A stretch of DNA of 64,000 nt from positions 1,505,501 through 1,569,500 of the forward strand of contig NZ_CP132543.1 of assembly GCF_030845195.1 (NCBI RefSeq), read 5' to 3'. This DNA comes from Sanyastnella coralliicola (lineage in GTDB: Bacteria > Bacteroidota > Bacteroidia > Flavobacteriales_D > Sanyastnellaceae). Under the pieces are notes generated by a model. It worked only from the letters and a program-made list of their open reading frames with translations. It did no database searches and was not told the origin of the DNA. The translations under genes were made by a program, and so were the position numbers. Of the stretch, positions 1 to 64,000 are shown piece after piece. The first letter of the stretch is position 1, and every line of letters begins with the position of its first letter.

Positions 1-1
1 C

Positions 2-586
2 AATCCGAATGACTTCCCAGTGGATGTGGCAGGATATTACCTTTCAGACAATCCGTTCAATCCAACCAAGTGGCAAATCCCAACGGATCATCCTGATTCT
101 TCAGTGATTGCTGCAGGTGGCTATTTGATCTTCTTTGCAGATGAACAAGGAGGAGAAGGGTGGAACCACACGAACTTCCGCCTATCGAACAACGGTGAGC
201 ACGTGATTTTGAGAAGTCCTGACGGATTCTCCATTGCAGACCAAATCAGTTTTGGTCCACAGCAAGCTGATACTTCATATGGCCGTTTCACTGATGGTGC
301 TCCAACTTGGGTGTTGTTCACGGAAACAACTCCTGAGTATTCGAATAACGGCGCTACGGTAGAAGTAGATGAAGTTCAGATGGAGTACATGATTTATCCA
401 AATCCGGTAACTGCAGGCCAGCCTGTGGTTCTTCCGGAATTCAGTGATGTCAAGGTGTTCAGCATGTCTGGACGTCAGGTTGACCAGCTTCAAAATGTGC
501 GCGAAATCAACACGGAAGACTTCACACCGGGAGTGTATCTCTTGATCATCAATGATCGCTACCGAAGCAAATTACTGGTGCGATAG
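2..586 (+). CDS. T9SS-exported lamin-tail-domain protein, C-terminal part
   Basis: The frame is open to the left edge, so only the last 194 residues are visible and the start lies outside the window. The first part reads as a lamin tail domain (N-P-N-D near the edge, then GYYLSDN and a glycine/aromatic-rich beta region with IAAGGYLIFFAD). The last ~70 residues are a type A T9SS sorting domain: YPNPV, a short beta sandwich, GVYLL and a basic end. Such proteins cross the outer membrane by the type IX system and are released or anchored at the surface. Lamin-tail domains are often appended to secreted nucleases or adhesins in Bacteroidota, but the catalytic part, if any, is not visible. Family is clear; function is not. 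Confidence 0.85.
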   Translation, partial: NPNDFPVDVAGYYLSDNPFNPTKWQIPTDHPDSSVIAAGGYLIFFADEQGGEGWNHTNFRLSNNGEHVILRSPDGFSIADQISFGPQQADTSYGRFTDGAPTWVLFTETTPEYSNNGATVEVDEVQMEYMIYPNPVTAGQPVVLPEFSDVKVFSMSGRQVDQLQNVREINTEDFTPGVYLLIINDRYRSKLLVR

Positions 587-617
587 TCTAAGTTGCTGAT
601 TTGTTAAAGATTATACC

Positions 618-625
618 TATCTTTG
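618..625 (+). promoter_or_regulatory. Bacteroidota-type -7 box upstream of rpsA
   Basis: TATCTTTG matches the TAnnTTTG -7 consensus. A TTG at 593-595 lies 22 nt upstream as a possible -33 element. Transcription would start near 630, giving rpsA a leader of about 85 nt. Confidence 0.5.
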
Positions 626-716
626 CGGCCCGATTTACGCTAATTACGGCCGTTAGCAAAGTATAATCCTCTGATCATTGGCCGGTTAAGATCAGATACA
701 AGTAAATTCTGGCCAC

Positions 717-2870
717 ATGGCAGAAGAAAAAAACGAATCAGCTGAGAACGCTGAGGAGAAAGTAGCAGCAGAACAGGAAGCTCAGACTCCTGAAGCTACA
801 AACGAAGAAGCAGCAACTCCTGCTGCTGAAGAAGCAACCCCAGAAACATCTGAAGAGGCACCAGCTGCAGAAGCAGCGCCAGCTAAAGAAGAGTCTCAGA
901 TCGTAGCTCCAGTCGCAGCAAACGTTGCACCGGAGGATTTCGATTGGGAAACTTTCGAAGGTGGAGATGAAGAATACTCGTCTGACGAGCGTTCGCGTCT
1001 TGAAAATCTTTACGGAAACACACTTTCATTGATCCAAGAGAAGGATGTAATGTCAGGTACAGTTGTTTCTGTAGGTAAGAAAGAGGTTGTTGTAAACATT
1101 GGTTATAAGTCTGAAGGGGTTATCGCTGCTTCAGAATTCCGTTATAACCCAGAGCTAAAGCCTGGCGACGAGATCCCTGTATTCATTGAGAAGCAGGAAG
1201 ACGCTAGCGGTCAGTTGGTTATTTCTCACCGTACTGCACGTATTCACAGTGCATGGGAGAATGTGAACAACGCAATGGAGAAAGATGAAATCATCATGGG
1301 TGAGGTGAAGTGCCGCACAAAAGGTGGTTTGATCGTAGATGTATTCGGTATCGAAGCATTCCTTCCAGGTTCACAGATCGACGTGAAGCCTATCCGCGAC
1401 TACGATCAGTACGTAGGAAAGCAGATGGAATTCAAAGTGGTAAAGATCAACCAAGAATTCAAAAACGTTGTTGTTTCTCACAAAGCGCTTATCGAAGCAG
1501 AGCTTGAAGAGCAGAAGAAACAAATTATCGGCGGGCTTGAAAAAGGTCAGGTACTTGAAGGTATCGTTAAGAACATCACTTCTTACGGTGTGTTTGTTGA
1601 CCTTGGAGGTGTTGATGGTCTTATCCACATCACTGACCTTAGCTGGGGTCGTATCAACCACCCAGAAGAAGTGGTTGAGCTTGATCAGAAGATCAACGTT
1701 GTTATCCTTGACTTCGATGATAACAAGAAGCGTATCGCTCTTGGTCTCAAGCAACTTTCATCTCACCCTTGGGATGCGTTGGATGAGAATCTATCGGTTG
1801 GAGATAAGGTTAAAGGAAAAGTGGTTGTTATGGCTGACTACGGTGCGTTCGTTGAGATCGCTGCTGGAGTTGAAGGTCTTATCCACGTTTCTGAAATGTC
1901 ATGGTCGCAGCACCTACGCAGCGCTCAAGACTTCCTAAAAGTAGGAGATGAGATCGAAGCGGTAATCTTGACACTTGATCGTGAAGACCGTAAGATGTCA
2001 CTTGGTATGAAGCAATTGATGCCAGATCCATGGGAGAACATCGAATCGAAGTACCCAGTGGAATCGCGTCATAAAGCAACCGTACGTAACTTCACTAACT
2101 TCGGTGTATTCGTTGAGTTGGAAGAAGGAATTGACGGATTGATCCACATCTCTGACCTAAGCTGGTCTAAGAAGATCAAGCACCCATCTGAGTTCTGTAA
2201 CATTGGTGACGAACTCGAAGTGATGGTTCTTGAACTAGATAAAGAAAACCGTCGTCTAAGCCTCGGTCACAAGCAACTCGAAGAAAACCCATGGGATGTA
2301 TTCGAGAACGTATTCGCAGTGGGGTCAACTCACCAGGGTACAGTGATCAAGAAAGACGGAAGCCAAGCGATCGTTGCACTTCCATACGGTGTGGAAGGAT
2401 ACTGCAGCACGAAGCAGCTTCGTAAAGAAGACGGATCTCAGATCGACGTAGAAGGAACAGCAGATTTCGTAGTACTCGAGTTCAACAAGAACGCGAAGCG
2501 AATTACTGTGAGCCATACACGTACGTTCGAGGAAGGACCAAAGCGCAAAGAGCGTAAGCCTTCTTCACGAGGTGGAGGTAACATGTCGAAAGCTGTTGAT
2601 CAGGTGAATCAAGGTACAGAGCGTGCTACGCTTGGTGACCTAGGAGTACTTAGCCAGTTGAAAGAACAAATGGAAAGTGGTTCTGAAGCACCAGAAGAAG
2701 TTGTAGAAGAAGTAGTTGAAGAAACAACTGCAGCAGTTGAAGAAACTCCAGTAGCAGAAGCTGCAGAAGAGGCAACTGAAGCAGCAACTGAAGCTACTGA
2801 AGAAGCAACAGACGCAGCGGAAGACGCACCAGCAGAAGACGCTGGAAACGAAGAAGAGAAGGAAGGATAA
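717..2870 (+). CDS. rpsA: 30S ribosomal protein S1
   Basis: 717 aa, larger than the ~557 aa of E. coli S1. Six S1 (OB-fold) RNA-binding repeats are visible at about residues 111-172, 191-256, 277-346, 362-431, 447-518 and 535-600. The central ones carry the GVFVDL..GLIH pattern. S1 binds mRNA on the 30S subunit and helps initiation. Both ends are low-complexity Ala/Glu-rich acidic tails (about residues 1-90 and 655-717), as seen in Bacteroidota S1 proteins. The ATG at 717 is the only start that keeps the acidic tail. It is monocistronic, with a terminator directly downstream. Identity is secure; the role of the tails is unknown to me. Confidence 0.96.
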   Translation: MAEEKNESAENAEEKVAAEQEAQTPEATNEEAATPAAEEATPETSEEAPAAEAAPAKEESQIVAPVAANVAPEDFDWETFEGGDEEYSSDERSRLENLYGNTLSLIQEKDVMSGTVVSVGKKEVVVNIGYKSEGVIAASEFRYNPELKPGDEIPVFIEKQEDASGQLVISHRTARIHSAWENVNNAMEKDEIIMGEVKCRTKGGLIVDVFGIEAFLPGSQIDVKPIRDYDQYVGKQMEFKVVKINQEFKNVVVSHKALIEAELEEQKKQIIGGLEKGQVLEGIVKNITSYGVFVDLGGVDGLIHITDLSWGRINHPEEVVELDQKINVVILDFDDNKKRIALGLKQLSSHPWDALDENLSVGDKVKGKVVVMADYGAFVEIAAGVEGLIHVSEMSWSQHLRSAQDFLKVGDEIEAVILTLDREDRKMSLGMKQLMPDPWENIESKYPVESRHKATVRNFTNFGVFVELEEGIDGLIHISDLSWSKKIKHPSEFCNIGDELEVMVLELDKENRRLSLGHKQLEENPWDVFENVFAVGSTHQGTVIKKDGSQAIVALPYGVEGYCSTKQLRKEDGSQIDVEGTADFVVLEFNKNAKRITVSHTRTFEEGPKRKERKPSSRGGGNMSKAVDQVNQGTERATLGDLGVLSQLKEQMESGSEAPEEVVEEVVEETTAAVEETPVAEAAEEATEAATEATEEATDAAEDAPAEDAGNEEEKEG

Positions 2871-2892
2871 ACCCTTTCATCCGATTATATTT

Positions 2893-2921
2893 AAAAGCCT
2901 CGCCTTGTGCGGGGCTTTTTT
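2893..2921 (+). terminator. Rho-independent terminator of rpsA
   Basis: GC-rich stem AAAGCCTCGC / GCGGGGCTTT with a short loop, followed by a T run. Confidence 0.85.
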
Positions 2922-2980
2922 ATGGACACCCATTGTGGAAAATTGCCAAGGCTGGCATCAAGAATCCTAGGGGAAGCACA

Positions 2981-2988
2981 TATATTTG
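2981..2988 (+). promoter_or_regulatory. -7 box for pyrR, leaderless arrangement
   Basis: TATATTTG fits TAnnTTTG. Only six nt separate it from the pyrR ATG at 2995, so the transcript would begin at or next to the start codon. There is therefore no room for a PyrR-type attenuator upstream of pyrR. Confidence 0.5.
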
Positions 2989-2994
2989 TAATTG

Positions 2995-3537
2995 ATGCGA
3001 CCAACGAAACTCATCGACGAAATTCAGTTCCAATTGATCATTGATCGTTTGGCTCATGAATTAATCGAAAACCACCGCGATTTCAGTAATTCAGTGATTC
3101 TAGGTCTTCAACCTAGAGGGATTTACCTGGCTCACCGCATTGAAGCCAAACTCAAAGAAATCGCTCCTAAAACAGACATCCGATGTGGCGATCTTGATGT
3201 GACTTTCTTTCGCGACGATTTCAGACGCAGAGAGAAACCGCTCAATCCAAACGCTACGAAGATTGATTTTATCATCGAAGACCAACGGATAATCTTGGTC
3301 GACGATGTGCTATATACAGGAAGAACCATCCGTTCAGGCCTGGATGCGATGCTATCATACGGTAGACCCCGTTCGGTTGAATTATTGGTGATGATTGATC
3401 GAAGATTCTCACGCGAGCTACCAATCGAACCTAAATATGTGGGAAGAGCCGTTGACTCTATCGAAGGACAACGCGTCAACGTACAATGGAAAGAAGTAAC
3501 GGGTAAAGACCTGGTTGAACTACATACAACACTATGA
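2995..3537 (+). CDS. pyrR: PyrR-type uracil phosphoribosyltransferase / regulator
   Basis: 180 aa, the usual PyrR length. The PRPP-binding loop ILVDDVLYTGRT is at residues 100-111 and the family motif LQPRGIYLA at 39-47. PyrR proteins bind uridine nucleotides and, in Firmicutes, pyr mRNA; many also have weak UPRTase activity. The ATG at 2995 is preferred over the in-frame TTG just before it. The gene overlaps pyrB by 4 bp (ATGA), forming a pyrR-pyrB operon. Whether it regulates here by RNA attenuation is doubtful, because the promoter box lies only six nt before the start codon and no leader terminator is seen. Confidence 0.93.
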   Translation: MRPTKLIDEIQFQLIIDRLAHELIENHRDFSNSVILGLQPRGIYLAHRIEAKLKEIAPKTDIRCGDLDVTFFRDDFRRREKPLNPNATKIDFIIEDQRIILVDDVLYTGRTIRSGLDAMLSYGRPRSVELLVMIDRRFSRELPIEPKYVGRAVDSIEGQRVNVQWKEVTGKDLVELHTTL

Positions 3538-4484
3538 ATGAACAACTAAGCGTCGAACATCTTATTGGGATCAAAGGACTGACCAAGTCTGACATTGAAC
3601 TCATCTTTCGCACAGCAGACGAGTTCAAAGAGGTGATCAATCGACCGATCAAGAAGGTGCCTTCGCTGCGCGATATCACAGTGGCGAACCTTTTCTTTGA
3701 AAACTCCACACGTACACGTCTTTCGTTTGAACTGGCTGAGAAACGTCTCTCTGCTGACGTGGTGAACTTCAGTGCTTCATCGAGCTCTGTGAAGAAAGGA
3801 GAGACCCTCATTGATACAGTGAACAACATCTTGGCAATGAAAGTTGACATGGTGGTGATGCGTCATCCTGACCCGGGAGCGGCTTTGTTTCTTTCGAAGC
3901 AGGTGAATACACGTATCGTTAACGCTGGAGATGGAACCCACGAGCACCCAACACAGGCCTTGCTTGATGCTTACTCTATGCGAGAGCGTTTAGGTCCAAA
4001 TTTCAAAGGACGTAAAGTAGCGATCGTCGGTGATATCACACACTCGCGTGTGGCGCTATCGAACATCTACTGCCTCAAAACACTTGGAGCAGAAGTCATG
4101 GTTTGCGGACCAAGCACACTCATCCCAAAGCACATTGAAGCGTTAGGAGTGAAGGTGTCAAATAACTTGGATGAAGCGCTGAACTGGTGTGATGTTGCGA
4201 ATATGTTGCGCATCCAACTGGAGCGCCAAGGAGGGGACGATGACGTAGCTTTCTTCCCGAGCATTCGTGAATACTCAGCTCAATACGGGTTGACCCTCGA
4301 AAAACTTAAAAGTTTAGAAAAAGAGATCGTTGTTATGCACCCTGGTCCAATCAATAGAGGAGTGGAAATTACCAGTGAAGTCGCTGATTCTGATCAAGCC
4401 ATCATTTTAGATCAAGTTGAAAACGGTGTAGCAGTCCGAATGGCCGTGCTATACTTGCTTGCATCGCAAATTGAACGGAACTAA
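3534..4484 (+). CDS. pyrB: Aspartate carbamoyltransferase catalytic subunit
   Basis: 316 aa. Joins carbamoyl phosphate and aspartate to N-carbamoyl-aspartate, the committed step of UMP synthesis. Visible motifs: the carbamoyl-phosphate loop STRTR at residues 58-62, HPTQALLD mid-protein, and HPGPINRGVE near the C-terminus. Start overlaps the pyrR stop by 4 bp, so the two are translationally coupled. No pyrI regulatory-subunit gene follows; the next gene is an unrelated STAS protein. Confidence 0.97.
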   Translation: MNEQLSVEHLIGIKGLTKSDIELIFRTADEFKEVINRPIKKVPSLRDITVANLFFENSTRTRLSFELAEKRLSADVVNFSASSSSVKKGETLIDTVNNILAMKVDMVVMRHPDPGAALFLSKQVNTRIVNAGDGTHEHPTQALLDAYSMRERLGPNFKGRKVAIVGDITHSRVALSNIYCLKTLGAEVMVCGPSTLIPKHIEALGVKVSNNLDEALNWCDVANMLRIQLERQGGDDDVAFFPSIREYSAQYGLTLEKLKSLEKEIVVMHPGPINRGVEITSEVADSDQAIILDQVENGVAVRMAVLYLLASQIERN

Positions 4485-4520
4485 AAAATACTATCTTTAC
4501 CACAAACTGTACGTTATAGT

Positions 4521-4883
4521 ATGAAATTCGAAGTTGAAAACAAGGACAAGGTAGTGGTTGTGAAAACCAAAGTTGAGAAGCTTGACGCCCTTCAGGCACC
4601 TGAGCTCAAAACTGAGTTGGTTATGCTCAACAAAAACGGTGATAAGAATATCATCCTTGACATGTCTGAAACACGCTACTGTGATTCATCTGGCTTGAGC
4701 GCCGTGTTGGTCGCAAATCGTCTTTGCCGTGATAGTAATGGATCATTTGTGTTGTGTGGATTACAACCTACGGTACAAAAATTGATAACTATTTCTCAGT
4801 TGGATTCGGTTTTGAAGATCACACCAACATTGAACGAAGCTGTTGACCTCGTCTACATGGACGAAGTAGAGCGTGATCTCTAA
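4521..4883 (+). CDS. STAS-domain anti-sigma-factor-antagonist-like protein
   Basis: 120 aa, one STAS domain over nearly the whole length. The phospho-acceptor region CDSSGLSAV is at residues 54-62, so Ser56/Ser57 is the likely phosphorylation site. SpoIIAA-like proteins act by switching partner kinases through this serine. No anti-sigma kinase or PP2C phosphatase is encoded nearby, so the partner is unknown. It lies 36 nt after pyrB, and a TATCTTTA box at about 4491-4498 may give it its own promoter. Confidence 0.85.
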   Translation: MKFEVENKDKVVVVKTKVEKLDALQAPELKTELVMLNKNGDKNIILDMSETRYCDSSGLSAVLVANRLCRDSNGSFVLCGLQPTVQKLITISQLDSVLKITPTLNEAVDLVYMDEVERDL

Positions 4884-4901
4884 GCCTAACAAAGAAGAAC
4901 T

Positions 4902-5699
4902 ATGAAGAGAATTTTACTTTTTGCTACTGCTCTGTTTGCTTTTACTGCTGCTAGCGCCCAATGTACAGCTGACTACGATTTTGGAGACCTACCATTCGGT
5001 GTATCTCCTGACCCGCTGTTAGGAGAGTCTTTTGAGGTAGCTGAACTTGGAATGGCCTACGAAGATGTGATCCACATCATGGTCCCTACAAGTGCTGCTG
5101 ATATCGATGACACATTCCCTGCGGAAGCGCCGATTGACTCTGTTGTGTTGGTGAATATCTCATTCGTACTTGCGGATGTGACATACACTTTAGAGGAAAT
5201 GGGTCTTGAGGCGGTCTGCAACAACAATGGTGATTCTCCTGATCCATGCACATTCTACGGTGGTACTCAGTACTGCGCAAGTCTTGAAGGAACACCACTG
5301 ATTGCTGGTGAGTTCCAGTTGATCATTACTGTTCAAGGATGGACAACCGTATTCGGAGTGCCAATCTCACAGAACATCGATTTCGATCAGTACACTTTCA
5401 TTGTGTCTGATGGAACTTCAGTAGCGGAGAACGCAGCACTAGAGCTTTCTCTAGGAAACAACGTTCCTAACCCTGCTGATGATCAAACAACGGTTCCATT
5501 TACCTTGAATAAGGCGGAGTCAGTTCGTTTGACGGTAATTAACCTTCTCGGTGAAGCGGTTATTGATGAACTGATTGACGGACGTCGCGGAAATAACAAC
5601 ACCGTTCTTGATGTCTCAGAACTAAACAATGGTATCTACCTCTACAGCATCGAGGCTGCAGGTAAGAAAATGACGAAACGTATGGTTATCAATCGATAA
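4902..5699 (+). CDS. Secreted protein with T9SS sorting domain
   Basis: 265 aa. A signal peptide (MKRILLFATALFAF...ASAQ) is followed by a ~150-residue acidic beta-rich region with paired cysteines that I do not recognise. A type A sorting domain follows from about residue 185 (NVPNPADDQTTVPF, NGIYLYSIE, and a basic end KKMTKRMVINR). Predicted to be exported by the type IX system. The TAG-rich signal-peptide DNA contains a GCTAGCGC core resembling the dispersed motif found elsewhere in the window. It lies 18 nt after the STAS gene and is closed by a strong terminator. Confidence 0.85.
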   Translation: MKRILLFATALFAFTAASAQCTADYDFGDLPFGVSPDPLLGESFEVAELGMAYEDVIHIMVPTSAADIDDTFPAEAPIDSVVLVNISFVLADVTYTLEEMGLEAVCNNNGDSPDPCTFYGGTQYCASLEGTPLIAGEFQLIITVQGWTTVFGVPISQNIDFDQYTFIVSDGTSVAENAALELSLGNNVPNPADDQTTVPFTLNKAESVRLTVINLLGEAVIDELIDGRRGNNNTVLDVSELNNGIYLYSIEAAGKKMTKRMVINR

Positions 5700-5718
5700 T
5701 CATCACCTCATAAAATTC

Positions 5719-5747
5719 AAAACCGCTCCCTGTTGAGCGGTTTTTTT
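5719..5747 (+). terminator. Rho-independent terminator
   Basis: Perfect stem AAAACCGCTC / GAGCGGTTTT with a 6-nt loop and a run of seven T. The T run ends immediately before the GTG start of rnz. Confidence 0.92.
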
Positions 5748-5749
5748 GT

Positions 5750-6685
5750 GTGAAATTCGAAGTAAACATACTAGGCTGTGGGGCAGCTACGCCCACGATG
5801 AGACACCTTCCGACGTCTCAGTTGATTAATGTGCATGATAAGCTGTTCCTGATTGACTGTGGCGAGGGAAGCCAGCTTCAACTGAGGAAATACAAATTCC
5901 GGTTCCAACGGATTGATAACATATTCATTTCTCATCTACACGGGGATCATTATCTCGGCCTCATGGGACTGTTGTCAAGCATGCATCTGCTCGGACGAAA
6001 GAAGAAACTCAATCTCTATGCACCTCCCGCGCTTCAAGAGATTTTGGAGGTGCAATTCCGCGCTAGCGAAACAAGACTCTCTTTCGAAATTGAATACATC
6101 AATAGTATCGTCAAAGAGACAACCCTTTTATATGAAGATCGCACGGTAGAAGTGTATGCTTTTCCACTAAAGCATCGGGTGAAGTGCTCTGGATTCTTGT
6201 TTACAGAGAAAGAACGCAAGGCGAAAGTGATGCGTCCGAAAATTCAAGAATTTGGACTTACCGTAAGTGAGATTTTAGCGGCTAAAGAAAAGCGAGATAT
6301 CGAAAGAGAAAGTGGAGAGGTGATCAAATGGCAATGGGTAACTCACTTGCCTGAGCCTCCAAGGAAATATGCTTTCTGCAGCGACACAGCTTATTCAGAG
6401 AAAGTGATCGAGGCCGTAAAAGGTGTTGACTTACTCTATCATGAAGCCACATTCCTATCAAACCTTGAGAAACGAGCCAAAGAGACTTTTCATACGACAG
6501 CGGCACAAGCAGGTGAAGTAGCGAAGAAAGCAAAGGTGGGACAATTGATGATTGGACACTTCAGTTCACGCTATAGTGATGACGATTTGTTACTTGAGGA
6601 AACCAAGACAGTCTTCGAGAATGCGATTGCCGCAAACGAAGGACTTACCGTGGCAGTACAATCTCATGACAATTCTCAGGCATGA
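5750..6685 (+). CDS. rnz: Ribonuclease Z (tRNA 3'-end processing)
   Basis: 311 aa, typical bacterial RNase Z. Endonuclease that removes the 3' trailer from tRNA precursors lacking encoded CCA. The metallo-beta-lactamase signature SHLHGDH is at residues 61-67, and further metal ligands are expected in the CSDTAY and GHFSSRY segments. GTG start chosen because the first in-frame ATG (residue 17) would delete the conserved opening strand (EVNILGCGAATPT). The start codon abuts the upstream terminator, so its promoter must lie within or before that hairpin, or translation uses read-through mRNA. An exact copy of the dispersed 16-mer lies at 6056-6071. Confidence 0.94.
   Translation: MKFEVNILGCGAATPTMRHLPTSQLINVHDKLFLIDCGEGSQLQLRKYKFRFQRIDNIFISHLHGDHYLGLMGLLSSMHLLGRKKKLNLYAPPALQEILEVQFRASETRLSFEIEYINSIVKETTLLYEDRTVEVYAFPLKHRVKCSGFLFTEKERKAKVMRPKIQEFGLTVSEILAAKEKRDIERESGEVIKWQWVTHLPEPPRKYAFCSDTAYSEKVIEAVKGVDLLYHEATFLSNLEKRAKETFHTTAAQAGEVAKKAKVGQLMIGHFSSRYSDDDLLLEETKTVFENAIAANEGLTVAVQSHDNSQA
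6056..6071 (+). repeat. Dispersed 16-mer, exact copy 1 (in rnz)
   Basis: TTCCGCGCTAGCGAAA, reverse complement of TTTCGCTAGCGCGGAA. Read in frame as Phe-Arg-Ala-Ser-Glu. Confidence 0.85.
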
Positions 6686-6722
6686 GTTGACAAAATCATT
6701 TGGCGAGTGCACAAAACAGGGT

Positions 6723-6730
6723 TACCTTTG
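6723..6730 (+). promoter_or_regulatory. -33/-7 promoter of the LuxR-type regulator
   Basis: TACCTTTG with a TTG at 6700-6702, 20 nt upstream: a textbook Bacteroidota spacing. Predicted transcript start near 6737, about 23 nt before the TTG start codon. Confidence 0.6.
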
Positions 6731-6759
6731 TTATTTAGAAAGGATTTAAATAAAGCCCT

Positions 6760-7443
6760 TTGACGCGAGTTGTAATAGCAGATAGTAACCACATCATTCG
6801 ATGCGGACTTGCCACGATCTTCGGGAATTACGAAGAGATTGAATTGGTAGGTGAAGCAGTGAATGACGCATCTCTAGAGGAGTTGGTCACCAACTTCGAG
6901 CCAGACGTGGTCATGATGGATTTCGTCGCTCCAGGGTTTTCTATTGATTCTGTCCCCAAAGTGAAACAACTGAGCAAAGGCCTGAAGGTCGTTGCTATTA
7001 CCACTGAGCAATCTTCTCAAACCGTGGTGAATGCGTTACGCGTAGGTGTTGATAGCTACATCAAGAAAGACTGCGACATCAATGAAATCGTAGATTCTGT
7101 GAAGGAAACAGGCAAAGGAGGGAAGTTCTTCTGTGGCCAGATCCTTGAAGCTGTTCGACGCGACGCGATCGATCTACACGACGTTGAATTGGGAGAATTG
7201 AACTGTGAGCCTGTTTCATTGAGTCGACGTGAGATGGAGGTGATCACCATGATTGCTGAAGGTCACACCAACAACCAAATCGCAGAAAAGTTGTTCCTAA
7301 GTGCCCATACCGTAAATACGCACCGGAAAAACATCATGCAGAAGTTGGGAGTTAATAACACGGCGGCAATTGTAATGTACGCGGTTAAGGCTCAACTAGT
7401 AAGCCCGAATAAGTTCTTATTCTCGCCTCAAGGAAACGAGTAG
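6760..7443 (+). CDS. NarL/LuxR-family response regulator
   Basis: 227 aa. N-terminal receiver domain with likely phospho-acceptor Asp54 (VMMDF) and the switch lysine near residues 102-103. C-terminal LuxR-type helix-turn-helix at about 153-210 (LSRREMEV, TNNQIAEKLFLSAHTVNTH). The start is TTG; no ATG lies near the beginning of the receiver fold. No kinase gene is adjacent, so it is an orphan regulator. Targets are unknown. Confidence 0.9.
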   Translation: MTRVVIADSNHIIRCGLATIFGNYEEIELVGEAVNDASLEELVTNFEPDVVMMDFVAPGFSIDSVPKVKQLSKGLKVVAITTEQSSQTVVNALRVGVDSYIKKDCDINEIVDSVKETGKGGKFFCGQILEAVRRDAIDLHDVELGELNCEPVSLSRREMEVITMIAEGHTNNQIAEKLFLSAHTVNTHRKNIMQKLGVNNTAAIVMYAVKAQLVSPNKFLFSPQGNE

Positions 7444-7565
7444 AGTTAACCTGAATTGTGAGTCAGCTAGGCCGTTCTCCGCTTTGAGTTCCTTATATTC
7501 GCGTTGCGCGACAGAGGTCGCAGATCGGGGCAATTAAGCCCTCATCAAGCCTAAATGACAGGAAG

Positions 7566-8636
7566 ATGATCGTATCAGAATCTATGTTTGACATTGAAGA
7601 AGTAGGGGCTTCACGCCTCCCAGAGGTTGATTTTGACAACCTGCCATTCGGACGGGTCTTTTCAGACCACATGTTTGTAATGGATTATAAAGACGGAGCT
7701 TGGCAAAAAGGCCAAATCGTTCCGTTCCAGAACCTCTCCATGAACCCTGCATCGTCAGTAATCCACTACGGGCAGTCAATCTTCGAAGGAATGAAAGCCT
7801 TCCGAGGAAATTCAGGAGATGTATACCTTTTTAGACCAGAGAAAAATATTGAGCGTTTCAATTTGAGCGCTGAGCGTATGTGTATGCCTCATGTAGATCC
7901 TTCTACATTCAAAGAAGCGCTAATGCAGCTATTGAATATAGATCAAGGATGGGTTCCATCAAATCCAGACGCGTCCCTCTACATTCGTCCGTTCATGTTC
8001 GCCACTGATGAATACATCGGTGTAAAACCATCGGAAACTTACCGTTTCATGATTTTCACTTGTCCTGTTGGCGCGTACTACGGAAGTGAGGTGAACGTGA
8101 AGATTGAAACCAAGTTTGTGCGTTCAGCACCAGGAGGTACTGGGTATGCAAAGGCAGCTGGAAACTACGCAGGTGCATTGTACCCAGCGAAGATGGCCCA
8201 AGAAGAAGGCTACCAGCAGTTGATTTGGACAGACGCTGTAGAGCACAAGTACATTGAGGAATCAGGTACAATGAATGTCGTTTTCCGTTCAGGGAATAAA
8301 ATCATTTCTCCTTCAACGAGTGAAACGATACTTGCCGGGATTACGCGCGACAGTGTTTTGACGCTTGCACGTGATTGGGGATACGATGTTGAAGAACGTC
8401 GAGTATCCGTGGCTGAAATCATCGACCTCGCAAAGATGGGAGCTCTAGATGAAGCCTTTGGTGCCGGAACAGCCGCTACCATTGCACCTATCAGAAGCAT
8501 CGCTTTCGAAGGTGTTGATTATGAGCTGGCTCCTTCTGAAACATGGGAGTTCGCAAACAAAGCAAAGAAAGCCCTCAACGCCATTAAGCGTGGAGAGGTA
8601 GAAGATAAGTTCAACTGGAATCTGAAGATCTCCTGA
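7566..8636 (+). CDS. ilvE: Branched-chain amino acid aminotransferase
   Basis: 356 aa, fold-type IV PLP enzyme of the longer eukaryote-like BCAT class. It interconverts Leu/Ile/Val and their keto acids. The PLP-binding lysine is expected at Lys196 in GYAKAAGNYAG, which aligns with the CKMGGNYG site of human BCAT. The region EESGTMNVVF is also characteristic. It is preceded by a 122-nt gap with no recognised element and followed by a clear terminator, so it is probably monocistronic. Confidence 0.94.
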   Translation: MIVSESMFDIEEVGASRLPEVDFDNLPFGRVFSDHMFVMDYKDGAWQKGQIVPFQNLSMNPASSVIHYGQSIFEGMKAFRGNSGDVYLFRPEKNIERFNLSAERMCMPHVDPSTFKEALMQLLNIDQGWVPSNPDASLYIRPFMFATDEYIGVKPSETYRFMIFTCPVGAYYGSEVNVKIETKFVRSAPGGTGYAKAAGNYAGALYPAKMAQEEGYQQLIWTDAVEHKYIEESGTMNVVFRSGNKIISPSTSETILAGITRDSVLTLARDWGYDVEERRVSVAEIIDLAKMGALDEAFGAGTAATIAPIRSIAFEGVDYELAPSETWEFANKAKKALNAIKRGEVEDKFNWNLKIS

Positions 8637-8654
8637 TTCCACACGCTAAATTAG

Positions 8655-8680
8655 AAGGTCACCTTTGGTGGCCTTTTTTT
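8655..8680 (+). terminator. Rho-independent terminator of ilvE
   Basis: AAGGTCACC / GGTGGCCTT stem with a 3-nt loop and a run of seven T. Confidence 0.85.
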
Positions 8681-8719
8681 ATGGAATATCGCGACCTTTA
8701 GCATCAAGAGATAAAGCCT

Positions 8720-10054
8720 ATGATCTTCAGACTTCTCTTCTTCGGTTTCTTTTCTGTACTAAGTATTCATCTGCTAGCGCAGGAACGGCTTAGCCTTCAA
8801 GTATTGGATGCAACATCAAATGCGCCCATTGACGGGGTGTATGTCTCTGTGAAGGGAAGCTTTGGGGCATCCACAGTCACTAGCAAGGAAGGAAAGGCGG
8901 ATTTGAAGATCAGAACTAACCGCGAAACTTGTTTACAGTTCAGTCACCTGCAATATCGGGATACCACCATTTGTTTTACGCCGGGTAGCTTGTCAGACCT
9001 TATGGTGATTAAGCTGAATCGTGAGGCTTATTCCATCGGTGAGGTAATTGTTGAAACAGGACCAGATACGGTTTACGGGCACCATCAATATCACGTGGCT
9101 GATTACGCCTTCCTCCCAGAAGGAATGCTATTGTTGACCTATGAGAGTGAGCGTTACATGAAGCGACAAGAAGAACGCGGCAAGTCTATCTATGACGGCT
9201 GCCAGTTGGTGCTTCTGGATGAATTCCGTAATGTGAAAGCAGCGCTGACTGTAGGGGAGCAGTGTGTTTCGTTCCATTGTCGTTATCCAGGAAAGGCGAT
9301 CTTAAGAACGCGTCACGGTTACCATTGGGTCATCATTGGTGAAGAAGATATCTATCTCGCCGAGCTTGAGAATGATGAGTTCAATAAGTTTATTGCGCCC
9401 GTTCAGGACTCATTGAAAGGAATGTTCATTGCATCCAACTGGACACCGAATTACCCTGCGTTTGATTATTACCATTTTGAAGAGAATGATTCTGTGGCCA
9501 ACCTTCTGTTGTCAATCGAAGATGAGTTCTTGATGGAAATGTTCCGAGCAGAGTACAAATGGCTGCCTACGCGGGCGAAACTGGAAGCGTATCGTGCAGA
9601 ACTGAAGACGGGTATCGATAAGGAAGTGATCGCCGGACATTGGTCAGGATTTGCGCAAAGCATGTACTACGAGCCGCTTTATGCGCCTGTTTTTGCGGGA
9701 AGAGAGCAAATTTACGTTTTTGACCACTATGATGATCAGTTGTACTTCATAGACGCTAACGCGGAAGTGACTGATAGCTTGAGCATATCTTATCATAAAG
9801 GAAAAGCTGGGCGCAATTGGGATGAACAACTCATCTTTGATCCCGCGACAGACCGGTGTTATGTGGTTTTCGAAAAGAATGGAGTGACAACGCTGAATGA
9901 GTTAGATATGACTTCCGGCGAATTGCTTGACGGCAAGGAATTGACTCATCGCAGACCCGATCATCTGTCGATTCGAGATGGACAGGTATACTACATTTAT
10001 CGTCCTTTTGAGTCTTCTCAGACGCGTTATATCTACCGTGAAGGGCTCTTCTAA
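8720..10054 (+). CDS. Exported protein with carboxypeptidase-regulatory-like domain
   Basis: 444 aa. Signal peptide (cleavage near LLAQ, residue ~20) then a CarboxypepD_reg-like beta sandwich over about residues 23-105. That is the same fold found at the N-terminus of TonB-dependent receptors. The remaining ~335 residues are unrecognised: rich in aromatic and acidic residues, possibly a beta-propeller-like surface domain (repeated D-x-Y/V-F strands after residue 320). No TonB barrel and no T9SS tail. Probably periplasmic or outer-membrane associated. Function unknown. Confidence 0.7.
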   Translation: MIFRLLFFGFFSVLSIHLLAQERLSLQVLDATSNAPIDGVYVSVKGSFGASTVTSKEGKADLKIRTNRETCLQFSHLQYRDTTICFTPGSLSDLMVIKLNREAYSIGEVIVETGPDTVYGHHQYHVADYAFLPEGMLLLTYESERYMKRQEERGKSIYDGCQLVLLDEFRNVKAALTVGEQCVSFHCRYPGKAILRTRHGYHWVIIGEEDIYLAELENDEFNKFIAPVQDSLKGMFIASNWTPNYPAFDYYHFEENDSVANLLLSIEDEFLMEMFRAEYKWLPTRAKLEAYRAELKTGIDKEVIAGHWSGFAQSMYYEPLYAPVFAGREQIYVFDHYDDQLYFIDANAEVTDSLSISYHKGKAGRNWDEQLIFDPATDRCYVVFEKNGVTTLNELDMTSGELLDGKELTHRRPDHLSIRDGQVYYIYRPFESSQTRYIYREGLF

Positions 10055-10123
10055 GAAGCGTTAAAATTCGTCAACTATGGCGAACGGTAGAATCAGAATA
10101 TACTCTTGGACGTATATTCGAGT

Positions 10124-10987
10124 ATGAACCCACGATCAATACGTATTCAAGACAATCGCACCTTGGAACAATGGCTTAATGATGCCAAGACCCAAGCTGT
10201 GCACAAAGTGGTGATTGCAGATGAGCTACATCAGCGTGGTTTGCCGGTTCCAATGCGTCCGGCCAACTTGAACTACGTGATTGGTCTAATGACCCCAATC
10301 CAGGTTAAAGAGATCCTTGGGCGCTTTAATGAGTTCAGCATGGCGATGATTCATCACATTGTTCGGGTTCATCAACGTAAGCTTCGTGGTTTCCAGTTCT
10401 TTGTTGCTGAAGAAGGTAGGCCAGAACGCACGATTGAGTTGAGTGATATCACTGAACACTTCGATTCGCTCAAAAGCAACAATGCGCACATTTGGAACGA
10501 ATACGCCAGAAATTGGATGTCCATCAATATGATTGTGCATTGGAAGGAAGGACAAGATTTTGAGTTCGCAGCTCCTCCGCAAGCTCAAACGGGTTACGCT
10601 CAGCGGACCACATCGAAACCGCCAAGTCCGGAACGAAATAGCTCAGCGATACCCTTTATTTTGTCGGTTATCATCGCACTTTCTGTTCCATTTTGGTTTG
10701 TAATGGTGGTTGTAGCGTTGGTGAGCGGGTTTAGTCATTTCATGGGGCCGCTGCTTCCCACAGTGTTCTCGATATTCATGTTTATCATTTCCATTCCGAT
10801 GGCCATTGGCATCTATCAACGCCGTAAATGGGCATGGGGATTCTTGACTTTTTCAGCCTTCTTCGGGGTAGTCTGGTTCGGTGGAAATGTATTAATAGAC
10901 GGCGCTGGAAAAGTCTGGTTGCTGCTTGCTTTGGTGGAAGGGATAATACTTACATTAGCCTTGACCACTAAAGATGCATTTGCATGA
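10124..10987 (+). CDS. Membrane protein of unknown function
   Basis: 287 aa from the ATG at 10124; a TTG 18 nt upstream could add six residues. The first ~155 residues are soluble and mixed alpha/beta, then a Pro/Ser linker. Three or four hydrophobic segments follow in the C-terminal ~110 residues (FILSVIIALSVPFWFVMVVVALV and three more). I recognise no family. It overlaps the next gene by 4 bp (ATGA), so it is likely co-translated with the outer-membrane protein that follows. Confidence 0.7.
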   Translation: MNPRSIRIQDNRTLEQWLNDAKTQAVHKVVIADELHQRGLPVPMRPANLNYVIGLMTPIQVKEILGRFNEFSMAMIHHIVRVHQRKLRGFQFFVAEEGRPERTIELSDITEHFDSLKSNNAHIWNEYARNWMSINMIVHWKEGQDFEFAAPPQAQTGYAQRTTSKPPSPERNSSAIPFILSVIIALSVPFWFVMVVVALVSGFSHFMGPLLPTVFSIFMFIISIPMAIGIYQRRKWAWGFLTFSAFFGVVWFGGNVLIDGAGKVWLLLALVEGIILTLALTTKDAFA

Positions 10988-12450
10988 AACAACTACTCTT
11001 ATTGGCGTTAGGCGTTGCATTCACGGCAACTTCTGCGCTTGCTCAAACTGAAAATGGAGCCTTCGCGGCTACAGGTCGAGGAGCCTCAACTCCCTTTACT
11101 ACAGATTATCACGCCCTCGGGATTAACCCTGCAAACTTATCGCTGCCATCTCGCTTTGAGAACAAGTCAGTGACTTTTGGCTTGTTTGAAGGGACACTTA
11201 GCACTTACAGTGAATTCTTCACGAAGGATGAAGTGAGAAAACTCATTGTGCAAGACGAGTTTGAAGTGCTTGATCAGCAGCAACGCTATGATTACGCCAA
11301 TTCATTTGCCGGACAAACCACCCGTGTTGATATCGACTTAATCACATCAGGAGTTTCTGTGAATATGGGAAATGCAGGTACGATCGCTTTCAGCACCAGA
11401 GAACGTGTTGACTTCAGTGCAACACTCGGGCCTCAGCTCTCAGAATTACTGTTCCTTGGGTACGCTTCATCATACTTCCCAGAATTGATCTTGAATAACG
11501 GAGATACGATTGCCAATACAGGAAATCTATCAGCCGACACATTGGTTTTGATCGATCGTGGAATCGTTGACGTTAATAACGCCATGAAGTTCTCTGAGAT
11601 TGTTGACGGTACCTCAGCAGGATTCTCTTGGATTCGCGAATTTAACCTTGGGTACGGAAAGCAAATCTTAAGCACAGATGACATTGCGTTGCATGTGGGA
11701 GTAGGAGGTAAGCTCCTTCTAGGAAATGCATGGATGCAGGTAGATGTAGACGGATCGGATGTAGACGTATTCTCTGCGCTATCTCCAGTGTTTGGAATTG
11801 ATTACGACGAAATTGAAGGAGACAATCCTTCCGCCTTTGCGGCCGACGCTCCTGATTTGAAACCGGTAGGTTTAGGTTGGGGTGTGGATATCGGTGCGAC
11901 ACTAGTTTGGAGAGAAAAACTACACATCAATGCGGCTGTAAACGATATCGGTCGAATGAAATGGGATGGTAACCTCTATGAGTTGAATGATCAGTTGTTC
12001 ACTGAATTCACCGATGACGGAGCAGAAACGGCCAACGTCATTGAGGAGATTATCAATTTCAGTAGTCCTGAAAGTGCCTTTGAATGGACAGGGTCTTCTA
12101 GCCGTACCACAAAATTGTCTACGATTGCCCGGGTAGGAGCTGGATTAAGAGTTCACCCAAAACTAGATCTCGCGGCTGATGCGATTCTTCCTGTAACGGA
12201 AACCGTGGTCAGCTACGATCAGCCAATCATTTCTCTTGGAGGTGATTTCAGACCGCTTGATTTCATTCAGCTTTCTGCTGGAATGATCACAGGAAACGAC
12301 GAGCCAGCAAAGATTCCAGTGGGACTGACATTCATCGTTGGTAAAGGAACTTGGGAATTTGGTTTTGCATCACGTGACATGATTACGTGGTTCACAGAAG
12401 ACAATCCTACTGCTTCACTGAGTTGGGGATTCCTACGCTTCAGAGTGTAG
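10984..12450 (+). CDS. DUF5723-type outer-membrane beta-barrel protein
   Basis: 488 aa. Signal peptide ending SALAQ, then the family-typical opening with DYHALGINPANL and a long series of alternating amphipathic strands, ending in Phe-Arg-Val. DUF5723 proteins resemble FadL/PorV-like barrels of Bacteroidota and are presumed outer-membrane proteins; no substrate is established. Translationally coupled to the preceding membrane protein by a 4-bp overlap. Confidence 0.8.
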   Translation: MKQLLLLALGVAFTATSALAQTENGAFAATGRGASTPFTTDYHALGINPANLSLPSRFENKSVTFGLFEGTLSTYSEFFTKDEVRKLIVQDEFEVLDQQQRYDYANSFAGQTTRVDIDLITSGVSVNMGNAGTIAFSTRERVDFSATLGPQLSELLFLGYASSYFPELILNNGDTIANTGNLSADTLVLIDRGIVDVNNAMKFSEIVDGTSAGFSWIREFNLGYGKQILSTDDIALHVGVGGKLLLGNAWMQVDVDGSDVDVFSALSPVFGIDYDEIEGDNPSAFAADAPDLKPVGLGWGVDIGATLVWREKLHINAAVNDIGRMKWDGNLYELNDQLFTEFTDDGAETANVIEEIINFSSPESAFEWTGSSSRTTKLSTIARVGAGLRVHPKLDLAADAILPVTETVVSYDQPIISLGGDFRPLDFIQLSAGMITGNDEPAKIPVGLTFIVGKGTWEFGFASRDMITWFTEDNPTASLSWGFLRFRV

Positions 12451-12576
12451 GACGTCTTACAACTTGCTCAGTCTCGAACTTACAACAGAAGCCATATGGC
12501 TAGCTCATCTTTGTACCAGTCATTGTTTGAGCGTTAAGTTCAACAGTAGCAAGTAGTAGTAAGTATTATCTGGTTT
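12451..12576 (+). ncRNA. Possible small RNA or long 3' UTR ending in a strong terminator
   Basis: The 126 nt between the DUF5723 stop and the terminator at 12577 contain no ORF and are rich in short AGTAGTA/AAGTA words. The unusual distance between gene end and terminator could mean an independent small RNA or simply a 3' UTR. No known RNA family recognised. Confidence 0.25.
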
Positions 12577-12615
12577 GATTCCGGGGGGCAACGGCCTCTC
12601 GGAATTCTTTTTTTT
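12577..12615 (+). terminator. Strong rho-independent terminator
   Basis: GATTCCG / CGGAATT outer stem with a G-rich/C-rich inner stem and CAAC loop, followed by a run of eight or nine T. Confidence 0.85.
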
Positions 12616-12682
12616 ATACCCCTTAACAAGCCTTAACTGCTGAAAGACACGAAGAACGAAGCTTTTTCGTCATCTTTATACT

Positions 12683-12946
12683 ATGAACACAACCCGTAAC
12701 ATCTACGCTTATATCCTGGCCGCAGTCGTAATGGTCGTGACCGTTTTCGGACTACTCGGTATCTGGGAAGTTATTCAATGGGAAGACTTTAAAGAGTTCT
12801 TCTGGAAAGGGTTCTATTCATTGTTGCTACTCTTGATCAGCGGAGCGGTGGTTCTGTTCATCTTCTCGACGATCTACAAAGCACCAGTGAAGCCTCCAGT
12901 TTCTCCATTCACCCGCGGTGGTGAGGAGACCAAAGATGCAGCGTAA
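12683..12946 (+). CDS. Small two-span membrane protein
   Basis: 87 aa with two hydrophobic helices (about residues 8-29 and 43-66) and a charged C-terminal tail (TRGGEETKDAA). No family recognised. A box CATCTTTA ends four nt before the ATG, a weaker version of the leaderless arrangement seen at other genes here. It lies 20 nt before the upstream edge of the msrA region and may be expressed separately. Confidence 0.65.
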   Translation: MNTTRNIYAYILAAVVMVVTVFGLLGIWEVIQWEDFKEFFWKGFYSLLLLLISGAVVLFIFSTIYKAPVKPPVSPFTRGGEETKDAA

Positions 12947-12991
12947 ATAAAATGTGACACTTCTGTGTGAACTCTGAGCTTGTTCAAGAGT

Positions 12992-12999
12992 TACCTTTG
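12992..12999 (+). promoter_or_regulatory. -7 box for msrA, leaderless arrangement
   Basis: TACCTTTG ends six nt before the ATG at 13006. This supports 13006 as the msrA start rather than the in-frame GTG at 12967, which lies upstream of the promoter box. Confidence 0.5.
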
Positions 13000-13005
13000 T
13001 CATTC

Positions 13006-13551
13006 ATGGAGAATACAATGTCTGTTGCCACATTCGGAGCAGGATGCTTCTGGTGTGTTGAAGCGGTCTTTGACCAGCTTAAAGGAGTTTCAAGCGTTAA
13101 ATCTGGATATTCAGGGGGGCATATCAAAAACCCTGCGTATCGCGAAGTATGTTCCGGTAGAACCGGTCATGCGGAGGTAATTCAGATCACTTACGATCCG
13201 AACGTCATCTCATACGCTGAATTATTACAGGTACTGTTTGCCACACACAATCCAACAACCTTGAATCGACAAGGTGCAGATGTAGGTACTCAGTATCGTT
13301 CTGCGATTTTCTATCACGACGAAGAGCAAAAACGTCTTGCTGAGTTGGCCATCGAAGCTGGTAATCAAAGTGGCGTATGGGAAGACCCTATTGTTACGGA
13401 AGTCACAGCCTTCTCTGAGTTTTATCCAGCGGAAGATTACCACACAGACTATTTCGAGCTCAACGGAGATCAGCCGTACTGTAGAGCAGTTATTCGCCCT
13501 AAGGTTGACAAGTTCAAAGTACAGTTCGCGGAGTTGTTAAAATCGAATTGA
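13006..13551 (+). CDS. msrA: Peptide methionine (S)-S-oxide reductase
   Basis: 181 aa from the ATG at 13006 (a second ATG lies four codons on). Reduces the S-epimer of methionine sulfoxide in proteins and free Met. The catalytic motif GCFWC is near the N-terminus, and VGTQYRSAIFY and EDYHTDYF are family landmarks. Cytoplasmic; no signal peptide. No msrB fusion is present. Identity is secure; the exact start is chosen from the promoter box position. Confidence 0.94.
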   Translation: MENTMSVATFGAGCFWCVEAVFDQLKGVSSVKSGYSGGHIKNPAYREVCSGRTGHAEVIQITYDPNVISYAELLQVLFATHNPTTLNRQGADVGTQYRSAIFYHDEEQKRLAELAIEAGNQSGVWEDPIVTEVTAFSEFYPAEDYHTDYFELNGDQPYCRAVIRPKVDKFKVQFAELLKSN

Positions 13552-13618
13552 TTGAAATGAGGTGATTAAACTTCATGGGATTCGTCTCGTCATAACTGGC
13601 GAACGAAAACTTAGTACC

Positions 13619-14434
13619 ATGAAAAATATCACTGGAACAATCACTTTAACCTTTCTCTTTTCTCTTGTTGTTCTCTCTTCTTGTCGCAAACAAGATCAGA
13701 GCAATAACGACATCACTGCAGCCACGAATGAAGCCCTCTTCATGGCCACAGAGCGTGGATACGAAGATGAAGTAGAGCTCTTCTCACGTAGTGCCAGCTC
13801 AAGCGATCAATGCAACCCGCTCGACTACCTCGTTGATTGTATTGAAGTCACAGATTCAGGAGAAGACATGTATCCTCGAGATATTACGCTTGACTTTGGA
13901 AGTGGCTGCGAAGGCCCGAACGGCGCAGTACGTAGCGGAATGATTCATATTTCGATCTCAGGAGATATGATGGTAGAGGGATCTGTACGAACAGTAACCT
14001 TCGATGGTTTTCAGGTCAACAATACGCAAGTAGCTGGTAGTCGAATCACCACCAGTCTTGGTGTGAATGGAGACGGTAACCCGATGTACACTCGTGTGAT
14101 TAATACCGAATTCACGCGGAATGGGAATCTGCTAACAAGAGACCTAACCCAGACGGTGACTTGGTTGTCAGGACACGAAACAGCGATTTGCGGTGATAAT
14201 GTGTTTCAAATTGAGGGAACAGGAAGTGTTGTTCGCCCAAATGGCAATGTGGTTACGAGAACTACGGTAGAGCCAGTTATCATTGATCGTGTATGTGGTT
14301 ACCCTGTACAAGGTGTCATTCTTACCAATGCACCTATGGGAGAACGCACGATTGATTTCGGAGATGGGACATGCGATAATATCGCCATTGTATATGTGAA
14401 TGGTGAAGAGATTGAGATTAGCTTAGGAGAGTAA
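13619..14434 (+). CDS. Putative lipoprotein, conserved Bacteroidota hypothetical
   Basis: 271 aa. The start at 13619 gives a clean lipoprotein signal (hydrophobic core then LSSC at about residues 19-22). The mature part is a beta-rich ~240-residue domain with several cysteines (DQCNPL, LVDCIEV, GSGCEG, DRVCGYP) and a repeated strand pattern of the kind VRTVTFDGFQVN. Similar lipoproteins occur in many Flavobacteriia; no activity is known to me. Confidence 0.75.
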   Translation: MKNITGTITLTFLFSLVVLSSCRKQDQSNNDITAATNEALFMATERGYEDEVELFSRSASSSDQCNPLDYLVDCIEVTDSGEDMYPRDITLDFGSGCEGPNGAVRSGMIHISISGDMMVEGSVRTVTFDGFQVNNTQVAGSRITTSLGVNGDGNPMYTRVINTEFTRNGNLLTRDLTQTVTWLSGHETAICGDNVFQIEGTGSVVRPNGNVVTRTTVEPVIIDRVCGYPVQGVILTNAPMGERTIDFGDGTCDNIAIVYVNGEEIEISLGE

Positions 14435-14456
14435 TCTCAAGTTGCTAAAAGTGAAC

Positions 14457-14486
14457 AGGGCCGTCGATTGTGACGGCCCTTTTTTA
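14457..14486 (+). terminator. Rho-independent terminator
   Basis: Perfect AGGGCCGTC / GACGGCCCT stem with a 6-nt loop and a T run. Confidence 0.92.
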
Positions 14487-14515
14487 TTTTCGTCAAAAGA
14501 GTGTTACAATACGAT

Positions 14516-14989
14516 ATGGCCACGAAAGACACCCTTAAGAAGATCCCAGATTGGATCGAGAAGCTATCGAAACTACTTGACTCAAGTATCCGGATTCCCG
14601 GTACAGATTATACGATCGGATTGGATCCTATCATTTCATTGATTCCAGGTGTTGGTGACTTTGTGAGTTACCTCGCTAGTGCCACCATTGTCATTGGAAT
14701 TGCTAGGGAAGGAGTGAGTGGTAAAGTATTGCTGAAGATGCTCGGCAATATCCTGTTAGACCTGCTTATTGGAATGATTCCAGTGCTCGGTTCCATCTTT
14801 GACTTCACCTTCAAGGCGAATGAGCGTAACATGAATTTGATACGCGAACATCAAGAGGAAGGGAAGCATAAAGGATCAGGGCTATGGGTTATCCTATTAG
14901 TTCTAGGAATCACGATAGCCCTGATAGTATTTGGGTTCTTCCTGATGATGGCCACAGCTGGCTTCATCATCAGTCTATTCGGTGATTGA
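14516..14989 (+). CDS. DUF4112 membrane protein
   Basis: 157 aa. Family hallmark DPIISLIPGVGD near residues 35-46, followed by two hydrophobic segments, a charged linker, and a C-terminal glycine/hydrophobic span. Found broadly in bacteria and archaea; function unknown. The ATG at 14516 is preferred over a TTG 15 nt upstream. Its stop is directly adjacent (no gap) to the stop of the convergent LPP20-like gene, so no dedicated terminator separates them. Confidence 0.85.
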   Translation: MATKDTLKKIPDWIEKLSKLLDSSIRIPGTDYTIGLDPIISLIPGVGDFVSYLASATIVIGIAREGVSGKVLLKMLGNILLDLLIGMIPVLGSIFDFTFKANERNMNLIREHQEEGKHKGSGLWVILLVLGITIALIVFGFFLMMATAGFIISLFGD

Positions 14990-15547
14990 TTACTCGTCTC
15001 CGTCGAGTGCTTCTAAGCGCTCGATTTCTTGATCTAGAATACGCTCCATAGTATCTAGCGTCACCTTGTCAATCTTAGCGTCTGCTTTTGCTTTTTTCTT
15101 CAGGAAGCGAAGCATTGCTTTCTTCTTGATTTCGTAGGCGATGTAAACGGTGTAGTCTTCTCCGTTGTAGTATTTCTCTTGTCCGATCTTACGAAGATCT
15201 CCGATAGTTGTGTTCGTTACCTCACGAATGAGAGACTGAAACTTATCGTTGATTTCGTCGGTGTTGTTCGTCTGTGTATCAGATAAGTACTGATCTGTTA
15301 CAACCTTGACAGTAGTCTGTACCTGCTGTGCTAATTCGCGTTTCGCTTCGATATCAGCCTTTCCTTCTGCGATGTTATCGCGAGTAGAAACCCCTTTACC
15401 TACTGCACGGAACCAGCGGTTGTTGCTTTCATATTTATTGCCTGTAAACGGCTCTTTCACCTTATCTCCCATAGGACGTTCAGCACACTGAACCAGTAAG
15501 AATGCGAGAGGCAGGAATAGTAAGAAGTAGTTACGCATGATCTTCAT
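14990..15547 (-). CDS. LPP20-family lipoprotein
   Basis: 185 aa. Lipoprotein signal with LLVQC around residue 21; the second Met (residue 4) could be the start. The mature part has the LPP20/LptM-like opening RWFRAVGKG and a long Lys/Glu/Ala-rich helical region ending in acidic residues. In Helicobacter LPP20 is a membrane-associated lipoprotein; here the role is unknown. Confidence 0.8.
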   Translation of the reverse strand: MKIMRNYFLLFLPLAFLLVQCAERPMGDKVKEPFTGNKYESNNRWFRAVGKGVSTRDNIAEGKADIEAKRELAQQVQTTVKVVTDQYLSDTQTNNTDEINDKFQSLIREVTNTTIGDLRKIGQEKYYNGEDYTVYIAYEIKKKAMLRFLKKKAKADAKIDKVTLDTMERILDQEIERLEALDGDE

Positions 15548-15592
15548 TTTCGTTGGGTTTTCCTTAGTTACCTAAAAAATCATGCCAGCAAT

Positions 15593-16519
15593 TTACCGAT
15601 CCAATCCGAGAGTAGCGCGATAAGTACTGTCTGCAGTTGTATTTAGCATCCAATATGGGAGTAACTCAGTGGTGATTCTTTCCCCTTGGGTTACTAGCGT
15701 TTCCGCGCTAGCGCCCCAACCAGAACTAAAATGTTCTTCCCAGCCTTCAATCACGTAAGGAAATGAAGAATTGAAATGGATAACCAACTTGCGATCGACC
15801 TTTGTGTAATCGAGCGTATAGGTGCTGACTCCGTTTTCTGTGGTCAAAGTGCCGATGGCATCCGCTGCTTGTGCTTCTATATGTCGTAATCGCAGGTGAT
15901 GCAGCGCTGGAATGACTTCTGTTGGTCCCAGAGGGAGTTTGGATGGATTCATGCGAATCATCGCCCAGATCCCGTCTTCTGACAGAACTCCTGGGAGCTT
16001 TCCACTGGCGTCTCCTTCAGACTCAAAGTAGCTATAAAGCTGGAACTCATAACCGTTTCCTTGACTATTCAGTTGATTCCATGTGTGTCCGCACCATTCT
16101 TGAGAAGAGTTGGTCACCTTGACCGGACTCTCAGGGCTTTTCGTGTCAATTTCAGTGAATGAAGAGGTCATGATGGAATACGGATATACTCCGGTCATAA
16201 ACTTACGTGTCTGGTTCAGCTTCAGTACCGACAAGTCATTGTCGTCTTGCATGTCTGATTTGACTTGCTTGTCATTGTCGAAAGGCTCAGTGACGAAAAT
16301 GAGCATCGCTTCACCTTCACGTAACTCACCGTATCGAGCTTGTGTGAGTTTGTAGCTGCTGAGCTCAGCTTTACCTTGGTACCAGTAGTATGTGAACTCT
16401 TGACTAATCACTGTTTTCTTCGGTCCTTCACTAGCTGCCGTTCGGCCTCCGCAGCTAAGAACCATTGCGATGATCGCCAGAGGTACGATCGAAAGCATAA
16501 TGTATTTCGTCTGTTTCAT
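15593..16519 (-). CDS. Putative lipoprotein
   Basis: 308 aa. Hydrophobic N-terminus followed by VLSCGG (lipidation Cys at about residue 23). The mature region is beta-rich, with the opening YYWYQGKAELSSYKL and conserved Trp/Gly patches (EEWCGH-like, IEGWEE). I know this architecture from Bacteroidota lipoproteins of unknown function that are sometimes mis-labelled septum formation inhibitor Maf; it has no Maf fold. A near copy of the dispersed 16-mer lies at 15701-15716. Separated from the LPP20-like gene by 45 nt and possibly co-transcribed with it. Confidence 0.7.
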   Translation of the reverse strand: MKQTKYIMLSIVPLAIIAMVLSCGGRTAASEGPKKTVISQEFTYYWYQGKAELSSYKLTQARYGELREGEAMLIFVTEPFDNDKQVKSDMQDDNDLSVLKLNQTRKFMTGVYPYSIMTSSFTEIDTKSPESPVKVTNSSQEWCGHTWNQLNSQGNGYEFQLYSYFESEGDASGKLPGVLSEDGIWAMIRMNPSKLPLGPTEVIPALHHLRLRHIEAQAADAIGTLTTENGVSTYTLDYTKVDRKLVIHFNSSFPYVIEGWEEHFSSGWGASAETLVTQGERITTELLPYWMLNTTADSTYRATLGLDR

Positions 16520-16610
16520 AATGATCAGTAAATCCTTCTTAACCCAGGTTAAGGGAATTTGAGAACGAAGGTAGAATCTTTGTACTCGTAAAACATCTCA
16601 TAAACATCAC

Positions 16611-17189
16611 ATGGCACTGAACGACGATAAAAAAGCAAACACAGAGTATAAGCTGCATTCATTGATCTCAGACCGCTGGAGTCCAAGAGCCTTTGACGGT
16701 TCCGCACTAGCGAAAGAAGAAGTCATGACGATACTTGAAGCGGCACGATGGTCAGCATCAAGCATGAACGAACAACCTTGGCGTTTTGTTTATGGAATCA
16801 AAGGAACACCAGCCTTTGACAAGATTCTAAACACCTTGATGGAAGGAAACGTGGCATGGGCTAAGAATGCAGGAGCCTTGGTGGCAGTGTTCGGTAAAGA
16901 GAAATTCGCATACAAGGATCGACCGAATAGAACCTGGTCATTTGATTTAGGCCTCGCAGTTGGAAATGCCGTGACACAAGCCTTCTCCATGAACATCTAC
17001 GCTCATCAGATGGGAGGTGTTCACTTGGACAGAATAGGGGAGTTGACAGATGAAGAAGGACTAACGCCATACCTGGCCGTAGCATTCGGGAGAATGGGAG
17101 ATGTCAACGACTTGAGTGACCCATTGAAAGAAAGAGAATTGAACAAGCGTGAACGTCTTGCGCTTGACACCATAGCTAAAGAAGCCTAA
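16611..17189 (+). CDS. Nitroreductase-family flavoprotein
   Basis: 192 aa. FMN-dependent oxidoreductase fold: the opening RWSPRAFDG, then ARWSASSMNEQPWRF (FMN-phosphate loop) and the C-terminal YLAVAFGR. Substrate cannot be inferred; such enzymes reduce quinones, nitro compounds or flavins using NAD(P)H. It sits 2 nt before the pirin gene, suggesting one transcript. A one-mismatch copy of the dispersed 16-mer is at 16700-16715. Confidence 0.88.
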   Translation: MALNDDKKANTEYKLHSLISDRWSPRAFDGSALAKEEVMTILEAARWSASSMNEQPWRFVYGIKGTPAFDKILNTLMEGNVAWAKNAGALVAVFGKEKFAYKDRPNRTWSFDLGLAVGNAVTQAFSMNIYAHQMGGVHLDRIGELTDEEGLTPYLAVAFGRMGDVNDLSDPLKERELNKRERLALDTIAKEA

Positions 17190-17191
17190 GC

Positions 17192-18031
17192 ATGAACAGA
17201 AAAGACTTTTTACGAAAGAGCGTCCTTGGCGTTGCCGCCGGAAGTTTGGCCTTCGCTGGACGTGCATTTACAAATAAGCAGAACACTAAAAACAACAAAC
17301 CCATGGATACAAAGACAGCTCAATACACTTTCCACGCTGCTGACAGCCGTGGACATGCGAATCACGGATGGTTGAATAGTCACCATTCATTCAGCTTTGC
17401 GAGTTACCATAACCCAGAGCGAATGCATTTTGGAACGCTTCGTGTGCTTAACGATGATACCGTTGACGCAGGAATGGGCTTTGGAAAGCATCCGCATGAG
17501 AATATGGAAATCGTAAGTATTCCGTTGCAAGGAGATTTGGAACACCAAGATAGCATGGGGAATTCCTCTGTCATTCGTCAGGGAGATGTTCAGATCATGT
17601 CTGCAGGTACTGGAGTTTACCACTCAGAGTACAATAAGAGCAAAGAAGATCTAGTAAAGTTCCTTCAGATATGGGTATTCCCGAAGGAACGTAACATTGA
17701 ACCACGATATGATCAGAAGAGTTACCCAGCTGAAGATCGTCAGAACCGATTCCAACGTGTGGTAAGTCCTGAAGAAGATGGTTCCATCTGGATTAACCAG
17801 GATGCGTACTTCTCATTGGGGAACTTCGAAGCAGGAAAATCAACGAAATATGATATCGCACGGAAAGGAAACGGAGTGTATGCCTTCTTGATTAAAGGGA
17901 AAGCCACAATTGATGGTCATGAACTCTCAGAGCGCGATGCACTGGGCGTTTCGGAAACCAATCAACTAGACATTCAGTTCTCAGAAGATAGTGAGCTATT
18001 GCTCCTAGACGTGCCGATGGGCCTACGCTGA
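17192..18031 (+). CDS. Pirin-family protein with Tat-like signal peptide
   Basis: 279 aa. Residues ~45-279 are a YhhW/pirin bicupin: metal site HPHENMEI and the YHSEYN region in the first cupin. E. coli YhhW has quercetinase activity; family functions differ. Unusually the N-terminus is a signal-like segment with a twin-arginine-like motif (NRKDFLRKSV) and a hydrophobic stretch. This would export a normally cytosolic family through Tat as a folded metalloprotein. An internal Met at residue 38 could be an alternative cytosolic start. Starts 2 nt after the nitroreductase stop. Confidence 0.85.
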   Translation: MNRKDFLRKSVLGVAAGSLAFAGRAFTNKQNTKNNKPMDTKTAQYTFHAADSRGHANHGWLNSHHSFSFASYHNPERMHFGTLRVLNDDTVDAGMGFGKHPHENMEIVSIPLQGDLEHQDSMGNSSVIRQGDVQIMSAGTGVYHSEYNKSKEDLVKFLQIWVFPKERNIEPRYDQKSYPAEDRQNRFQRVVSPEEDGSIWINQDAYFSLGNFEAGKSTKYDIARKGNGVYAFLIKGKATIDGHELSERDALGVSETNQLDIQFSEDSELLLLDVPMGLR

Positions 18032-18733
18032 GAGCTTATTTAATTCGATGACGAGTCGACGCTTAGCCACAGGAAGCAAGGTCTCTGTGAGCGGAAAAGC
18101 GAACTCAGTTCGAATTAAGAAAGTCGCAGGATTAGGAAGCTCTCTGAAGTTTCGGATCAGTTCAGTCTTGATCGTTTCGAAGCTCTCAGAGAGCTTTTTT
18201 GGTCTAGAAGCGATCAATTCCGTTTCTAATCGATGATACCCTTCATTCGCCGCTTGTAAACGACTCATGAGGAAACGAGACAAGAATACCTCTTTCTTGG
18301 GTTCATTGTACAAGAAGAGGTAGCCTTCATTACGGTACAGAGGCATAACACCAATGGGAGTGAAGAACATATGCTCTTCCACCATTTCATAGATTGATTT
18401 ACCCTCTTGAAGCATCTTTTCTACATGAGGCACAGCGAATTGAATCATCTCTTCGAGGTAATTGTCGAGCTCCGGCATGCTGTTTAAGGCCCTATAAATC
18501 AAGCGCATCTTTTTCATGTCAAAGCCAACCAAATCTTTGTCTAGTAGATCATTCATTTGCTGACGATCGGCCTCTAACTTGTTGAGATTCTGATGTTGGG
18601 TAATCAGCTGAGACAAAGCAGGGTAGAGTCTACTGTTGCGGAACTCTTGTTTGATTCGCTGTACCCAAGCAAGAAATAAGTATTGCTTGTATTCGGCATC
18701 GATAATGCCATCGGTGATCCAATGTTCATTCAT
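18023..18733 (-). CDS. Conserved hypothetical protein, all-helical
   Basis: 236 aa, no signal peptide or membrane span. Strongly helical, rich in Leu/Glu/Arg/Gln. A segment FTPIGVMPLYRNEGYLFL mid-protein interrupts the helices. Its 3' end overlaps the convergent pirin gene by 9 bp. I recognise it only as a Bacteroidota hypothetical. Confidence 0.7.
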   Translation of the reverse strand: MNEHWITDGIIDAEYKQYLFLAWVQRIKQEFRNSRLYPALSQLITQHQNLNKLEADRQQMNDLLDKDLVGFDMKKMRLIYRALNSMPELDNYLEEMIQFAVPHVEKMLQEGKSIYEMVEEHMFFTPIGVMPLYRNEGYLFLYNEPKKEVFLSRFLMSRLQAANEGYHRLETELIASRPKKLSESFETIKTELIRNFRELPNPATFLIRTEFAFPLTETLLPVAKRRLVIELNKLSA

Positions 18734-18837
18734 AGGGATAATGCGCTGGGTCTATTGATTTAACGGGAGATAGACGCAAAAAGTTATTGATTCGATGGAT
18801 GTCCAGTAGCGCGTGTTAACAACAATTGGAATGTCTG

Positions 18838-18845
18838 TACCTTTG
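18838..18845 (+). promoter_or_regulatory. -7 box for the DUF6913-dapA operon
   Basis: TACCTTTG about 30 nt upstream of the ATG at 18875. No clear -33 TTG at standard spacing. Confidence 0.45.
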
Positions 18846-18874
18846 CACCCCGCTTGAAGCGGTATTTTTGGGAT

Positions 18875-19429
18875 ATGGCGATTGTACAACGAATGAAGGA
18901 GAAGGCCGGGAAGTATTTCCTGGAACGTGAGCAACCAGCTCAGCGCGAACGCACAGGCACGAATCTGTCCAATGCGAACAGCGTTGCCTTCCTTTATGAA
19001 GACAAAGATGAAGCCTATTTCAAGCAAATTCAACGCCTCGTACGTTTTGTTCATGAGGAATATGGAGTGCGCAGAGCATGTGCCTTGGGTTATGTAGATA
19101 AGCCAACGAAGCAGCTGCCTATTTATCAGCTACAAAAGCTTGAATACATGTATTTTACAAAGGGTGACCTCAACTGGCACATGAAGCCTAAAGTGAACCT
19201 GATGAACTTCCTACAAGAGCCTTTTGATATACTTATTGATTTGCGATTGAGCCCTTCAGTTCCCCTTGATTATATTCTTCGTCATTCGAAGGCGAAAATG
19301 AAAGCAGGCGCCTCATTAAGCGGTGCAGAAGAGATGTACGACTTCTCACTAGAAGTTCAGTCTGGATGCAGCTTGGATGAATATTGGAAGCAAATAAACT
19401 TTTACCTCTCAAACCTTACTCTGAAATGA
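18875..19429 (+). CDS. DUF6913-type conserved protein upstream of dapA
   Basis: 184 aa from the ATG at 18875 (a TTG at 18854 would add seven residues). Cytosolic, mixed alpha/beta. The motifs FTKGDLNWHMKPK and FDILIDL resemble the DUF6913 family of Bacteroidota, which I recall as commonly preceding dapA. Overlaps dapA by 4 bp, implying translational coupling and perhaps a link to lysine/peptidoglycan precursor synthesis, though no function is established. Confidence 0.72.
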   Translation: MAIVQRMKEKAGKYFLEREQPAQRERTGTNLSNANSVAFLYEDKDEAYFKQIQRLVRFVHEEYGVRRACALGYVDKPTKQLPIYQLQKLEYMYFTKGDLNWHMKPKVNLMNFLQEPFDILIDLRLSPSVPLDYILRHSKAKMKAGASLSGAEEMYDFSLEVQSGCSLDEYWKQINFYLSNLTLK

Positions 19430-20301
19430 TCGATCTCAGCGGACTAGGAGTTGCCATGGTCACTCCCTTCACTGCCGATGGAAACATTGATTTTACCGGA
19501 CTTAAGAACCTTACCGAGCACCTAATCGAAGGTGGTGTAGATGTTCTGGTAGTTCAAGGTACTACCGGTGAATCACCTGCGCTCACTTCTGATGAAAAGC
19601 GCAAAGTGCTTGATTACGTGTTAGATGTGAATCAAGGGAGAACGAAAGTTGCCTTCGGTATCGGGGGGAATAGCACTTCGATGGTCGTGGATCAAATGAA
19701 GTCATTCAATGCTGATGGTGTTTCTGCGATACTATCGGTAAGTCCATATTATAACAAGCCTACGCAAGCTGGTATTGTTGCTCACTATCAGGCTATCGCC
19801 GAAGCGGCACCGGCTCCAATTATACTTTACAACGTTCCAGGAAGAACCGGATCGAATATGCTGGCTGATACTACATTAGCGCTCGCAGAGCACGAGAACA
19901 TTGCAGCCATGAAAGAGGCGAGTGGTGATCTTTCTCAAATCGAAGAGATCATTGAATATAAGCCATCAAACTTCCAAGTGATCTCGGGAGATGATGGATT
20001 GACATTACCAATGATCGCACTAGGTGCTGAAGGATTGATTTCCGTAGTTGGTAACGCCTACCCAGCTGAATTCGGTAAGATGGTTCATACCGCGATGAAA
20101 GGTGACCTAGATATAGCTAAGCCGATTCACTTCCAATTCAAACGCATGATCGAACTGCTTTTCGTAGAAGGAAACCCAGGTGGGGTGAAGGAGGTTCTCA
20201 AGCATCTGAACATCTGTGACCACCACATGAGACTGCCACTATTACCAGTCTCTGAAAAGACGAAAGCAGCACTGATCGCAGAAGCGAATAACATCGCCTA
20301 A
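19426..20301 (+). CDS. dapA: 4-hydroxy-tetrahydrodipicolinate synthase
   Basis: 291 aa. Condenses pyruvate with aspartate semialdehyde in the DAP/lysine pathway. Schiff-base Lys163 (AAMKEASG), catalytic Tyr135 (YNVPGRTG) and the GTTGE loop at 45-49 are all present. The ATG at 19426 overlaps the preceding stop by 4 bp and gives the standard length. A weak hairpin (20309-20336) and a heptamer array follow before the convergent transketolase gene. Confidence 0.96.
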   Translation: MIDLSGLGVAMVTPFTADGNIDFTGLKNLTEHLIEGGVDVLVVQGTTGESPALTSDEKRKVLDYVLDVNQGRTKVAFGIGGNSTSMVVDQMKSFNADGVSAILSVSPYYNKPTQAGIVAHYQAIAEAAPAPIILYNVPGRTGSNMLADTTLALAEHENIAAMKEASGDLSQIEEIIEYKPSNFQVISGDDGLTLPMIALGAEGLISVVGNAYPAEFGKMVHTAMKGDLDIAKPIHFQFKRMIELLFVEGNPGGVKEVLKHLNICDHHMRLPLLPVSEKTKAALIAEANNIA

Positions 20302-20308
20302 GAAAAGA

Positions 20309-20336
20309 AAAAGGCGCCCTTTCGGGACACCTTTAT
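20309..20336 (+). terminator. Imperfect terminator hairpin after dapA
   Basis: AAAGG.G.CCC / GGG.C.CCTTT stem with internal mismatches and a TTTC loop, T-rich tail. Could serve both convergent genes. Confidence 0.5.
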
Positions 20337-20340
20337 TGTA

Positions 20341-20403
20341 TGCGGTATGCGGTAAGCAGTATGCAGTGGCTCTTAGGCCTTAAGCCATAGGCCATAAGCC
20401 TAT
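20341..20403. repeat. Heptamer-period intergenic array A
   Basis: Nine consecutive degenerate 7-mers in one phase with pattern nGCnnTA: TGCGGTA TGCGGTA, then AGCAGTA, TGCAGTG, GCTCTTA, GGCCTTA, AGCCATA, GGCCATA, AGCCTAT. Lies between convergent dapA and the transketolase C-terminal gene; the second half is largely self-complementary. Confidence 0.8.
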
Positions 20404-21366
20404 TTAAGCTATTGCTTTCCGCGAAATCACTTTCTCCGCCTTCGCAATGATGCTTTCAGCGTTCAATCCGTATTTCTCCATCAATTGAGCTGGAGTTCCA
20501 CTTTCACCGAATGAATCGTTTACTGCCACGAATTCAGTTGGAGTTGGGGCGTGTGTAGAAAGCGCTTGTGCTACTGAACCTCCTAGTCCACCGAGGACTT
20601 GGTGTTCTTCAGCTACTACTACGGCGCCTGTCTTTTTCGCTGAACGTACGATCGCTTCTTCATCCAACGGCTTGATGGTGTGGATGTTGATGATCTCAGC
20701 GCTAATTCCTTTTTCTGCGAGTGCTTTTCCAGCCTCAAGAGCTTCCCATACAAGGTGACCTGTAGCGATGATTGTCACATCAGTTCCTTCGTTGAGCATT
20801 AGTGCTTTGCCAATGATGAATTCTTGATCTTCTGGAATGAAGATTGGCACTTTCGGACGACCGAATCGCAGGTAAACTGGACCTTCGTGCTCAGCAATAG
20901 CAATCGTAGCTGCTTTCGTCTGGTTGAAGTCACAAGGGTTGATAACCGTCATGTGTGGTAGCATCTTCATCATACCAACATCCTCCAAGATTTGGTGCGT
21001 TGCACCGTCTTCTCCGAGGGTAAGTCCGGCGTGAGATGCACAGATCTTCACGTTCTTACCGCTGTAAGCAATTGACTGGCGGATTTGATCGTAAACTCGT
21101 CCTGTAGAGAAGTTTGCGAAGGTTCCTGTGAAAGGAATCTTGCCACCGATAGTCATACCAGCAGCCAAGCCCATCATGTTAGCTTCAGCAATACCTACTT
21201 GGAAGAAACGGTCAGGAAATTCATCCTGAAAAGCATTCATTTTCAAACTCCCTGTCAAGTCAGCACAGAGGGCTACGACGTTCGGGTTGCTCTTTCCTAG
21301 TTCAAGAAGCCCTTCTCCAAATCCAGAGCGGGTATCTTTCTTGCCGAGTACAGGATATTCTTTCAT
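20404..21366 (-). CDS. Transketolase, C-terminal subunit
   Basis: 320 aa. Carries the pyrimidine-binding (Pyr) and C-terminal domains of transketolase, the half that pairs with the TPP-pyrophosphate-binding half encoded at 22770-23615. Visible: the Pyr-domain motif [22 protein letters not shown], and the C-terminal domain [15 protein letters not shown]. Works in the non-oxidative pentose phosphate pathway. Such two-gene transketolases are common in Bacteroidota and archaea, and the halves are normally adjacent; here a von Willebrand A gene intervenes. Confidence 0.93.
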
Positions 21367-21380
21367 GTCGAGAAATTAAT

Positions 21381-22736
21381 TCAATTCAGGTTAATGGTTG
21401 TATTGCTTCCAGAGGAAATTGTGAACTCTTTTTCAATAGTGTAAAGTGTCTGGTTCGAACTGCGTGATCTGAAGATCAACTTGTACTTGCCAGGCTGTAA
21501 TATGTAACGACCACTTGGGTCGCCTTCATCGAACTTAATTGCTTGAATTAGTTCGTTCTTTTCAATAAGGTAAATGCCGCCAAAGCCCATTGTTCCTGTA
21601 TTGAGCATGAGCCTGCCAGGCGAAGGGATAGCGATGCGGGTTTCGTCGTTCGGTTTGATCTCTACATTATCTAGATGGATGCGAGGTGTAGTAAGAATCT
21701 CGAGGTCATAGCTTCCAGCCAAGTAACGTTGTTTGCTATCAAAGGGTTGGTGATGCACAACATCACAATCCCTTCGGACGATGCATTGAAGTGATTCATA
21801 TTCAGAACGACCGGAGAATTCAAACTTCAAGAATCCCTGTGCAGCAGGGATGTCGAATTCAGTGTGTTGACCAGGTGTGACGCGAAGGTCTGTGACTTCA
21901 ATTGTCGGGATGGTATGCACAACAGCACGATAAGTAGGGAGCGGATCAAGAGACAAGGTATCTGGATTGCCCACCTTATTCAACGTGTGTACAAAGTTGT
22001 AGAGGTTTTCTCCGGTGTTCTGATCGTACAAGCTGATCCCTACATTCGTTTCCTTCGGCTCATTTTGATCATCCATCAAGTTGAATTGTACACTGGTATT
22101 GTTCAGAGCCTGAGTGATGACGATATCTAAGACCGTTTCAAAGGTCTCCTTATTCGTGGCGTCAAAGTAATTTCCGACACATTCGAAGGTAGACTTGTAT
22201 TTCTCATCAAGGCCAATGCCGATAACGAAAGGTTTGACGATGATGTTCTTTTCTTGTAGTGCTCTTGAAACGGCGCAAGGGTCTTCATCACAGGCTTCGA
22301 TTCCGTCTGTAATCAGGATGATGATGTTTCTACAATCCTCGCAGTCAGTGAAGTCTCCTGCAGCTTTCTCCAGGGATCTCGCGATAGGAGTGGTGCCTTT
22401 AGGAGTAATTCGTGATAGCTCTTTCTTGATTACGAGGTTGTTTCCACTTGAGATGGGAACAACCAGCTGGGTATCGTCACAATCTTGTTGACCTGGAATG
22501 TGTACTGTTTGATGTCCATACACACGCAAGCCCAGCTCTAGATTTTCGATTCCGTAGAGCTCTTCAAGAGATTGTGATAGAAGGGAAGTAGCGGTATTGA
22601 TCTTGCGTTCGCTTTCCCAATATCCATTCATGCTATTGGAAGCATCGAAGACAAAAAGGATACGCGTAGTCTGGGCTTCCGCGCTAGCGAAAGTCAAACT
22701 AAGGATCAATATGGCGATCAGTTGGAGTTGCTTCAT
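21381..22736 (-). CDS. Secreted von Willebrand factor A-domain protein
   Basis: 451 aa from the Met at 22736 (another Met five codons earlier is possible). Signal peptide ends near FASAEAQ. The VWA domain covers about residues 25-215, with the MIDAS motif DASNSMNG, Thr in TPKGTTPIAR and Asp in LITDGIEACDED, and cysteines in pairs. The ~230-residue C-terminal part is beta-rich with three or four carboxypeptidase-regulatory/Ig-like repeats. No T9SS tail, so likely periplasmic or outer-membrane bound. It sits 14 nt upstream of one transketolase half and 33 nt downstream of the other. Its signal-peptide codons contain an exact dispersed 16-mer. Confidence 0.83.
   Translation of the reverse strand: MKQLQLIAILILSLTFASAEAQTTRILFVFDASNSMNGYWESERKINTATSLLSQSLEELYGIENLELGLRVYGHQTVHIPGQQDCDDTQLVVPISSGNNLVIKKELSRITPKGTTPIARSLEKAAGDFTDCEDCRNIIILITDGIEACDEDPCAVSRALQEKNIIVKPFVIGIGLDEKYKSTFECVGNYFDATNKETFETVLDIVITQALNNTSVQFNLMDDQNEPKETNVGISLYDQNTGENLYNFVHTLNKVGNPDTLSLDPLPTYRAVVHTIPTIEVTDLRVTPGQHTEFDIPAAQGFLKFEFSGRSEYESLQCIVRRDCDVVHHQPFDSKQRYLAGSYDLEILTTPRIHLDNVEIKPNDETRIAIPSPGRLMLNTGTMGFGGIYLIEKNELIQAIKFDEGDPSGRYILQPGKYKLIFRSRSSNQTLYTIEKEFTISSGSNTTINLN
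22677..22692 (+). repeat. Dispersed 16-mer, exact copy 2 (in VWA gene)
   Basis: TTCCGCGCTAGCGAAA on the + strand; on the coding strand it reads in frame as Phe-Ala-Ser-Ala-Glu inside the signal peptide. Confidence 0.85.
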
Positions 22737-22769
22737 GCCTGATCGGTGCAAAACCGATGCCAGAAGAGA

Positions 22770-23615
22770 TTAGTAATCTCCGAGCGTTTCTTCTAGTTGT
22801 GTAAGGGCAGAGGCAAGTTGCTCGTCGTTTGGAGCTACACCGTGCCATTTGTGTGTTCCTTCCATGAAGTCAACACCTTTACCCATATCAGTAGTCATTA
22901 GGATGATGATCGGCTTTCCTTGTCCGGTCATTCCTTTGGCTTCTGCCAAGGTTGATTTGATCGCATCGATATTATGTCCGTCCATTTCAAGAACAGTCCA
23001 ACCGAATGCTTCCCACTTCGCACGCAAATCACCGAGGGTCATTACTTCATCAGTTGAACCATCGATTTGCTGCTTGTTGTAGTCAACGGTAGAGATGATG
23101 TTGTCAATCTTGTGGTGCGCTGCGTACATCGCTGCTTCCCAGATCTGACCTTCCTGTAACTCACCGTCTCCGTGTAGAGTGAATATAAGGCTATTATCTC
23201 CATTCAATTTCTTCGTTTGCGCAGCACCAAGAGCTACACTTAGTCCCTGACCCAACGATCCTGATGCTACACGGATACCTGGCAATCCTTCTTCAGTTGC
23301 TGGGTGCCCTTGCAGACGTGTATCAATCTTACGGAAGGTAGCCAACTCAGCTACAGGGAAGAACCCTTTACGCGCTAGCGTAGAATACCAAACCGGTGAA
23401 ATGTGTCCATTAGAAAGGAAGAATAGGTCTTCGCCATTTCCGTCCATATGGAACTCCGGTGCTTTGGTGTTCATGGTATCAAAATAGAGTGTCACAAGGA
23501 AGTCAGTACATCCAAGTGAACCGCCCGGGTGGCCCGAGCTTGCGCCGTGTACCATACGTACGATGTCACGACGAACTTGAGAAGCGATCGATTGAAGTTC
23601 AGGTGTGTTGCTCAT
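22770..23615 (-). CDS. Transketolase, N-terminal subunit
   Basis: 281 aa, the TPP pyrophosphate-binding half. The TPP motif GDGELQEGQIWEA and the conserved opening HGASSGHPGGSLG are clear. It must pair with the C-terminal subunit encoded at 20404-21366 on the same strand. Probably the first gene of a three-gene operon (N half, VWA protein, C half) whose promoter lies in the repeat-rich gap at 23616-23896. Confidence 0.93.
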   Translation of the reverse strand: MSNTPELQSIASQVRRDIVRMVHGASSGHPGGSLGCTDFLVTLYFDTMNTKAPEFHMDGNGEDLFFLSNGHISPVWYSTLARKGFFPVAELATFRKIDTRLQGHPATEEGLPGIRVASGSLGQGLSVALGAAQTKKLNGDNSLIFTLHGDGELQEGQIWEAAMYAAHHKIDNIISTVDYNKQQIDGSTDEVMTLGDLRAKWEAFGWTVLEMDGHNIDAIKSTLAEAKGMTGQGKPIIILMTTDMGKGVDFMEGTHKWHGVAPNDEQLASALTQLEETLGDY

Positions 23616-23697
23616 AACTCTAGAGATATCGCCAACAAAGGTACTCCTTCACTTTCGGGTGATTGGTAGATGTTTAAAACTTCTTTGAAAGTTCTGA

Positions 23698-23732
23698 ATT
23701 CCGGCGTCCGGCGTCCGGCATCAGGCGTCTGT
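23698..23732. repeat. Heptamer-period intergenic array B, left arm
   Basis: Five in-phase 7-mers of type CGTCCGG (ATTCCGG CGTCCGG, CGTCCGG, CATCAGG, CGTCTGT). Complementary to the right arm at 23809-23836. Confidence 0.75.
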
Positions 23733-23808
23733 TTGAATGTTTCTAGACTAGTCGGATGAGTGTGATTTGGATGTTGATCAAAACACGAGAAAACAAAAAG
23801 AAAAATCA

Positions 23809-23836
23809 CGGATGCCGGATGGCGGACGGCGGTACC
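23809..23836. repeat. Heptamer-period intergenic array B, right arm
   Basis: Four in-phase 7-mers CGGATGC, CGGATGG, CGGACGG, CGGTACC. An imperfect inverted copy of the left arm 76 nt away, allowing a large stem-loop in the divergent gap before ychF. Confidence 0.75.
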
Positions 23837-23868
23837 CAACGAGTGCGCTCCCTGCGTCCTGAAAAGAT

Positions 23869-23876
23869 TATCTTTG
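23869..23876 (+). promoter_or_regulatory. -7 box for ychF
   Basis: TATCTTTG, a perfect TAnnTTTG match, 20 nt before the ATG at 23897. Confidence 0.6.
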
Positions 23877-23896
23877 CCGACAGTTTAATTACAACT

Positions 23897-24994
23897 ATGG
23901 CACTAAAATGTGGAATTGTCGGACTACCAAATGTTGGGAAATCGACGCTTTTCAATTGTCTATCAAACGCTAAAGCTCAGAGTGCAAACTTCCCGTTCTG
24001 TACGATTGAGCCGAATCTTGGAGTGATTACCGTTCCAGATGAGCGCCTCAATAAGCTGTCTGAGATTGTTCAGCCTCAGAACCTTGTACCAACTACAGTG
24101 GAGATCGTTGATATCGCCGGGTTGGTGAAAGGGGCGAGTAAGGGTGAAGGACTCGGAAATAAGTTCTTGGCGAACATTCGTGAGACCGATGCGATCATTC
24201 ACGTGCTTCGTTGTTTTGATGACGGAAATGTAGTTCACGTTGATGGGAGCGTAGATCCAGTGCGCGATAAGGAGATCATTGATACTGAGCTTCAGTTGAA
24301 AGATCTTGAAACGATTGGCACTCGCGTGGAAAAGGCAGCTCGTGCAGCGAAGACAGGAGATAAGGAAGCACAGAAGCAGATGGATTTCTACAACCGCGTG
24401 ATTGCTACACTTGAAAATGGGCAATCAGCACGTACTGTAGAAGTGGAGGAAAGTGAAGAGCCATTGATGAAAGAGCTTCAGCTGTTGACGTCGAAGCCAA
24501 TTCTATACTTGTGCAATGTTGATGAAGGTTCGGTTGTCAACGGTAACCAATACGTTGATCAGGTAAAGGCTGCAGTTGCTGCTGAGGATGCTGAAGTGCT
24601 CATTATTGGTGCGGCTATTGAAGCGGACATTGCTGAACTAGACGATCAAGAAGAGCGCGATATGTTCTTGGCAGACATCGGTTTGGAAGAGCCTGGCGTA
24701 GCGAAGTTGATCAAATCGGCTTACAATCTATTGAAGCTTCAGACATACTTCACTGCAGGTGAAAAAGAAGTTCGCGCTTGGACAATCAAGCGTGGATTCA
24801 CAGCTCCACAAGCAGCTGGGGTAATCCACACTGATTTCGAAAAAGGATTCATTCGTGCTGAGGTAATTAAATATGATGACTACGTGTCATTGGGTTCCGA
24901 ACAAGCGGTGAAGGAAGCTGGAAAGCTGTCGGTTGAGGGGAAGGAGTACATCGTTCAGGATGGCGATATCATGCACTTCCGCTTCAATGTATAA
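23897..24994 (+). CDS. ychF: Redox-regulated ATPase YchF
   Basis: 365 aa from the ATG at 23897, matching the universal YchF length. An upstream in-frame ATG at 23756 would add 47 residues that run through the heptamer repeats and is rejected. P-loop GLPNVGKST at residues 9-17 and DIAGLVKGAS (G3). The usual NKxD motif is altered to the Obg-class NVDE (LCNVDEG), in keeping with ATP rather than GTP preference. C-terminal TGS-like domain. A ribosome-associated ATPase. Confidence 0.96.
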   Translation: MALKCGIVGLPNVGKSTLFNCLSNAKAQSANFPFCTIEPNLGVITVPDERLNKLSEIVQPQNLVPTTVEIVDIAGLVKGASKGEGLGNKFLANIRETDAIIHVLRCFDDGNVVHVDGSVDPVRDKEIIDTELQLKDLETIGTRVEKAARAAKTGDKEAQKQMDFYNRVIATLENGQSARTVEVEESEEPLMKELQLLTSKPILYLCNVDEGSVVNGNQYVDQVKAAVAAEDAEVLIIGAAIEADIAELDDQEERDMFLADIGLEEPGVAKLIKSAYNLLKLQTYFTAGEKEVRAWTIKRGFTAPQAAGVIHTDFEKGFIRAEVIKYDDYVSLGSEQAVKEAGKLSVEGKEYIVQDGDIMHFRFNV

Positions 24995-24998
24995 TTTC

Positions 24999-25481
24999 AT
25001 GCGCATCCTCGGATTCATTTCTTGTTGTTTGCTAGTTGTAGGCTTGATCAGCTGCACAGCTACAGGTGCTGAACAGGCTAGCGCCGAATCGGTAGTGCCT
25101 TCTGTACCTGCAAAAGAAGATGTGATTACTTCGATCAAAGCAACAATGCAAGCACAGGAAGAAGCCTGGAACAAAGGCGACCTAGACGCTTTCATGGATG
25201 GATACTGGGAGAGTGACTCCTTAATGTTTATTGGGAGTCGTGGATTGAATTATGGTTGGCAAACGACCCTTGACAATTACAAGAAGTCATATCCAAACCC
25301 AGAAGCCATGGGTAAGTTGAAATTCACCAACCTATACATGGATTTAGTAGATGAAAATTCTGCTCTGGTTATCGGACAATGGCAGTTATTCCGCACTCAA
25401 GACACACTTCAAGGCCATTATAGCTTAACCTGGACGATGAAGAACGGAGAATGGGTTATCATTGCAGACCATTCTAGTTAA
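24999..25481 (+). CDS. DUF4440 / SnoaL-like lipoprotein
   Basis: 160 aa from the Met at 24999; another Met four codons earlier overlaps the ychF stop. Lipoprotein signal ending GLISC. The mature domain is a DUF4440 NTF2-like fold: EEAWNKGDLDAFMDGYWESDSLMFIG is the typical first half. NTF2-like proteins bind small molecules; the ligand is unknown. Closely spaced after ychF and directly abutting the rhomboid gene, so the three are likely one transcript. Confidence 0.82.
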   Translation: MRILGFISCCLLVVGLISCTATGAEQASAESVVPSVPAKEDVITSIKATMQAQEEAWNKGDLDAFMDGYWESDSLMFIGSRGLNYGWQTTLDNYKKSYPNPEAMGKLKFTNLYMDLVDENSALVIGQWQLFRTQDTLQGHYSLTWTMKNGEWVIIADHSS

Positions 25482-26144
25482 ATGAGCCTTTCGATCACCA
25501 TCATCATCATCATCATTACTGTAGGTGCCAGCCTTTGGGCTTGGAATGACCGACAGAAATTGGATCAATGGATACTTAATCCATACCTCGTAGTGCACCA
25601 CAAACAATATTGGCGTGTGTTGACCCATGGTTTGATTCATAAGGATCAAATGCATTTGTTCTTCAACATGTTCGTCTTCTACAGTTTCGGCGAGATCTTA
25701 GAGTTGGTGTTCACAAATCGGAATGTTTTCATTCAAGGAACTGGTTCACGCGACTTCTGGGGCGAATCAACGGGCTTGAGTTACTTCATCATTCTCTACG
25801 TTGGAGCGATCATCGCAGCCACAATCCCAGGACTCGTCAAGCACAAAGATAACCCTGGGTACAACTCGCTAGGAGCCTCAGGAGCCGTTTCAGCAATCCT
25901 TATCGTTTACATTTTGATGTTTCCAACGCATCAATTGCTCCTGTTCTTTATCATCCCAATGCCAGCTTGGCTAGCAGGAGTGCTATTCTTCGTCTACGAG
26001 TCATACATGGCGAAACGCGGCGGAACAGGCATCGCTCACGACGCTCACCTATGGGGAGCACTATTTGGTGCAGCATTCATCACGATTCTTCGTCCGGATA
26101 TCTGGTGGCACTTTATCACAGAGCTACCATTCGTTGACGCTTAA
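25482..26144 (+). CDS. Rhomboid-family intramembrane serine protease
   Basis: 220 aa, about six hydrophobic helices. Catalytic Ser133 in GASG (131-134) and His189 in HDAHLWGALFG. The fold motif HLFFNMFVFYSFG sits in the L1 region, and the Asn/His of the oxyanion site are plausible there. Cleaves transmembrane substrates inside the inner membrane. Starts immediately after the DUF4440 stop. An ATC triplet run at about 25497-25517 encodes consecutive Ile in the first helix; being a triplet repeat it cannot shift frame. Confidence 0.93.
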   Translation: MSLSITIIIIIITVGASLWAWNDRQKLDQWILNPYLVVHHKQYWRVLTHGLIHKDQMHLFFNMFVFYSFGEILELVFTNRNVFIQGTGSRDFWGESTGLSYFIILYVGAIIAATIPGLVKHKDNPGYNSLGASGAVSAILIVYILMFPTHQLLLFFIIPMPAWLAGVLFFVYESYMAKRGGTGIAHDAHLWGALFGAAFITILRPDIWWHFITELPFVDA

Positions 26145-26145
26145 C

Positions 26146-26201
26146 GTAGGCTGTAGGCTGTATGCCGTATGCTGTATGCTGTATGCTGAACTTATGACTT
26201 A
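26146..26201. repeat. Heptamer-period intergenic array C1
   Basis: In-phase 7-mers GTAGGCT GTAGGCT, GTATGCC, then GTATGCT three times, GAACTTA, TGACTTA. Starts one nt after the rhomboid stop. Confidence 0.8.
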
Positions 26202-26205
26202 ATTA

Positions 26206-26268
26206 CCGCGATCTGCAATCCGCATTCCGTGTTCCGCGATCTGCAATCCGCAATCTGCGCTCCGCATT
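26206..26268. repeat. Heptamer-period intergenic array C2
   Basis: Nine in-phase 7-mers of two alternating types, CCGCRWT and CTGCAAT (CCGCGAT CTGCAAT, CCGCATT, CCGTGTT, CCGCGAT, CTGCAAT, CCGCAAT, CTGCGCT, CCGCATT). Between convergent rhomboid and DUF3667 genes. Confidence 0.8.
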
Positions 26269-26272
26269 CCTC

Positions 26273-27055
26273 CTAAACAGTTGAGTTGAAGATGTAGACT
26301 ACTAGGCCTACGATGACCGCTGTGAAAACCAATCCAGAACAGAACGAAACAGCGAAAGCTCTTGATATAGCACTGAACCAGTTTTTGGTTTTGAAGGCAC
26401 TTGCGAGCATGTAAGTGACAATCAGTGACAATATGAACCCAACAAGAATGGCGATGTTGACGTTCAACATGGCTATTGGGACCAGCAGAATAAAGAAGGT
26501 GTTTTGCCAGCCAAGCATAAAGGCGTTAGCAGCGAGGTGTTCGGCGTAATTGTAACCCTTTTTTCTGAAGAATAGCCATGAAAACAGGGCTCGAAGAGGA
26601 GCTAAGACTAAGAACAAGGTGTTCAACAGTTGATTGAAAAGGGTGGATGCTCGGTCAAAAATCTCTGTCAGCTGAGCACGTGCTTCTTCGTTTTCGATTC
26701 CTTTGACTGCTTCGTCTATTGACTGCACTCCGTCTTCTCGTGGGCCTAGACTGAAGTTTACATTGCCGGATTCGTCGACCCTCGGTTTTAACGAGAAGTT
26801 ATCGGATACGAAAACTAGGTTTAGGCTTAGAAAGGTAGCCAAGGCTGCTGTCAGGAACAAGAACCGCAAAGGGTGTACTGGACGTCTTCTGTCTTTATTG
26901 AAGTATTCATCTAAAAAGGTAGAAGGACGAAGGAATAATTCACGAAGTGTGTACAACATCCCACGTTCGAGGTTGAAGATGCCGAGCATATCTTCAGCCA
27001 AGGAACGCATGGTAATGCGCTTTAGTTCTGGTTGATCCTTTGGTTGGTTATCCAC
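26273..27055 (-). CDS. DUF3667 membrane protein
   Basis: 260 aa. The first ~75 residues hold the DUF3667 zinc-ribbon-less version with the family helix (LERGMLYTLRELFLRPSTFLDEYF, then DRRRPVHPLRFLF), followed by four or five membrane segments in the C-terminal 160 residues. Widespread in Bacteroidota; function unknown. Heptamer arrays flank it on both sides. Confidence 0.82.
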   Translation of the reverse strand: MDNQPKDQPELKRITMRSLAEDMLGIFNLERGMLYTLRELFLRPSTFLDEYFNKDRRRPVHPLRFLFLTAALATFLSLNLVFVSDNFSLKPRVDESGNVNFSLGPREDGVQSIDEAVKGIENEEARAQLTEIFDRASTLFNQLLNTLFLVLAPLRALFSWLFFRKKGYNYAEHLAANAFMLGWQNTFFILLVPIAMLNVNIAILVGFILSLIVTYMLASAFKTKNWFSAISRAFAVSFCSGLVFTAVIVGLVVYIFNSTV

Positions 27056-27081
27056 AATCTAAATATAGGGATAGTAGGTCG

Positions 27082-27130
27082 TTCGTTGTGGGTAGTTCGT
27101 AGTTCGTGGTGCGTAGTTCGTAGTGACTAT
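27082..27130. repeat. Heptamer-period intergenic array D
   Basis: Seven in-phase 7-mers of type TTCGTAG (TTCGTTG, TGGGTAG, TTCGTAG, TTCGTGG, TGCGTAG, TTCGTAG, TGACTAT) between two genes read in the same direction. Confidence 0.8.
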
Positions 27131-27151
27131 GAATCGTTCAACTAGTAAGCC

Positions 27152-27445
27152 CTATTTCTCAGTGACGATGTAAAGATCCTCGTTCGGCTTTTTCATGAAG
27201 TACTCTTCCCGCGCGAATTTCTCCAGCGTTTCTGAGTTGGTGTTGAGATCATGTAGCGCTTCTCGTGTGCGCTCTGTCTCGGCCTTGAGGTATTCAGCTT
27301 CGCGCTTCATCTCATTGAGCTCTTGGCGCGAATTCATGATGAAGAAGAGATCCACATCATTGAAGAATAACATCCACACGGCGAATACGACCGGGGTGAG
27401 GACGTACTTGTTCTTAAGCCATTTCGGAATGCGGAAATTCTTCAT
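27152..27445 (-). CDS. FtsB/DivIC-type septum formation initiator
   Basis: 97 aa. One N-terminal membrane span (about residues 12-32) then a Glu/Lys-rich coiled coil (residues 35-78) and a short conserved end EKFAREEYFMKKPNEDLYIV, the DivIC/FtsB signature. Bitopic inner-membrane protein of the divisome, expected to pair with FtsL/FtsQ. Standing alone between two heptamer arrays. Confidence 0.9.
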   Translation of the reverse strand: MKNFRIPKWLKNKYVLTPVVFAVWMLFFNDVDLFFIMNSRQELNEMKREAEYLKAETERTREALHDLNTNSETLEKFAREEYFMKKPNEDLYIVTEK

Positions 27446-27526
27446 GTATCAAAGGAACGAGAATCCTCACTCATTATGACACTATTCGTTGAATGTTGCT
27501 GACATGGTAGAGTGGATTAACTCTGG

Positions 27527-27656
27527 TTAGGCTTATGGCGTATGGCTTAAGGCTTAAGTGGGTTTCTAGTTATTAGTCTTTAGTCCTTAGTTCTTAGTTA
27601 TCGTTTCTAGATTATCGATTCATTCCCCTAGACCCTCGACTCTCGTCTCTCGTCTA
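27527..27656. repeat. Heptamer-period intergenic arrays E1-E3
   Basis: Three successive in-phase families: TATGGCT/TAAGGCT (27527-27561), GTYNTTA (27562-27603: GTTTCTA, GTTATTA, GTCTTTA, GTCCTTA, GTTCTTA, GTTATCG) and NCTCTCG (27632-27656: ACCCTCG, ACTCTCG, TCTCTCG). The last one runs into the stop of the symporter-like gene. Confidence 0.78.
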
Positions 27657-28532
27657 GTTAGGAACACGGAAGATTCGCGCGAAGATGTATCCGCTGACCA
27701 TATGCCAAGTACCCCAGAAGGCTAGGATGACAGCGATAATGGGATTGGCGTCGAAGAAGTTGAAGACGATCATGAGGCCTAGTCCCGTGTTTTGGGTGGA
27801 GGTTTCAAGGCCAATGGTGAGTCTGTCTTGCTTGGGACGTTTCAAGAGCGTCGCCAGTCCGAAGGCGCCGAAGAAGGCGAGTCCGTTGTGTAGGATGACC
27901 CAGAGTAGGTTGCTCGGGTGAACCGATGTGAAGACTTCCCAGTTGTTCTTCACGGCAATGACGATAAATACCGTCAAGATGAGCATTGAAATGCTTTGTA
28001 GTGGTCGTTTGATCTTATCGGCAATTGCTGGTTTCCAGCGTGCGAAGAGCATACCAGTGATGGCAGGAATAAGGATGACCCATCCAATTGTGATGAGTGA
28101 ATCCATGAATGGCAATGAAAAGCTGCCTTGCTCATCATTGAGTACCATACTGCTCATGGCCACGAATAAGATGGGTGTCATGAACACAGAGCTGAATGAT
28201 GAAATCGTCGTCAATGTGATGCTGAGCTCAATATTCCCTCGTCCGACAAGGGAGAAGAAGTTCGAGACATTTCCACCAGGACATGCGCATAAGAGTAACA
28301 TTCCGGCAGCCATGGCAGGAGAAGGCTTGATGATTAGAATCAGGAATATGGTGAGAATGGGGAGGAAGAGCAATTGCGAAACAAGTCCAACGATCACCCC
28401 GCGAGGGTTGCTGAACACATACCTTAGGTTCTCCCATCGAAGATGAAGAGCTACGCTGAACATAATGAACGCAATACACGCGTTCAGCATGATCAAGCTG
28501 TCTTCGTTGAAGTTAACTTGCACATTATTCAT
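27654..28532 (-). CDS. Bile acid:sodium symporter family transporter
   Basis: 292 aa with eight to ten hydrophobic segments. The SBF/BASS motif LLLCACPGGNVSNFFSLVGRGNIELS and the second inverted repeat with GLETSTQNTGLGLMIV are diagnostic. Sodium-driven uptake of organic anions is the family role, though bacterial members carry varied substrates (pantoate, pyruvate, sulfonates). Overlaps the cdaA gene end by 8 bp, so it is co-transcribed as the last gene of folP-cdaA-SBF. Confidence 0.9.
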   Translation of the reverse strand: MNNVQVNFNEDSLIMLNACIAFIMFSVALHLRWENLRYVFSNPRGVIVGLVSQLLFLPILTIFLILIIKPSPAMAAGMLLLCACPGGNVSNFFSLVGRGNIELSITLTTISSFSSVFMTPILFVAMSSMVLNDEQGSFSLPFMDSLITIGWVILIPAITGMLFARWKPAIADKIKRPLQSISMLILTVFIVIAVKNNWEVFTSVHPSNLLWVILHNGLAFFGAFGLATLLKRPKQDRLTIGLETSTQNTGLGLMIVFNFFDANPIIAVILAFWGTWHMVSGYIFARIFRVPN

Positions 28533-29295
28533 GTGTCGTCAGGGCTTCTTTGATCTTTTCTACTGAAACATGTTGGTGTAACAGTCCGTTCTCTGCATAA
28601 GCGAGTGAGCCTGTTTCTTCTGAGACCACAATCGCAATGGCATCACTTTGTTCAGAAATACCCAAAGCCGCACGATGACGCATTCCGATATTCTGTGGTG
28701 CCTTTTCGTTTTGTGTCACAGGCAACACGCCGCTGGCACTGACGATACGACGGTTTCGGATAAGCACAGCACCATCATGGAGTGGACTGTTCTTGAAGAA
28801 AATGCTTTCGAGGAGGTATGAGGAAAGCTTGGCGTCAACCGATCGTGATGAGCGAATGAATGCTGAAGGGTCAGAGGTACGCGCAATGACGATCAATGCT
28901 CCTGTTTTCGATTTCCCCATGCGTTCGCAGGCGTTCAATACTGCTTCATAAGCAAATTCTCCTTCTTCACCTTGGTTGAACCAGCGTTGCATGAAGCCAG
29001 GTTTACTACCCACGATCTCTCGACTACCGATGAAGAGAAGGAACTGTCGGAGTTCTTGCTGGAATACGATGATCAGGGCGATCACCCCAACACCAATGAA
29101 TTGACCTAAGATCTCACCGAGCATTTGCATTTGTAGAGCGGTGACTAGTTTCCACAGGAGGTAGATCGCGAGAATACCAAAGAAAATGCGGATGGCCACA
29201 GTTCCTTTCGTGAGCTTGTACAGCTGGAAAATGATCAATCCTACCAACAGAATGTCGATGAGATCAATCAGCGTAAAATCAATGAATGCTAGCAT
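28525..29295 (-). CDS. cdaA: Diadenylate cyclase (c-di-AMP synthase), CdaA type
   Basis: 256 aa. Three N-terminal membrane spans (about residues 8-80), then the DAC domain with DGAVLIRN and GMRHRAALGISE, the two catalytic motifs. Makes cyclic di-AMP, which controls potassium/osmolyte balance and cell-wall homeostasis. Downstream of folP as in many Bacteroidota. No GdpP/Pgp phosphodiesterase in the window. Confidence 0.95.
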   Translation of the reverse strand: MLAFIDFTLIDLIDILLVGLIIFQLYKLTKGTVAIRIFFGILAIYLLWKLVTALQMQMLGEILGQFIGVGVIALIIVFQQELRQFLLFIGSREIVGSKPGFMQRWFNQGEEGEFAYEAVLNACERMGKSKTGALIVIARTSDPSAFIRSSRSVDAKLSSYLLESIFFKNSPLHDGAVLIRNRRIVSASGVLPVTQNEKAPQNIGMRHRAALGISEQSDAIAIVVSEETGSLAYAENGLLHQHVSVEKIKEALTTHE

Positions 29296-29306
29296 TCGGG
29301 ATGCGA

Positions 29307-30137
29307 TCAGTGTTGAACAAAGCTAACTATTTTCACCGCTTCAACAGCTGGCTTGACATCGTGCACACGAAGTATGTCAGCGCCATTCATTAAGGCAACG
29401 GTATTTGCGGCGATTGTTCCGCTCAAAGCGTCTTCTGGCTTTATATCTAGCGGTTTATAGATCATTCCTTTTCGTGAAACACCCGCTAGAATAGGACATC
29501 GAAGCACGTCAAATTCTCGTAAACGCTTTAGTAAGTCGTAGTTGTGTTCCAGGGTTTTACCAAAACCAAAACCAGGATCAATAAAAACGTCAGAAACACC
29601 TTTTGACCTGAGAACTTGCAGTTTAGACGACAACATCTTGACTAAGTCGTTAACCACATCAGTGTAAGTCGGTGAGTTTTGCATCGTTTCAGGTGTTCCT
29701 TTCATGTGCATCAAGATATAAGGAAGCTGAGTGTCGACAACTGCGTCAAGCATGTCGTCATCAATGTTCCAAGCTGAAACGTCGTTGATGATGCTGGCTC
29801 CTGCAGAAGCCGCTTCACGCGCGACTTTGCCATAGAAGGTGTCAATGGAAATCAAAGCTTCTGGGAAGCGTTCCGCGATAGCGTGAATCAAAGGAATAAC
29901 CCGTTCCAATTCTTGATCAACACTAACACGCTCAGCGCCAGGTCGAGTCGATTGCCCGCCGATATCAATAATTGAAGCGCCGTCTTTCAACATCTGTTCG
30001 GCGCTAGCCAAAGCCTGATCAACGCTTGAATTCCTTGATGCTTCATGGAAAGAGTCAGGGGTAGCATTGAGAATGCCCATGACGATTGGTTGATCAAAGT
30101 GATAAAGTTGTTCGCGAACGCGGAAAGTAAGTGCCAT
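29307..30137 (-). CDS. folP: Dihydropteroate synthase
   Basis: 276 aa from the Met at 30137 (an upstream ATG at 30185 would add 16 residues and overlap the promoter pair). Folate pathway enzyme joining pABA and the pterin pyrophosphate. Motifs MGILNATPDSFHE, IDIGGQSTRPGA, DPGFGFGKT and SRKGM are all present. An SBF gene and cdaA follow in the same direction. A two-mismatch copy of the dispersed 16-mer is at 29997-30012. Confidence 0.96.
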   Translation of the reverse strand: MALTFRVREQLYHFDQPIVMGILNATPDSFHEASRNSSVDQALASAEQMLKDGASIIDIGGQSTRPGAERVSVDQELERVIPLIHAIAERFPEALISIDTFYGKVAREAASAGASIINDVSAWNIDDDMLDAVVDTQLPYILMHMKGTPETMQNSPTYTDVVNDLVKMLSSKLQVLRSKGVSDVFIDPGFGFGKTLEHNYDLLKRLREFDVLRCPILAGVSRKGMIYKPLDIKPEDALSGTIAANTVALMNGADILRVHDVKPAVEAVKIVSFVQH

Positions 30138-30154
30138 GATTCGACCTCGAGTTG

Positions 30155-30175
30155 TATCTTTCGCGGTGAAAGATA
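30155..30175. promoter_or_regulatory. Palindromic divergent promoter pair (folP / DUF1599)
   Basis: TATCTTTC at 30155-30162 (+) and its mirror GAAAGATA at 30168-30175 (TATCTTTC on the - strand), 5 bp apart. Each resembles a -7 box for one of the two divergent genes. One sequence could bind polymerase in either orientation. Confidence 0.45.
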
Positions 30176-30184
30176 GTATCATCA

Positions 30185-30727
30185 ATGACGGATACCAACA
30201 GTCAATACGACACGGTCACCACAAAGTGTGAAGACATCTTCTTTAAGAAGACCAAGGATTACGGGACGGCATGGCGCATTCTGCGCACATCATCGCTAAC
30301 CGATCAGATCTTTATCAAGGCGAAACGCATTCGCACCATTCAAGAAACTGGACAAAACAAAGTAGGCGAAGGAATCGAAGACGAGTTCATCGGGATCATC
30401 AATTACTGTGCAATGGCATTAATTCAACTTGAATTGGGTGCAGATGCTCCGCTGGAGCTAGATCCAGATGAAGGACTGGCGCTGTATCGCCGCAAGATTG
30501 CCGACACCAAAGGACTGATGCAGAAGAAGAATCACGATTATGGTGAGGCGTGGAGAGACATGCGTGTGAGCTCATTGACGGATCTCATCTTGATGAAGTT
30601 GTTGCGTGTGAAGCAAATCGAAGACAACGAGGGTAATACCTTGATAAGCGAAGGAATTGACGCAAACTATCAAGACATGATCAACTACGCGATCTTCGCG
30701 ATGATCCTGTTAAGTGAAGGGGAGTAA
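30185..30727 (+). CDS. DUF1599 protein
   Basis: 180 aa, two tandem copies of the DUF1599 module (about residues 10-85 and 100-178). Each copy has a KKxxDYGxAWRxxRxSSLTDxIxxKxxRxxxIE pattern. Cytosolic. The family is confined mainly to Bacteroidota and its biochemical role is not known to me. Often close to folP and cdaA, and here divergent from folP. Confidence 0.88.
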   Translation: MTDTNSQYDTVTTKCEDIFFKKTKDYGTAWRILRTSSLTDQIFIKAKRIRTIQETGQNKVGEGIEDEFIGIINYCAMALIQLELGADAPLELDPDEGLALYRRKIADTKGLMQKKNHDYGEAWRDMRVSSLTDLILMKLLRVKQIEDNEGNTLISEGIDANYQDMINYAIFAMILLSEGE

Positions 30728-30807
30728 CTTGTTAAAGCCCTGTTAAACTTCAAAACCACGGAGCACTAGCCCCGTACTTTGTACAAAAGCACCAAAATAT
30801 TCGAACT

Positions 30808-32196
30808 ATGCGATTGATCATTACCATCTCCCGAATCGTTGTAGGATCACTGTTCATTGTATCCGGACTGATCAAAATGAATGACGCTCTTGGCTTCATG
30901 TATAAGCTTGAGGAATACTTCGAGCCGGGTGCATTGAATATGGAGTGGTTGGCACCTTACGCGCTTCCTTTGGCTGTGTTCATCGTAATTGCAGAAGTTC
31001 TTCTTGGAGTGGCGCTCTTGGTGGGTGCACTTCCGAAGCTTACCAGTTCATTGACACTGGTATTAATGCTGTTCTTCACATGGTTGACTTTCTATACTCA
31101 TACATGTGATCCGCTAGGAACCACAACAATCATCAACGAAGCAGGAGTAGAAGAGGTCATCGCTAACCAATGTGTATTGGAGTGTGGTTGTTTCGGAAAT
31201 GCCATCCCATTAACGCCCTACGAGAGCTTCTTGAAAGACGTGTTTTTGCTCATTTTCGTGATTCCGATCTTCATTGGTGCTTGGTTGGGACGAATCAAAT
31301 TGAATGAACCTAAAGAGGCCATCTTCATTTATGCCATCTCGATCTTAATCACTGCCATTTTTAGTATGGTGATGCTTGATTGGCTCTTCCCGCCGCTATT
31401 CACCGCCATTTCATTGATTGTGGCTGCGGGTATCCAACGTCGTGTATCACACAAATCCAAAGAATGGATCATGGCACTAGGGATCCTCGTGGTCTGTGGA
31501 ATTACGCAATACCGCACTTTAGCGCATCTGCCTATGAAAGACTACCGTCCGTATGCCATTGGTCAGAACATTCTAGACAACATGAAGAGCGCAGAAGAGC
31601 TTGGAAAAGAGCCTCCTGAATACGCTACGGAGTATACGTTCCGCAACGTCAATACAAAGCAAGACACGATGATCTTGTCTACTGAATGGTTGAAAATCTA
31701 CAACGAAGACTGGTTCAAGAATAATTACGAGGCCTTTGACGCAACAGATGATAAGCCAGGCACTTATGACGGGCCAGAAGTGAAGATCAAAGATGGATAC
31801 GAACCGTTGATTGTCGACCTTGAGTTGATGACTTATGACGGTTTGGATATGACCTATGACATCCTTGAAGACGAGGGGTACGTATTCCTCCAGATTTCCA
31901 ATACGTTAGGTAAGACAGAAGAAAGCGCTCAAGACAGATTCAATACCCTTGCTCGTCAGGCAGGCGAGAACGGACATCGCTTCTTCGCCGTTACGAATGC
32001 GAGCTACGACGAGGCCGAAACGTACCGTCACAAGCACGAAGCGGCCTACCCGTTCTTGAATTGTGACCAAACGGAGTTGAAGATTATCGTGCGTAGTAAC
32101 CCAGGATTGGTACTCATCAAGAATGGTGTAGTTATCGAAAAGTGGGCTTGGCGTGATGTACCTACTTGGAGCGAGGCTCAGGAAATCATGAAGTAA
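30808..32196 (+). CDS. BT_3928-type DoxX/thioredoxin-like membrane protein
   Basis: 462 aa. N-terminal ~190 residues are a DoxX-like four-helix membrane domain (GSLFIVSGLIKMNDALGF; cysteines around CVLECGCFGN). Then two or more additional spans to ~residue 225, and a C-terminal extracytoplasmic thioredoxin-like fold (about 330-462) lacking a CxxC. The family typically sits near folP/DUF1599/ABC genes in Bacteroidota. Possibly a thiol/quinone-linked membrane redox protein; inference only. The ABC permease begins at the next base after its stop. Confidence 0.82.
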   Translation: MRLIITISRIVVGSLFIVSGLIKMNDALGFMYKLEEYFEPGALNMEWLAPYALPLAVFIVIAEVLLGVALLVGALPKLTSSLTLVLMLFFTWLTFYTHTCDPLGTTTIINEAGVEEVIANQCVLECGCFGNAIPLTPYESFLKDVFLLIFVIPIFIGAWLGRIKLNEPKEAIFIYAISILITAIFSMVMLDWLFPPLFTAISLIVAAGIQRRVSHKSKEWIMALGILVVCGITQYRTLAHLPMKDYRPYAIGQNILDNMKSAEELGKEPPEYATEYTFRNVNTKQDTMILSTEWLKIYNEDWFKNNYEAFDATDDKPGTYDGPEVKIKDGYEPLIVDLELMTYDGLDMTYDILEDEGYVFLQISNTLGKTEESAQDRFNTLARQAGENGHRFFAVTNASYDEAETYRHKHEAAYPFLNCDQTELKIIVRSNPGLVLIKNGVVIEKWAWRDVPTWSEAQEIMK

Positions 32197-33447
32197 GTGC
32201 TTCAATTCATTCTCAAACGATCGATATATGGTATCAGCGTCTTATTTGGCGTTGTTACCCTTGTGTTCTTCCTATTTGCGCTTGTGCCTGATCCAGCGCG
32301 TGAGTTAGCAGGACAAAGTGAATCTGAAGAGATCGTTCAAGCTATTCGTGAGAAGTATGATTTAGACCTGCCGGTCGGAACGCGCTTCGCGCTTTTCATC
32401 AATGATTTAAGTCCGATTTCAGTGTATTCCACGGATCCCAATAGCAGAAGGGATCATCCGGAGGTGAGTTCCATTGTTTTTATCTCAGGTTCATCAAACC
32501 AATGGGTATTGAAGAAGCCCTACTTAGGACGTTCCTTCATCACGGATCGGAATGTGGGTGATATCCTTTCAGATGCCTTTCCAGGAACCATTGTGCTTGC
32601 TTTAACGGCAATGGTGTTCGCCTTAATCATAGGGCTATTCCTTGGGGTCGTAGCTGCCTTAAACGAAGGAGAGGGGTTAGATAGAACCATTCTGCTGCTG
32701 TCATCAGTGGGTATGAGCGGACCATCATTCTTCATGGCCATCTTAGTGGCATGGGTAGGAGGTTTTCTGCTTCATGACCAATTCAATATCTCTCTTTGGC
32801 TCATCGTAATTCCAGCGATCACAGTCATCTTCTTGAAGTTTGGAAAGAACGCAAGCTGGAAAGAAGCTCTGGCACATCGGTGGTTTGGTTATTCCTTTAT
32901 TGTCGCTCTGTTGATTTGGCCAATTTCATCTTGGTTAGGATTGCCGTTGCTCTCTGTAGACACAGGAGGTACAGGGCTTTCTATGAATGGAAGCATGTAT
33001 GAAGTAGATGTTTGGGAAGGACAGCAGCTAGCTCTGAGAAACTTAATTCTTCCAGCATTGACCTTGGGTATTCGACCGCTAGCGGTCATCAGCCAATTAA
33101 TGCGCAACAGCGTGCTCGAGGTGATGCAACAAGAGTTCATTCGCACAGCAAAAGCAAAGGGCATCAATCAATTCAAACTAATCACGCGACATGTTCTTCG
33201 GAACGCGCTCAATCCGGTAATTACCGCTGCTTCAGGATGGCTCGCCTCAATGCTCGCAGGAGCCGTGTTCGTGGAGTTCGTTTTCGGATGGAAAGGAATG
33301 GGAATGGAAGTATTCCGAAGCCTCGAAAAGAATGACCTACCCGTAGTTATGGGAGCGGTTATGGTGATCGCACTCATCTTTGTGGTCATCAACACCCTAG
33401 TAGATATTCTTTACGCCTGGATCGATCCTCGAGTAAGACTTTCTTAG
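32197..33447 (+). CDS. Oligopeptide/dipeptide-type ABC transporter permease
   Basis: 416 aa, GTG start directly after the preceding stop. BPD_transp_1 permease of the DppB/OppB type: opening FILKRSIYGISVLFGVVTLVFFL, and the EAA loop EFIRTAKAKGINQFKLITRHVLRNALNPV. The ~100-residue loop between the first two spans is longer than in E. coli DppB. No second permease, ATPase or binding-protein gene lies in the window, so the rest of the transporter is encoded elsewhere. Two-gene transcript with the DoxX-like protein. Confidence 0.9.
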   Translation: MLQFILKRSIYGISVLFGVVTLVFFLFALVPDPARELAGQSESEEIVQAIREKYDLDLPVGTRFALFINDLSPISVYSTDPNSRRDHPEVSSIVFISGSSNQWVLKKPYLGRSFITDRNVGDILSDAFPGTIVLALTAMVFALIIGLFLGVVAALNEGEGLDRTILLLSSVGMSGPSFFMAILVAWVGGFLLHDQFNISLWLIVIPAITVIFLKFGKNASWKEALAHRWFGYSFIVALLIWPISSWLGLPLLSVDTGGTGLSMNGSMYEVDVWEGQQLALRNLILPALTLGIRPLAVISQLMRNSVLEVMQQEFIRTAKAKGINQFKLITRHVLRNALNPVITAASGWLASMLAGAVFVEFVFGWKGMGMEVFRSLEKNDLPVVMGAVMVIALIFVVINTLVDILYAWIDPRVRLS

Positions 33448-33448
33448 T

Positions 33449-33483
33449 GTAGGCGGTAAGCAGTATGCTGTATGCTGTTAGAT
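33449..33483. repeat. Heptamer-period intergenic array F, left part
   Basis: Five in-phase 7-mers GTAGGCG GTAAGCA, GTATGCT, GTATGCT, GTTAGAT. An inverted partner of the last 7-mers of the right part. Confidence 0.8.
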
Positions 33484-33494
33484 ATCTGTAGATT

Positions 33495-33564
33495 CCGTCC
33501 ACCGTCCACCGTCCACCGTCCACCGTCCACCGTATACAGCATACTGCCTACAGCTTACGGCCTA
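33495..33564. repeat. Heptamer-period intergenic array F, right part
   Basis: Five perfect CCGTCCA copies followed in the same phase by CCGTATA, CAGCATA, CTGCCTA, CAGCTTA, CGGCCTA: ten 7-mers without a phase break. Sits between convergent permease and pabC-like genes, where it could form a large terminator-like hairpin with the left part. Confidence 0.88.
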
Positions 33565-33566
33565 CA

Positions 33567-34421
33567 TCAAACAGTGTTCATCGCACCGGCAGTCTCGTTC
33601 AACAGGTCTGTCAACTTCTGAGACATGTCGTTGTAGTAGCGCTTTGTGCGGTAGCTACTGACCCATTGAATCCCTTTGACGGCGTTCGTGAGGAAGAGCT
33701 CGTCGGCAGCCAAGAGGTTTTGCGGGCTCAAGGTGCACTCGTAGATCTTGATGTTGTTTTCGAGGGCTAGGTTAATGACCTGCATGCGCATGATTCCAGC
33801 TACTGGTCCGTCTTCGAGAGTAGAGGTATAGAGCACTCCATTTGAAACAAGGAACACATTTGAACTAGTTCCTTCAATGATGCCCATTTTGTAATTCTGA
33901 ATCAAGGCGTCGTCTAGTCCTTTCTCTTGAGCGTAAAGGGCTGCCAAGACGTATAGCTTGCAATCGATATTCTTGTAGATCGAAAGTTTGTTGACGTCTT
34001 TCTTGATGTCAGGGTAAATGTCAACCTTCAAGCCTTCACCATTGAGCTCAAACCGATTGTTCGGAATGGCCATGGCTTCGATGGTATAGACAAAGTCACG
34101 TGAAGTAGGAAGGTAGAATCCACCAGCTTTCCGCGTGAACGTGATGCGGATACGTCCTCCTTGGAGCACTGAGTTCTTTTCACACAACTCAATGATTTCA
34201 CGTTCGATTTTCTGCAAAGCAAAATTGATCGGACGATCCATTTGGTAGGCCTTGAGGGAATCGAGAATGCGTGAAAAATGATGTTCTAGGAAGAGGGGTT
34301 TCCCATTGAATACGCGAATTGTTTCAAAAAAACCATCAGCGAACCGAAATCCACGGTTGTTCGAAAAGATGGCTGGAGCATCTTCCGGGTAGAATTGGCC
34401 GTCGCTGAATACGTATCCCAT
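33567..34421 (-). CDS. pabC: Class IV aminotransferase, probable 4-amino-4-deoxychorismate lyase
   Basis: 284 aa, fold-type IV PLP protein. N-terminal GYVFSDGQFYPEDAPAIFSNNRGFRFADGFFETIRVFNGKP is split across the conserved RGF..DG.FET core. The lysine in YKNIDCK is a candidate PLP site, and EGTSSNVFLV is the family cofactor loop. Aminodeoxychorismate lyase makes p-aminobenzoate for folate; D-amino acid or branched-chain aminotransferase activity cannot be excluded. folP lies in the same window but on another transcript. Overlaps the HAD gene stop by one base (TAATG). Confidence 0.8.
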   Translation of the reverse strand: MGYVFSDGQFYPEDAPAIFSNNRGFRFADGFFETIRVFNGKPLFLEHHFSRILDSLKAYQMDRPINFALQKIEREIIELCEKNSVLQGGRIRITFTRKAGGFYLPTSRDFVYTIEAMAIPNNRFELNGEGLKVDIYPDIKKDVNKLSIYKNIDCKLYVLAALYAQEKGLDDALIQNYKMGIIEGTSSNVFLVSNGVLYTSTLEDGPVAGIMRMQVINLALENNIKIYECTLSPQNLLAADELFLTNAVKGIQWVSSYRTKRYYNDMSQKLTDLLNETAGAMNTV

Positions 34422-34909
34422 TAACGCGAAGCTAATAATTCAACGTAATCAATCAAAGGTCCGTTGACCTCAATTAACACTCCTTGGATACCAACTTTAG
34501 CAGCGGCATCAAGGTCGCGTTGCTTGTCTCCAACCATTACTGATCGATTGGGGTCAATGTCGTACCTAGCGCATGCGCGCTCAATCATCAAGCTTCCAGG
34601 CTTTCTAGTTAGTGATTTGCCGTAGTTGTCATGATGAGGCGAGTAGTAAATATCTGTGATTTCAAAACCAGCCTTTTTGCACTCATCTTTCAGGTAATCA
34701 TGAATTTCGGCTACATCCTCATGAGTGTAGAGTCCTTTGGCGATGCCACCTTGATTGGTTATTAGAATCAAAAGAAAGCCAGCATCATGCAATTGCTTCA
34801 TTGCCTGAATTACCGTTGGTAGAATGGTAAACTCACTGAGGCTTTTCGTGTAATCACCTGGATCATGATTGATTACGCCATCTCTATCGAGGAATATCGC
34901 TTTGTTCAT
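34421..34909 (-). CDS. HAD-IIIA phosphatase, GmhB-like without zinc cysteines
   Basis: 162 aa. HAD motif I FLDRDGVIN (Asp8, Asp10), motif II ILITNQGG, motif III lysine in the RKPGS region and motif IV MVGDKQRDLDAA. This matches GmhB/HisB-N histidinol-phosphate-type phosphatases. In GmhB the loop before RKP usually holds CxH...CxC zinc ligands; here it reads YYSPHHDNYGKSLTRKPGS with no cysteine, so the zinc site is lost or replaced. Substrate could be heptose bisphosphate or another sugar phosphate. Flanked by overlapping genes in a three-gene operon. Confidence 0.85.
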   Translation of the reverse strand: MNKAIFLDRDGVINHDPGDYTKSLSEFTILPTVIQAMKQLHDAGFLLILITNQGGIAKGLYTHEDVAEIHDYLKDECKKAGFEITDIYYSPHHDNYGKSLTRKPGSLMIERACARYDIDPNRSVMVGDKQRDLDAAAKVGIQGVLIEVNGPLIDYVELLASR

Positions 34910-35328
34910 GATTGAATATCGTCGTATCTCATTTCGCTAGCGCGGAAAACGCCTTTTCCTTTAGCGGCAATCTTTCCGTCGGCGTAAATCTCAGCGGTAG
35001 CGATGTAGTCTTTTCCGTCTTTGCCTTCAAAGGTACCAATGCATTCTAGTTCCTCTGTGGTAATCATTCGAAATAGTTTGACCTCAAATGACAAGGTTAA
35101 AAGAAAGAACTCCTTTTCTTGACTGGCCGCTGCGAAATAGGCGGCATCATCCATCAAACGGAAGTAACGCGCGCCATGAATACCACCGCCCGCATGAAAG
35201 TGGGTGTTATCAAATTGAATGGTGAGGGTAGAGCTACCATCCTTGACCAGTAAGGTTGGACGTAAAAAGTGGTTGTTGACAGGAGCAGAGTCATAGATCG
35301 CCTCCAGTCTTCGGTAGTGTGCATCCAT
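34906..35328 (-). CDS. PaaI-family hotdog thioesterase
   Basis: 140 aa, single hotdog fold. GGGIHGARYFRLMDDAAYFAA resembles the HGG...D.A segment of PaaI/YbgC-type acyl-CoA thioesterases. First gene of a hotdog-HAD-pabC operon (4-bp and 1-bp overlaps). A -7 box (TACTTTCG on the - strand, 35333-35340) ends four nt before the ATG. An exact dispersed 16-mer lies near its 3' end, encoding Phe-Arg-Ala-Ser-Glu. Confidence 0.83.
   Translation of the reverse strand: MDAHYRRLEAIYDSAPVNNHFLRPTLLVKDGSSTLTIQFDNTHFHAGGGIHGARYFRLMDDAAYFAAASQEKEFFLLTLSFEVKLFRMITTEELECIGTFEGKDGKDYIATAEIYADGKIAAKGKGVFRASEMRYDDIQS
34932..34947 (-). repeat. Dispersed 16-mer, exact copy 3 (in hotdog gene)
   Basis: TTTCGCTAGCGCGGAA on the + strand; the coding strand reads TTC CGC GCT AGC GAA. 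Confidence 0.85.
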
Positions 35329-35506
35329 ACTACGAAAGTACAGTGTTTGTGAGACTAAAGCTTTTGCAATTTGGGAAGTCTAAATGTTGAAAAACTTGTT
35401 GAAAGTGAACAGGTTCGAGATCGGTTGAGTCCATTAAATATGTACACATTTGTGTAGATCGTGCGTTTATTGTCAGAGGCGCGTTTGCTTCTGATACTGT
35501 TATATA

Positions 35507-37336
35507 ATGAGGACACTCAGCTTTTTAGAATCCTATAAAGCCAAGGTCGAAGCAATGGATATCCTTCCTCAATCTGTGCTAGTCATGGATAAGGAGGGCG
35601 TCTTTTTCGCTTCGAACAGATCATCTGCATTGAACCCCACGGGTTTGCGGAGTGAGTTCCTTATGGATATAGCCCTCAACCTTCTTCCAATTCACGACCA
35701 GCGTAAAGCTGAAATCCAGAACATTACTGAACAGGTTATTGAACAAAAGACAGTAGCCTACCATAGCTTTGAAGTTTCTGAACATGGAAAGACCCATGTG
35801 ATCAACACGTCGTTCACGCCACTCTTTCATGAAGGAGAATCTGTGGGGGTATTAATGTCTTCAGAAGTTGGAGAAGCCAAAAATGGTCCGTTTGCCTCAT
35901 GGGAAGCGTTGTTCGGTAAAAGCAATGAAAACTACGTTTGTGTGAATCGCGACAAAGTGGTTTTGGCTACAAACTTCAAAACAAGTGCTTTACGCAGTCT
36001 TGATCAAGTTGGCGCTTCGCTAGATGGGCTTTTGATGGATGAAGACCGTACGGTGTTCAATGCGGCGTTCGCCAGTTGTATTGAGTCAGCTGAAGTTCGT
36101 CGCTTCGATGTGCCGCTGGGTGGAAAGTGGTTTACCTTCACTTTAAGTCCATGGACAGAAGCTAACCTCACCACACATGTGGTCATTCGCATGGATGACA
36201 TCACCACACTGCACAATACACGTCTTGAAGAGGAAGGGCGAATCGCCTTGCTCAACGACGCCTTGTCTGGTGCGGAAGAGGGCGTGTTCTTGATTCACCT
36301 TGGAGGAAGAATCGTATTCCGGAATCAGACTTCATACCACTTCGTTGCTTCCAATGCACAGCATATTCAAGACTTGATGTTCAACCTTGACGGACATCTA
36401 TTTGATCTTGAGTCTGATGAACGAATGACGCCTGATAGCCTGGGAATTTTCAAATCACTTGATGATCAATCGTCTCGCAAGCAGCAATTCGGTTTAGAAA
36501 CGAACAGTGGACGAAAAATCATAGAAAGCAACGTTCAGCCTTTGGAACGCTCAAGTAGCGGAGGGCTGTATTTCCTATGGACCATTCGTGATATCACCAA
36601 TGAAATGGAGCAAATCGCTGACCTGAAAGAAGCGAATGCAGAAATGGACAACTTCGTTCGTGCCGCTGCGCATGATTTGAGAGCGCCAGTTTCGGTGGTT
36701 TACAATCTCGCGAAGCTGATTGAAGGAAGCGATGACCCGAATCGTATCAAAGACCTCGGAATCAAGATTGCTTCTGCAGCTAAGCAGCTCACGAGCATCT
36801 TCCAAAGCATGATGGAGCTAGCAGAGTCTCGACAGGCGCACACACGTTCGTATGAGATCGTTCCATTTGAAGATGTTATTCGAGAAGTAAAAGGGACATT
36901 GATCGACCTTAACAAAGGCGCTTGCCCAATTTTCATGGATCTCGAGGAAACTGAAATTGCTTACAACCGAGCTTTCTTGCGCTCGATCATATATAACCTG
37001 CTCAATAACGCCTGTAAATACCGTGATCCAGAGAAATTGGAACACCGTGTAGATATTCGCGTGCTTTCAGCTACCAACGGGGTGTGGCTTGAAGTACAAG
37101 ACAATGGGGTAGGAATGAATCTTAAAAAAGTAGGAAGAGACTTGTTCCAGCCTTTCCGTAGGTTGTCTACCGTGGGAGAAGGGTCTGGAGTAGGATTGAG
37201 CTTGGTCAAGAACTTCGCTGAGAAAAACGGTGGTGAAATCCACGTTGAAAGTGAGCCTGGAGTAGGGACTACTTTCCGAGTACTGCTTAGAAGCTACAAG
37301 CCAGACCAACAGCAGTACGAGCTCTTCGAATCGTAA
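35507..37336 (+). CDS. Soluble multi-PAS sensor histidine kinase
   Basis: 609 aa, no membrane span. Three PAS-like modules at about residues 14-118, 130-237 and 245-365 (the last ends with the PAC-like WTIRDITNEMEQI). A short coiled coil precedes the HisKA domain with phospho-acceptor His389 (AAAHDLRAP). The HATPase domain holds NLLNNACKYRDPE (N box), VQDNGVGM (G1) and GEGSGVGLSLVKNF (G2). Cytosolic sensing of a small ligand or redox state is likely. No response regulator is adjacent. The upstream gap 35341-35506 holds no further gene. Confidence 0.92.
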   Translation: MRTLSFLESYKAKVEAMDILPQSVLVMDKEGVFFASNRSSALNPTGLRSEFLMDIALNLLPIHDQRKAEIQNITEQVIEQKTVAYHSFEVSEHGKTHVINTSFTPLFHEGESVGVLMSSEVGEAKNGPFASWEALFGKSNENYVCVNRDKVVLATNFKTSALRSLDQVGASLDGLLMDEDRTVFNAAFASCIESAEVRRFDVPLGGKWFTFTLSPWTEANLTTHVVIRMDDITTLHNTRLEEEGRIALLNDALSGAEEGVFLIHLGGRIVFRNQTSYHFVASNAQHIQDLMFNLDGHLFDLESDERMTPDSLGIFKSLDDQSSRKQQFGLETNSGRKIIESNVQPLERSSSGGLYFLWTIRDITNEMEQIADLKEANAEMDNFVRAAAHDLRAPVSVVYNLAKLIEGSDDPNRIKDLGIKIASAAKQLTSIFQSMMELAESRQAHTRSYEIVPFEDVIREVKGTLIDLNKGACPIFMDLEETEIAYNRAFLRSIIYNLLNNACKYRDPEKLEHRVDIRVLSATNGVWLEVQDNGVGMNLKKVGRDLFQPFRRLSTVGEGSGVGLSLVKNFAEKNGGEIHVESEPGVGTTFRVLLRSYKPDQQQYELFES

Positions 37337-37687
37337 TCACGAAACGCGTAGCCCGTTTTCAGCCTCGCCATGCAAGCCGAGTAGCGTCACTGCTCCTTTC
37401 TTATCTACTGCGCCTAGTACAAGACATTCACTCATAAAGTTCGCAATCTGCTTAGGAGGGAAGTTGACCACTGCTAATACTTGTTTACCAGGAAGCTCAT
37501 CTATGGAGTACAAGTCAGTTATCTGAGCACTCGTTTTCTTCGTGCCCAATTCTGGACCGAAGTCAATCCACAATTGATAGGCCGGATTGCGAGCCTTTTC
37601 GAACGCCTTGGCATCGGTCACAGTGCCAACACGAATGTCAACTTTTAAGAAGTCGTCAAAACTGAGATTTGTTGATGTCTTTTCCAT
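37337..37687 (-). CDS. csaA: CsaA-type tRNA-binding-domain protein
   Basis: 116 aa from the Met at 37687, the usual CsaA length; longer in-frame starts reach into mutA and are rejected. A single EMAP/tRNA-binding OB domain: FLKVDIRVGTVTDAKAF near the start, DLYSIDELPGKQVLAVVNFPPKQIANFMSE split across the middle, and GAVTLLGLHGEAENG-type end. CsaA acts as a secretion-related chaperone in Bacillus. Divergent from mutA with a 66-nt gap. Confidence 0.9.
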   Translation of the reverse strand: MEKTSTNLSFDDFLKVDIRVGTVTDAKAFEKARNPAYQLWIDFGPELGTKKTSAQITDLYSIDELPGKQVLAVVNFPPKQIANFMSECLVLGAVDKKGAVTLLGLHGEAENGLRVS

Positions 37688-37753
37688 AAATCGTTGGTAA
37701 CTGAGAAATGTATGCTTCGGGCATTCCGTACCTTGCCACCAAATTAGCAGGAT

Positions 37754-39085
37754 ATGTCTAGCGAAGCGAAAGAATTTCCAGCAACCAGCTACAATGATTG
37801 GCTGGAAAAGGTCGAAAAAGACCTGCGAGATAAGTCGTTCGAGGATATTGTTTGGGATCATTCCGCACTGGGAGCCATTGAGCCGATGTATGCCAATGAT
37901 CATTCAAAAGAGGCTGTAGCCATTCCTCCACGTTCGATTCAAGGAAAAGGTAACCACTGGCAAATTCGTCAGTCATTCCGCGGTAGCGGGAATAACAAGA
38001 ATATACTGGATGCATTGAAGGGAGGCGCCGAAGCCGTTGAGCTTCAAGTTAATTCAGACCTCCAAAGCGAGCTGAAAGATGTCTTCTTAGATATGATTGA
38101 AGTTCATCTGAACGCAGAAGTGAGTGAGATCAGCTCGCTGTTGCCACAGATCAATCAGTTGTCTTCTTTCAAAGGAAGTGTGAATTGTGATCCCGTGATC
38201 CACCTGTTGAAAACAGGAGAAGACAACATTGAATCAGCGGTTCGTGCATTGCATCACATCGGAACGGAGCATCAAGGAGTCAGAAGCCTTACAATTGATG
38301 CTGCATCGGTATATGAAGCTGGTGGTACTTGTGTGCAAGAAATCGCCTATGCCTTGTGTGCCGGAGAACATATGCTCGACGCCGCCATCAGCTGCGGAGC
38401 ATCGATTGATGAGGCAAGTGCGATGGTTGAGATTAGGCTTGCTGCGGGTAGTAGCTATTTCGAGACAGTTGCTAAGATGCGCGCCATGCGAATGATGTGG
38501 GCGCAACTGCTAGAAGCTTACGCACCTGATCATAATTGCAGTGTTGTGGTATGGATCCATGCCGTGGGTACACTTCGGACACAAAGCACTACTGACATTC
38601 ATAACAACTTACTCCGTGCAACTTCGTCAGCAATGGCTGCTGCTGCTGGAGGTTGTGATAGCCTCACCATTGAGCCATACACCTTCCCAAAAGCTGACCA
38701 GGATCCAATGCGTTATGCAAGAAACATCCAGCATATGCTGCGAGATGAGTCGTTCTTTGACGAAGTAGAAGATGCCGGTCATGGCAGCTACTACATCACA
38801 GAATTGACTGATCGTATGATTCACGAAGCTGGCGCTTTGGCCAGTAATCTTGGGCAATTAGGTGGTTTCGCTAGCGCGGAAGGGAGAACTCATTTCATTG
38901 ACGGTGTAACAGCCTCAGCAAGAGCACTGATTGAATCATTTACAAGTAAGAATTCAGTGCTCGTAGGGGTGAATCGCTTTGAGGCCGAAGAACGAAATGC
39001 CTTGAGAGAAGATATGAACGCACTTAAGCCGCTCGAAGCAATTAAGCTGAGTGAATGGGGTGCTCAAACGGTAAACGTATCATGA
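37754..39085 (+). CDS. mutA: Methylmalonyl-CoA mutase small subunit
   Basis: 443 aa. The catalytically inactive beta-like subunit: mutase TIM-barrel region, no C-terminal B12 domain and no substrate-radical residues. Family features include the opening [20 protein letters not shown] and the C-terminal [11 protein letters not shown]. Pairs with MutB to isomerise (R)-methylmalonyl-CoA and succinyl-CoA for propionate metabolism. Overlaps mutB by 4 bp. An exact dispersed 16-mer is at 38866-38881. Confidence 0.93.
38866..38881 (-). repeat. Dispersed 16-mer, exact copy 4 (in mutA)
   Basis: TTTCGCTAGCGCGGAA; in mutA it reads Gly-Phe-Ala-Ser-Ala-Glu. Confidence 0.85.
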
Positions 39086-41208
39086 AGCTAAAAGACATTC
39101 AATGGAAAGCGTCTTCAGCGGCCTCATCATCGTTGAATGAACAAGAGTCTAAGGAGACCTATCAGAACGCCTACGGCTATGAACTTCAAGAACGATTTCA
39201 GTTCACGGATTTCAAGCATTTGAAATACAAAAGCGGACTACCACCATACGTGCGTGGACCGTACAGCACGATGTACACTTCACGTCCATGGACGGTGCGT
39301 CAATACGCTGGCTTCTCGACTGCAGAGGAGTCGAACGCATTCTATCGACGCAACTTAGCGGCAGGGCAAAAGGGACTTTCTGTAGCCTTTGACTTAGCTA
39401 CACACCGTGGTTATGATAGTGATCACCCGCGTGTTGTGGGAGACGTAGGAAAGGCTGGAGTTGCGATTGACTCGGTGCTTGATATGAAGCTGCTGTTCGA
39501 TCAGATTCCGCTCGACAAGATGTCGGTTTCAATGACCATGAACGGAGCTGTAATCCCAATCATGGCGTTCTATATCGTGGCTGCTGAAGAACAGGGGGTA
39601 GCTCCTGAACTCCTCGCAGGAACGATTCAAAACGACATCCTGAAGGAGTTCATGGTGCGTAACACCTATATCTATCCTCCAAAGCCGTCGATGCGGATCA
39701 TCTCTGATATTTTCGAGTTTACTTCTCAGAAGATGCCAAAGTTCAATTCGATAAGCATCTCTGGATATCATATGCAGGAAGCTGGCGCTACCGCGGAAAT
39801 TGAGCTGGCGTATACGCTTGCTGATGGACTGGAATACGTCCGTACCGGTATTGCTGCAGGATTGGATATAGATGCGTTTGCTCCTCGTTTGAGCTTCTTC
39901 TGGGGAATTGGAATGAACCACTTTGTGGAAATTGCAAAAATGCGCGCTGCACGCTTGTTGTGGGCGGAAATCATCAGCCAATTCAATCCGAAGAACCCGA
40001 AGTCGATGGCGCTTCGAACGCATTGCCAGACTTCCGGTTGGAGTTTGACCGAGCAAGATCCATTCAACAATGTTGCTCGCACCTGTGTAGAGGCCATGGC
40101 GGCTGCTTTCGGAGGAACACAGTCATTGCACACCAATGCGCTTGATGAAGCGATTGCCTTGCCAACAGACTTCTCAGCACGCATTGCGCGAAATACACAG
40201 CTGTTCATTCAACATGAAACGGATATCACCAAAGCCATTGATCCTTGGGGTGGTAGCTACTACGTTGAATCTCTAACTCAACAAATCCTCGACAAGGCCC
40301 GCGCTCTGATGCAGGAGGTCGAAGAGTTGGGAGGTATGGCGGCAGCTATTGAAAGTGGATTACCTAAGCTACGTATTGAAGAAGCGGCTGCTCGAAAGCA
40401 AGCTCGTATTGATAGTGGACGAGACGTTATCATTGGCGTAAACCGCTTCCAACCAGAAGAAGAGACAGAGATTGATATTCTTGAGGTAGACAATACAGCA
40501 GTTCGCAATGGTCAAGTAGAGCGTTTGGCTAAGCTAAAGGCAGAAAGAGATGCAGAAAAGGTAAACGCTGCATTGAAGGCTATTGAAGCATGCGCCGAGT
40601 CAGGAGAGGGGAATCTTCTCGAATTGGCAGTAAACGCAGCAAGGCAACGAGCGACCCTAGGTGAAATCTCTGACGCCATGGAGAAGAGCTTTGGTCGATT
40701 CAAAGCCCAAACCCAAAGCGTGTCAGGAGTATATTCAGCAGAAGCTATGCAAGAAGACTCATTCAAAGAAGCACAGGAAAAGGCAGATCAATTCTCTAGT
40801 CTATCAGGACGTCGACCAAGAATCATGGTGGCTAAGATGGGGCAAGATGGTCACGACCGCGGAGCAAAGGTGATTGCGACGTCATTTGCTGATATTGGTT
40901 TTGACGTTGATATAGGCCCATTGTTCCAAACTCCAGAAGAGGCTGCAAAACAAGCTGTAGAGAACGATGTCCACATCCTAGGAGTGTCTTCACTTGCTGC
41001 AGGGCATAAAACCTTGGTTCCTCAAGTGATCGATGCGTTGAAGAAAGAGGGTAGGGAAGACATCATGGTTGTCGTTGGAGGAGTTATCCCGAAGCAAGAC
41101 TATGAAGCCTTATATGATTTTGGAGTGGTTGGAATTTACGGTCCAGGAACGAACATCTCGAAGGCCGCGATTCAAATTCTAGACATTCTAAACGAGGCAT
41201 TCTCTTAA
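39082..41208 (+). CDS. mutB: Methylmalonyl-CoA mutase large (catalytic) subunit
   Basis: 708 aa from the ATG at 39082, which overlaps the mutA stop. Catalytic barrel with [23 protein letters not shown] split across the substrate channel (Tyr and Arg of the active site). The C-terminal B12 domain has the DxHxxG motif DGHDRG, followed by the Ser loop [10 protein letters not shown]. Adenosylcobalamin-dependent. No epimerase or MeaB/ArgK gene is adjacent. The 3' end overlaps the convergent XRE gene by 4 bp. Confidence 0.97.
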
Positions 41209-41639
41209 CTCGGATCGAAGCTCTCAAAAGACCCGTCACTATAAATTAGAATGACCTGCTTGAGTTGTTTTTCAGGCTGTTTTTGTGTACTCGGCTGTGT
41301 CGCCTTTTTCAGAACCTTCTCTGCCATTTCAACTTGGGTTGATACATATGTATCGTCTTCTGAGGCCCGTGCTTTGTGCGTTACAGTTGTATTTTCATAA
41401 CCTGTTTGATTATCTGCTACATTTGTAAACATAGAGCCTTTACCATGAAGTAGCCATTGCGTACTGATCTCTGGATAACGTTCTGTGAGGCCCACAATAA
41501 AAGCCATGCTCGGCTTATTCCTTCCATTAAGAATATGCGACACTCCACTTCGTTGAACTCCAATATTCGCCGACAACTCTTTGATAGAGAGGGATTTTGA
41601 AGTCATGAACTCTTTTAGGCGCTGGCTGAAATCTGACAT
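41205..41639 (-). CDS. XRE-family HTH transcriptional regulator
   Basis: 144 aa. Lambda-repressor-like HTH at residues ~4-62 ([37 protein letters not shown]), then a 30-residue Thr/Glu/Lys-rich linker and a short conserved end ([16 protein letters not shown]). Similar Bacteroidota regulators are small single-domain repressors. Four copies of a GATACAWATGTATC-like palindrome lie in or near it, one covering its own -7 box, so autorepression is likely. No phage genes adjoin it; targets beyond itself are unknown. Confidence 0.88.
41341..41354. promoter_or_regulatory. Perfect 14-bp palindrome inside the XRE gene
   Basis: GATACATATGTATC, fully self-complementary, within the coding sequence. Same consensus as the three upstream sites; a candidate intragenic operator. 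Confidence 0.5.
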
Positions 41640-41653
41640 GGTACAAATGTATC
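41640..41653. promoter_or_regulatory. Operator candidate overlapping the XRE -7 box
   Basis: GGTACAAATGTATC. On the - strand TACATTTG (41651-41644) is a perfect -7 box that ends four nt before the ATG, so a bound repressor would cover the promoter core. Confidence 0.55.
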
Positions 41654-41682
41654 CCTTGATTCTGATTATCTATTCAAGGGAT

Positions 41683-41696
41683 GATACGAATGTATC
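41683..41696. promoter_or_regulatory. Operator candidate upstream of the XRE gene
   Basis: GATACGAATGTATC, one mismatch from a perfect palindrome, 43 bp centre-to-centre from the -7 site. A CCCTTGA/TCAAGGG inverted repeat separates the two. Confidence 0.5.
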
Positions 41697-41801
41697 AACA
41701 AGAAATGAACAGGTTCGCAAAACAGCATCTAATATCTGTTGGGGTATAGCTTTAGCCTAAGGATTCTAAACCTCTAAATAACAACACTTTATAATTGACG
41801 T

Positions 41802-41815
41802 GATAGATTTGTATC
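41802..41815. promoter_or_regulatory. Operator candidate at the fmt 3' end
   Basis: GATAGATTTGTATC, degenerate copy of the same palindrome, overlapping the fmt stop codon. Confidence 0.4.
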
Positions 41816-42752
41816 AACCGAATCGTTGATCATTCAGGTCGTTTCCGAGGACAAATGACGACGTTTCCATTCGTTTTTTTCCAGCGGCCTGGACCATGAG
41901 AAGTTCGATTTCATGACCATCACCAGTAGCCACAAATAGCTGTTTTTCACTCTGTCGAATATGTCCAGGTTCGGCTTGAGTTTGGTTAGTCGTTTTCTTC
42001 CCTAAGTAGATTTTGAATGTTTCATCGTTCAAGGAGGTCCATGCTCCAGGAAATGGAGAAAGGCCCCTGATGAAATTGTGAACCGTCAAGAGGTCTTGAT
42101 TCCAATCTATCTTGCAGTCGTCTTTGAAGATCTTTGGTGCTTTCTTCAGTTCCGTTTCCGCGTTAGCGTCTTGGGGAATCGGTGTAAGATCACCTGCCTC
42201 TAGCTTATCAACCGTCTTAAGTACAAGTTGAGCGCCTTCAATCATCATCTGATCATGCACCACGCCAGTAGTCGCGTCTTCCGCGATAGCGATTTCATGC
42301 TTCATAAGAATACCGCCAGTGTCAATCTCTTCGTCGATCATGAAAGTAGTACAGCCCGTCATGGTCTCGCCATTTATGACAGCCCAATGTATAGGCGCGG
42401 CACCGCGGTATTGGGGAAGAAGAGAACCATGCAGATTCAGCGTCCCTATAGCAGGCATTTTCCAAACAACCGTCGGAAGCATGCGGAACGCTACCACAAC
42501 GAATACATCGGCCTCCCATGCCTTTAATTCCGCGAGAAACTCATCATCTCGAAGTTTTAAGGGCTGAAGTACCGGAAGATTATTATCAACGGCATATTGC
42601 TTCACTGGACTTGGCTTCAACTTGCGGCCTCGTCCGGCAGGCTTATCTGCAACAGTGACAACGCCAACAACATCATGATGGCTTTCATTCAATACCCTGA
42701 GGGTCTCTACCGCGAAATCTGGCGTACCCATAAATACTACTTTCAAACTCAT
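41814..42752 (-). CDS. fmt: Methionyl-tRNA formyltransferase
   Basis: 312 aa from the Met at 42752, which overlaps the MATE stop by 4 bp. Formylates initiator Met-tRNA using 10-formyl-THF. Opening VVFMGTPDFAVETLRVL, catalytic HGSLLPQYRGAAPIHWA and the Asp of ID..IDTG are present; the C-terminal OB-like domain is complete. Last gene of trmH-MATE-fmt. Near copies of the dispersed 16-mer lie at 42156-42171 and 42279-42294. Confidence 0.95.
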   Translation of the reverse strand: MSLKVVFMGTPDFAVETLRVLNESHHDVVGVVTVADKPAGRGRKLKPSPVKQYAVDNNLPVLQPLKLRDDEFLAELKAWEADVFVVVAFRMLPTVVWKMPAIGTLNLHGSLLPQYRGAAPIHWAVINGETMTGCTTFMIDEEIDTGGILMKHEIAIAEDATTGVVHDQMMIEGAQLVLKTVDKLEAGDLTPIPQDANAETELKKAPKIFKDDCKIDWNQDLLTVHNFIRGLSPFPGAWTSLNDETFKIYLGKKTTNQTQAEPGHIRQSEKQLFVATGDGHEIELLMVQAAGKKRMETSSFVLGNDLNDQRFG

Positions 42753-44080
42753 ATTTGATGATGTTTCCAATCAGCGCGCCAAAGGTACAAGAGTGAAAAC
42801 ACTCCCATAAGCGCGAAATAGAGGTAATCTGACATCCAAATGATGTGGATGGGTTGTGGCGAGACCAATGTGATTTGGTAAACCATAAAGAGATAAACCG
42901 TAATACTGATCATTTCAATGACCATTCCAGCTTTGGTTCGTCCTGAACCTTCAACGGTATTCAGGAATATCGAGACGCAAGTGAACAGCAAGATGGCAAA
43001 GAATACCACTCGAAACGTTCGCACAAGCATAGCTACTCCGGGATCTCCAGCGTCGTAAAATTGAAATGCAATCCATTCAGGATATAGAAGTAGGCCATGA
43101 CATAAAATGACCGCTCCAACCACGTTGATAACGATCAGTCTTTTCATCGCCAATCCTAGTTCAGCTTGGCGCTTCTCTGCAATCAGTGATGAGATCACCG
43201 TTCGGGTGGTGTAATTCACGCCCATAGCTATCACAAACGCGAGCATGTATGAATTCCGCACGATATGTGACACCTTGAGCTCAGCGCTTCCAACCTTTTC
43301 AACGAAGAAATAGAAGGTAGTCCACGTGGCGAGTGCTAATACCTGCTGTACCATCAAAGGCACAGAGATCTTTAAGATTCTAGATGCTAAGCCTTGTGTA
43401 CGTTGAGTGAGACCGATCCAGAGGTTATATTTCTTGTAGTCAAATCGCTTCACCGTGTAGTACAGCAGGAAGAGCAGTCCGGCGATCTCGGCAATGAAGG
43501 TCGCCAAGGCGGCACCTTCATGTTGCATTTCGGGGAAAGGGCCAACGCCGAAGATTAAAAGCCAATCGAACACGATGTTCAGTAAGGCAGTAATTACCAT
43601 GGCATAGGAGATCACCTTAGTTTCAGCGAGACCGATGTAAATGCTATTAAAAATCAATACGGGGATGTACACGAAGAAGCCCAAACTTCTTATCTGCAAG
43701 AATTCGCGCATCACCTTCAATATTTCGGGTGACTGAATAATCGAATCAAAAAAGAATCTATCCAGCAGTAGGAATATCAGGTAGAGCGCAACAGACAAGA
43801 CCATGGCAATGCGCATTCCGCTACCAAATATGGATCCGACTTCGTCTAGATTTCCTTCGCCATTTCTTCTGGCAATCATAATTTGAAGTCCAGACGAAAG
43901 GCCGATAGCGAGCATCACTGCTGTGATATACATCATTCCTCCATTCCCTGCTCCGTTGAGTGCTGATTCACTTACACGTGTGAGAAAGAGATTGTCAGTA
44001 AGTACAACAAGGAATTGAACGAACGCCCCCAGGGCCAGGGGTAGAGCAATTTTAAGAAGAGAGGAGTAGCTTATGTTCAT
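42749..44080 (-). CDS. MATE-family multidrug/cation antiporter
   Basis: 443 aa, about 12 hydrophobic helices in two repeats (GAFVQFLVVLTDNLFLTRVSE opens the first, with GSGMRIAMVLSVALYLIFL following). Uses H+ or Na+ gradients to expel cationic compounds. 4-bp overlaps with the genes on both sides. Confidence 0.9.
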   Translation of the reverse strand: MNISYSSLLKIALPLALGAFVQFLVVLTDNLFLTRVSESALNGAGNGGMMYITAVMLAIGLSSGLQIMIARRNGEGNLDEVGSIFGSGMRIAMVLSVALYLIFLLLDRFFFDSIIQSPEILKVMREFLQIRSLGFFVYIPVLIFNSIYIGLAETKVISYAMVITALLNIVFDWLLIFGVGPFPEMQHEGAALATFIAEIAGLLFLLYYTVKRFDYKKYNLWIGLTQRTQGLASRILKISVPLMVQQVLALATWTTFYFFVEKVGSAELKVSHIVRNSYMLAFVIAMGVNYTTRTVISSLIAEKRQAELGLAMKRLIVINVVGAVILCHGLLLYPEWIAFQFYDAGDPGVAMLVRTFRVVFFAILLFTCVSIFLNTVEGSGRTKAGMVIEMISITVYLFMVYQITLVSPQPIHIIWMSDYLYFALMGVFSLLYLWRADWKHHQI

Positions 44081-44751
44081 GGTGCGGTACCGTCAACCCA
44101 TCGTTTGAGGAGCGACTTGCTGTCTTTTACACTGGCGCAAGCCCATTCATAAAGAACAGCTTCAAGTTCGTTTGGTTTAAGTTGCCAGTTGGCGACTTCT
44201 TTCCTTAGCCTTTTGCTTAACTCAGCAAGCGTGAGTGCTGCTGCTACACTGATGTTGAAGCTCTCAGTGAATCCATACATAGGGATTCGAACAAAGTCAT
44301 CAGCTAAATCATAAACATCCTGTGAGATTCCTGTGAGCTCGGTGCCAAAGACAAGAGCTGTTGGTTGATCGATTGGAAGGTCTTCCAAAACGTAGTCGTC
44401 TCGATGTGGGGTAGTGGCTACAATGCGGTACCCTTGAGACTTGAGTTGTTCTAGGCACGACTTGGTGTTGTTCTCTTGCTCGTTGTGTTGATGCAAGGTC
44501 AACCATTTAGCGCTTCCCATGGAGACATTCTTGTTCGGCTCCCACTCATTTTCATTTTCAATGATGTGAATGTCTTGGATGCCGAAACAATCGCAACTAC
44601 GCATGACCGCGCTGGCGTTGTGCGGTTGGTAAAGATTCTCTACCACCACGGCTAAATGGCGCGTTCGCTCACTTGAAACTTGCTGAAACAACGCTTGGCG
44701 TTCTTCCGTCATGTATCCACAAAGGAACTCGTATGCTTTTCTTTTGTCCAT
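44077..44751 (-). CDS. trmH: tRNA (guanosine-2'-O)-methyltransferase, TrmH type
   Basis: 224 aa, SPOUT fold. Motif 1 NASAVMRSCDCFGI, motif 2 VFGTELTGIS and motif 3 IPMYGFTESFNISVAAALTL. The length and the C-terminal helix (ANWQLKPNELEAVLYEW) fit TrmH, which methylates Gm18 of tRNA, better than RlmB. First gene of the trmH-MATE-fmt operon, downstream of the hup terminator. Confidence 0.92.
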   Translation of the reverse strand: MDKRKAYEFLCGYMTEERQALFQQVSSERTRHLAVVVENLYQPHNASAVMRSCDCFGIQDIHIIENENEWEPNKNVSMGSAKWLTLHQHNEQENNTKSCLEQLKSQGYRIVATTPHRDDYVLEDLPIDQPTALVFGTELTGISQDVYDLADDFVRIPMYGFTESFNISVAAALTLAELSKRLRKEVANWQLKPNELEAVLYEWACASVKDSKSLLKRWVDGTAP

Positions 44752-44761
44752 GGTTAGATAT

Positions 44762-44797
44762 GAAAAAAGCCCTTCCGCAAAACGGAAAGGCTTTTTC
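44762..44797 (-). terminator. Terminator after hup
   Basis: AAAAAGCC.TTCCG / CGGAA.GGCTTTTT stem, bidirectional T/A runs, between hup and trmH. Confidence 0.85.
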
Positions 44798-44814
44798 GTT
44801 CAGCGTGTATACGC

Positions 44815-45087
44815 TTACTTCACTTTGTCAGAAAGCTCAGCACCTGGCTTGAACTTAACTACTTTCTTCGCCTTGATAGTGATTTCTTTTCCTGTTTGTG
44901 GGTTACGTCCCTTACGAGCTGAACGCTCAGATACAGAGAAAGATCCGAATCCTACAAGTGCAACACGGTCTCCTTTCTTAAGAGCGCCTGATGTAGTGTC
45001 AATAAATGCGTCTAGGGCACGCTTAGCATCTGCTTTAGAGATTCCAGCGTTTTCTGCCATTGCTTCAACTAGTTCTGCTTTGTTCAT
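44815..45087 (-). CDS. hup: HU-family DNA-binding protein
   Basis: 90 aa. Classic [19 protein letters not shown] at the start, [19 protein letters not shown] in the DNA-binding arm, then [17 protein letters not shown]. Homodimeric nucleoid protein. Monocistronic with its own -7 box upstream and a terminator downstream. Confidence 0.96.
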
Positions 45088-45124
45088 TTTTCAAAGGTTT
45101 AGTTAGACAATCGATGAATCGGGC

Positions 45125-45132
45125 CAAATATA
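45125..45132 (-). promoter_or_regulatory. -7 box for hup
   Basis: TATATTTG on the - strand, 37 nt before the ATG. Confidence 0.55.
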
Positions 45133-45194
45133 TACGCTAAAACTCGCCACTGGCAAGGATTAGCGTGAAAAAGAGGCCATTTTGTTAATAAGTG

Positions 45195-45220
45195 AGGCTA
45201 TATGTGGATAACCATAGCCT
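45195..45220. other. Inverted repeat in the hup / cupredoxin divergent gap
   Basis: AGGCTAT and ATAGCCT arms, 12-nt loop, followed by ATTTT. The rest of the 261-nt gap (45088-45349) shows no ORF. Could be a regulator site or weak terminator. Confidence 0.35.
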
Positions 45221-45349
45221 ATTTTACCGCTATGCCACGCCATTCAAGGGTTTCGACACATACAGGTGTATTTTCAGCTTTGCAAACATATCGCGCACCT
45301 GAATTGTATATAAGGTGTGAATGACGTTCATTCGTACAAAACACATTAT

Positions 45350-45946
45350 ATGAAACACTTTTACACTGCTCTATTTATGCTATTCGGCCTTTCGGCTTTA
45401 GCTCAAACTACCCACCAAGTGGATGTTGGAGGAAGCGGAGGCGTTGATCCATTCTACGATCCACAATTCATCACGATTGATCAAGGTGATATCGTAATGT
45501 GGGTATGTACAGATGGTTTCCACTCTGTAACTACGGAAGCAGGTGCGCCAGAATCATTCAATTTTGGTCCTCAATCTGCACCTTGGGAATTCGAGTTTAC
45601 CTTCGATGTGCCTGGTGAATATGATTACAGCTGTACAGTAGGTAATCACGCTGCAACTCAGTTTGGAACAATCACTGTGCTCGAAGTACAGTCTGTAACA
45701 GCTACTCCAACAGCTGCAGGGTTCTCATTCTACCCGAACCCAGCTGGAGACGTTGTAACGATTCAAGGAATTCAGTCTGGAGCAACACTGAACGTGTTGA
45801 ACATCGCAGGAGAGGCGGTTGCTTCTTTTGGTTCAACTGGAGTTCAGCTGACTATCAACTTGTCTGAATTGCCAAGTGGATTGTACTTCCTAGAAATGAG
45901 AGATGGTGAAGCGATTCGTCGCGAGCGCTTGATCGTTCGACACTAA
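45350..45946 (+). CDS. Secreted plastocyanin-like cupredoxin with T9SS tail
   Basis: 198 aa from the Met at 45350. Signal peptide ends ALAQ. The cupredoxin domain covers about residues 20-110: Cu ligands His in DGFHSVT, Cys in YSCTVGNHAATQFG, and the His four residues later. The axial position is Gln, not Met, as in stellacyanins. A type A sorting domain (FYPNPAGDVVTIQ ... GLYFLEMRDG) follows, so this is a surface or released electron carrier or copper binder. Divergent from hup. Confidence 0.88.
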   Translation: MKHFYTALFMLFGLSALAQTTHQVDVGGSGGVDPFYDPQFITIDQGDIVMWVCTDGFHSVTTEAGAPESFNFGPQSAPWEFEFTFDVPGEYDYSCTVGNHAATQFGTITVLEVQSVTATPTAAGFSFYPNPAGDVVTIQGIQSGATLNVLNIAGEAVASFGSTGVQLTINLSELPSGLYFLEMRDGEAIRRERLIVRH

Positions 45947-45967
45947 GAAGATCTTTAGAATACTTGT

Positions 45968-45998
45968 GAAGCCCTTTTCGCTAGCGCGGAAGGGGCTT
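45968..45998. terminator. Bidirectional terminator whose loop is the 16-mer motif
   Basis: GAAGCCC / GGGCTTTC outer stem; the apical stem-loop is the exact 16-mer (CGC-TAGC-GCG with the 4-nt TAGC loop). T-rich on both sides; lies between convergent genes. Confidence 0.75.
45976..45991 (-). repeat. Dispersed 16-mer, exact copy 5 (in terminator)
   Basis: TTTCGCTAGCGCGGAA, the only exact copy outside a gene. Confidence 0.85.
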
Positions 45999-46000
45999 TC

Positions 46001-46807
46001 TTATTTGAGGTAGCGAAGGAAGTAACCAGTGTCAGGTCGACGACGATAATCATCGGTCTTATGGATAGCTTTCACCTTGCTGTCATTATCCGTTAGAATC
46101 GCCAGAGGTGCAGGCAAGTCAGTTTTATAGCCAAGAACGCTCAGACCGAATGGGAGGGTTGACTTATGCAGGATGCCTAAGGTGTTCGCATAAACTCCGT
46201 CTTGATCTTGCAATTCAGTGATAATGCCAGTCCAACGCTCTTTGATTGGCTGCGTGCTAATCGCATACAGCTTCACACCTTTCTCTTCAAAAGACGCTAC
46301 GTCTTTACTGAAATCATCTAGCTGCTCATTGCAGAAAGGACACCAAGACCCGCGGTGGAAAATGATCATGCTGTTTTTCGACAGTTGGTCCGTAGTGATC
46401 GATGACCCATCTGCTTTGGTGAAGGTCCCTGAAGGTAGGCTAGATCCAATGGTGAGACCAATCTTCTTGCTCATCTTGGCGTAAAGGAAGTTGTAGACAC
46501 CCCAGAATCCAAACGCGATGAATGAAAGAATTACTGGGAGCTGGATAGATGAATCTACAATCAGATAATGCCCGCCAGCAATTAAGGCTCCGGCACCTGT
46601 TGACGTTGTGACAACGAGAGAGATTAAGTGGGCACTTTTGAGCTTACTTAGGTAGATGTAGCTGAACCAGATCACTCCAATCATGTGAACTACAATGCTA
46701 GCGTACCAGCCCACATGGCCTGGAGTTTTAATGTACCCAGCAACAGATAGTACAGAACCTACTAGTAGATATATAACGTAGAGGGTGATGAAGATGGATC
46801 TCAGCAT
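46001..46807 (-). CDS. Membrane-anchored peroxiredoxin-like (redoxin) protein
   Basis: 268 aa from the Met at 46807. Four hydrophobic helices in the first ~110 residues, then an AhpC/TSA-type redoxin domain (about 120-268). The redoxin has WCPFCNEQL, a CxxC at the peroxidatic position, and lacks the usual PxxxTxxC spacing. Family resembles PRX-like proteins. The membrane part places the redoxin on one face of the inner membrane. A fusion of this kind could reduce peroxides or thiols next to the membrane; inference. Its -7 box is at 46825-46832. Confidence 0.78.
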   Translation of the reverse strand: MLRSIFITLYVIYLLVGSVLSVAGYIKTPGHVGWYASIVVHMIGVIWFSYIYLSKLKSAHLISLVVTTSTGAGALIAGGHYLIVDSSIQLPVILSFIAFGFWGVYNFLYAKMSKKIGLTIGSSLPSGTFTKADGSSITTDQLSKNSMIIFHRGSWCPFCNEQLDDFSKDVASFEEKGVKLYAISTQPIKERWTGIITELQDQDGVYANTLGILHKSTLPFGLSVLGYKTDLPAPLAILTDNDSKVKAIHKTDDYRRRPDTGYFLRYLK

Positions 46808-46824
46808 TTCCAAAGATTTGGGGG

Positions 46825-46832
46825 CAAAGATA
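46825..46832 (-). promoter_or_regulatory. -7 box for the redoxin gene
   Basis: TATCTTTG on the - strand, 17 nt before the ATG at 46807. Confidence 0.55.
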
Positions 46833-46902
46833 ACACACGACTAAACAGCTTTTGTTCTGAAATTTTCTTTTTAGTCGAATAGACGAATTGCACAGAAGCA
46901 TG

Positions 46903-46910
46903 TAGCTTTG
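46903..46910 (+). promoter_or_regulatory. -7 box for the thioesterase gene, leaderless arrangement
   Basis: TAGCTTTG ends five nt before the ATG at 46916. An in-frame GTG at 46910 lies inside the box and is therefore unlikely to be the start. Confidence 0.5.
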
Positions 46911-46915
46911 TGTGT

Positions 46916-47317
46916 ATGCATAACGACTATCAAGTAGAGATCCGATTTGCCGACATCGATGTCATGGGTCACGTAAATAATGCTGTGTATCTCAGCTACT
47001 TCGAACAAGCCCGTATCTCATTCTTTAATGAGTTGGTAGGGAAGGACTGGGACTGGTACGAACTGGGAATTCTTCTTGCTCGTAACGAAATTGATTACAA
47101 ACAGCCTGTATTAATGTCGGATCATGTGATTATCCGCACACGATGTGAGCATGTTGGTAACACAAGCCTCGTTTTCGCATACGATATCTACCGCACACCA
47201 AAAGGTCAGACCGAGGCAACAATTGCCGCACAAGGGAAATCAGTGCTCGTTTGTTTCGACTACAAAAAGCAACAGAAGATCGAGGTGCCTGCAGAATGGA
47301 AGGAGCGTTTAGCTTAA
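46916..47317 (+). CDS. Acyl-CoA thioesterase, 4-hydroxybenzoyl-CoA thioesterase type
   Basis: 133 aa hotdog protein: FADIDVMGHVNNAVYLSYFEQARISFF is the Asp/His active-site region of the YbgC/4HBT family. Cytosolic. Substrate not inferable. Ends by overlapping the convergent amylase gene by 4 bp. Confidence 0.92.
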   Translation: MHNDYQVEIRFADIDVMGHVNNAVYLSYFEQARISFFNELVGKDWDWYELGILLARNEIDYKQPVLMSDHVIIRTRCEHVGNTSLVFAYDIYRTPKGQTEATIAAQGKSVLVCFDYKKQQKIEVPAEWKERLA

Positions 47318-49173
47318 CGCACTTCAATCATTTGAATCGTTTTCGCAGGAGTTGAAATCACGAGCGATTCAAGGTCCACAACTTGTTCAGTAATGATGTC
47401 AAAGCCCTGGGTCATTCCTTGGGTTGTTGACATGTTACTCAAATCGATGCTACGTTCTTCTTCTGTAGGGTTCAAAATCACGAGAAATTTCTCTCCTTCA
47501 TTGTGTCGTACATACGCGTAAACACCGTCTTGAGGGACAAACTGAGTAAGTCTTCCAGTAAAGATTTCTGGATGGTTCTTTCGGTAGTTGGCCAATTTTT
47601 GTGTGAATTCGAAGACATCCGTTTCCAGTTCATTTCGACCGGAAGCTTCGAACTTGTTACTTTCATCTTCTTTCCATCCACCAGGGAAGTCTTGTCGCAC
47701 TTTGCCATCAGGATCGGCGAAGTTACTTAAGGCAATTTCTGTTCCGTAGTACAATGAAGGAATGCCTCGTGTTGTCATCATGAAACCGATGGCCATTTTC
47801 AATTTTGCAGGATCTTCTCCCATTACTGCGAACACACGGCTCAAGTCATGGTTGTCTAGGAAGGTCACCTGTTCTTTAGGGTCGTCATAAAGCACATCGT
47901 GAGCTAGGGCATAGTAGAGTTTCGAAGCCCCCTGTGTCCAGCCAAAGCCTTCATTGAAGCAATCGTTGATAGCGTAGTACAATTGAAAGTCAGTTACACC
48001 ATCAAGGCCTGAGTCAAATTTACGTTGGGTATGATTGTCTTCTGTGAACCAAGCTTGAACACCGTGTCCGTGAACCCAAGTCTCACCAAACATCATGAAG
48101 TCTGGGAATTCACTTTCAATGCGCTCCGCGAGTTCCGCCATAAATAATTGATCAGGGTAGGCGTATGTGTCGATTCTAAAGGCATCAATTCCGTAGGTGC
48201 CAATCCACCAAATGCTGTTTTGAATGAGGTAATTCGAAAGGTGAGGATTTCGTTGGTTCAGATCAGGCATGTAGGTGGTGAACCAACCATCACTGAAAAC
48301 CTTTGTTTCTGCCGGGTCAGCATAGGGGTCGAGCAGGGTAGGTGCACGGTAGGTGGTGTTGGTGTATTCCGGCCAGAAATTGATCCAGCTAGAGTCGGGT
48401 AGATCTTGATAAATCCAGTGCTTATCTGACCAGTGGTTGTACACAATGTCTTTAATCACCTTTATCCCCCTTTGACGGCACGAATCTGCGAGGTTCATAT
48501 ATGATTGATTCCCGCCAAGTCTAGGGTCAATTTCGTAAATATCCGTTGGGGCGTAGCCATGATAAGAAGTCTCAGGTCGATCATTGGTCCATACTGGGTT
48601 CAGCCAGAGCGCTGTTACCCCTAGATCTTCGATATAGTCTAAGTGGTCGATGACACCTTGAAGGTCTCCTCCGTGTCGTCTGAATATATGTTCGCGATTC
48701 AGTTCGGTGTCATAGCTATTCTCCAGAATATCGTTGCTATAATCTCCATTGGCAAAACGGTCAGGGTAGAGGAGATAAATGAAATCGCTCTGATTAAGTC
48801 CTTTCATACCATTGGGCATGTCGTCCTTCGATTTGAGTTGATATTTATACTCAGTTTTCTTTCTCCCTTGACGCAGTGTCAGGTTAAAAGTTCCCGGTTT
48901 CGTCTCGGGTGAAATTCCAAGCTCTATAAATAGGTAATGATCATTGGTCACCGAAGTGACGTTGAGCACCCTAATGCCATCATAGTCGACAGCTACTTCA
49001 CTGCCAGAAAGCTCATCTCCGTAGATCATCAGCTCGAGGCGATCATATTCCATTCCAGTCCACCAATAAGGCGGTTCTACTTTTTCAATTGAAGGAGCTG
49101 ACCACATTGTCAAACTCACCAAAAGGCTTGGCAATAAAAGGATAAGAGAGTTATTCACTACTTGGCTTTTCAT
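47314..49173 (-). CDS. Secreted GH13 alpha-amylase / neopullulanase-type enzyme
   Basis: 619 aa. Signal peptide, then a cyclomaltodextrinase-type N-terminal beta domain (about residues 28-115), the GH13 barrel and a C-terminal beta domain. Catalytic residues appear in DAFRIDTYAY (nucleophile Asp), MMFGETWVHG (acid/base Glu) and TFLDNHDLSR (third Asp); YLLYPDRFANGD is the first conserved region. Attacks alpha-1,4-glucans or pullulan-like substrates in the periplasm or at the cell surface, similar to SusA. No T9SS tail. Divergent from the tandem-repeat putative starch-binding protein. Confidence 0.92.
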   Translation of the reverse strand: MKSQVVNNSLILLLPSLLVSLTMWSAPSIEKVEPPYWWTGMEYDRLELMIYGDELSGSEVAVDYDGIRVLNVTSVTNDHYLFIELGISPETKPGTFNLTLRQGRKKTEYKYQLKSKDDMPNGMKGLNQSDFIYLLYPDRFANGDYSNDILENSYDTELNREHIFRRHGGDLQGVIDHLDYIEDLGVTALWLNPVWTNDRPETSYHGYAPTDIYEIDPRLGGNQSYMNLADSCRQRGIKVIKDIVYNHWSDKHWIYQDLPDSSWINFWPEYTNTTYRAPTLLDPYADPAETKVFSDGWFTTYMPDLNQRNPHLSNYLIQNSIWWIGTYGIDAFRIDTYAYPDQLFMAELAERIESEFPDFMMFGETWVHGHGVQAWFTEDNHTQRKFDSGLDGVTDFQLYYAINDCFNEGFGWTQGASKLYYALAHDVLYDDPKEQVTFLDNHDLSRVFAVMGEDPAKLKMAIGFMMTTRGIPSLYYGTEIALSNFADPDGKVRQDFPGGWKEDESNKFEASGRNELETDVFEFTQKLANYRKNHPEIFTGRLTQFVPQDGVYAYVRHNEGEKFLVILNPTEEERSIDLSNMSTTQGMTQGFDIITEQVVDLESLVISTPAKTIQMIEVR

Positions 49174-49275
49174 TAATCCTAGGTGAAGGAATTGATAATT
49201 CGACGGGAAATTATCTAAATTCGCTTAAGTGTCCAAAGTACACACCTTGGTATAATAATGTTCAATAACGCTAAC

Positions 49276-50988
49276 ATGAAGAAATTTTACTCACTATTGA
49301 TGGCATGCTGTCTTGGATTCGCTGTCCAAGCACAGATGCAGTACAATGTCACTTTCCAAGTTGACATGAACAACGAAACCGTATCCATGGACGGAGTGCA
49401 CATTGCAGGTGGTTTCCAGGGATGGGATCCAGCAGCTACGATGTTGACTGACGACGACATGGACGGAGTATACGAGATTACTCTAGCAGTAGACGAAGGT
49501 GATCACGAATTCAAATTCCTCAACGGTAACGATTGGCCGTTCGAAGAAGTGGTTCCTGACGCTTGTCGTGCAAACCTTGACGGAAATACAAACCGCTTGA
49601 TCACGGTAACAGAAGACATGACATACTCTGTGTGTTTCGGAAGCTGTGCAGCTTGTGGAATGAACACTGTTCTTTTCCGTGTAGATATGTCTCTACAAGA
49701 AGAAGTAGCTCCACAAGGGGTACACGTTGCTGGTAACTTCCAAGGATGGGACCCCGGAGCAACGATGTTGACTGATGAAGATGGTGACATGGTTTACTCT
49801 GTTGCTTACTCATTTGATCCTACAGCACTTGACGCAGATGGTGGAAACCTTATCTTCAAGTACATTAACGGTAACGATTGGCCATTCCCGAACGAAAATG
49901 TTCCTGCTGATTGCGGTGATGGAACCGGTAACCGCCTGATCACACTTGAGTCTGCGAACTACGTAACCGACGCATTCTGTTTTGATGCATGTGGATCATG
50001 TGTTGCTCCAACAGAAGTGACTTTCCAGGTTGACATGAGCCTACAGACAGTTTCTCCAAACGGAGTTCACATTGCTGGTGCATTCCAGGGATGGAACCCT
50101 GGAGCTGACATGCTCTCAGATGACGACATGGACGGTATCTACGAGATCACAATGATGATTGCACCTGGTTCATACGAGTACAAGTTCGTTAACGGGAACG
50201 ACTGGGAAGGAGAAGACAACGACAACGAATCTGTTCCTGCTGATTGTAACACTAACGGAAACCGTTTGATCGTTGTTGAAGCTGACATGCCACAGACAGT
50301 AACTTACTGTTACAACCAATGTACTGCCGCTTGTGTGAATGATCCTGATCCTGCAGACATTACGTTCTCTGTGAACATGCAAGACGAAGTCGTAAGCGCT
50401 GACGGTGTTTGGTTGATGGGTGGATTCTCTAGCCCACAATGGCAAGAAGGTGCGATGATGATGTCTGACGATGACGCAGACGGAATTTACACGATAACGG
50501 TTAACATCAGTGGTCCAGCTGAATTCCAGTACAAGTTCACAAACGGTGATCCATACCCTGATGGAACTGTAGACGGATCAGTAGAAGAGACCTACGACTT
50601 CACGCTTGGTGGTTGTGGTGTTGAGAACGGAATCGGTGGATTTAACCGTACACACGTTCGCTCTGGAATGGAAGAGACACTTGACGTCGTTTGTTACAAC
50701 TCATGCGTTGACTGTGGAATCGGTATCTACGGAGAGCGTGTGGAAGCAGAATTGAACATCTTCCCGAACCCAACTTCAGGAGTGATCAACATTTCTACAA
50801 ACGATATGCAGGGAGCTACAAACTTGACAGTGATTGATGCTCAAGGACGTGCAGTAATCGTTTCTCAGGTAGTTATCAACGAAGGGCAGCTGCTTGAAGT
50901 TGACCTACAAGAGCTTCCAGCTGGATTCTATACACTACAACTTTTGAACGGCAATGCCGTTGCAAATCAAGTAGTTGTGAAGAAGTAA
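49276..50988 (+). CDS. T9SS surface protein with four Ig-like/CBM-like repeats
   Basis: 570 aa from the Met at 49276 (an upstream ATG at 49258 would spoil the signal peptide). Four ~105-residue repeats at about 24-128, 131-242, 247-353 and 362-480. Each has VTFQVDM...GVHIAGxFQGW(D/N)P, LxDDDxDGxYE and KFxNGNDW, with two to four Cys at its end. The GxFxGW and YExKFxNG patterns resemble starch-binding or glycogen-binding CBM20/CBM48-type modules. A T9SS sorting domain occupies 492-570. Divergent from the GH13 enzyme by 102 nt, suggesting a surface glucan-binding partner; no SusC/SusD genes are present. Confidence 0.82.
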   Translation: MKKFYSLLMACCLGFAVQAQMQYNVTFQVDMNNETVSMDGVHIAGGFQGWDPAATMLTDDDMDGVYEITLAVDEGDHEFKFLNGNDWPFEEVVPDACRANLDGNTNRLITVTEDMTYSVCFGSCAACGMNTVLFRVDMSLQEEVAPQGVHVAGNFQGWDPGATMLTDEDGDMVYSVAYSFDPTALDADGGNLIFKYINGNDWPFPNENVPADCGDGTGNRLITLESANYVTDAFCFDACGSCVAPTEVTFQVDMSLQTVSPNGVHIAGAFQGWNPGADMLSDDDMDGIYEITMMIAPGSYEYKFVNGNDWEGEDNDNESVPADCNTNGNRLIVVEADMPQTVTYCYNQCTAACVNDPDPADITFSVNMQDEVVSADGVWLMGGFSSPQWQEGAMMMSDDDADGIYTITVNISGPAEFQYKFTNGDPYPDGTVDGSVEETYDFTLGGCGVENGIGGFNRTHVRSGMEETLDVVCYNSCVDCGIGIYGERVEAELNIFPNPTSGVINISTNDMQGATNLTVIDAQGRAVIVSQVVINEGQLLEVDLQELPAGFYTLQLLNGNAVANQVVVKK

Positions 50989-51011
50989 GAGAAAGACTCG
51001 TAACTTATTTG

Positions 51012-51036
51012 CGCCCCTGTCGTTAAGGCAGGGGCG
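51012..51036 (+). terminator. Terminator after the tandem-repeat protein gene
   Basis: CGCCCCTG / CAGGGGCG stem with a 9-nt loop; only a moderate T stretch follows. Confidence 0.7.
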
Positions 51037-51121
51037 TATTTGTTTATAGCAATTCACGATTTGAACCAAGAGTTGCTGAAAAAATAGGCCATTTCCTACT
51101 TGCGAACCTTAATGAAGCAAG

Positions 51122-51129
51122 TATATTTG
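51122..51129 (+). promoter_or_regulatory. -7 box for the SprB-repeat gene
   Basis: TATATTTG, 37 nt before the ATG at 51167. Confidence 0.55.
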
Positions 51130-51166
51130 GCCCTGAATCTGAGTATACTATTCTAATAATTGATCC

Positions 51167-53578
51167 ATGAAAAAATCACTACTCTTTTTGCTCGGAGTAA
51201 TTTTCGCGTTCTCCACCCAGGCGCAAGTAACAGGCATTTCTGTTGAAGTTGTTACTGAGCACGACGGTATGGTAGGTACTGCCGACTTAACAGGCTACAC
51301 TACATACCGTGTTTATGCAAACACCGTAAATGAAGGTGACTTCGTGTCAGCTCTCTTCGGTCTAGCAGGTACTCCACTTGAAATTAACACGACTACATCA
51401 TTTTTCCAGTCAGAGTTCGGAACTCAGACAGGTTCAACGATTAACGGTGATGTATTCGAATTCTTCCCAGATCTAGAATTTGATAGCTGGGTAACTATTG
51501 GTCGCGCACAAGCATCTGATCCAGGAGCTGACGTTACGGCAACACAAGATGCTTCGGAGCCTTGGGTTGATAACTTCGCTGCAGGTAACAACATCGTTAT
51601 TGATGGAGTGATCGGTGGTGCGTGGTTTACACTATATGGTGCTCCTGAAATCGCACCTAATGGTTACGCTACTGGAAACCAAGTATTGATTGGCCAGTTC
51701 ACAACTGACGGAGTTCTTTCAGGATTCGTTAACGCTCAGGTATTCGTGAATGGAGACCAGGAACAAGAAGAACAAAACACTTGTTTCCCATTCTCTTCTG
51801 ATCCAATGGCAATCTTTGGTTGTGTTGATCCAATCGCGAACAACTACGACGTAGAAGCAGACGTAAACGACTGTTCATGTGATTACACTTGTACTATCGC
51901 TATCGACGAAGTAGCTACTACAGTTACCAGCTGTATCGATTCTAACGACGGTACTGCTACTGTTACTGCTTCAGGGCAGCAGGGAGCAATCACTTACGCT
52001 ATCGACGGAGGTTCTCCTGTAGCATTGAACACGTTCGAAGGTCTTTCAGGTGGTTCACACACTATCGTTGTAGAAGATTCTCAAGGTTGTACGGCTGAGT
52101 TAACATTTGATGTTCCTTCTCCTGACCCAATCGTTGTAGAACTTGAATTGACTTCAACAATCTCTTGTAACGGAGACGCAGACGCAGTAATCACTGCTAC
52201 TGGTTCTGGTGGTACAGGAGAATTGATGTACGATCTAGACCCTGAGTTGGCTAACCCTGTAACTTTTGCAGAGTTCGGTGACCTAGGACCTGGTCTCTAC
52301 ACAGTATATGCAGTAGACGAAAATGGATGTCCAGGACAGTCTGGAAACCTTACTGTATCTAATCCACTTGCTGTTCAAGTAAACATTACTGCACAGGCAA
52401 ATGCTTCTTGTTCAGATACTGAAGACGGAACAATCGTTTGTATCGGTACTGGTGGTACTGGTGGTCTTACTTACTCAATCGATGGTGAGAACTTCCAAGC
52501 TGAAAACGTATTCAACGTAGGTCCTGGTACATACACTGTGACAGCAACTGACGTTAACGGATGTACTGATGTTTCTGACATCACGGCTGAAATTACTGCT
52601 CCAGAAGCGATCTCATTTGCTCCTGACGCTGTAAACCCAACTTGTTTCGGAGATACTGACGGATCTATCAGTGGTGCTGCTACTGGTGGTAACGGAGGGT
52701 TCGAATATGTAATCGACGGTGCAGATCCAGTGAACATGGTAGATCTTACTGATCTAGCTCCTGGAACTTACGAGTTCGTTATTACTGACTCTGAAGGATG
52801 TGAAGCAACAGTAATCGTAGGTCTTGATGAGCCAGCTGAAGTAACCGCTACTGCATCAGTAACTGACCCTGCTTGTGCTGATGACACAAACGGTTCTATC
52901 GATGTAACTGCAGCTGGTGGTACTGAAAGCTACACTTACTCTATTGACGGTGGTGACCCACAGAACAACCCAAGCTTCGAAGGTCTTGGTGGTGGTTCTT
53001 ACGACATCACAGTAATCGACTCAAACGGATGTGAAGGTTCTACAACTGCTGACGTTGTGAACCCTGACGCTATCGACGTAACTGACGTAACTTCAAACGA
53101 AGAGTCTGCTGCAGGTGCAAACGACGGTTCTATCGAAATCACTGTTGAAGGTGGTACAGGATCGTACACGTTCGAATGGACGCAAGGTGGAAACGTTGTT
53201 TCTACTGACGAAGATCCAACAGGTCTTGCTGGTGGTGACTACACTGTAGTTATTACTGACGAGAACGATTGTACTTTCGAACTAGATGTAACAGTGACAA
53301 CTTCAATTGAAGAGCTTGGAGCAGGAATCTCATTCTCTGTATCTCCAAACCCATCAAACGGACTGTTCTTCTTGAACATCGAAGGACTAAACGGTCAAGC
53401 TGTTTCATACCGCGTGGTTGACGCTAGTGGTCGTGTGATTGCAAATGAGCAGATCAACGGAACACAAGCTGACATTCGTTACGAAATCAACATGACTGAC
53501 GTAGCTAACGGTCTTTACTACTTGAACCTCACTGTAGGTACAAGTACAGCTACAACAACTATCGTGAAGCAATTCTAA
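51167..53578 (+). CDS. SprB-repeat T9SS surface protein
   Basis: 803 aa. Signal peptide ending STQAQ, an N-terminal ~200-residue beta domain, then a Cys-containing spacer (CVDPIANNYDVEADVNDCSCD, a T9SS-family insert). About six SprB-type repeats of 75-80 residues follow, each with the pattern C.g..dG.i...a.GG.g...Ysidgg.....f..L..G.Y.v.v.D..GC. They end at about residue 715, and a type A sorting domain closes the protein. SprB-like adhesins mediate gliding or surface attachment in Flavobacteriia, though whether this organism glides is not shown by the window. Very regular codon use compared with its neighbours. Confidence 0.9.
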   Translation: MKKSLLFLLGVIFAFSTQAQVTGISVEVVTEHDGMVGTADLTGYTTYRVYANTVNEGDFVSALFGLAGTPLEINTTTSFFQSEFGTQTGSTINGDVFEFFPDLEFDSWVTIGRAQASDPGADVTATQDASEPWVDNFAAGNNIVIDGVIGGAWFTLYGAPEIAPNGYATGNQVLIGQFTTDGVLSGFVNAQVFVNGDQEQEEQNTCFPFSSDPMAIFGCVDPIANNYDVEADVNDCSCDYTCTIAIDEVATTVTSCIDSNDGTATVTASGQQGAITYAIDGGSPVALNTFEGLSGGSHTIVVEDSQGCTAELTFDVPSPDPIVVELELTSTISCNGDADAVITATGSGGTGELMYDLDPELANPVTFAEFGDLGPGLYTVYAVDENGCPGQSGNLTVSNPLAVQVNITAQANASCSDTEDGTIVCIGTGGTGGLTYSIDGENFQAENVFNVGPGTYTVTATDVNGCTDVSDITAEITAPEAISFAPDAVNPTCFGDTDGSISGAATGGNGGFEYVIDGADPVNMVDLTDLAPGTYEFVITDSEGCEATVIVGLDEPAEVTATASVTDPACADDTNGSIDVTAAGGTESYTYSIDGGDPQNNPSFEGLGGGSYDITVIDSNGCEGSTTADVVNPDAIDVTDVTSNEESAAGANDGSIEITVEGGTGSYTFEWTQGGNVVSTDEDPTGLAGGDYTVVITDENDCTFELDVTVTTSIEELGAGISFSVSPNPSNGLFFLNIEGLNGQAVSYRVVDASGRVIANEQINGTQADIRYEINMTDVANGLYYLNLTVGTSTATTTIVKQF

Positions 53579-53598
53579 TACGAAGATTCATTCATAAG

Positions 53599-53624
53599 AA
53601 AGGCCTCCCTCGGGAGGCCTTTTT
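53599..53624 (+). terminator. Terminator after the SprB-repeat gene
   Basis: AAAGGCCTCCC / GGGAGGCCTTT hairpin followed by a T run. Confidence 0.93.
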
Positions 53625-53689
53625 CTTTATAACATATTTTGATTTCTGCTTCGGTTGAAAAAACCGAAATTGCCAGAAGAACCCTAATT

Positions 53690-54886
53690 ATGAATGAATC
53701 GCTGATCACCGATGCACAGGTGACTATGACTGTGGATGATTACATCTCAGTACGGGAGCGCACCACAGACCTGGCCAGCCCACTGACCATTGAAGATCAC
53801 ATCCCTCAACCTGTGTACTTTGCTAGTCCTCCTAAATGGCACCTAGCGCATACCACTTGGTTCTTTGAACAAATGGTGCTCAAAGAACACGTGGCGAACT
53901 ACGAAGAGTTCCATCCTGAATTCGGATTCTACTTCAATAGCTATTACAACACGCTTGGTGCTCGAACAATGAGAGCTGATCGCGGTTCAATTACGCGGCC
54001 TGGGGTAGAAGAGGTTTATGCGTACCGGAAGCACGTTGATGACGCTATGAAGACCCTGCTGTCTCAGCCTGAGCTATTAACAACTGAAATCGCAGAGCTC
54101 ATTACACTGGGGCTAAATCACGAACAACAGCATCAAGAGCTCATGGTGACCGATTTCAAATATGCTTTTGCATTGAATCATGTCGGACCTGTATACCATC
54201 CTGAAGCAGACTTCGCAGGTAAGGTTGAGAAACAACCCGCGGGGTGGATTCAAATGGAAGAAGGTGTCTACGAAGTCGGCTTCAAGGGTAAAGGCTTCCA
54301 CTTTGACAATGAGCAAGGACGTCACAAGGTTTATTTGCATTCCTTCGCTATCGCGGAAACGCTCGTGACCAATGGAGAATTCATTCAGTTCATTGAAGAT
54401 GGAGGCTATCAAAGACATGAGCTATGGCTAGATGAAGGATGGAGTTGGGTTCAACAACATGAGATCAATCACCCGATGTATTGGGTGAAAGAAGAAGGGA
54501 ATTGGCTGAGATATACCCTTGCCGGATATAAAGAAGTGAATCCTGATGAAATGCTTTGTCATGTATCATTCTATGAAGCCAACGCCTTTGCTCAGTGGAA
54601 AGGAATGAGGCTTCCAACAGAATTTGAGTGGGAGGCAGCATCTAATCACTTCAATTGGGGTGAGCGATGGGAGTGGACCAATAGCGCTTATCTCGCTTAT
54701 CCGCAGTTCAAGATTGCAGATGGAGCGGTTGGTGAATACAATGGAAAATTTATGATCAACCAAATGGTGCTTCGAGGAGCATCATGCATCACGGCACCAG
54801 GTCATTCAAGAAATACCTACAGAAATTTCTTCCACCCACAATACCAATGGCAATATTCAGGCATACGCCTGGCCAAATCGATATGA
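53690..54886 (+). CDS. egtB: Ergothioneine synthase EgtB (sulfoxide synthase)
   Basis: 398 aa from the Met at 53690. N-terminal DinB-like four-helix bundle with the non-heme iron ligands expected at His54 (WHLAHTTW), His144 and His148 (NHEQQHQE). C-terminal FGE-sulfatase domain ends LRGASC...RNTYRNFFHP...SGIRLA. Joins hercynine to a thiol donor using O2. No egtA or egtC is adjacent, so it may use cysteine directly, as reported for some EgtB lineages; inference. First gene of a five-gene set with ATGA overlaps. A near copy of the dispersed 16-mer lies at 54343-54358. Confidence 0.9.
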   Translation: MNESLITDAQVTMTVDDYISVRERTTDLASPLTIEDHIPQPVYFASPPKWHLAHTTWFFEQMVLKEHVANYEEFHPEFGFYFNSYYNTLGARTMRADRGSITRPGVEEVYAYRKHVDDAMKTLLSQPELLTTEIAELITLGLNHEQQHQELMVTDFKYAFALNHVGPVYHPEADFAGKVEKQPAGWIQMEEGVYEVGFKGKGFHFDNEQGRHKVYLHSFAIAETLVTNGEFIQFIEDGGYQRHELWLDEGWSWVQQHEINHPMYWVKEEGNWLRYTLAGYKEVNPDEMLCHVSFYEANAFAQWKGMRLPTEFEWEAASNHFNWGERWEWTNSAYLAYPQFKIADGAVGEYNGKFMINQMVLRGASCITAPGHSRNTYRNFFHPQYQWQYSGIRLAKSI

Positions 54887-55827
54887 TCGATCAATTTATT
54901 ACCGATGTAGTCGAGGGGCTATCAAAAGAGCAGAAGACCCTTCCGTCGAAATATTTCTACGACGAAAAGGGAGATCAACTCTTCGTTGATATCATGAACA
55001 TGCCTGAATACTACCTCACCAATTGTGAGATGGAGATTTTCAGTGATCAAGCTTCCGCGTTAGCGCAGTTGATAGGACATGAAACCTCGTTCGACTTAAT
55101 CGAACTAGGAGCAGGAGACGGAACAAAGACGGTTCATTTGCTACGTGCGCTTCAGCAATCACACGACTTCACATATAAGCCGATTGATATTTCACCATTC
55201 GCCATTGAAGGACTCTTACAGAAGCTTTCTGTCGAGCTTCCGGAACTGAAGACTGAAGGTGTAGCTGGAGATTACTTTTCCGCGCTAGCGAAATTCAAAG
55301 AGATCAATAGACCCATCAGCATCCTGTTCATGGGAAGCAACATTGGCAACTTGACCGATGACAAGGCGAAGAAGTTCATCGGCGACTTGAGTCAATCAAT
55401 GAAGCCAGGAGACAAGTTGTTGATTGGGGTAGACTTGAAGAAAGACCCGTCAATAATTCTCCCGGCTTATAACGACGCTCAAGGCATTACCAGAGACTTC
55501 AACATGAACCTCTTAGATCGTATGAATCGAGAGTTAGATGCTGATTTCAATCTCGAACAGTTCAAGCATGCACCCGTGTATGATGAGCAAATTGGAGAGG
55601 CGAGAAGCTACCTCGTGAGTAAGTCCAACCAATCGGTTGCTATTGGCAAGGCCAACAAGATCTTCCATTTTGAGGAAGGGGAGAGAATACACACAGAAAC
55701 AAGCCGCAAGTACGATGCGGAATTAATCAAAGAATTGACTTGTGATCACGGCTTGACTATCTTGAAACAACTGACGGATTCAAGAGGTTACTTTTCTGAT
55801 TTCATCTTAGAAAAACAGAACACATGA
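54883..55827 (+). CDS. egtD: L-histidine N(alpha)-methyltransferase EgtD
   Basis: 314 aa from the Met at 54883, which overlaps the egtB stop. Methylates histidine three times with SAM to hercynine. EgtD-family features: SKYFYDEKGDQLFVDIM near the start, the SAM site ELGAGDGTKT, FMGSNIGNL, and the C-terminal TSRKYDAELIKEL. Two-gene egtB-egtD pathway. An exact dispersed 16-mer (55278-55293) reads Ser-Ala-Leu-Ala-Lys here, and a near copy is at 55053-55068. Confidence 0.92.
   Translation: MIDQFITDVVEGLSKEQKTLPSKYFYDEKGDQLFVDIMNMPEYYLTNCEMEIFSDQASALAQLIGHETSFDLIELGAGDGTKTVHLLRALQQSHDFTYKPIDISPFAIEGLLQKLSVELPELKTEGVAGDYFSALAKFKEINRPISILFMGSNIGNLTDDKAKKFIGDLSQSMKPGDKLLIGVDLKKDPSIILPAYNDAQGITRDFNMNLLDRMNRELDADFNLEQFKHAPVYDEQIGEARSYLVSKSNQSVAIGKANKIFHFEEGERIHTETSRKYDAELIKELTCDHGLTILKQLTDSRGYFSDFILEKQNT
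55278..55293 (+). repeat. Dispersed 16-mer, exact copy 6 (in egtD)
   Basis: TTCCGCGCTAGCGAAA, here in a different reading frame (Ser-Ala-Leu-Ala-Lys) from the rnz copy. Confidence 0.85.
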
Positions 55828-56105
55828 AAGCAATTTGGAACGATACAGTCATCGCGGAGAGCGATGACACCGTAGTTATAGAAGGGAATCACTACTTCCC
55901 ACCGGAGAGCATCAAAGAAGAGTTCTTTAAATCTTCAGAAACGCATACTGTTTGTCCTTGGAAAGGAACGGCAAGCTACTACTCACTTGAAGTGAATGGG
56001 GAGACCAATGCAGATGCAGCTTGGTATTACCCTGAAGTAAGCGAACTAGCGAAAGGCATCAAAGGCAGAGTAGCATTTTGGAAAGGAGTAAAAGTTACTG
56101 AATGA
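55824..56105 (+). CDS. DUF427 protein
   Basis: 93 aa, a single DUF427 domain (beta-sandwich, also seen fused or next to redox enzymes). Motifs: IEGNHYFPPES, HTVCPWKGTASYYSLEVNG and AWYYPEVSE. Function unknown, but CPWKG is invariant in the family. It overlaps egtD and the first cupredoxin gene by 4 bp each. Confidence 0.9.
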   Translation: MKAIWNDTVIAESDDTVVIEGNHYFPPESIKEEFFKSSETHTVCPWKGTASYYSLEVNGETNADAAWYYPEVSELAKGIKGRVAFWKGVKVTE

Positions 56106-56947
56106 GATTAGCGCTTGTCATAGCGTGTGTTTTGGTTTGTGCGCAGGGAATAGCGCTTGACCTGACCTTGTACATCAATAAAGGCGAACTCGACTTTAGC
56201 GGTAGCGCTGTCAGCGTTTGCGCCTTCAATGAAACGGAGACGCTTGATAGCAAGAATGCGATCATCGAATTGGAGATTGATGAGCTCTTGAATCTCACAG
56301 TGATCAATAATGACAGTCTGACGCATGACTTCACCATTGACGGCGTGCTCGATGCAGACAATGAGATCGCTGGATATAGCCAAGAAACGTTCCAGCTTTC
56401 GTTCGATGAATTGGGCGCCTGGCGATTCTATTCATCAGCTTCGTACGGCGAATTCATTGGCGCTACAGGCACCATTAACGTTGGCCTCACGGAAGAGGCA
56501 TGCTTCTTTTGGAATCTATTTGATCTGAATAAAGAGCTGACGCATGATCTCGCTAGCGCGGAATTGGAATCCATCCCTTCTGAGTACCTGCCGGAGTTGT
56601 TCTTCATTAACGGAGATCACTTCCCTAACTCACTGGAAGATGAAGACGCTCTCGTTTCAGTTGAGCTAGGAGACACCTGTTACATCACCATTGTAAATGG
56701 CGGCAACATGGACCATGTCATGCATTTCCATGGCTTCCATGCTGAGATCGTTTCAGCGCAAGTTGCTAGTGATCGCGTAGGCTGGTCGAAAGACACCGTT
56801 CCAATCAAGAAAGGAGAAGCCATGGTGCTTAAGTTGGTAGCGAACCTAGAAGGTGTTTACCCAGTGCATGACCACAATTTGATTGCGGTGACCAATACTG
56901 GTTTCTATCCGGGAGGAATGATCACTCAAATTCATGTAGGCCAATGA
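56102..56947 (+). CDS. Split multicopper oxidase, trinuclear-half subunit
   Basis: 281 aa. Signal peptide ~1-19, then two cupredoxin-like domains. The first (about 20-128) has no copper ligands; the second (about 160-281) has MHFHGFH (His208, His210) and VHDHN (His256, His258). These correspond to the two type-2/type-3 HxH pairs of small two-domain oxidases. There is no Cys-containing type-1 motif, so alone it cannot form a complete oxidase. The missing half matches the next gene. No T9SS tail. Near copy of the 16-mer at 56548-56563. Translationally coupled to DUF427 and to the next gene. Confidence 0.8.
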   Translation: MRLALVIACVLVCAQGIALDLTLYINKGELDFSGSAVSVCAFNETETLDSKNAIIELEIDELLNLTVINNDSLTHDFTIDGVLDADNEIAGYSQETFQLSFDELGAWRFYSSASYGEFIGATGTINVGLTEEACFFWNLFDLNKELTHDLASAELESIPSEYLPELFFINGDHFPNSLEDEDALVSVELGDTCYITIVNGGNMDHVMHFHGFHAEIVSAQVASDRVGWSKDTVPIKKGEAMVLKLVANLEGVYPVHDHNLIAVTNTGFYPGGMITQIHVGQ

Positions 56948-58092
56948 AAATCGTGAGTTTACTTGTTGGTTTGTGTCTGTCATTTACCGTATCCCATGGT
57001 CAAACAGTAGTAGAGCTTTTTTCAGGAATGGATGGCTTCTTGCTACTCGATACAGGTAGTCCAACCCAAATCTGGGGATATGGCTACATCGATGAAGGTA
57101 CATACACCATACCTGCTCCTGAGTTGACCTTTGATCTGAATGACGACATCGAACTTTACTTCGAAAACTGGTCTCCGGAAGCCCATACCATCCACTTACA
57201 CGGACTTGATGTTGATCAAGCCAACGACGGTGTGCCGCAAACTTCATTTCAAGTAACGCAAGGGGAGAATGCCACCTATTCGTTCGAAACGACGCACCCA
57301 GGCACTTATTTGTATCATTGCCATGTCACTACCACACTCCATTTGACGATGGGGATGTATGGAATGATCGTGGTCAATTACAATGAGACACAAGCCTACG
57401 AAGGCTCGCCAGCATTCGATCGTGAGTTCAGATACCTGATGTCTGATTTGGAAATCGAAACCAACGATGCACCCAATCAAGCGTTTCCGTTTCATGAGAT
57501 TTACCCAGACTATTTCATGATTAACGGAAAGTCTGGTGACCAAATCACCAATACACCTTCACTGAGTCTTTCAATGGAAGAAGGGGAGACCGGGGTAGTG
57601 CGATTCGGTAGTATGGCCTATTCAAAGCTCATTGTAGATATTCCAGAAGAACTCAATGCGGTAGTACATATGTCAGATGGACGTGTTGTCCCTCAAACCT
57701 TTGGAGCTACTGAGCTAGAGATTTTCCCGGGAGAACGATTTACCGTCTTCGTTGATCCAGACCCTGGTTTTGAAGAAGACATTCTTGTGTCTTACTACAG
57801 CATGCTGAATAATGAGTTGGAGGGGGTCAATACAATCCCGGTAACCAATCTGAGTAATTCGGTAGAAGAATCATCTCGTTCTAGCTTAGAGATCTATCCG
57901 AACCCAAGTAGCGGAGTGATTCAACTCAAAGGTGCCGAAGGGAATTTTGTGATTACTGATCTTCACGGCAAGGTAGTCTATGTGTTGAATTCTACAGTGA
58001 AGCAACACGATCTAAGTCACCTCAATTCAGGGACTTACTTCCTTCTAGATCTCGACAGAAAAAATTCTGCTCAGAAGCTGATTATTAAGTAA
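56944..58092 (+). CDS. Split multicopper oxidase, type-1-copper half with T9SS tail
   Basis: 382 aa. Signal peptide ends HGQ. First cupredoxin domain (about 21-145) has HTIHLHG (His81 type 1; His84, His86) and YHCHVTTTLHLTMGM (His125, Cys126, His127, His133, Met138). That is the L3 and L4 motifs of multicopper oxidases, with five rather than three residues between HCH and the next His. A second cupredoxin-like domain (about 155-300) has no ligands. A T9SS sorting domain (IYPNPSSGVIQL ... GTYFLLDLDR) ends the protein. With the preceding protein it completes eight trinuclear His plus a type-1 site. Overlaps the convergent PLP gene by 8 bp. Confidence 0.82.
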   Translation: MKIVSLLVGLCLSFTVSHGQTVVELFSGMDGFLLLDTGSPTQIWGYGYIDEGTYTIPAPELTFDLNDDIELYFENWSPEAHTIHLHGLDVDQANDGVPQTSFQVTQGENATYSFETTHPGTYLYHCHVTTTLHLTMGMYGMIVVNYNETQAYEGSPAFDREFRYLMSDLEIETNDAPNQAFPFHEIYPDYFMINGKSGDQITNTPSLSLSMEEGETGVVRFGSMAYSKLIVDIPEELNAVVHMSDGRVVPQTFGATELEIFPGERFTVFVDPDPGFEEDILVSYYSMLNNELEGVNTIPVTNLSNSVEESSRSSLEIYPNPSSGVIQLKGAEGNFVITDLHGKVVYVLNSTVKQHDLSHLNSGTYFLLDLDRKNSAQKLIIK

Positions 58093-59134
58093 AAGCCCGA
58101 ATGGCTTCAATCGTTTGTTGAATTTCTTCTGCCGTATTCGAATGATGTATCCCGAATCGGATAAAGCCTGAACGTTCAGTTGTGTAGATTTCCTTCGACT
58201 CAAGGTAGGAGTGGAGACGGTCTTTTGTTCGGATCGAGACAATTCCTGACCGCGCACCTTCAGATTGTCCAACGACTTCAAAACCTGCATCGCTGAGTCC
58301 TTCAGACAATTGACGTGCAAGTTTGAGTGTGTGTTCTTGTATACCTTCCAAGGTCAATGCTCTTTTCTCACGAAGGCTTTCAGAGAGCATCACCAAACTC
58401 ACCACATTTAAACTACCTGGTTCGTAGCCCTTTGCATCTGCATGGTACTGTTGATCACCAGCCCAATCAATACTTCCATATCCAGCGCTAACTGGTGGGT
58501 ACTGCTCAAGAAAAGATGGGGAAACCGCCATGACGCCAAGACCAAAAGCGGCATTCATCCACTTATAACTACTAGCCAGCACAACATCCGCTTGGATTTC
58601 ATCGGCATTGATTACGAGACTAGTATAGCTCTGCGTAGCGTCAATAACCGAGATGATGCCTTCTTCCTTGCAGAAATGACAGATGTCTTTGATATCCGCC
58701 GTGTACCCAGTATTCCATTGTACATGACTTAACACTAGAATCTCCGCATTACTTTCTTTAAGCGCATTCTTTATTTCGCTAGCGCGGAAACACTCATCCG
58801 CATTGAGGGAAACACGGGTAATCTCACAGCCTCTCAATTCCCAGGGCATTTCAATGGAAGGGAAATCATTCTGAACGGTCAATACGCGTTTGCGATCATG
58901 AATCGCACTGGCTACATAGTTGATACCTGCTGAAGTGTTAGGAATAAATGCGAGGTTCTTCGGAGATGTCCCTAGGAAATAAGCTGCATCAACGCGAGTC
59001 TTTTCCAATTCTTCAAAGCGCCACTTATTGGCCACAAGTGAAGCATTGCCCGTCATTTCTTTCATGATTTGGTAAGCCGCTTCAACGGAAGCTTCAGAAA
59101 GACGACCAACCCCGGCAGTATTCAAGTATATCAT
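58085..59134 (-). CDS. Class V PLP aminotransferase / C-S lyase-like protein
   Basis: 349 aa from the Met at 59134; a longer frame exists but its N-terminus runs into the divergent gene. NifS/EgtE/kynureninase-type fold: YLNTAGVGRLSE, the cofactor Asp165 in VIDATQS, and the likely PLP Lys191 in SSYKWMN. No catalytic cysteine-loop signature of desulfurases is obvious, so a C-S lyase or aminotransferase is likely. Being adjacent to egtBD it is a candidate for the missing EgtE step (cleaving hercynyl-cysteine sulfoxide), which remains inference. Exact dispersed 16-mer at 58774-58789. Confidence 0.83.
   Translation of the reverse strand: MIYLNTAGVGRLSEASVEAAYQIMKEMTGNASLVANKWRFEELEKTRVDAAYFLGTSPKNLAFIPNTSAGINYVASAIHDRKRVLTVQNDFPSIEMPWELRGCEITRVSLNADECFRASEIKNALKESNAEILVLSHVQWNTGYTADIKDICHFCKEEGIISVIDATQSYTSLVINADEIQADVVLASSYKWMNAAFGLGVMAVSPSFLEQYPPVSAGYGSIDWAGDQQYHADAKGYEPGSLNVVSLVMLSESLREKRALTLEGIQEHTLKLARQLSEGLSDAGFEVVGQSEGARSGIVSIRTKDRLHSYLESKEIYTTERSGFIRFGIHHSNTAEEIQQTIEAIRAFT
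58774..58789 (-). repeat. Dispersed 16-mer, exact copy 7 (in class V PLP gene)
   Basis: TTTCGCTAGCGCGGAA on the + strand; coding strand reads Phe-Arg-Ala-Ser-Glu. Confidence 0.85.
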
Positions 59135-59138
59135 GCAG

Positions 59139-59166
59139 CGAAGATAGAATACAGAATGTATCTTGC
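59139..59166. promoter_or_regulatory. Back-to-back -7 boxes between the PLP and Crp genes
   Basis: CGAAGATA at 59139-59146 (TATCTTCG on the - strand) and TATCTTGC at 59159-59166 (+). Each ends four nt before its own ATG (59134 on -, 59171 on +), so the whole divergent control region is 36 bp. Confidence 0.45.
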
Positions 59167-59170
59167 CAGC

Positions 59171-59755
59171 ATGGAAGAGCTCCACAAGCAGATCATACTG
59201 AATGCCTTTAAGGATGCTGAACTCAGCGAAGAACACGCACAAGAGTTTCTAGGGTTGTGGAAACCAGTCGCGATATCTAAACACACCTTAATGACTGAGG
59301 TAGGGAAGGTGGAGCGCCGTTTTTATGTGGTAATCAAAGGCGTTCAAGCGGTATATCTGTTGGATAGAAAAGGAAACAAGGTAGTCATAGGGTTCAGCTT
59401 CGATGGAAGCTATAGTGGCATCTATGATTCATTTGTTGATCGTGAGCCATCTGGATACTTTCTGGAAGCATTGACCGATAGCGAACTCTACTACATTTCA
59501 CCTGATGAGTACGACGCCTTATTCGATAAGTACCCTGGCTTTGATCGTTGGGGCCGAATCGTTCACGGATTCCTGCTAAAGGGGAGGGTACAACGTGAGC
59601 TCGAAATCAGCACGCTTACAAGTGAAGAACGCTTCAAACTCTTTATGAAGCGGTGTCCACAGCAGCTACGTCAAATACCTCAGAAATACCTTGCTGCTTA
59701 CTTAAATATGACTCCTGAAACCTTCTCAAGGCTGATGAATTCAGTCACCTGGTGA
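59171..59755 (+). CDS. Crp/Fnr-family transcriptional regulator
   Basis: 194 aa from the Met at 59171 (Met 15 nt upstream is an alternative). Cyclic-nucleotide-binding-like beta roll (about 25-120; no canonical cNMP phosphate loop RxA seen), then a C-terminal HTH with KYLAAYLNMTPETFSRLM. No FNR cysteines near the start. Such Bacteroidota regulators sense varied signals. Placed divergently from the PLP gene with a shared 36-bp gap, so it may control that gene or the egt locus; inference. Confidence 0.88.
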   Translation: MEELHKQIILNAFKDAELSEEHAQEFLGLWKPVAISKHTLMTEVGKVERRFYVVIKGVQAVYLLDRKGNKVVIGFSFDGSYSGIYDSFVDREPSGYFLEALTDSELYYISPDEYDALFDKYPGFDRWGRIVHGFLLKGRVQRELEISTLTSEERFKLFMKRCPQQLRQIPQKYLAAYLNMTPETFSRLMNSVTW

Positions 59756-59841
59756 AATCTTGATACAGATCAACAGAGCTTGATCAAGTGTGGTCTTCCT
59801 TTGCATAAAAGGATTTAAAACTAAATTTATAGTTCAAGATC

Positions 59842-60429
59842 ATGGCAAAAGCACGTATCACCACAGAAGGACTTCTAAAGCAGATCAACAACATGAAGCT
59901 GCGCTTCGATAAGATCAAGGCATTAGAACCAGAAACCTTATTGAAGAAGGCGAATGAAAAGACTTGGAGTGCAGCGGAAGTTGTAGAGCACATGTATATG
60001 GGCTACAGACTATACAAGCCAAAATTCGAAAAAGCCTTAGCATCGATTCCTGAAGCCAGCGAAAAATGGGATCATATAGAGGCACGAGGAATGGCCAACT
60101 GGGCAATCAATGGATTAGCGCCACAGACTGGAAATAAAATCAAGTACAAGATGAAAACGAGCAAAGTATTTCAGCCTGTACGATTACCAATGAACGCAGA
60201 TCAGGAAACAATGAAGAATGTGTTCGAAGATTTTGTAGCTGGTTTAGATTTCATGGCAGACGTGACAAGAGACATCCGCACACGAGAGGTAAAAGCACAT
60301 CGTTTCAATTCAGCCATAGGACCCATCGTTCGATTTAATGTGGCTGAGGGATTACAGTTTATCTTGAATCACAATGAACGACATATGATACAGATTGACA
60401 GAGTTCTCGGAATCGACACTTCTGTATGA
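59842..60429 (+). CDS. DinB/YfiT-type four-helix protein
   Basis: 195 aa, DinB-like helical bundle: KTWSAAEVVEHMYMGYRLYKP and HNERHMIQIDRVLG give the three metal-binding His pattern of the family (thiol S-transferase / metal-dependent superfamily). EgtB's N-terminal domain belongs to the same superfamily, but this is an independent stand-alone protein. Last host gene before the integrated element. Confidence 0.85.
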   Translation: MAKARITTEGLLKQINNMKLRFDKIKALEPETLLKKANEKTWSAAEVVEHMYMGYRLYKPKFEKALASIPEASEKWDHIEARGMANWAINGLAPQTGNKIKYKMKTSKVFQPVRLPMNADQETMKNVFEDFVAGLDFMADVTRDIRTREVKAHRFNSAIGPIVRFNVAEGLQFILNHNERHMIQIDRVLGIDTSV

Positions 60430-60481
60430 TAATTAATAGTATGCTCACTCATACATAATTGACCTGACGGCTCTTGCGTTA

Positions 60482-60516
60482 TTCTGTGACATAATCATCT
60501 AAAACATGTCACAGAA
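60482..60516. promoter_or_regulatory. 11-bp perfect inverted repeat overlapping a start codon
   Basis: TTCTGTGACAT (60482-60492) and its exact reverse complement ATGTCACAGAA (60506-60516), 13-nt spacer. The right arm begins with the ATG of the 167-aa gene. Candidate operator of an element-encoded or host repressor, or an mRNA hairpin that hides the start codon. Confidence 0.6.
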
Positions 60517-61009
60517 ACTAACCTTCGAAAAAAGAGTCCTCAGAATGTCGAATTTCGCCATTGCTGCAAACGTACTAAAAGTGTCTGAGAACAGGCATTT
60601 GAAAAGAAATTCCAAATTCACAAAGGGTTGTCAATGGTGCATCGCTGTTGACGGCGAATTCGTCTTCTTAAAGAGAAGGCGACAAATGGAGAAGTACGTG
60701 AAGACCTGCGTTGAAAACGCTATGAGTCTTCGCGAGCTTTGCAAGGCCTATGATGCCTTGCAGATGCTTCAAGGCTCTTTACCAGACCGCAACTATACAT
60801 TTTTCGACTCAAAGCGTTTTCCATACTTCAGGTGTGAGGACGCTTTGTTGCATTATACAAACTCCGATTGGAAGCGCTTATTCTCTATGATTGAACAGTC
60901 ATGGAGAATCGACGCGCCTTATTACATCGTAAACGGTTACCTCCATGACAAAAATCAGCTTACCCGAGTTCAGGAAGATAATTTGGGCTTTATCGAAGAC
61001 CTCACTTAG
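60506..61009 (+). CDS. Unknown protein, first gene of the phage-like element
   Basis: 167 aa, basic, no signal peptide or membrane span. Cys/Trp/Tyr-rich (KGCQWCIAVDGEFVFLKRRR, KRFPYFRCEDALLHY). No recognised family. Its start codon lies in an inverted repeat. Lower GC and more A-rich codons than the host genes before it. Confidence 0.6.
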   Translation: MSQKLTFEKRVLRMSNFAIAANVLKVSENRHLKRNSKFTKGCQWCIAVDGEFVFLKRRRQMEKYVKTCVENAMSLRELCKAYDALQMLQGSLPDRNYTFFDSKRFPYFRCEDALLHYTNSDWKRLFSMIEQSWRIDAPYYIVNGYLHDKNQLTRVQEDNLGFIEDLT

Positions 61010-61111
61010 TAAAGACCAGTTTAACAAAAAGTACGACGATGAAATAAGACGACTGTATTACTCCACAGACTTACGATAATCCATCATATCAATAATCCAA
61101 AATCAAGTAAT

Positions 61112-61342
61112 ATGTTCCAGCCCTTATTGCGTGAAGAAAATCATCGTTTATCGCCCGGCCATAGATGTGCAAAAGCACTAAGGCCAGATATGTCTTATGA
61201 CGAATACATTCGTCATATTTACAACTACGCGCCTACTAAAATGGCGTTTCACAACTTTATAGTTGTCTATTCAGCTTTCCTCAATGAAAGTTGGATGACC
61301 TATTGCACCGAATACAATGACATCTTAAAATCAAGGCTATGA
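61112..61342 (+). CDS. Small phage-like protein 1
   Basis: 76 aa, mixed charge, with aromatic-rich MSYDEYIRHIYNYAPTKMAFHNF. No family recognised. Overlaps the next gene by 4 bp. The preceding 102-nt gap (61010-61111) is A-rich with no recognised element. Confidence 0.55.
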   Translation: MFQPLLREENHRLSPGHRCAKALRPDMSYDEYIRHIYNYAPTKMAFHNFIVVYSAFLNESWMTYCTEYNDILKSRL

Positions 61343-61527
61343 AAGACCTCATTATAAAAGAGGTCATTGCAGACCTTATGATTTATTGGCGCAGGGGAGA
61401 AGAAGAAGCTGTTAAGCTTTCGCGTCAAATCTGGCAAAAACGTGACGAAGACATAACCGACCCTGCCCGTCAGGCCGTAGTTATGAAGTATCAAACCCTT
61501 TTAGAACTCGGCTATGTTACACATTGA
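61339..61527 (+). CDS. Small phage-like protein 2
   Basis: 62 aa, helical, charged (MIYWRRGEEEAVKLSRQIWQKR). No family recognised. 4-bp overlap upstream and 14-bp overlap with the next ORF, consistent with a compact phage gene cluster. Confidence 0.55.
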   Translation: MKDLIIKEVIADLMIYWRRGEEEAVKLSRQIWQKRDEDITDPARQAVVMKYQTLLELGYVTH

Positions 61528-61834
61528 AAGACATAAATCAATGTTCGGCCCTGCCGGATTCTTCTATAATGACCGTTTGTTAAAACTCTCTGAAAGAGAA
61601 GTTGTAAATGAACAACGTAAAACAATGGTTCGCATATGCGAAGAATTAGACGGATGGAGGAAGAGAACCCGAACGGTTCAAAACCTTCACTTTGAAGGTA
61701 ATTTGAACGCTTTGAAGAACATTGCGAAGTCTTATAATTCATTCAATTCTCTTCTTGTAGACCGATTCGAAAAACTTGTTCTATCACTAGAGAAGGAGTA
61801 CAATATGAAAAGCGTGCAATTGCACAAACGATGA
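61514..61834 (+). CDS. Small phage-like protein 3
   Basis: 106 aa, strongly helical and basic, coiled-coil-like (LLKLSEREVVNEQRKTMVRICEELDG). A start at the second Met (61541) is possible. Overlaps the replication initiator gene by 4 bp. Confidence 0.55.
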   Translation: MLHIERHKSMFGPAGFFYNDRLLKLSEREVVNEQRKTMVRICEELDGWRKRTRTVQNLHFEGNLNALKNIAKSYNSFNSLLVDRFEKLVLSLEKEYNMKSVQLHKR

Positions 61835-63681
61835 TTGATACAATCAACATTAGGGTACATGACATTTCGCAACATTCTGAGTTTCTTTCGAATCTGAAAA
61901 AGATACCTGCTCACAAAAAAAACAAAGTGAGCAGGTTTATCACTCCGTTACAATTGTCTGAACAAGACTTTGAACGGATGAAAGGGAAAGACCAAGAATG
62001 GATTTACGACTATCTAGAGTACAATGACACGGGCAAGCGAATGGATATTTATACCCGTAAGGAAGTGAATATACCATCCTCGCACTATCGTATGCTTTAC
62101 CAAGTCAAACGTGACCGCGATTTTATCGAATTTGAATTCAGTCTCCCTAAACTCCTCTACGGCACCAATATTACACAGTTTGTTACCAGCCCTGGCAATC
62201 ATTCTAACGTATGGGAACGTGAGGATTGGAAGAAGCAAAAAAAGCTTCTTTTCGACCGATTACTTAAGCAAATCAAAATGTTCTTGAACTCTATAGGTTC
62301 AGGCGCACCAATAGACTATACTCTTGTCGAAATAACAAGGGTTGACCTTTGTTACAATCAGATATTCCCTTCAAAACGCGCCGCCCTTGGTTACTTGGAA
62401 TGGCAAAAAAACATAAAGAAAAAGTACTCCCGCGATTCTAGTGATTCGATGCAGAGTTACAAAACTAGTATCAGCTATAGGACTAGCAATTACACGTTCA
62501 AGATTTACCACAAGGGAGCAGAGTACGAAAAGCATGACGCAAAACGTCACGCTCAAATCAATTCAGAAGCATGGGAAAAACGAAAAAAGCATCTGCAAAA
62601 AGTTGGAATGCTTGTTCCACCTGACGAACAAAAGAAATTTGAAATCTTTGACATCAAAACACTTCAAAGTGTAGCAGACAGGATGTTACGTTATGAAATC
62701 ACGATTCGAAAGGATTATATGTCACTTAAGTACATGGAAAATTTCTTTCGAAGATGCGATTCAACGTATATGAACAAAAAGGACTTATACATTAAAATCA
62801 AAAACAACACCAAAAGCGGAGATAGACGGATTGAAACCTTTCATTTAACATGGAAGCAAATTGACAAAGGAAACTATAGCAAGAAACTTGCAAAACTCGT
62901 AACAAAAAATATCCGTCTATCAAGCTTCAAAGGAGAAGATGTATATGAAGCAACTGAATCCAACCCTTTTGAGTACATGCGAAATGCATTTGCTAACGGA
63001 AAAAAGGTTATAAAGAAAGAAGCTCAGATGGGTGAGATTGGTTGGACTGCTCACAGAAATAAAGACGGTTTAACTATTACTATAGAATACGCCTCAAGTA
63101 AAGCATGGAAATTTTATAATGAGTTTAAAAACTCCCACGTCAAAAGACGTTCCATGAGAATATCACTTGATGAATTCAGTAATAAGGCTGTAAAGCGCAG
63201 TGTATGTAGTATTAAGGAATCTTTCCACCTTCCTTTTTCCAAGTCTATACTTGGACTCATGGTAGATAACTTTGAACGAATGATTCAAAGCTACCAAATA
63301 AAGGAAATGCCAACCATGGCTCAAGCTGAACAAAGGATAAAGGAATACAACGCCAGACTAACAACGACAAGAGAAGAAGCAAAGGAACGCGGCGAATCAT
63401 ACTCGCACATCACAAGGGTAAACATGAACAAACTCATGTTCATCATTCGTCTAATGCAAGACCACAAGCTCGAAGACATTCCAGACGTGATGAATCTTAA
63501 TGAGCGTACATGGAGAAGGTATAAAGCAGATTTAAGGAAGGTCAATATTGACCAAACATCACTTGCCCAAGGAACGGAACTTCTCCAGTCAATCAAAACA
63601 GACTTTACTGACTACTACGAACTCTGCGACCAATATCATCGTCAACTCTACGTCAACAAGTACTCATTCTTTAATACCTAG
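61831..63681 (+). CDS. Phage replication initiator, gene II/X-type
   Basis: 616 aa. Features of the phage/plasmid replication protein II/X family (filamentous and related ssDNA phages): opening MIDTINIRV, VEITRVDLCYNQIFP at about 170-184, FKIYHKGAEYEK at about 225-236, and LRYEITIRKDYM at about 289-300. These are the R-x-D, Y-x-K-x-x-E and R-x-E landmarks of that family. It should nick one strand at the double-strand origin and start rolling-circle replication. The C-terminal ~150 residues include a helix-turn-helix-like DVMNLNERTWRRYKADLRK. GC lower than host genes. Last visible replication gene before a candidate origin. Confidence 0.8.
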   Translation: MIDTINIRVHDISQHSEFLSNLKKIPAHKKNKVSRFITPLQLSEQDFERMKGKDQEWIYDYLEYNDTGKRMDIYTRKEVNIPSSHYRMLYQVKRDRDFIEFEFSLPKLLYGTNITQFVTSPGNHSNVWEREDWKKQKKLLFDRLLKQIKMFLNSIGSGAPIDYTLVEITRVDLCYNQIFPSKRAALGYLEWQKNIKKKYSRDSSDSMQSYKTSISYRTSNYTFKIYHKGAEYEKHDAKRHAQINSEAWEKRKKHLQKVGMLVPPDEQKKFEIFDIKTLQSVADRMLRYEITIRKDYMSLKYMENFFRRCDSTYMNKKDLYIKIKNNTKSGDRRIETFHLTWKQIDKGNYSKKLAKLVTKNIRLSSFKGEDVYEATESNPFEYMRNAFANGKKVIKKEAQMGEIGWTAHRNKDGLTITIEYASSKAWKFYNEFKNSHVKRRSMRISLDEFSNKAVKRSVCSIKESFHLPFSKSILGLMVDNFERMIQSYQIKEMPTMAQAEQRIKEYNARLTTTREEAKERGESYSHITRVNMNKLMFIIRLMQDHKLEDIPDVMNLNERTWRRYKADLRKVNIDQTSLAQGTELLQSIKTDFTDYYELCDQYHRQLYVNKYSFFNT

Positions 63682-63694
63682 TAAAATGAATGAA

Positions 63695-63726
63695 TTGGTA
63701 CCATAACATCGGAAAAATGGTACCAA
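63695..63726. other. 10-bp perfect inverted repeat after rep: candidate replication origin
   Basis: TTGGTACCAT (63695-63704) and ATGGTACCAA (63717-63726), 12-nt spacer. Placed right after the replication initiator, where single-strand or double-strand origins of such phages are often found. Could also be a terminator or an operator. Confidence 0.5.
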
Positions 63727-63768
63727 AATCACGATTCACGTCGAAAAGGCTATTTCCTGAACAAATAT

Positions 63769-63963
63769 TTGGACTCACTCAATGAGAAACAAAACGCAAA
63801 TCAAATGCGAATGTTCAAGAAATCAAGAAAATGGCTCATGCCTGTAGTGCTTTTCATTGCTGGAGTAATGTTCTCCGAGCAGTTGAAACCTATGCTATCA
63901 AAGATTCCCATGCTAGGCAACTTGATGGGAGGAGGTAATAACGACGAAACAACAGAATCGTGA
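63769..63963 (+). CDS. Small single-span membrane protein of the element
   Basis: 64 aa if started at TTG 63769, 52 aa from the ATG at 63805, which I consider likelier biologically. Basic N-terminus (KKSRKW), one hydrophobic span (LMPVVLFIAGVMF), then a Gly/Asn-rich and acidic tail. Size and layout fit a minor structural or coat-like protein of an ssDNA phage, but there is no family match. Overlaps the next gene by 4 bp. Confidence 0.5.
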   Translation: MDSLNEKQNANQMRMFKKSRKWLMPVVLFIAGVMFSEQLKPMLSKIPMLGNLMGGGNNDETTES

Positions 63964-64000
63964 AGAAAATTTCAGCAGGAACCCAAGAAAACCTTCGCAT
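63960..64000 (+). CDS. Next gene of the element, cut by the window edge
   Basis: GTG start overlapping the previous stop (GTGA). Only 13 full codons are visible (beginning Met-Lys-Lys-Ile-Ser-Ala-Gly-Thr). No function inferable. Shows that the element continues to the right. Confidence 0.4.
   Translation, partial: MKKISAGTQENLR

Follow-up and report, generated by a model that had tools for sequence, protein, structure and literature searches.

A facing heptamer array between convergent genes of Sanyastnella coralliicola is one member of a chromosome-wide repeat population

Two convergent genes of the Flavobacteriales bacterium Sanyastnella coralliicola are separated by a 116-nt feature built largely of heptamers that face each other from the two gene ends (positions 33449–33564 of the window, the 64,000-nt stretch of chromosome analysed here). 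Its flanks are nearly complementary and could fold as a long stem, raising the question of whether the feature is a 3′-end structure belonging to these two genes or an instance of something more widespread.

A long predicted stem between two stops

The position and letters of the feature are, to the base, as first described. It begins 1 nt past the TAG stop (33445–33447, plus strand) of an ABC-transporter permease gene (BPD_transp_1; 32197–33447) and ends 2 nt short of the stop, at 33567, of a class IV aminotransferase gene (Aminotran_4; 33567–34421, minus strand), which faces it. Four heptamers, an 18-nt spacer and ten opposite-strand heptamers fill the interval. The left arm (33449–33476, plus strand) reads GTAGGCG GTAAGCA GTATGCT GTATGCT, with its G/T-rich strand leading away from the permease gene. 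Beyond the spacer (33477–33494) lie five perfect CCGTCCA units (33495–33529; GTGGACG on the minus strand), which TRF run on the window scores at 78 with 100% matches. A degenerate part follows (33530–33564), CCGTATA CAGCATA CTGCCTA CAGCTTA CGGCCTA, which on the minus strand is GTAGGCC GTAAGCT GTAGGCA GTATGCT GTATACG. Both parts share one 7-nt register, so that the right side is a single continuous ten-unit array on the minus strand, ruling out CCGTCCA as a separate loop element. Rfam covariance models at gathering scores gave no matches in the 64-kb window, and a search of the window for tRNA and tmRNA found none.

The original prediction held that the left units approximate the reverse complement of the last right units, and this is borne out: over the first 30 nt from each stop, the left arm agrees with the reverse-complemented gene-side end of the right arm at 26 of 30 positions without gaps. 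The array region has a predicted RNA fold of −43.7 kcal/mol on the plus strand and −51.7 kcal/mol on the minus strand. As a check of the predicted folding, both energies were compared with those of 200 shuffled sequences and exceed chance (z = −3.6, with 1 of 200 as good, and z = −4.0, with 0 of 200, respectively), the shuffle removing repeats as well as pairing so that z tests both together. The predicted stem is long, leaves most of the perfect CCGTCCA units in the loop between the arms and is bordered on either side by convergent gene ends, all as proposed. On the plus strand, the minimum-energy stem carries a 7-nt bulge because the arms have unequal numbers of units. Pairing specificity is limited: in a sample of other arrays from the chromosome, 2 of 65 A/C-rich ones equal or surpass the true partner in their match to the left arm. 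For the right arm, 13 of 89 G/T-rich ones equal or surpass the left arm of this locus, chiefly by matching the right arm's GTGGACG units.

Convergent location and a strong fold are what would be expected if the feature were a bidirectional terminator, or an mRNA 3′-end hairpin common to both genes, held under selection and perhaps assisted by Rho through the C-rich right half. Against this, no T-tract follows the array stem on either strand. Two terminator-scan hits near the array have their stems inside the neighbouring genes, and 33449–33564 lacks the GC-rich hairpin with a directly following T-tract that marks an intrinsic (Rho-independent) terminator.

Heptamer arrays populate the chromosome

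We surveyed 986,380 bases, or 24% of the 4.10-Mb single-contig genome (G000), comprising the window, its flanks and 39 evenly spaced 20-kb stretches. Gaps between genes were set by a simple ORF-based gene caller rather than Prodigal, with less certain start positions, and gap counts and polarity refer to gaps of at least 25 nt free of withheld letters. Period 7 accounts for 179 segments in this sample. Every other period in the range 4–15 has 0–13, apart from period 14 with 91, and a mononucleotide shuffle of the sample leaves no period-7 segment. Altogether 180 arrays occupy 84 of 426 intergenic gaps and 8.8% of gap bases; shuffled gaps hold none. By simple proportion the whole chromosome would hold approximately 750. 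At another threshold, 152 of 155 period-7 islands are intergenic, and at a strict one the window holds seven islands, all intergenic but that at 23783–23833. The arrays are thus heptameric simple sequence repeats, with head-to-tail 7-nt units in several copies and enriched between genes.

Their units are diverse and related. The period-7 segments have 67 distinct consensus units in the 986-kb sample, and 55 of these are linked by single-base changes into one network, where 50 permutations gave 12 on average and 28 at most. Aligned in phase, the units show a weak common motif (2.73 versus 2.29 ± 0.08, with a maximum of 2.56 among 100).

Further members in the window illustrate the range of settings. 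An array at 20334–20401 separates two convergent genes, the minus-strand one of which has a T-tract hairpin next to the array, and a TCCGGCG array (23681–23734, plus strand) lies between divergent genes. The island at 23783–23833 is a GGATGCC-type array over the 5′ end of the longest ORF (23756–24994); like the TCCGGCG array, it is shorter by one unit in the orthologue of the sister genome, G001. At 26129–26276, a GTAGGCT/GTATGCT array on the left and a CCGCAAT-type array on the right stand between convergent genes, and both are altered in G001. A GTTCGTA-type array occupies 27068–27140 (plus strand), and three arrays with differing units follow one another at 27522–27655. Elsewhere on the chromosome, unlike arrays succeed each other at 1016669–1016859, where units shift stepwise through several families, mostly in one register. 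The first 600 bases of the stretch 1100001–1120000 form a higher-order tandem of blocks of about 100 nt, each with several heptamer arrays. Near 1207641, a long array alternates TTGGTTG with TTAGTTC, giving period 14.

The placement of the arrays bears on the terminator reading in both directions. Arrays adjoin stops, 48 of 106 lying within 7 nt of a stop compared with 6 of 74 for starts, and they are commoner in convergent than in tandem pairs (26 of 131 versus 36 of 491; p = 1e-4). A further point for that reading is that hairpins with a T-tract in the gene direction are rarer in array-bearing tandem gaps (3 of 35 versus 34 of 147; p = 0.06). Yet the share of pairs with arrays is similar for divergent and convergent genes (22 of 128 against 26 of 131; p = 0.63), and the polarity is the same. 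T-tract hairpins also coexist with arrays: they occur in 11 of 25 array-bearing convergent gaps of at least 60 nt, compared with 7 of 26 array-free ones, and again at the locus 1013600.

The array is an insertion, and array gaps often change length in sevens

G001, of the same genus, shares 92% identity with the window across 10.5 kb at this locus and is a metagenome-assembled genome (MAG) in 80 contigs. Some of these contigs (C60, C54 and C9) end close to heptamer arrays, and MAGs may undercount arrays. Within the genus, G001 has 40 array segments in 328 kb and a second relative, G002, has 7 in 180 kb; six other genomes, sampled at 20–60 kb each (239 kb in total), yielded no such segment at the threshold applied. 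Of 40 genomes searched for the exact CCGTCCA pattern, the own one among them, two have it, G000 and G001; of 395 Bacteroidota genomes, again with the own one, two have the exact GTTCGTG pattern, G000 and, with one copy, G292. A reversed control pattern, in effect GGTGCTT, matched 5 of the 395; two sampled from those five, G203 and G156, have heptamer arrays of several units, with units such as GGTGCTT, TTGGCAG, TTGGAAT and others resembling AATTCAT. One convergent gap of G203 (16334) has facing arms on either side of a T-tract hairpin. In a 400-kb sample of G203, coding DNA included, period 7 appears in 10 segments and period 8 in 17, and period 7 is therefore not dominant there.

We then surveyed the gene pair in 30 relatives' loci, read in the correct orientation. 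Permease and aminotransferase lie side by side and convergent in G000, G001 and 13 genomes of other genera. In 12 of these 13 (G003, G006, G007, G009, G011, G012, G013, G014, G016, G017, G019 and G020) the stops lie −12 to +13 nt apart, abutting or overlapping; in the thirteenth, G018, the sole permease match is a fragment of 48 residues some 1.3 kb off. Fourteen of the 30 loci, that of G002 included, have no permease within reach, and G010 has it elsewhere on the same strand. The convergent pair with abutting or overlapping stops is conserved in at least 12 genera of the family. The stop-to-stop gap is 119 nt in G000 and 84 nt in G001, a difference of 35 nt or five units. Since the pair abuts or overlaps in 12 of the 13 genomes outside the genus, the array DNA is an insertion. 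By this comparison it arrived within this genus or shortly before, the gene pair having managed without a spacer in the family.

Array gaps also change far more than array-free ones. Among 112 orthologous gaps of G000 and G001, 23 have an array in G000 and 89 are array-free. G001 qualifies as array-bearing by the same measure in 18 of the 23 and falls short in five; the reverse case was counted zero times, a figure to be read with the fact that G001 is a MAG with several contigs ending beside arrays. The five gaps scored array-free in G001 mostly still hold shorter or degraded arrays, and none is a clean empty site. No array gap has the same length in both genomes: the difference is a nonzero multiple of 7 in 10 of 23 and another value in 13. 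By comparison, 77 of 89 array-free gaps are equal in length and none differs by a multiple of 7. Length change in 7-nt steps between close relatives is what heptameric repeats display, and we found examples in which units had been replaced and homogenised inside arrays.

The same comparison weakens the case for a terminator. At the orthologous locus G001 keeps the array, but its fold is weak (101 nt; z = −1.5, with 14 of 200 shuffles as good). Across array gaps, pairing of the left and right arms of one genome compared with pairing across G000 and G001 is favourable in 10 of 21 and unfavourable in 11 (p = 0.79; 21 of the 23 gaps were kept, those below 50 or above 700 nt being left out), and this argues against co-evolution of the arms. 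The long stem between convergent gene ends thus stands, whereas the locus-specific 3′-end structure implied by the original prediction is not supported: the orthologue folds weakly, no T-tract is present, divergent gaps carry arrays as commonly as convergent ones, and the gene pair abuts without any such element in 12 of 13 genomes from other genera. On these grounds we rejected a locus-specific terminator as the main reading, and consider selection for a shared 3′-end hairpin unlikely. The feature is one member of the chromosome-wide array population and not a private terminator; the locus resembles a rapidly changing repeat more than a dedicated signal for ending transcription.

Arrays are polarised with respect to the gap

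An array was called G/T-rich when G+T exceeded A+C on the strand read, and near-equal arrays were left out or counted as neutral. In all 29 gaps with arrays of both polarities the majority order is G/T-rich on the left and A/C-rich on the right, irrespective of how the flanking genes are oriented (10 of 10 convergent, 10 of 10 tandem and 9 of 9 divergent gaps). Counted by single array pairs, 76 follow this order and 11 the opposite; by G-versus-C skew, the rule holds in 31 of 35 gaps with 4 exceptions. Arrays within 7 nt of a stop have the G/T-rich strand reading outward in 36 cases, inward in 6 and are neutral in 7. The left side of the gap as a whole is more G/T-rich in 21 of 26 convergent, 25 of 33 tandem and 13 of 20 divergent array gaps, as against 10 of 25, 81 of 149 and 44 of 71 array-free gaps, respectively. 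In other genomes, the gap order holds in 4 of 4 informative gaps of G001 and 2 of 2 of G203 and is reversed in the one of G156; G002 has no informative gap. Stop edges of G001, within 15 nt, have 13 outward and no inward arrays. At start codons the bias is weak: within 15 nt, outward and inward counts are 9 and 2 in G000 (p = 0.065), 0 and 2 in G001, 0 and 1 in G002, 4 and 0 in G203, and 0 and 1 in G156.

Polarity relative to gene edges could arise at the RNA level, through selection for A/C-rich, unstructured leaders before starts and G/U-rich tails after stops. Rehm et al. 2015 (PMC4692102) report the same orientation preference for G-rich repeats, in keeping with such selection. It fits start edges better than stop edges, however, and yet the bias is strongest at stops. 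We regard RNA-level selection as a tentative and rather improbable source of the polarity; it is compatible with growth of the arrays by slippage.

Slippage as the probable engine

With moderate confidence, we favour the reading that these are fast-evolving heptamer arrays, grown in intergenic DNA by replication slippage in steps of 7 nt and polarised, with the hairpin mostly a by-product. A short G/T-rich heptamer at a gene edge would slip, and the looped-out new strand, stabilised by its own folding, would allow units to be gained and lost in sevens. Point changes would let the units drift, and they would be re-homogenised within an array. Both flanks of a gap would gain arrays, largely independently, leaving arms able to pair; with the strand leaving a gene edge usually G/T-rich, the two arrays of a gap would come to face each other as a quasi-palindrome. 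In silico, with DNA energies, 112 of 156 arrays have a G/T-rich strand that folds on itself better than the complementary strand does, and 33 have one that does so worse; shuffled strands give part of the difference, so that base composition contributes. This is a hint that better self-folding would favour loop-outs of G/T-rich new strands.

We infer slippage as the engine; growth of a G/T-rich 3′ end would be the cause of the polarity, and the arrays probably lack a dedicated function. Several observations pull the other way. Slippage alone accounts for neither the strict 7-nt unit nor the polarity at gene edges, and in 13 of the 23 array gaps the length difference to G001 is not a multiple of 7. 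Polarity is not absolute by pairs, is weak at starts and is reversed in the single informative gap of G156. Enrichment right at stop codons would also suit a 3′-end function. Either selection on transcript leaders and tails or 3′-end growth could give the polarity.

A different origin for the matching arms is fold-back (snap-back) replication, in which one array would be copied from the other to yield a quasi-palindrome with homogenised arms; template switching of this kind has reportedly been described (PMC8794818, PMC7202029, PMC8604942). The 26-of-30 agreement of the arms at 33449–33564 fits this. So do two further stems, one at 1469907 in G000, long and nearly uninterrupted, and one of 19 uninterrupted pairs at the 1013600 locus in G001. 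At the latter, a locus chosen after the fact with pairs counted by eye, both members of 2 of the 19 pairs differ between the two genomes and still pair, and 3 pairs are broken in G000. If the best-matching pair is selected in every gap, the arms of a gap resemble each other more than permuted ones do (16 of 5,000 permutations reach the score), and the significance stems from that selection: for the outermost arms of 29 gaps, taken without choice, own similarity is 11.2 against 9.4 permuted (325 of 5,000 reach it; not significant). General covariation of the arms between G000 and G001 came out negative, and the two of 65 foreign arrays whose match to the left arm at least equals that of the partner likewise speak against copying. 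Fold-back as the origin of the arms is doubtful.

Telomere-like growth is a longer shot: G/T-rich units would be added at the 3′ ends of gene-flanking DNA beside a break or gap, the ends then joined, with an enzyme rather than the sequence setting the 7-nt ruler. If it were true, both sides of a two-armed array would read G/T-rich outward regardless of gene orientation.

A mobile, REPIN-like element moved by a Y1 (RAYT-type) transposase, suggested by dispersed intergenic copies, facing arms and one weak Y1_Tnp (PF01797) match in the genome (E = 3e-4), was set aside as highly improbable, as no fixed terminal sequence was seen among the many units (67 consensus forms) and Y1_Tnp, present in 21 of 40 genomes (own included), does not follow the array distribution. 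We also rejected, as not specific, the idea that the arrays are permitted by absence of the hairpin nuclease SbcD, which has no match in G000 or G001, only sub-threshold matches in G002 and none in 16 of 22 other genomes searched.

Relation to known heptamer repeats

Cyanobacterial STRR heptamers are likewise families of heptamers in noncoding DNA.

The closest published system is the G-rich heptamers of Rehm et al. (PMC4692102), who describe GGGAATC in Xanthomonas and GGGGA(C/T)T in Nostoc, mention heptamers of Calothrix and count 70 and 75 cases of facing pairs in Xanthomonas. They report that close relatives differ greatly in repeat length and sequence, give the function as not established and cite an unproven idea that ties heptamer size to the contact length of a polymerase. 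As in those repeats, the G-rich strand here lies downstream on the coding strand and upstream on the non-coding strand, and facing pairs occur, the tendency being weak at starts alone; the orientation tendency is therefore not new. The systems differ in that the published repeats, as there described, have one G-quadruplex-capable unit with GGG or GGGG, whereas the present genus of Flavobacteriales has 67 consensus units, few with GGG. The units at 33449–33564 (GTAGGCN, GTATGCN, GTAAGCN and GTGGACG) lack the run of at least three G that marks the published quadruplex repeats. Divergent gaps are under-represented in the published system, whereas here they carry arrays about as often as convergent ones.

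In MacGregor 2015 (PMC4679880), TAACTGA direct repeats are reported from marine Beggiatoaceae, cyanobacteria and five Bacteroidetes, in the BOGUAY genome mainly just before starts, and are suggested to be sites of a translational regulator. They too form intergenic heptamer arrays with indels mostly in 7-nt steps between close strains, and are mixed with other heptamers in some genomes. They consist of one fixed unit before starts, whereas the present arrays have many units and lie mainly after stops.

A literature search that took in few subscription papers returned none on many-unit facing heptamer arrays in Flavobacteriales. Within that scope we did not see an earlier paper on near-absolute polarity over many mostly GGG-free units, divergent gaps included, in this order.

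Implications

A caution follows for annotation: hairpins between convergent genes should not be called terminators when both arms are tandem arrays. For the arrays themselves, the order rule, observed in 29 of 29 gaps with both polarities, is a constraint on any mechanism proposed for them. Why sevens, rather than sixes or eights, dominate some bacterial genomes is a question for which this genus offers a strong natural case, resting on 180 arrays in about a quarter of the chromosome, 67 units, turnover against a sister at 92% identity and a gene pair that dates an insertion to the genus.
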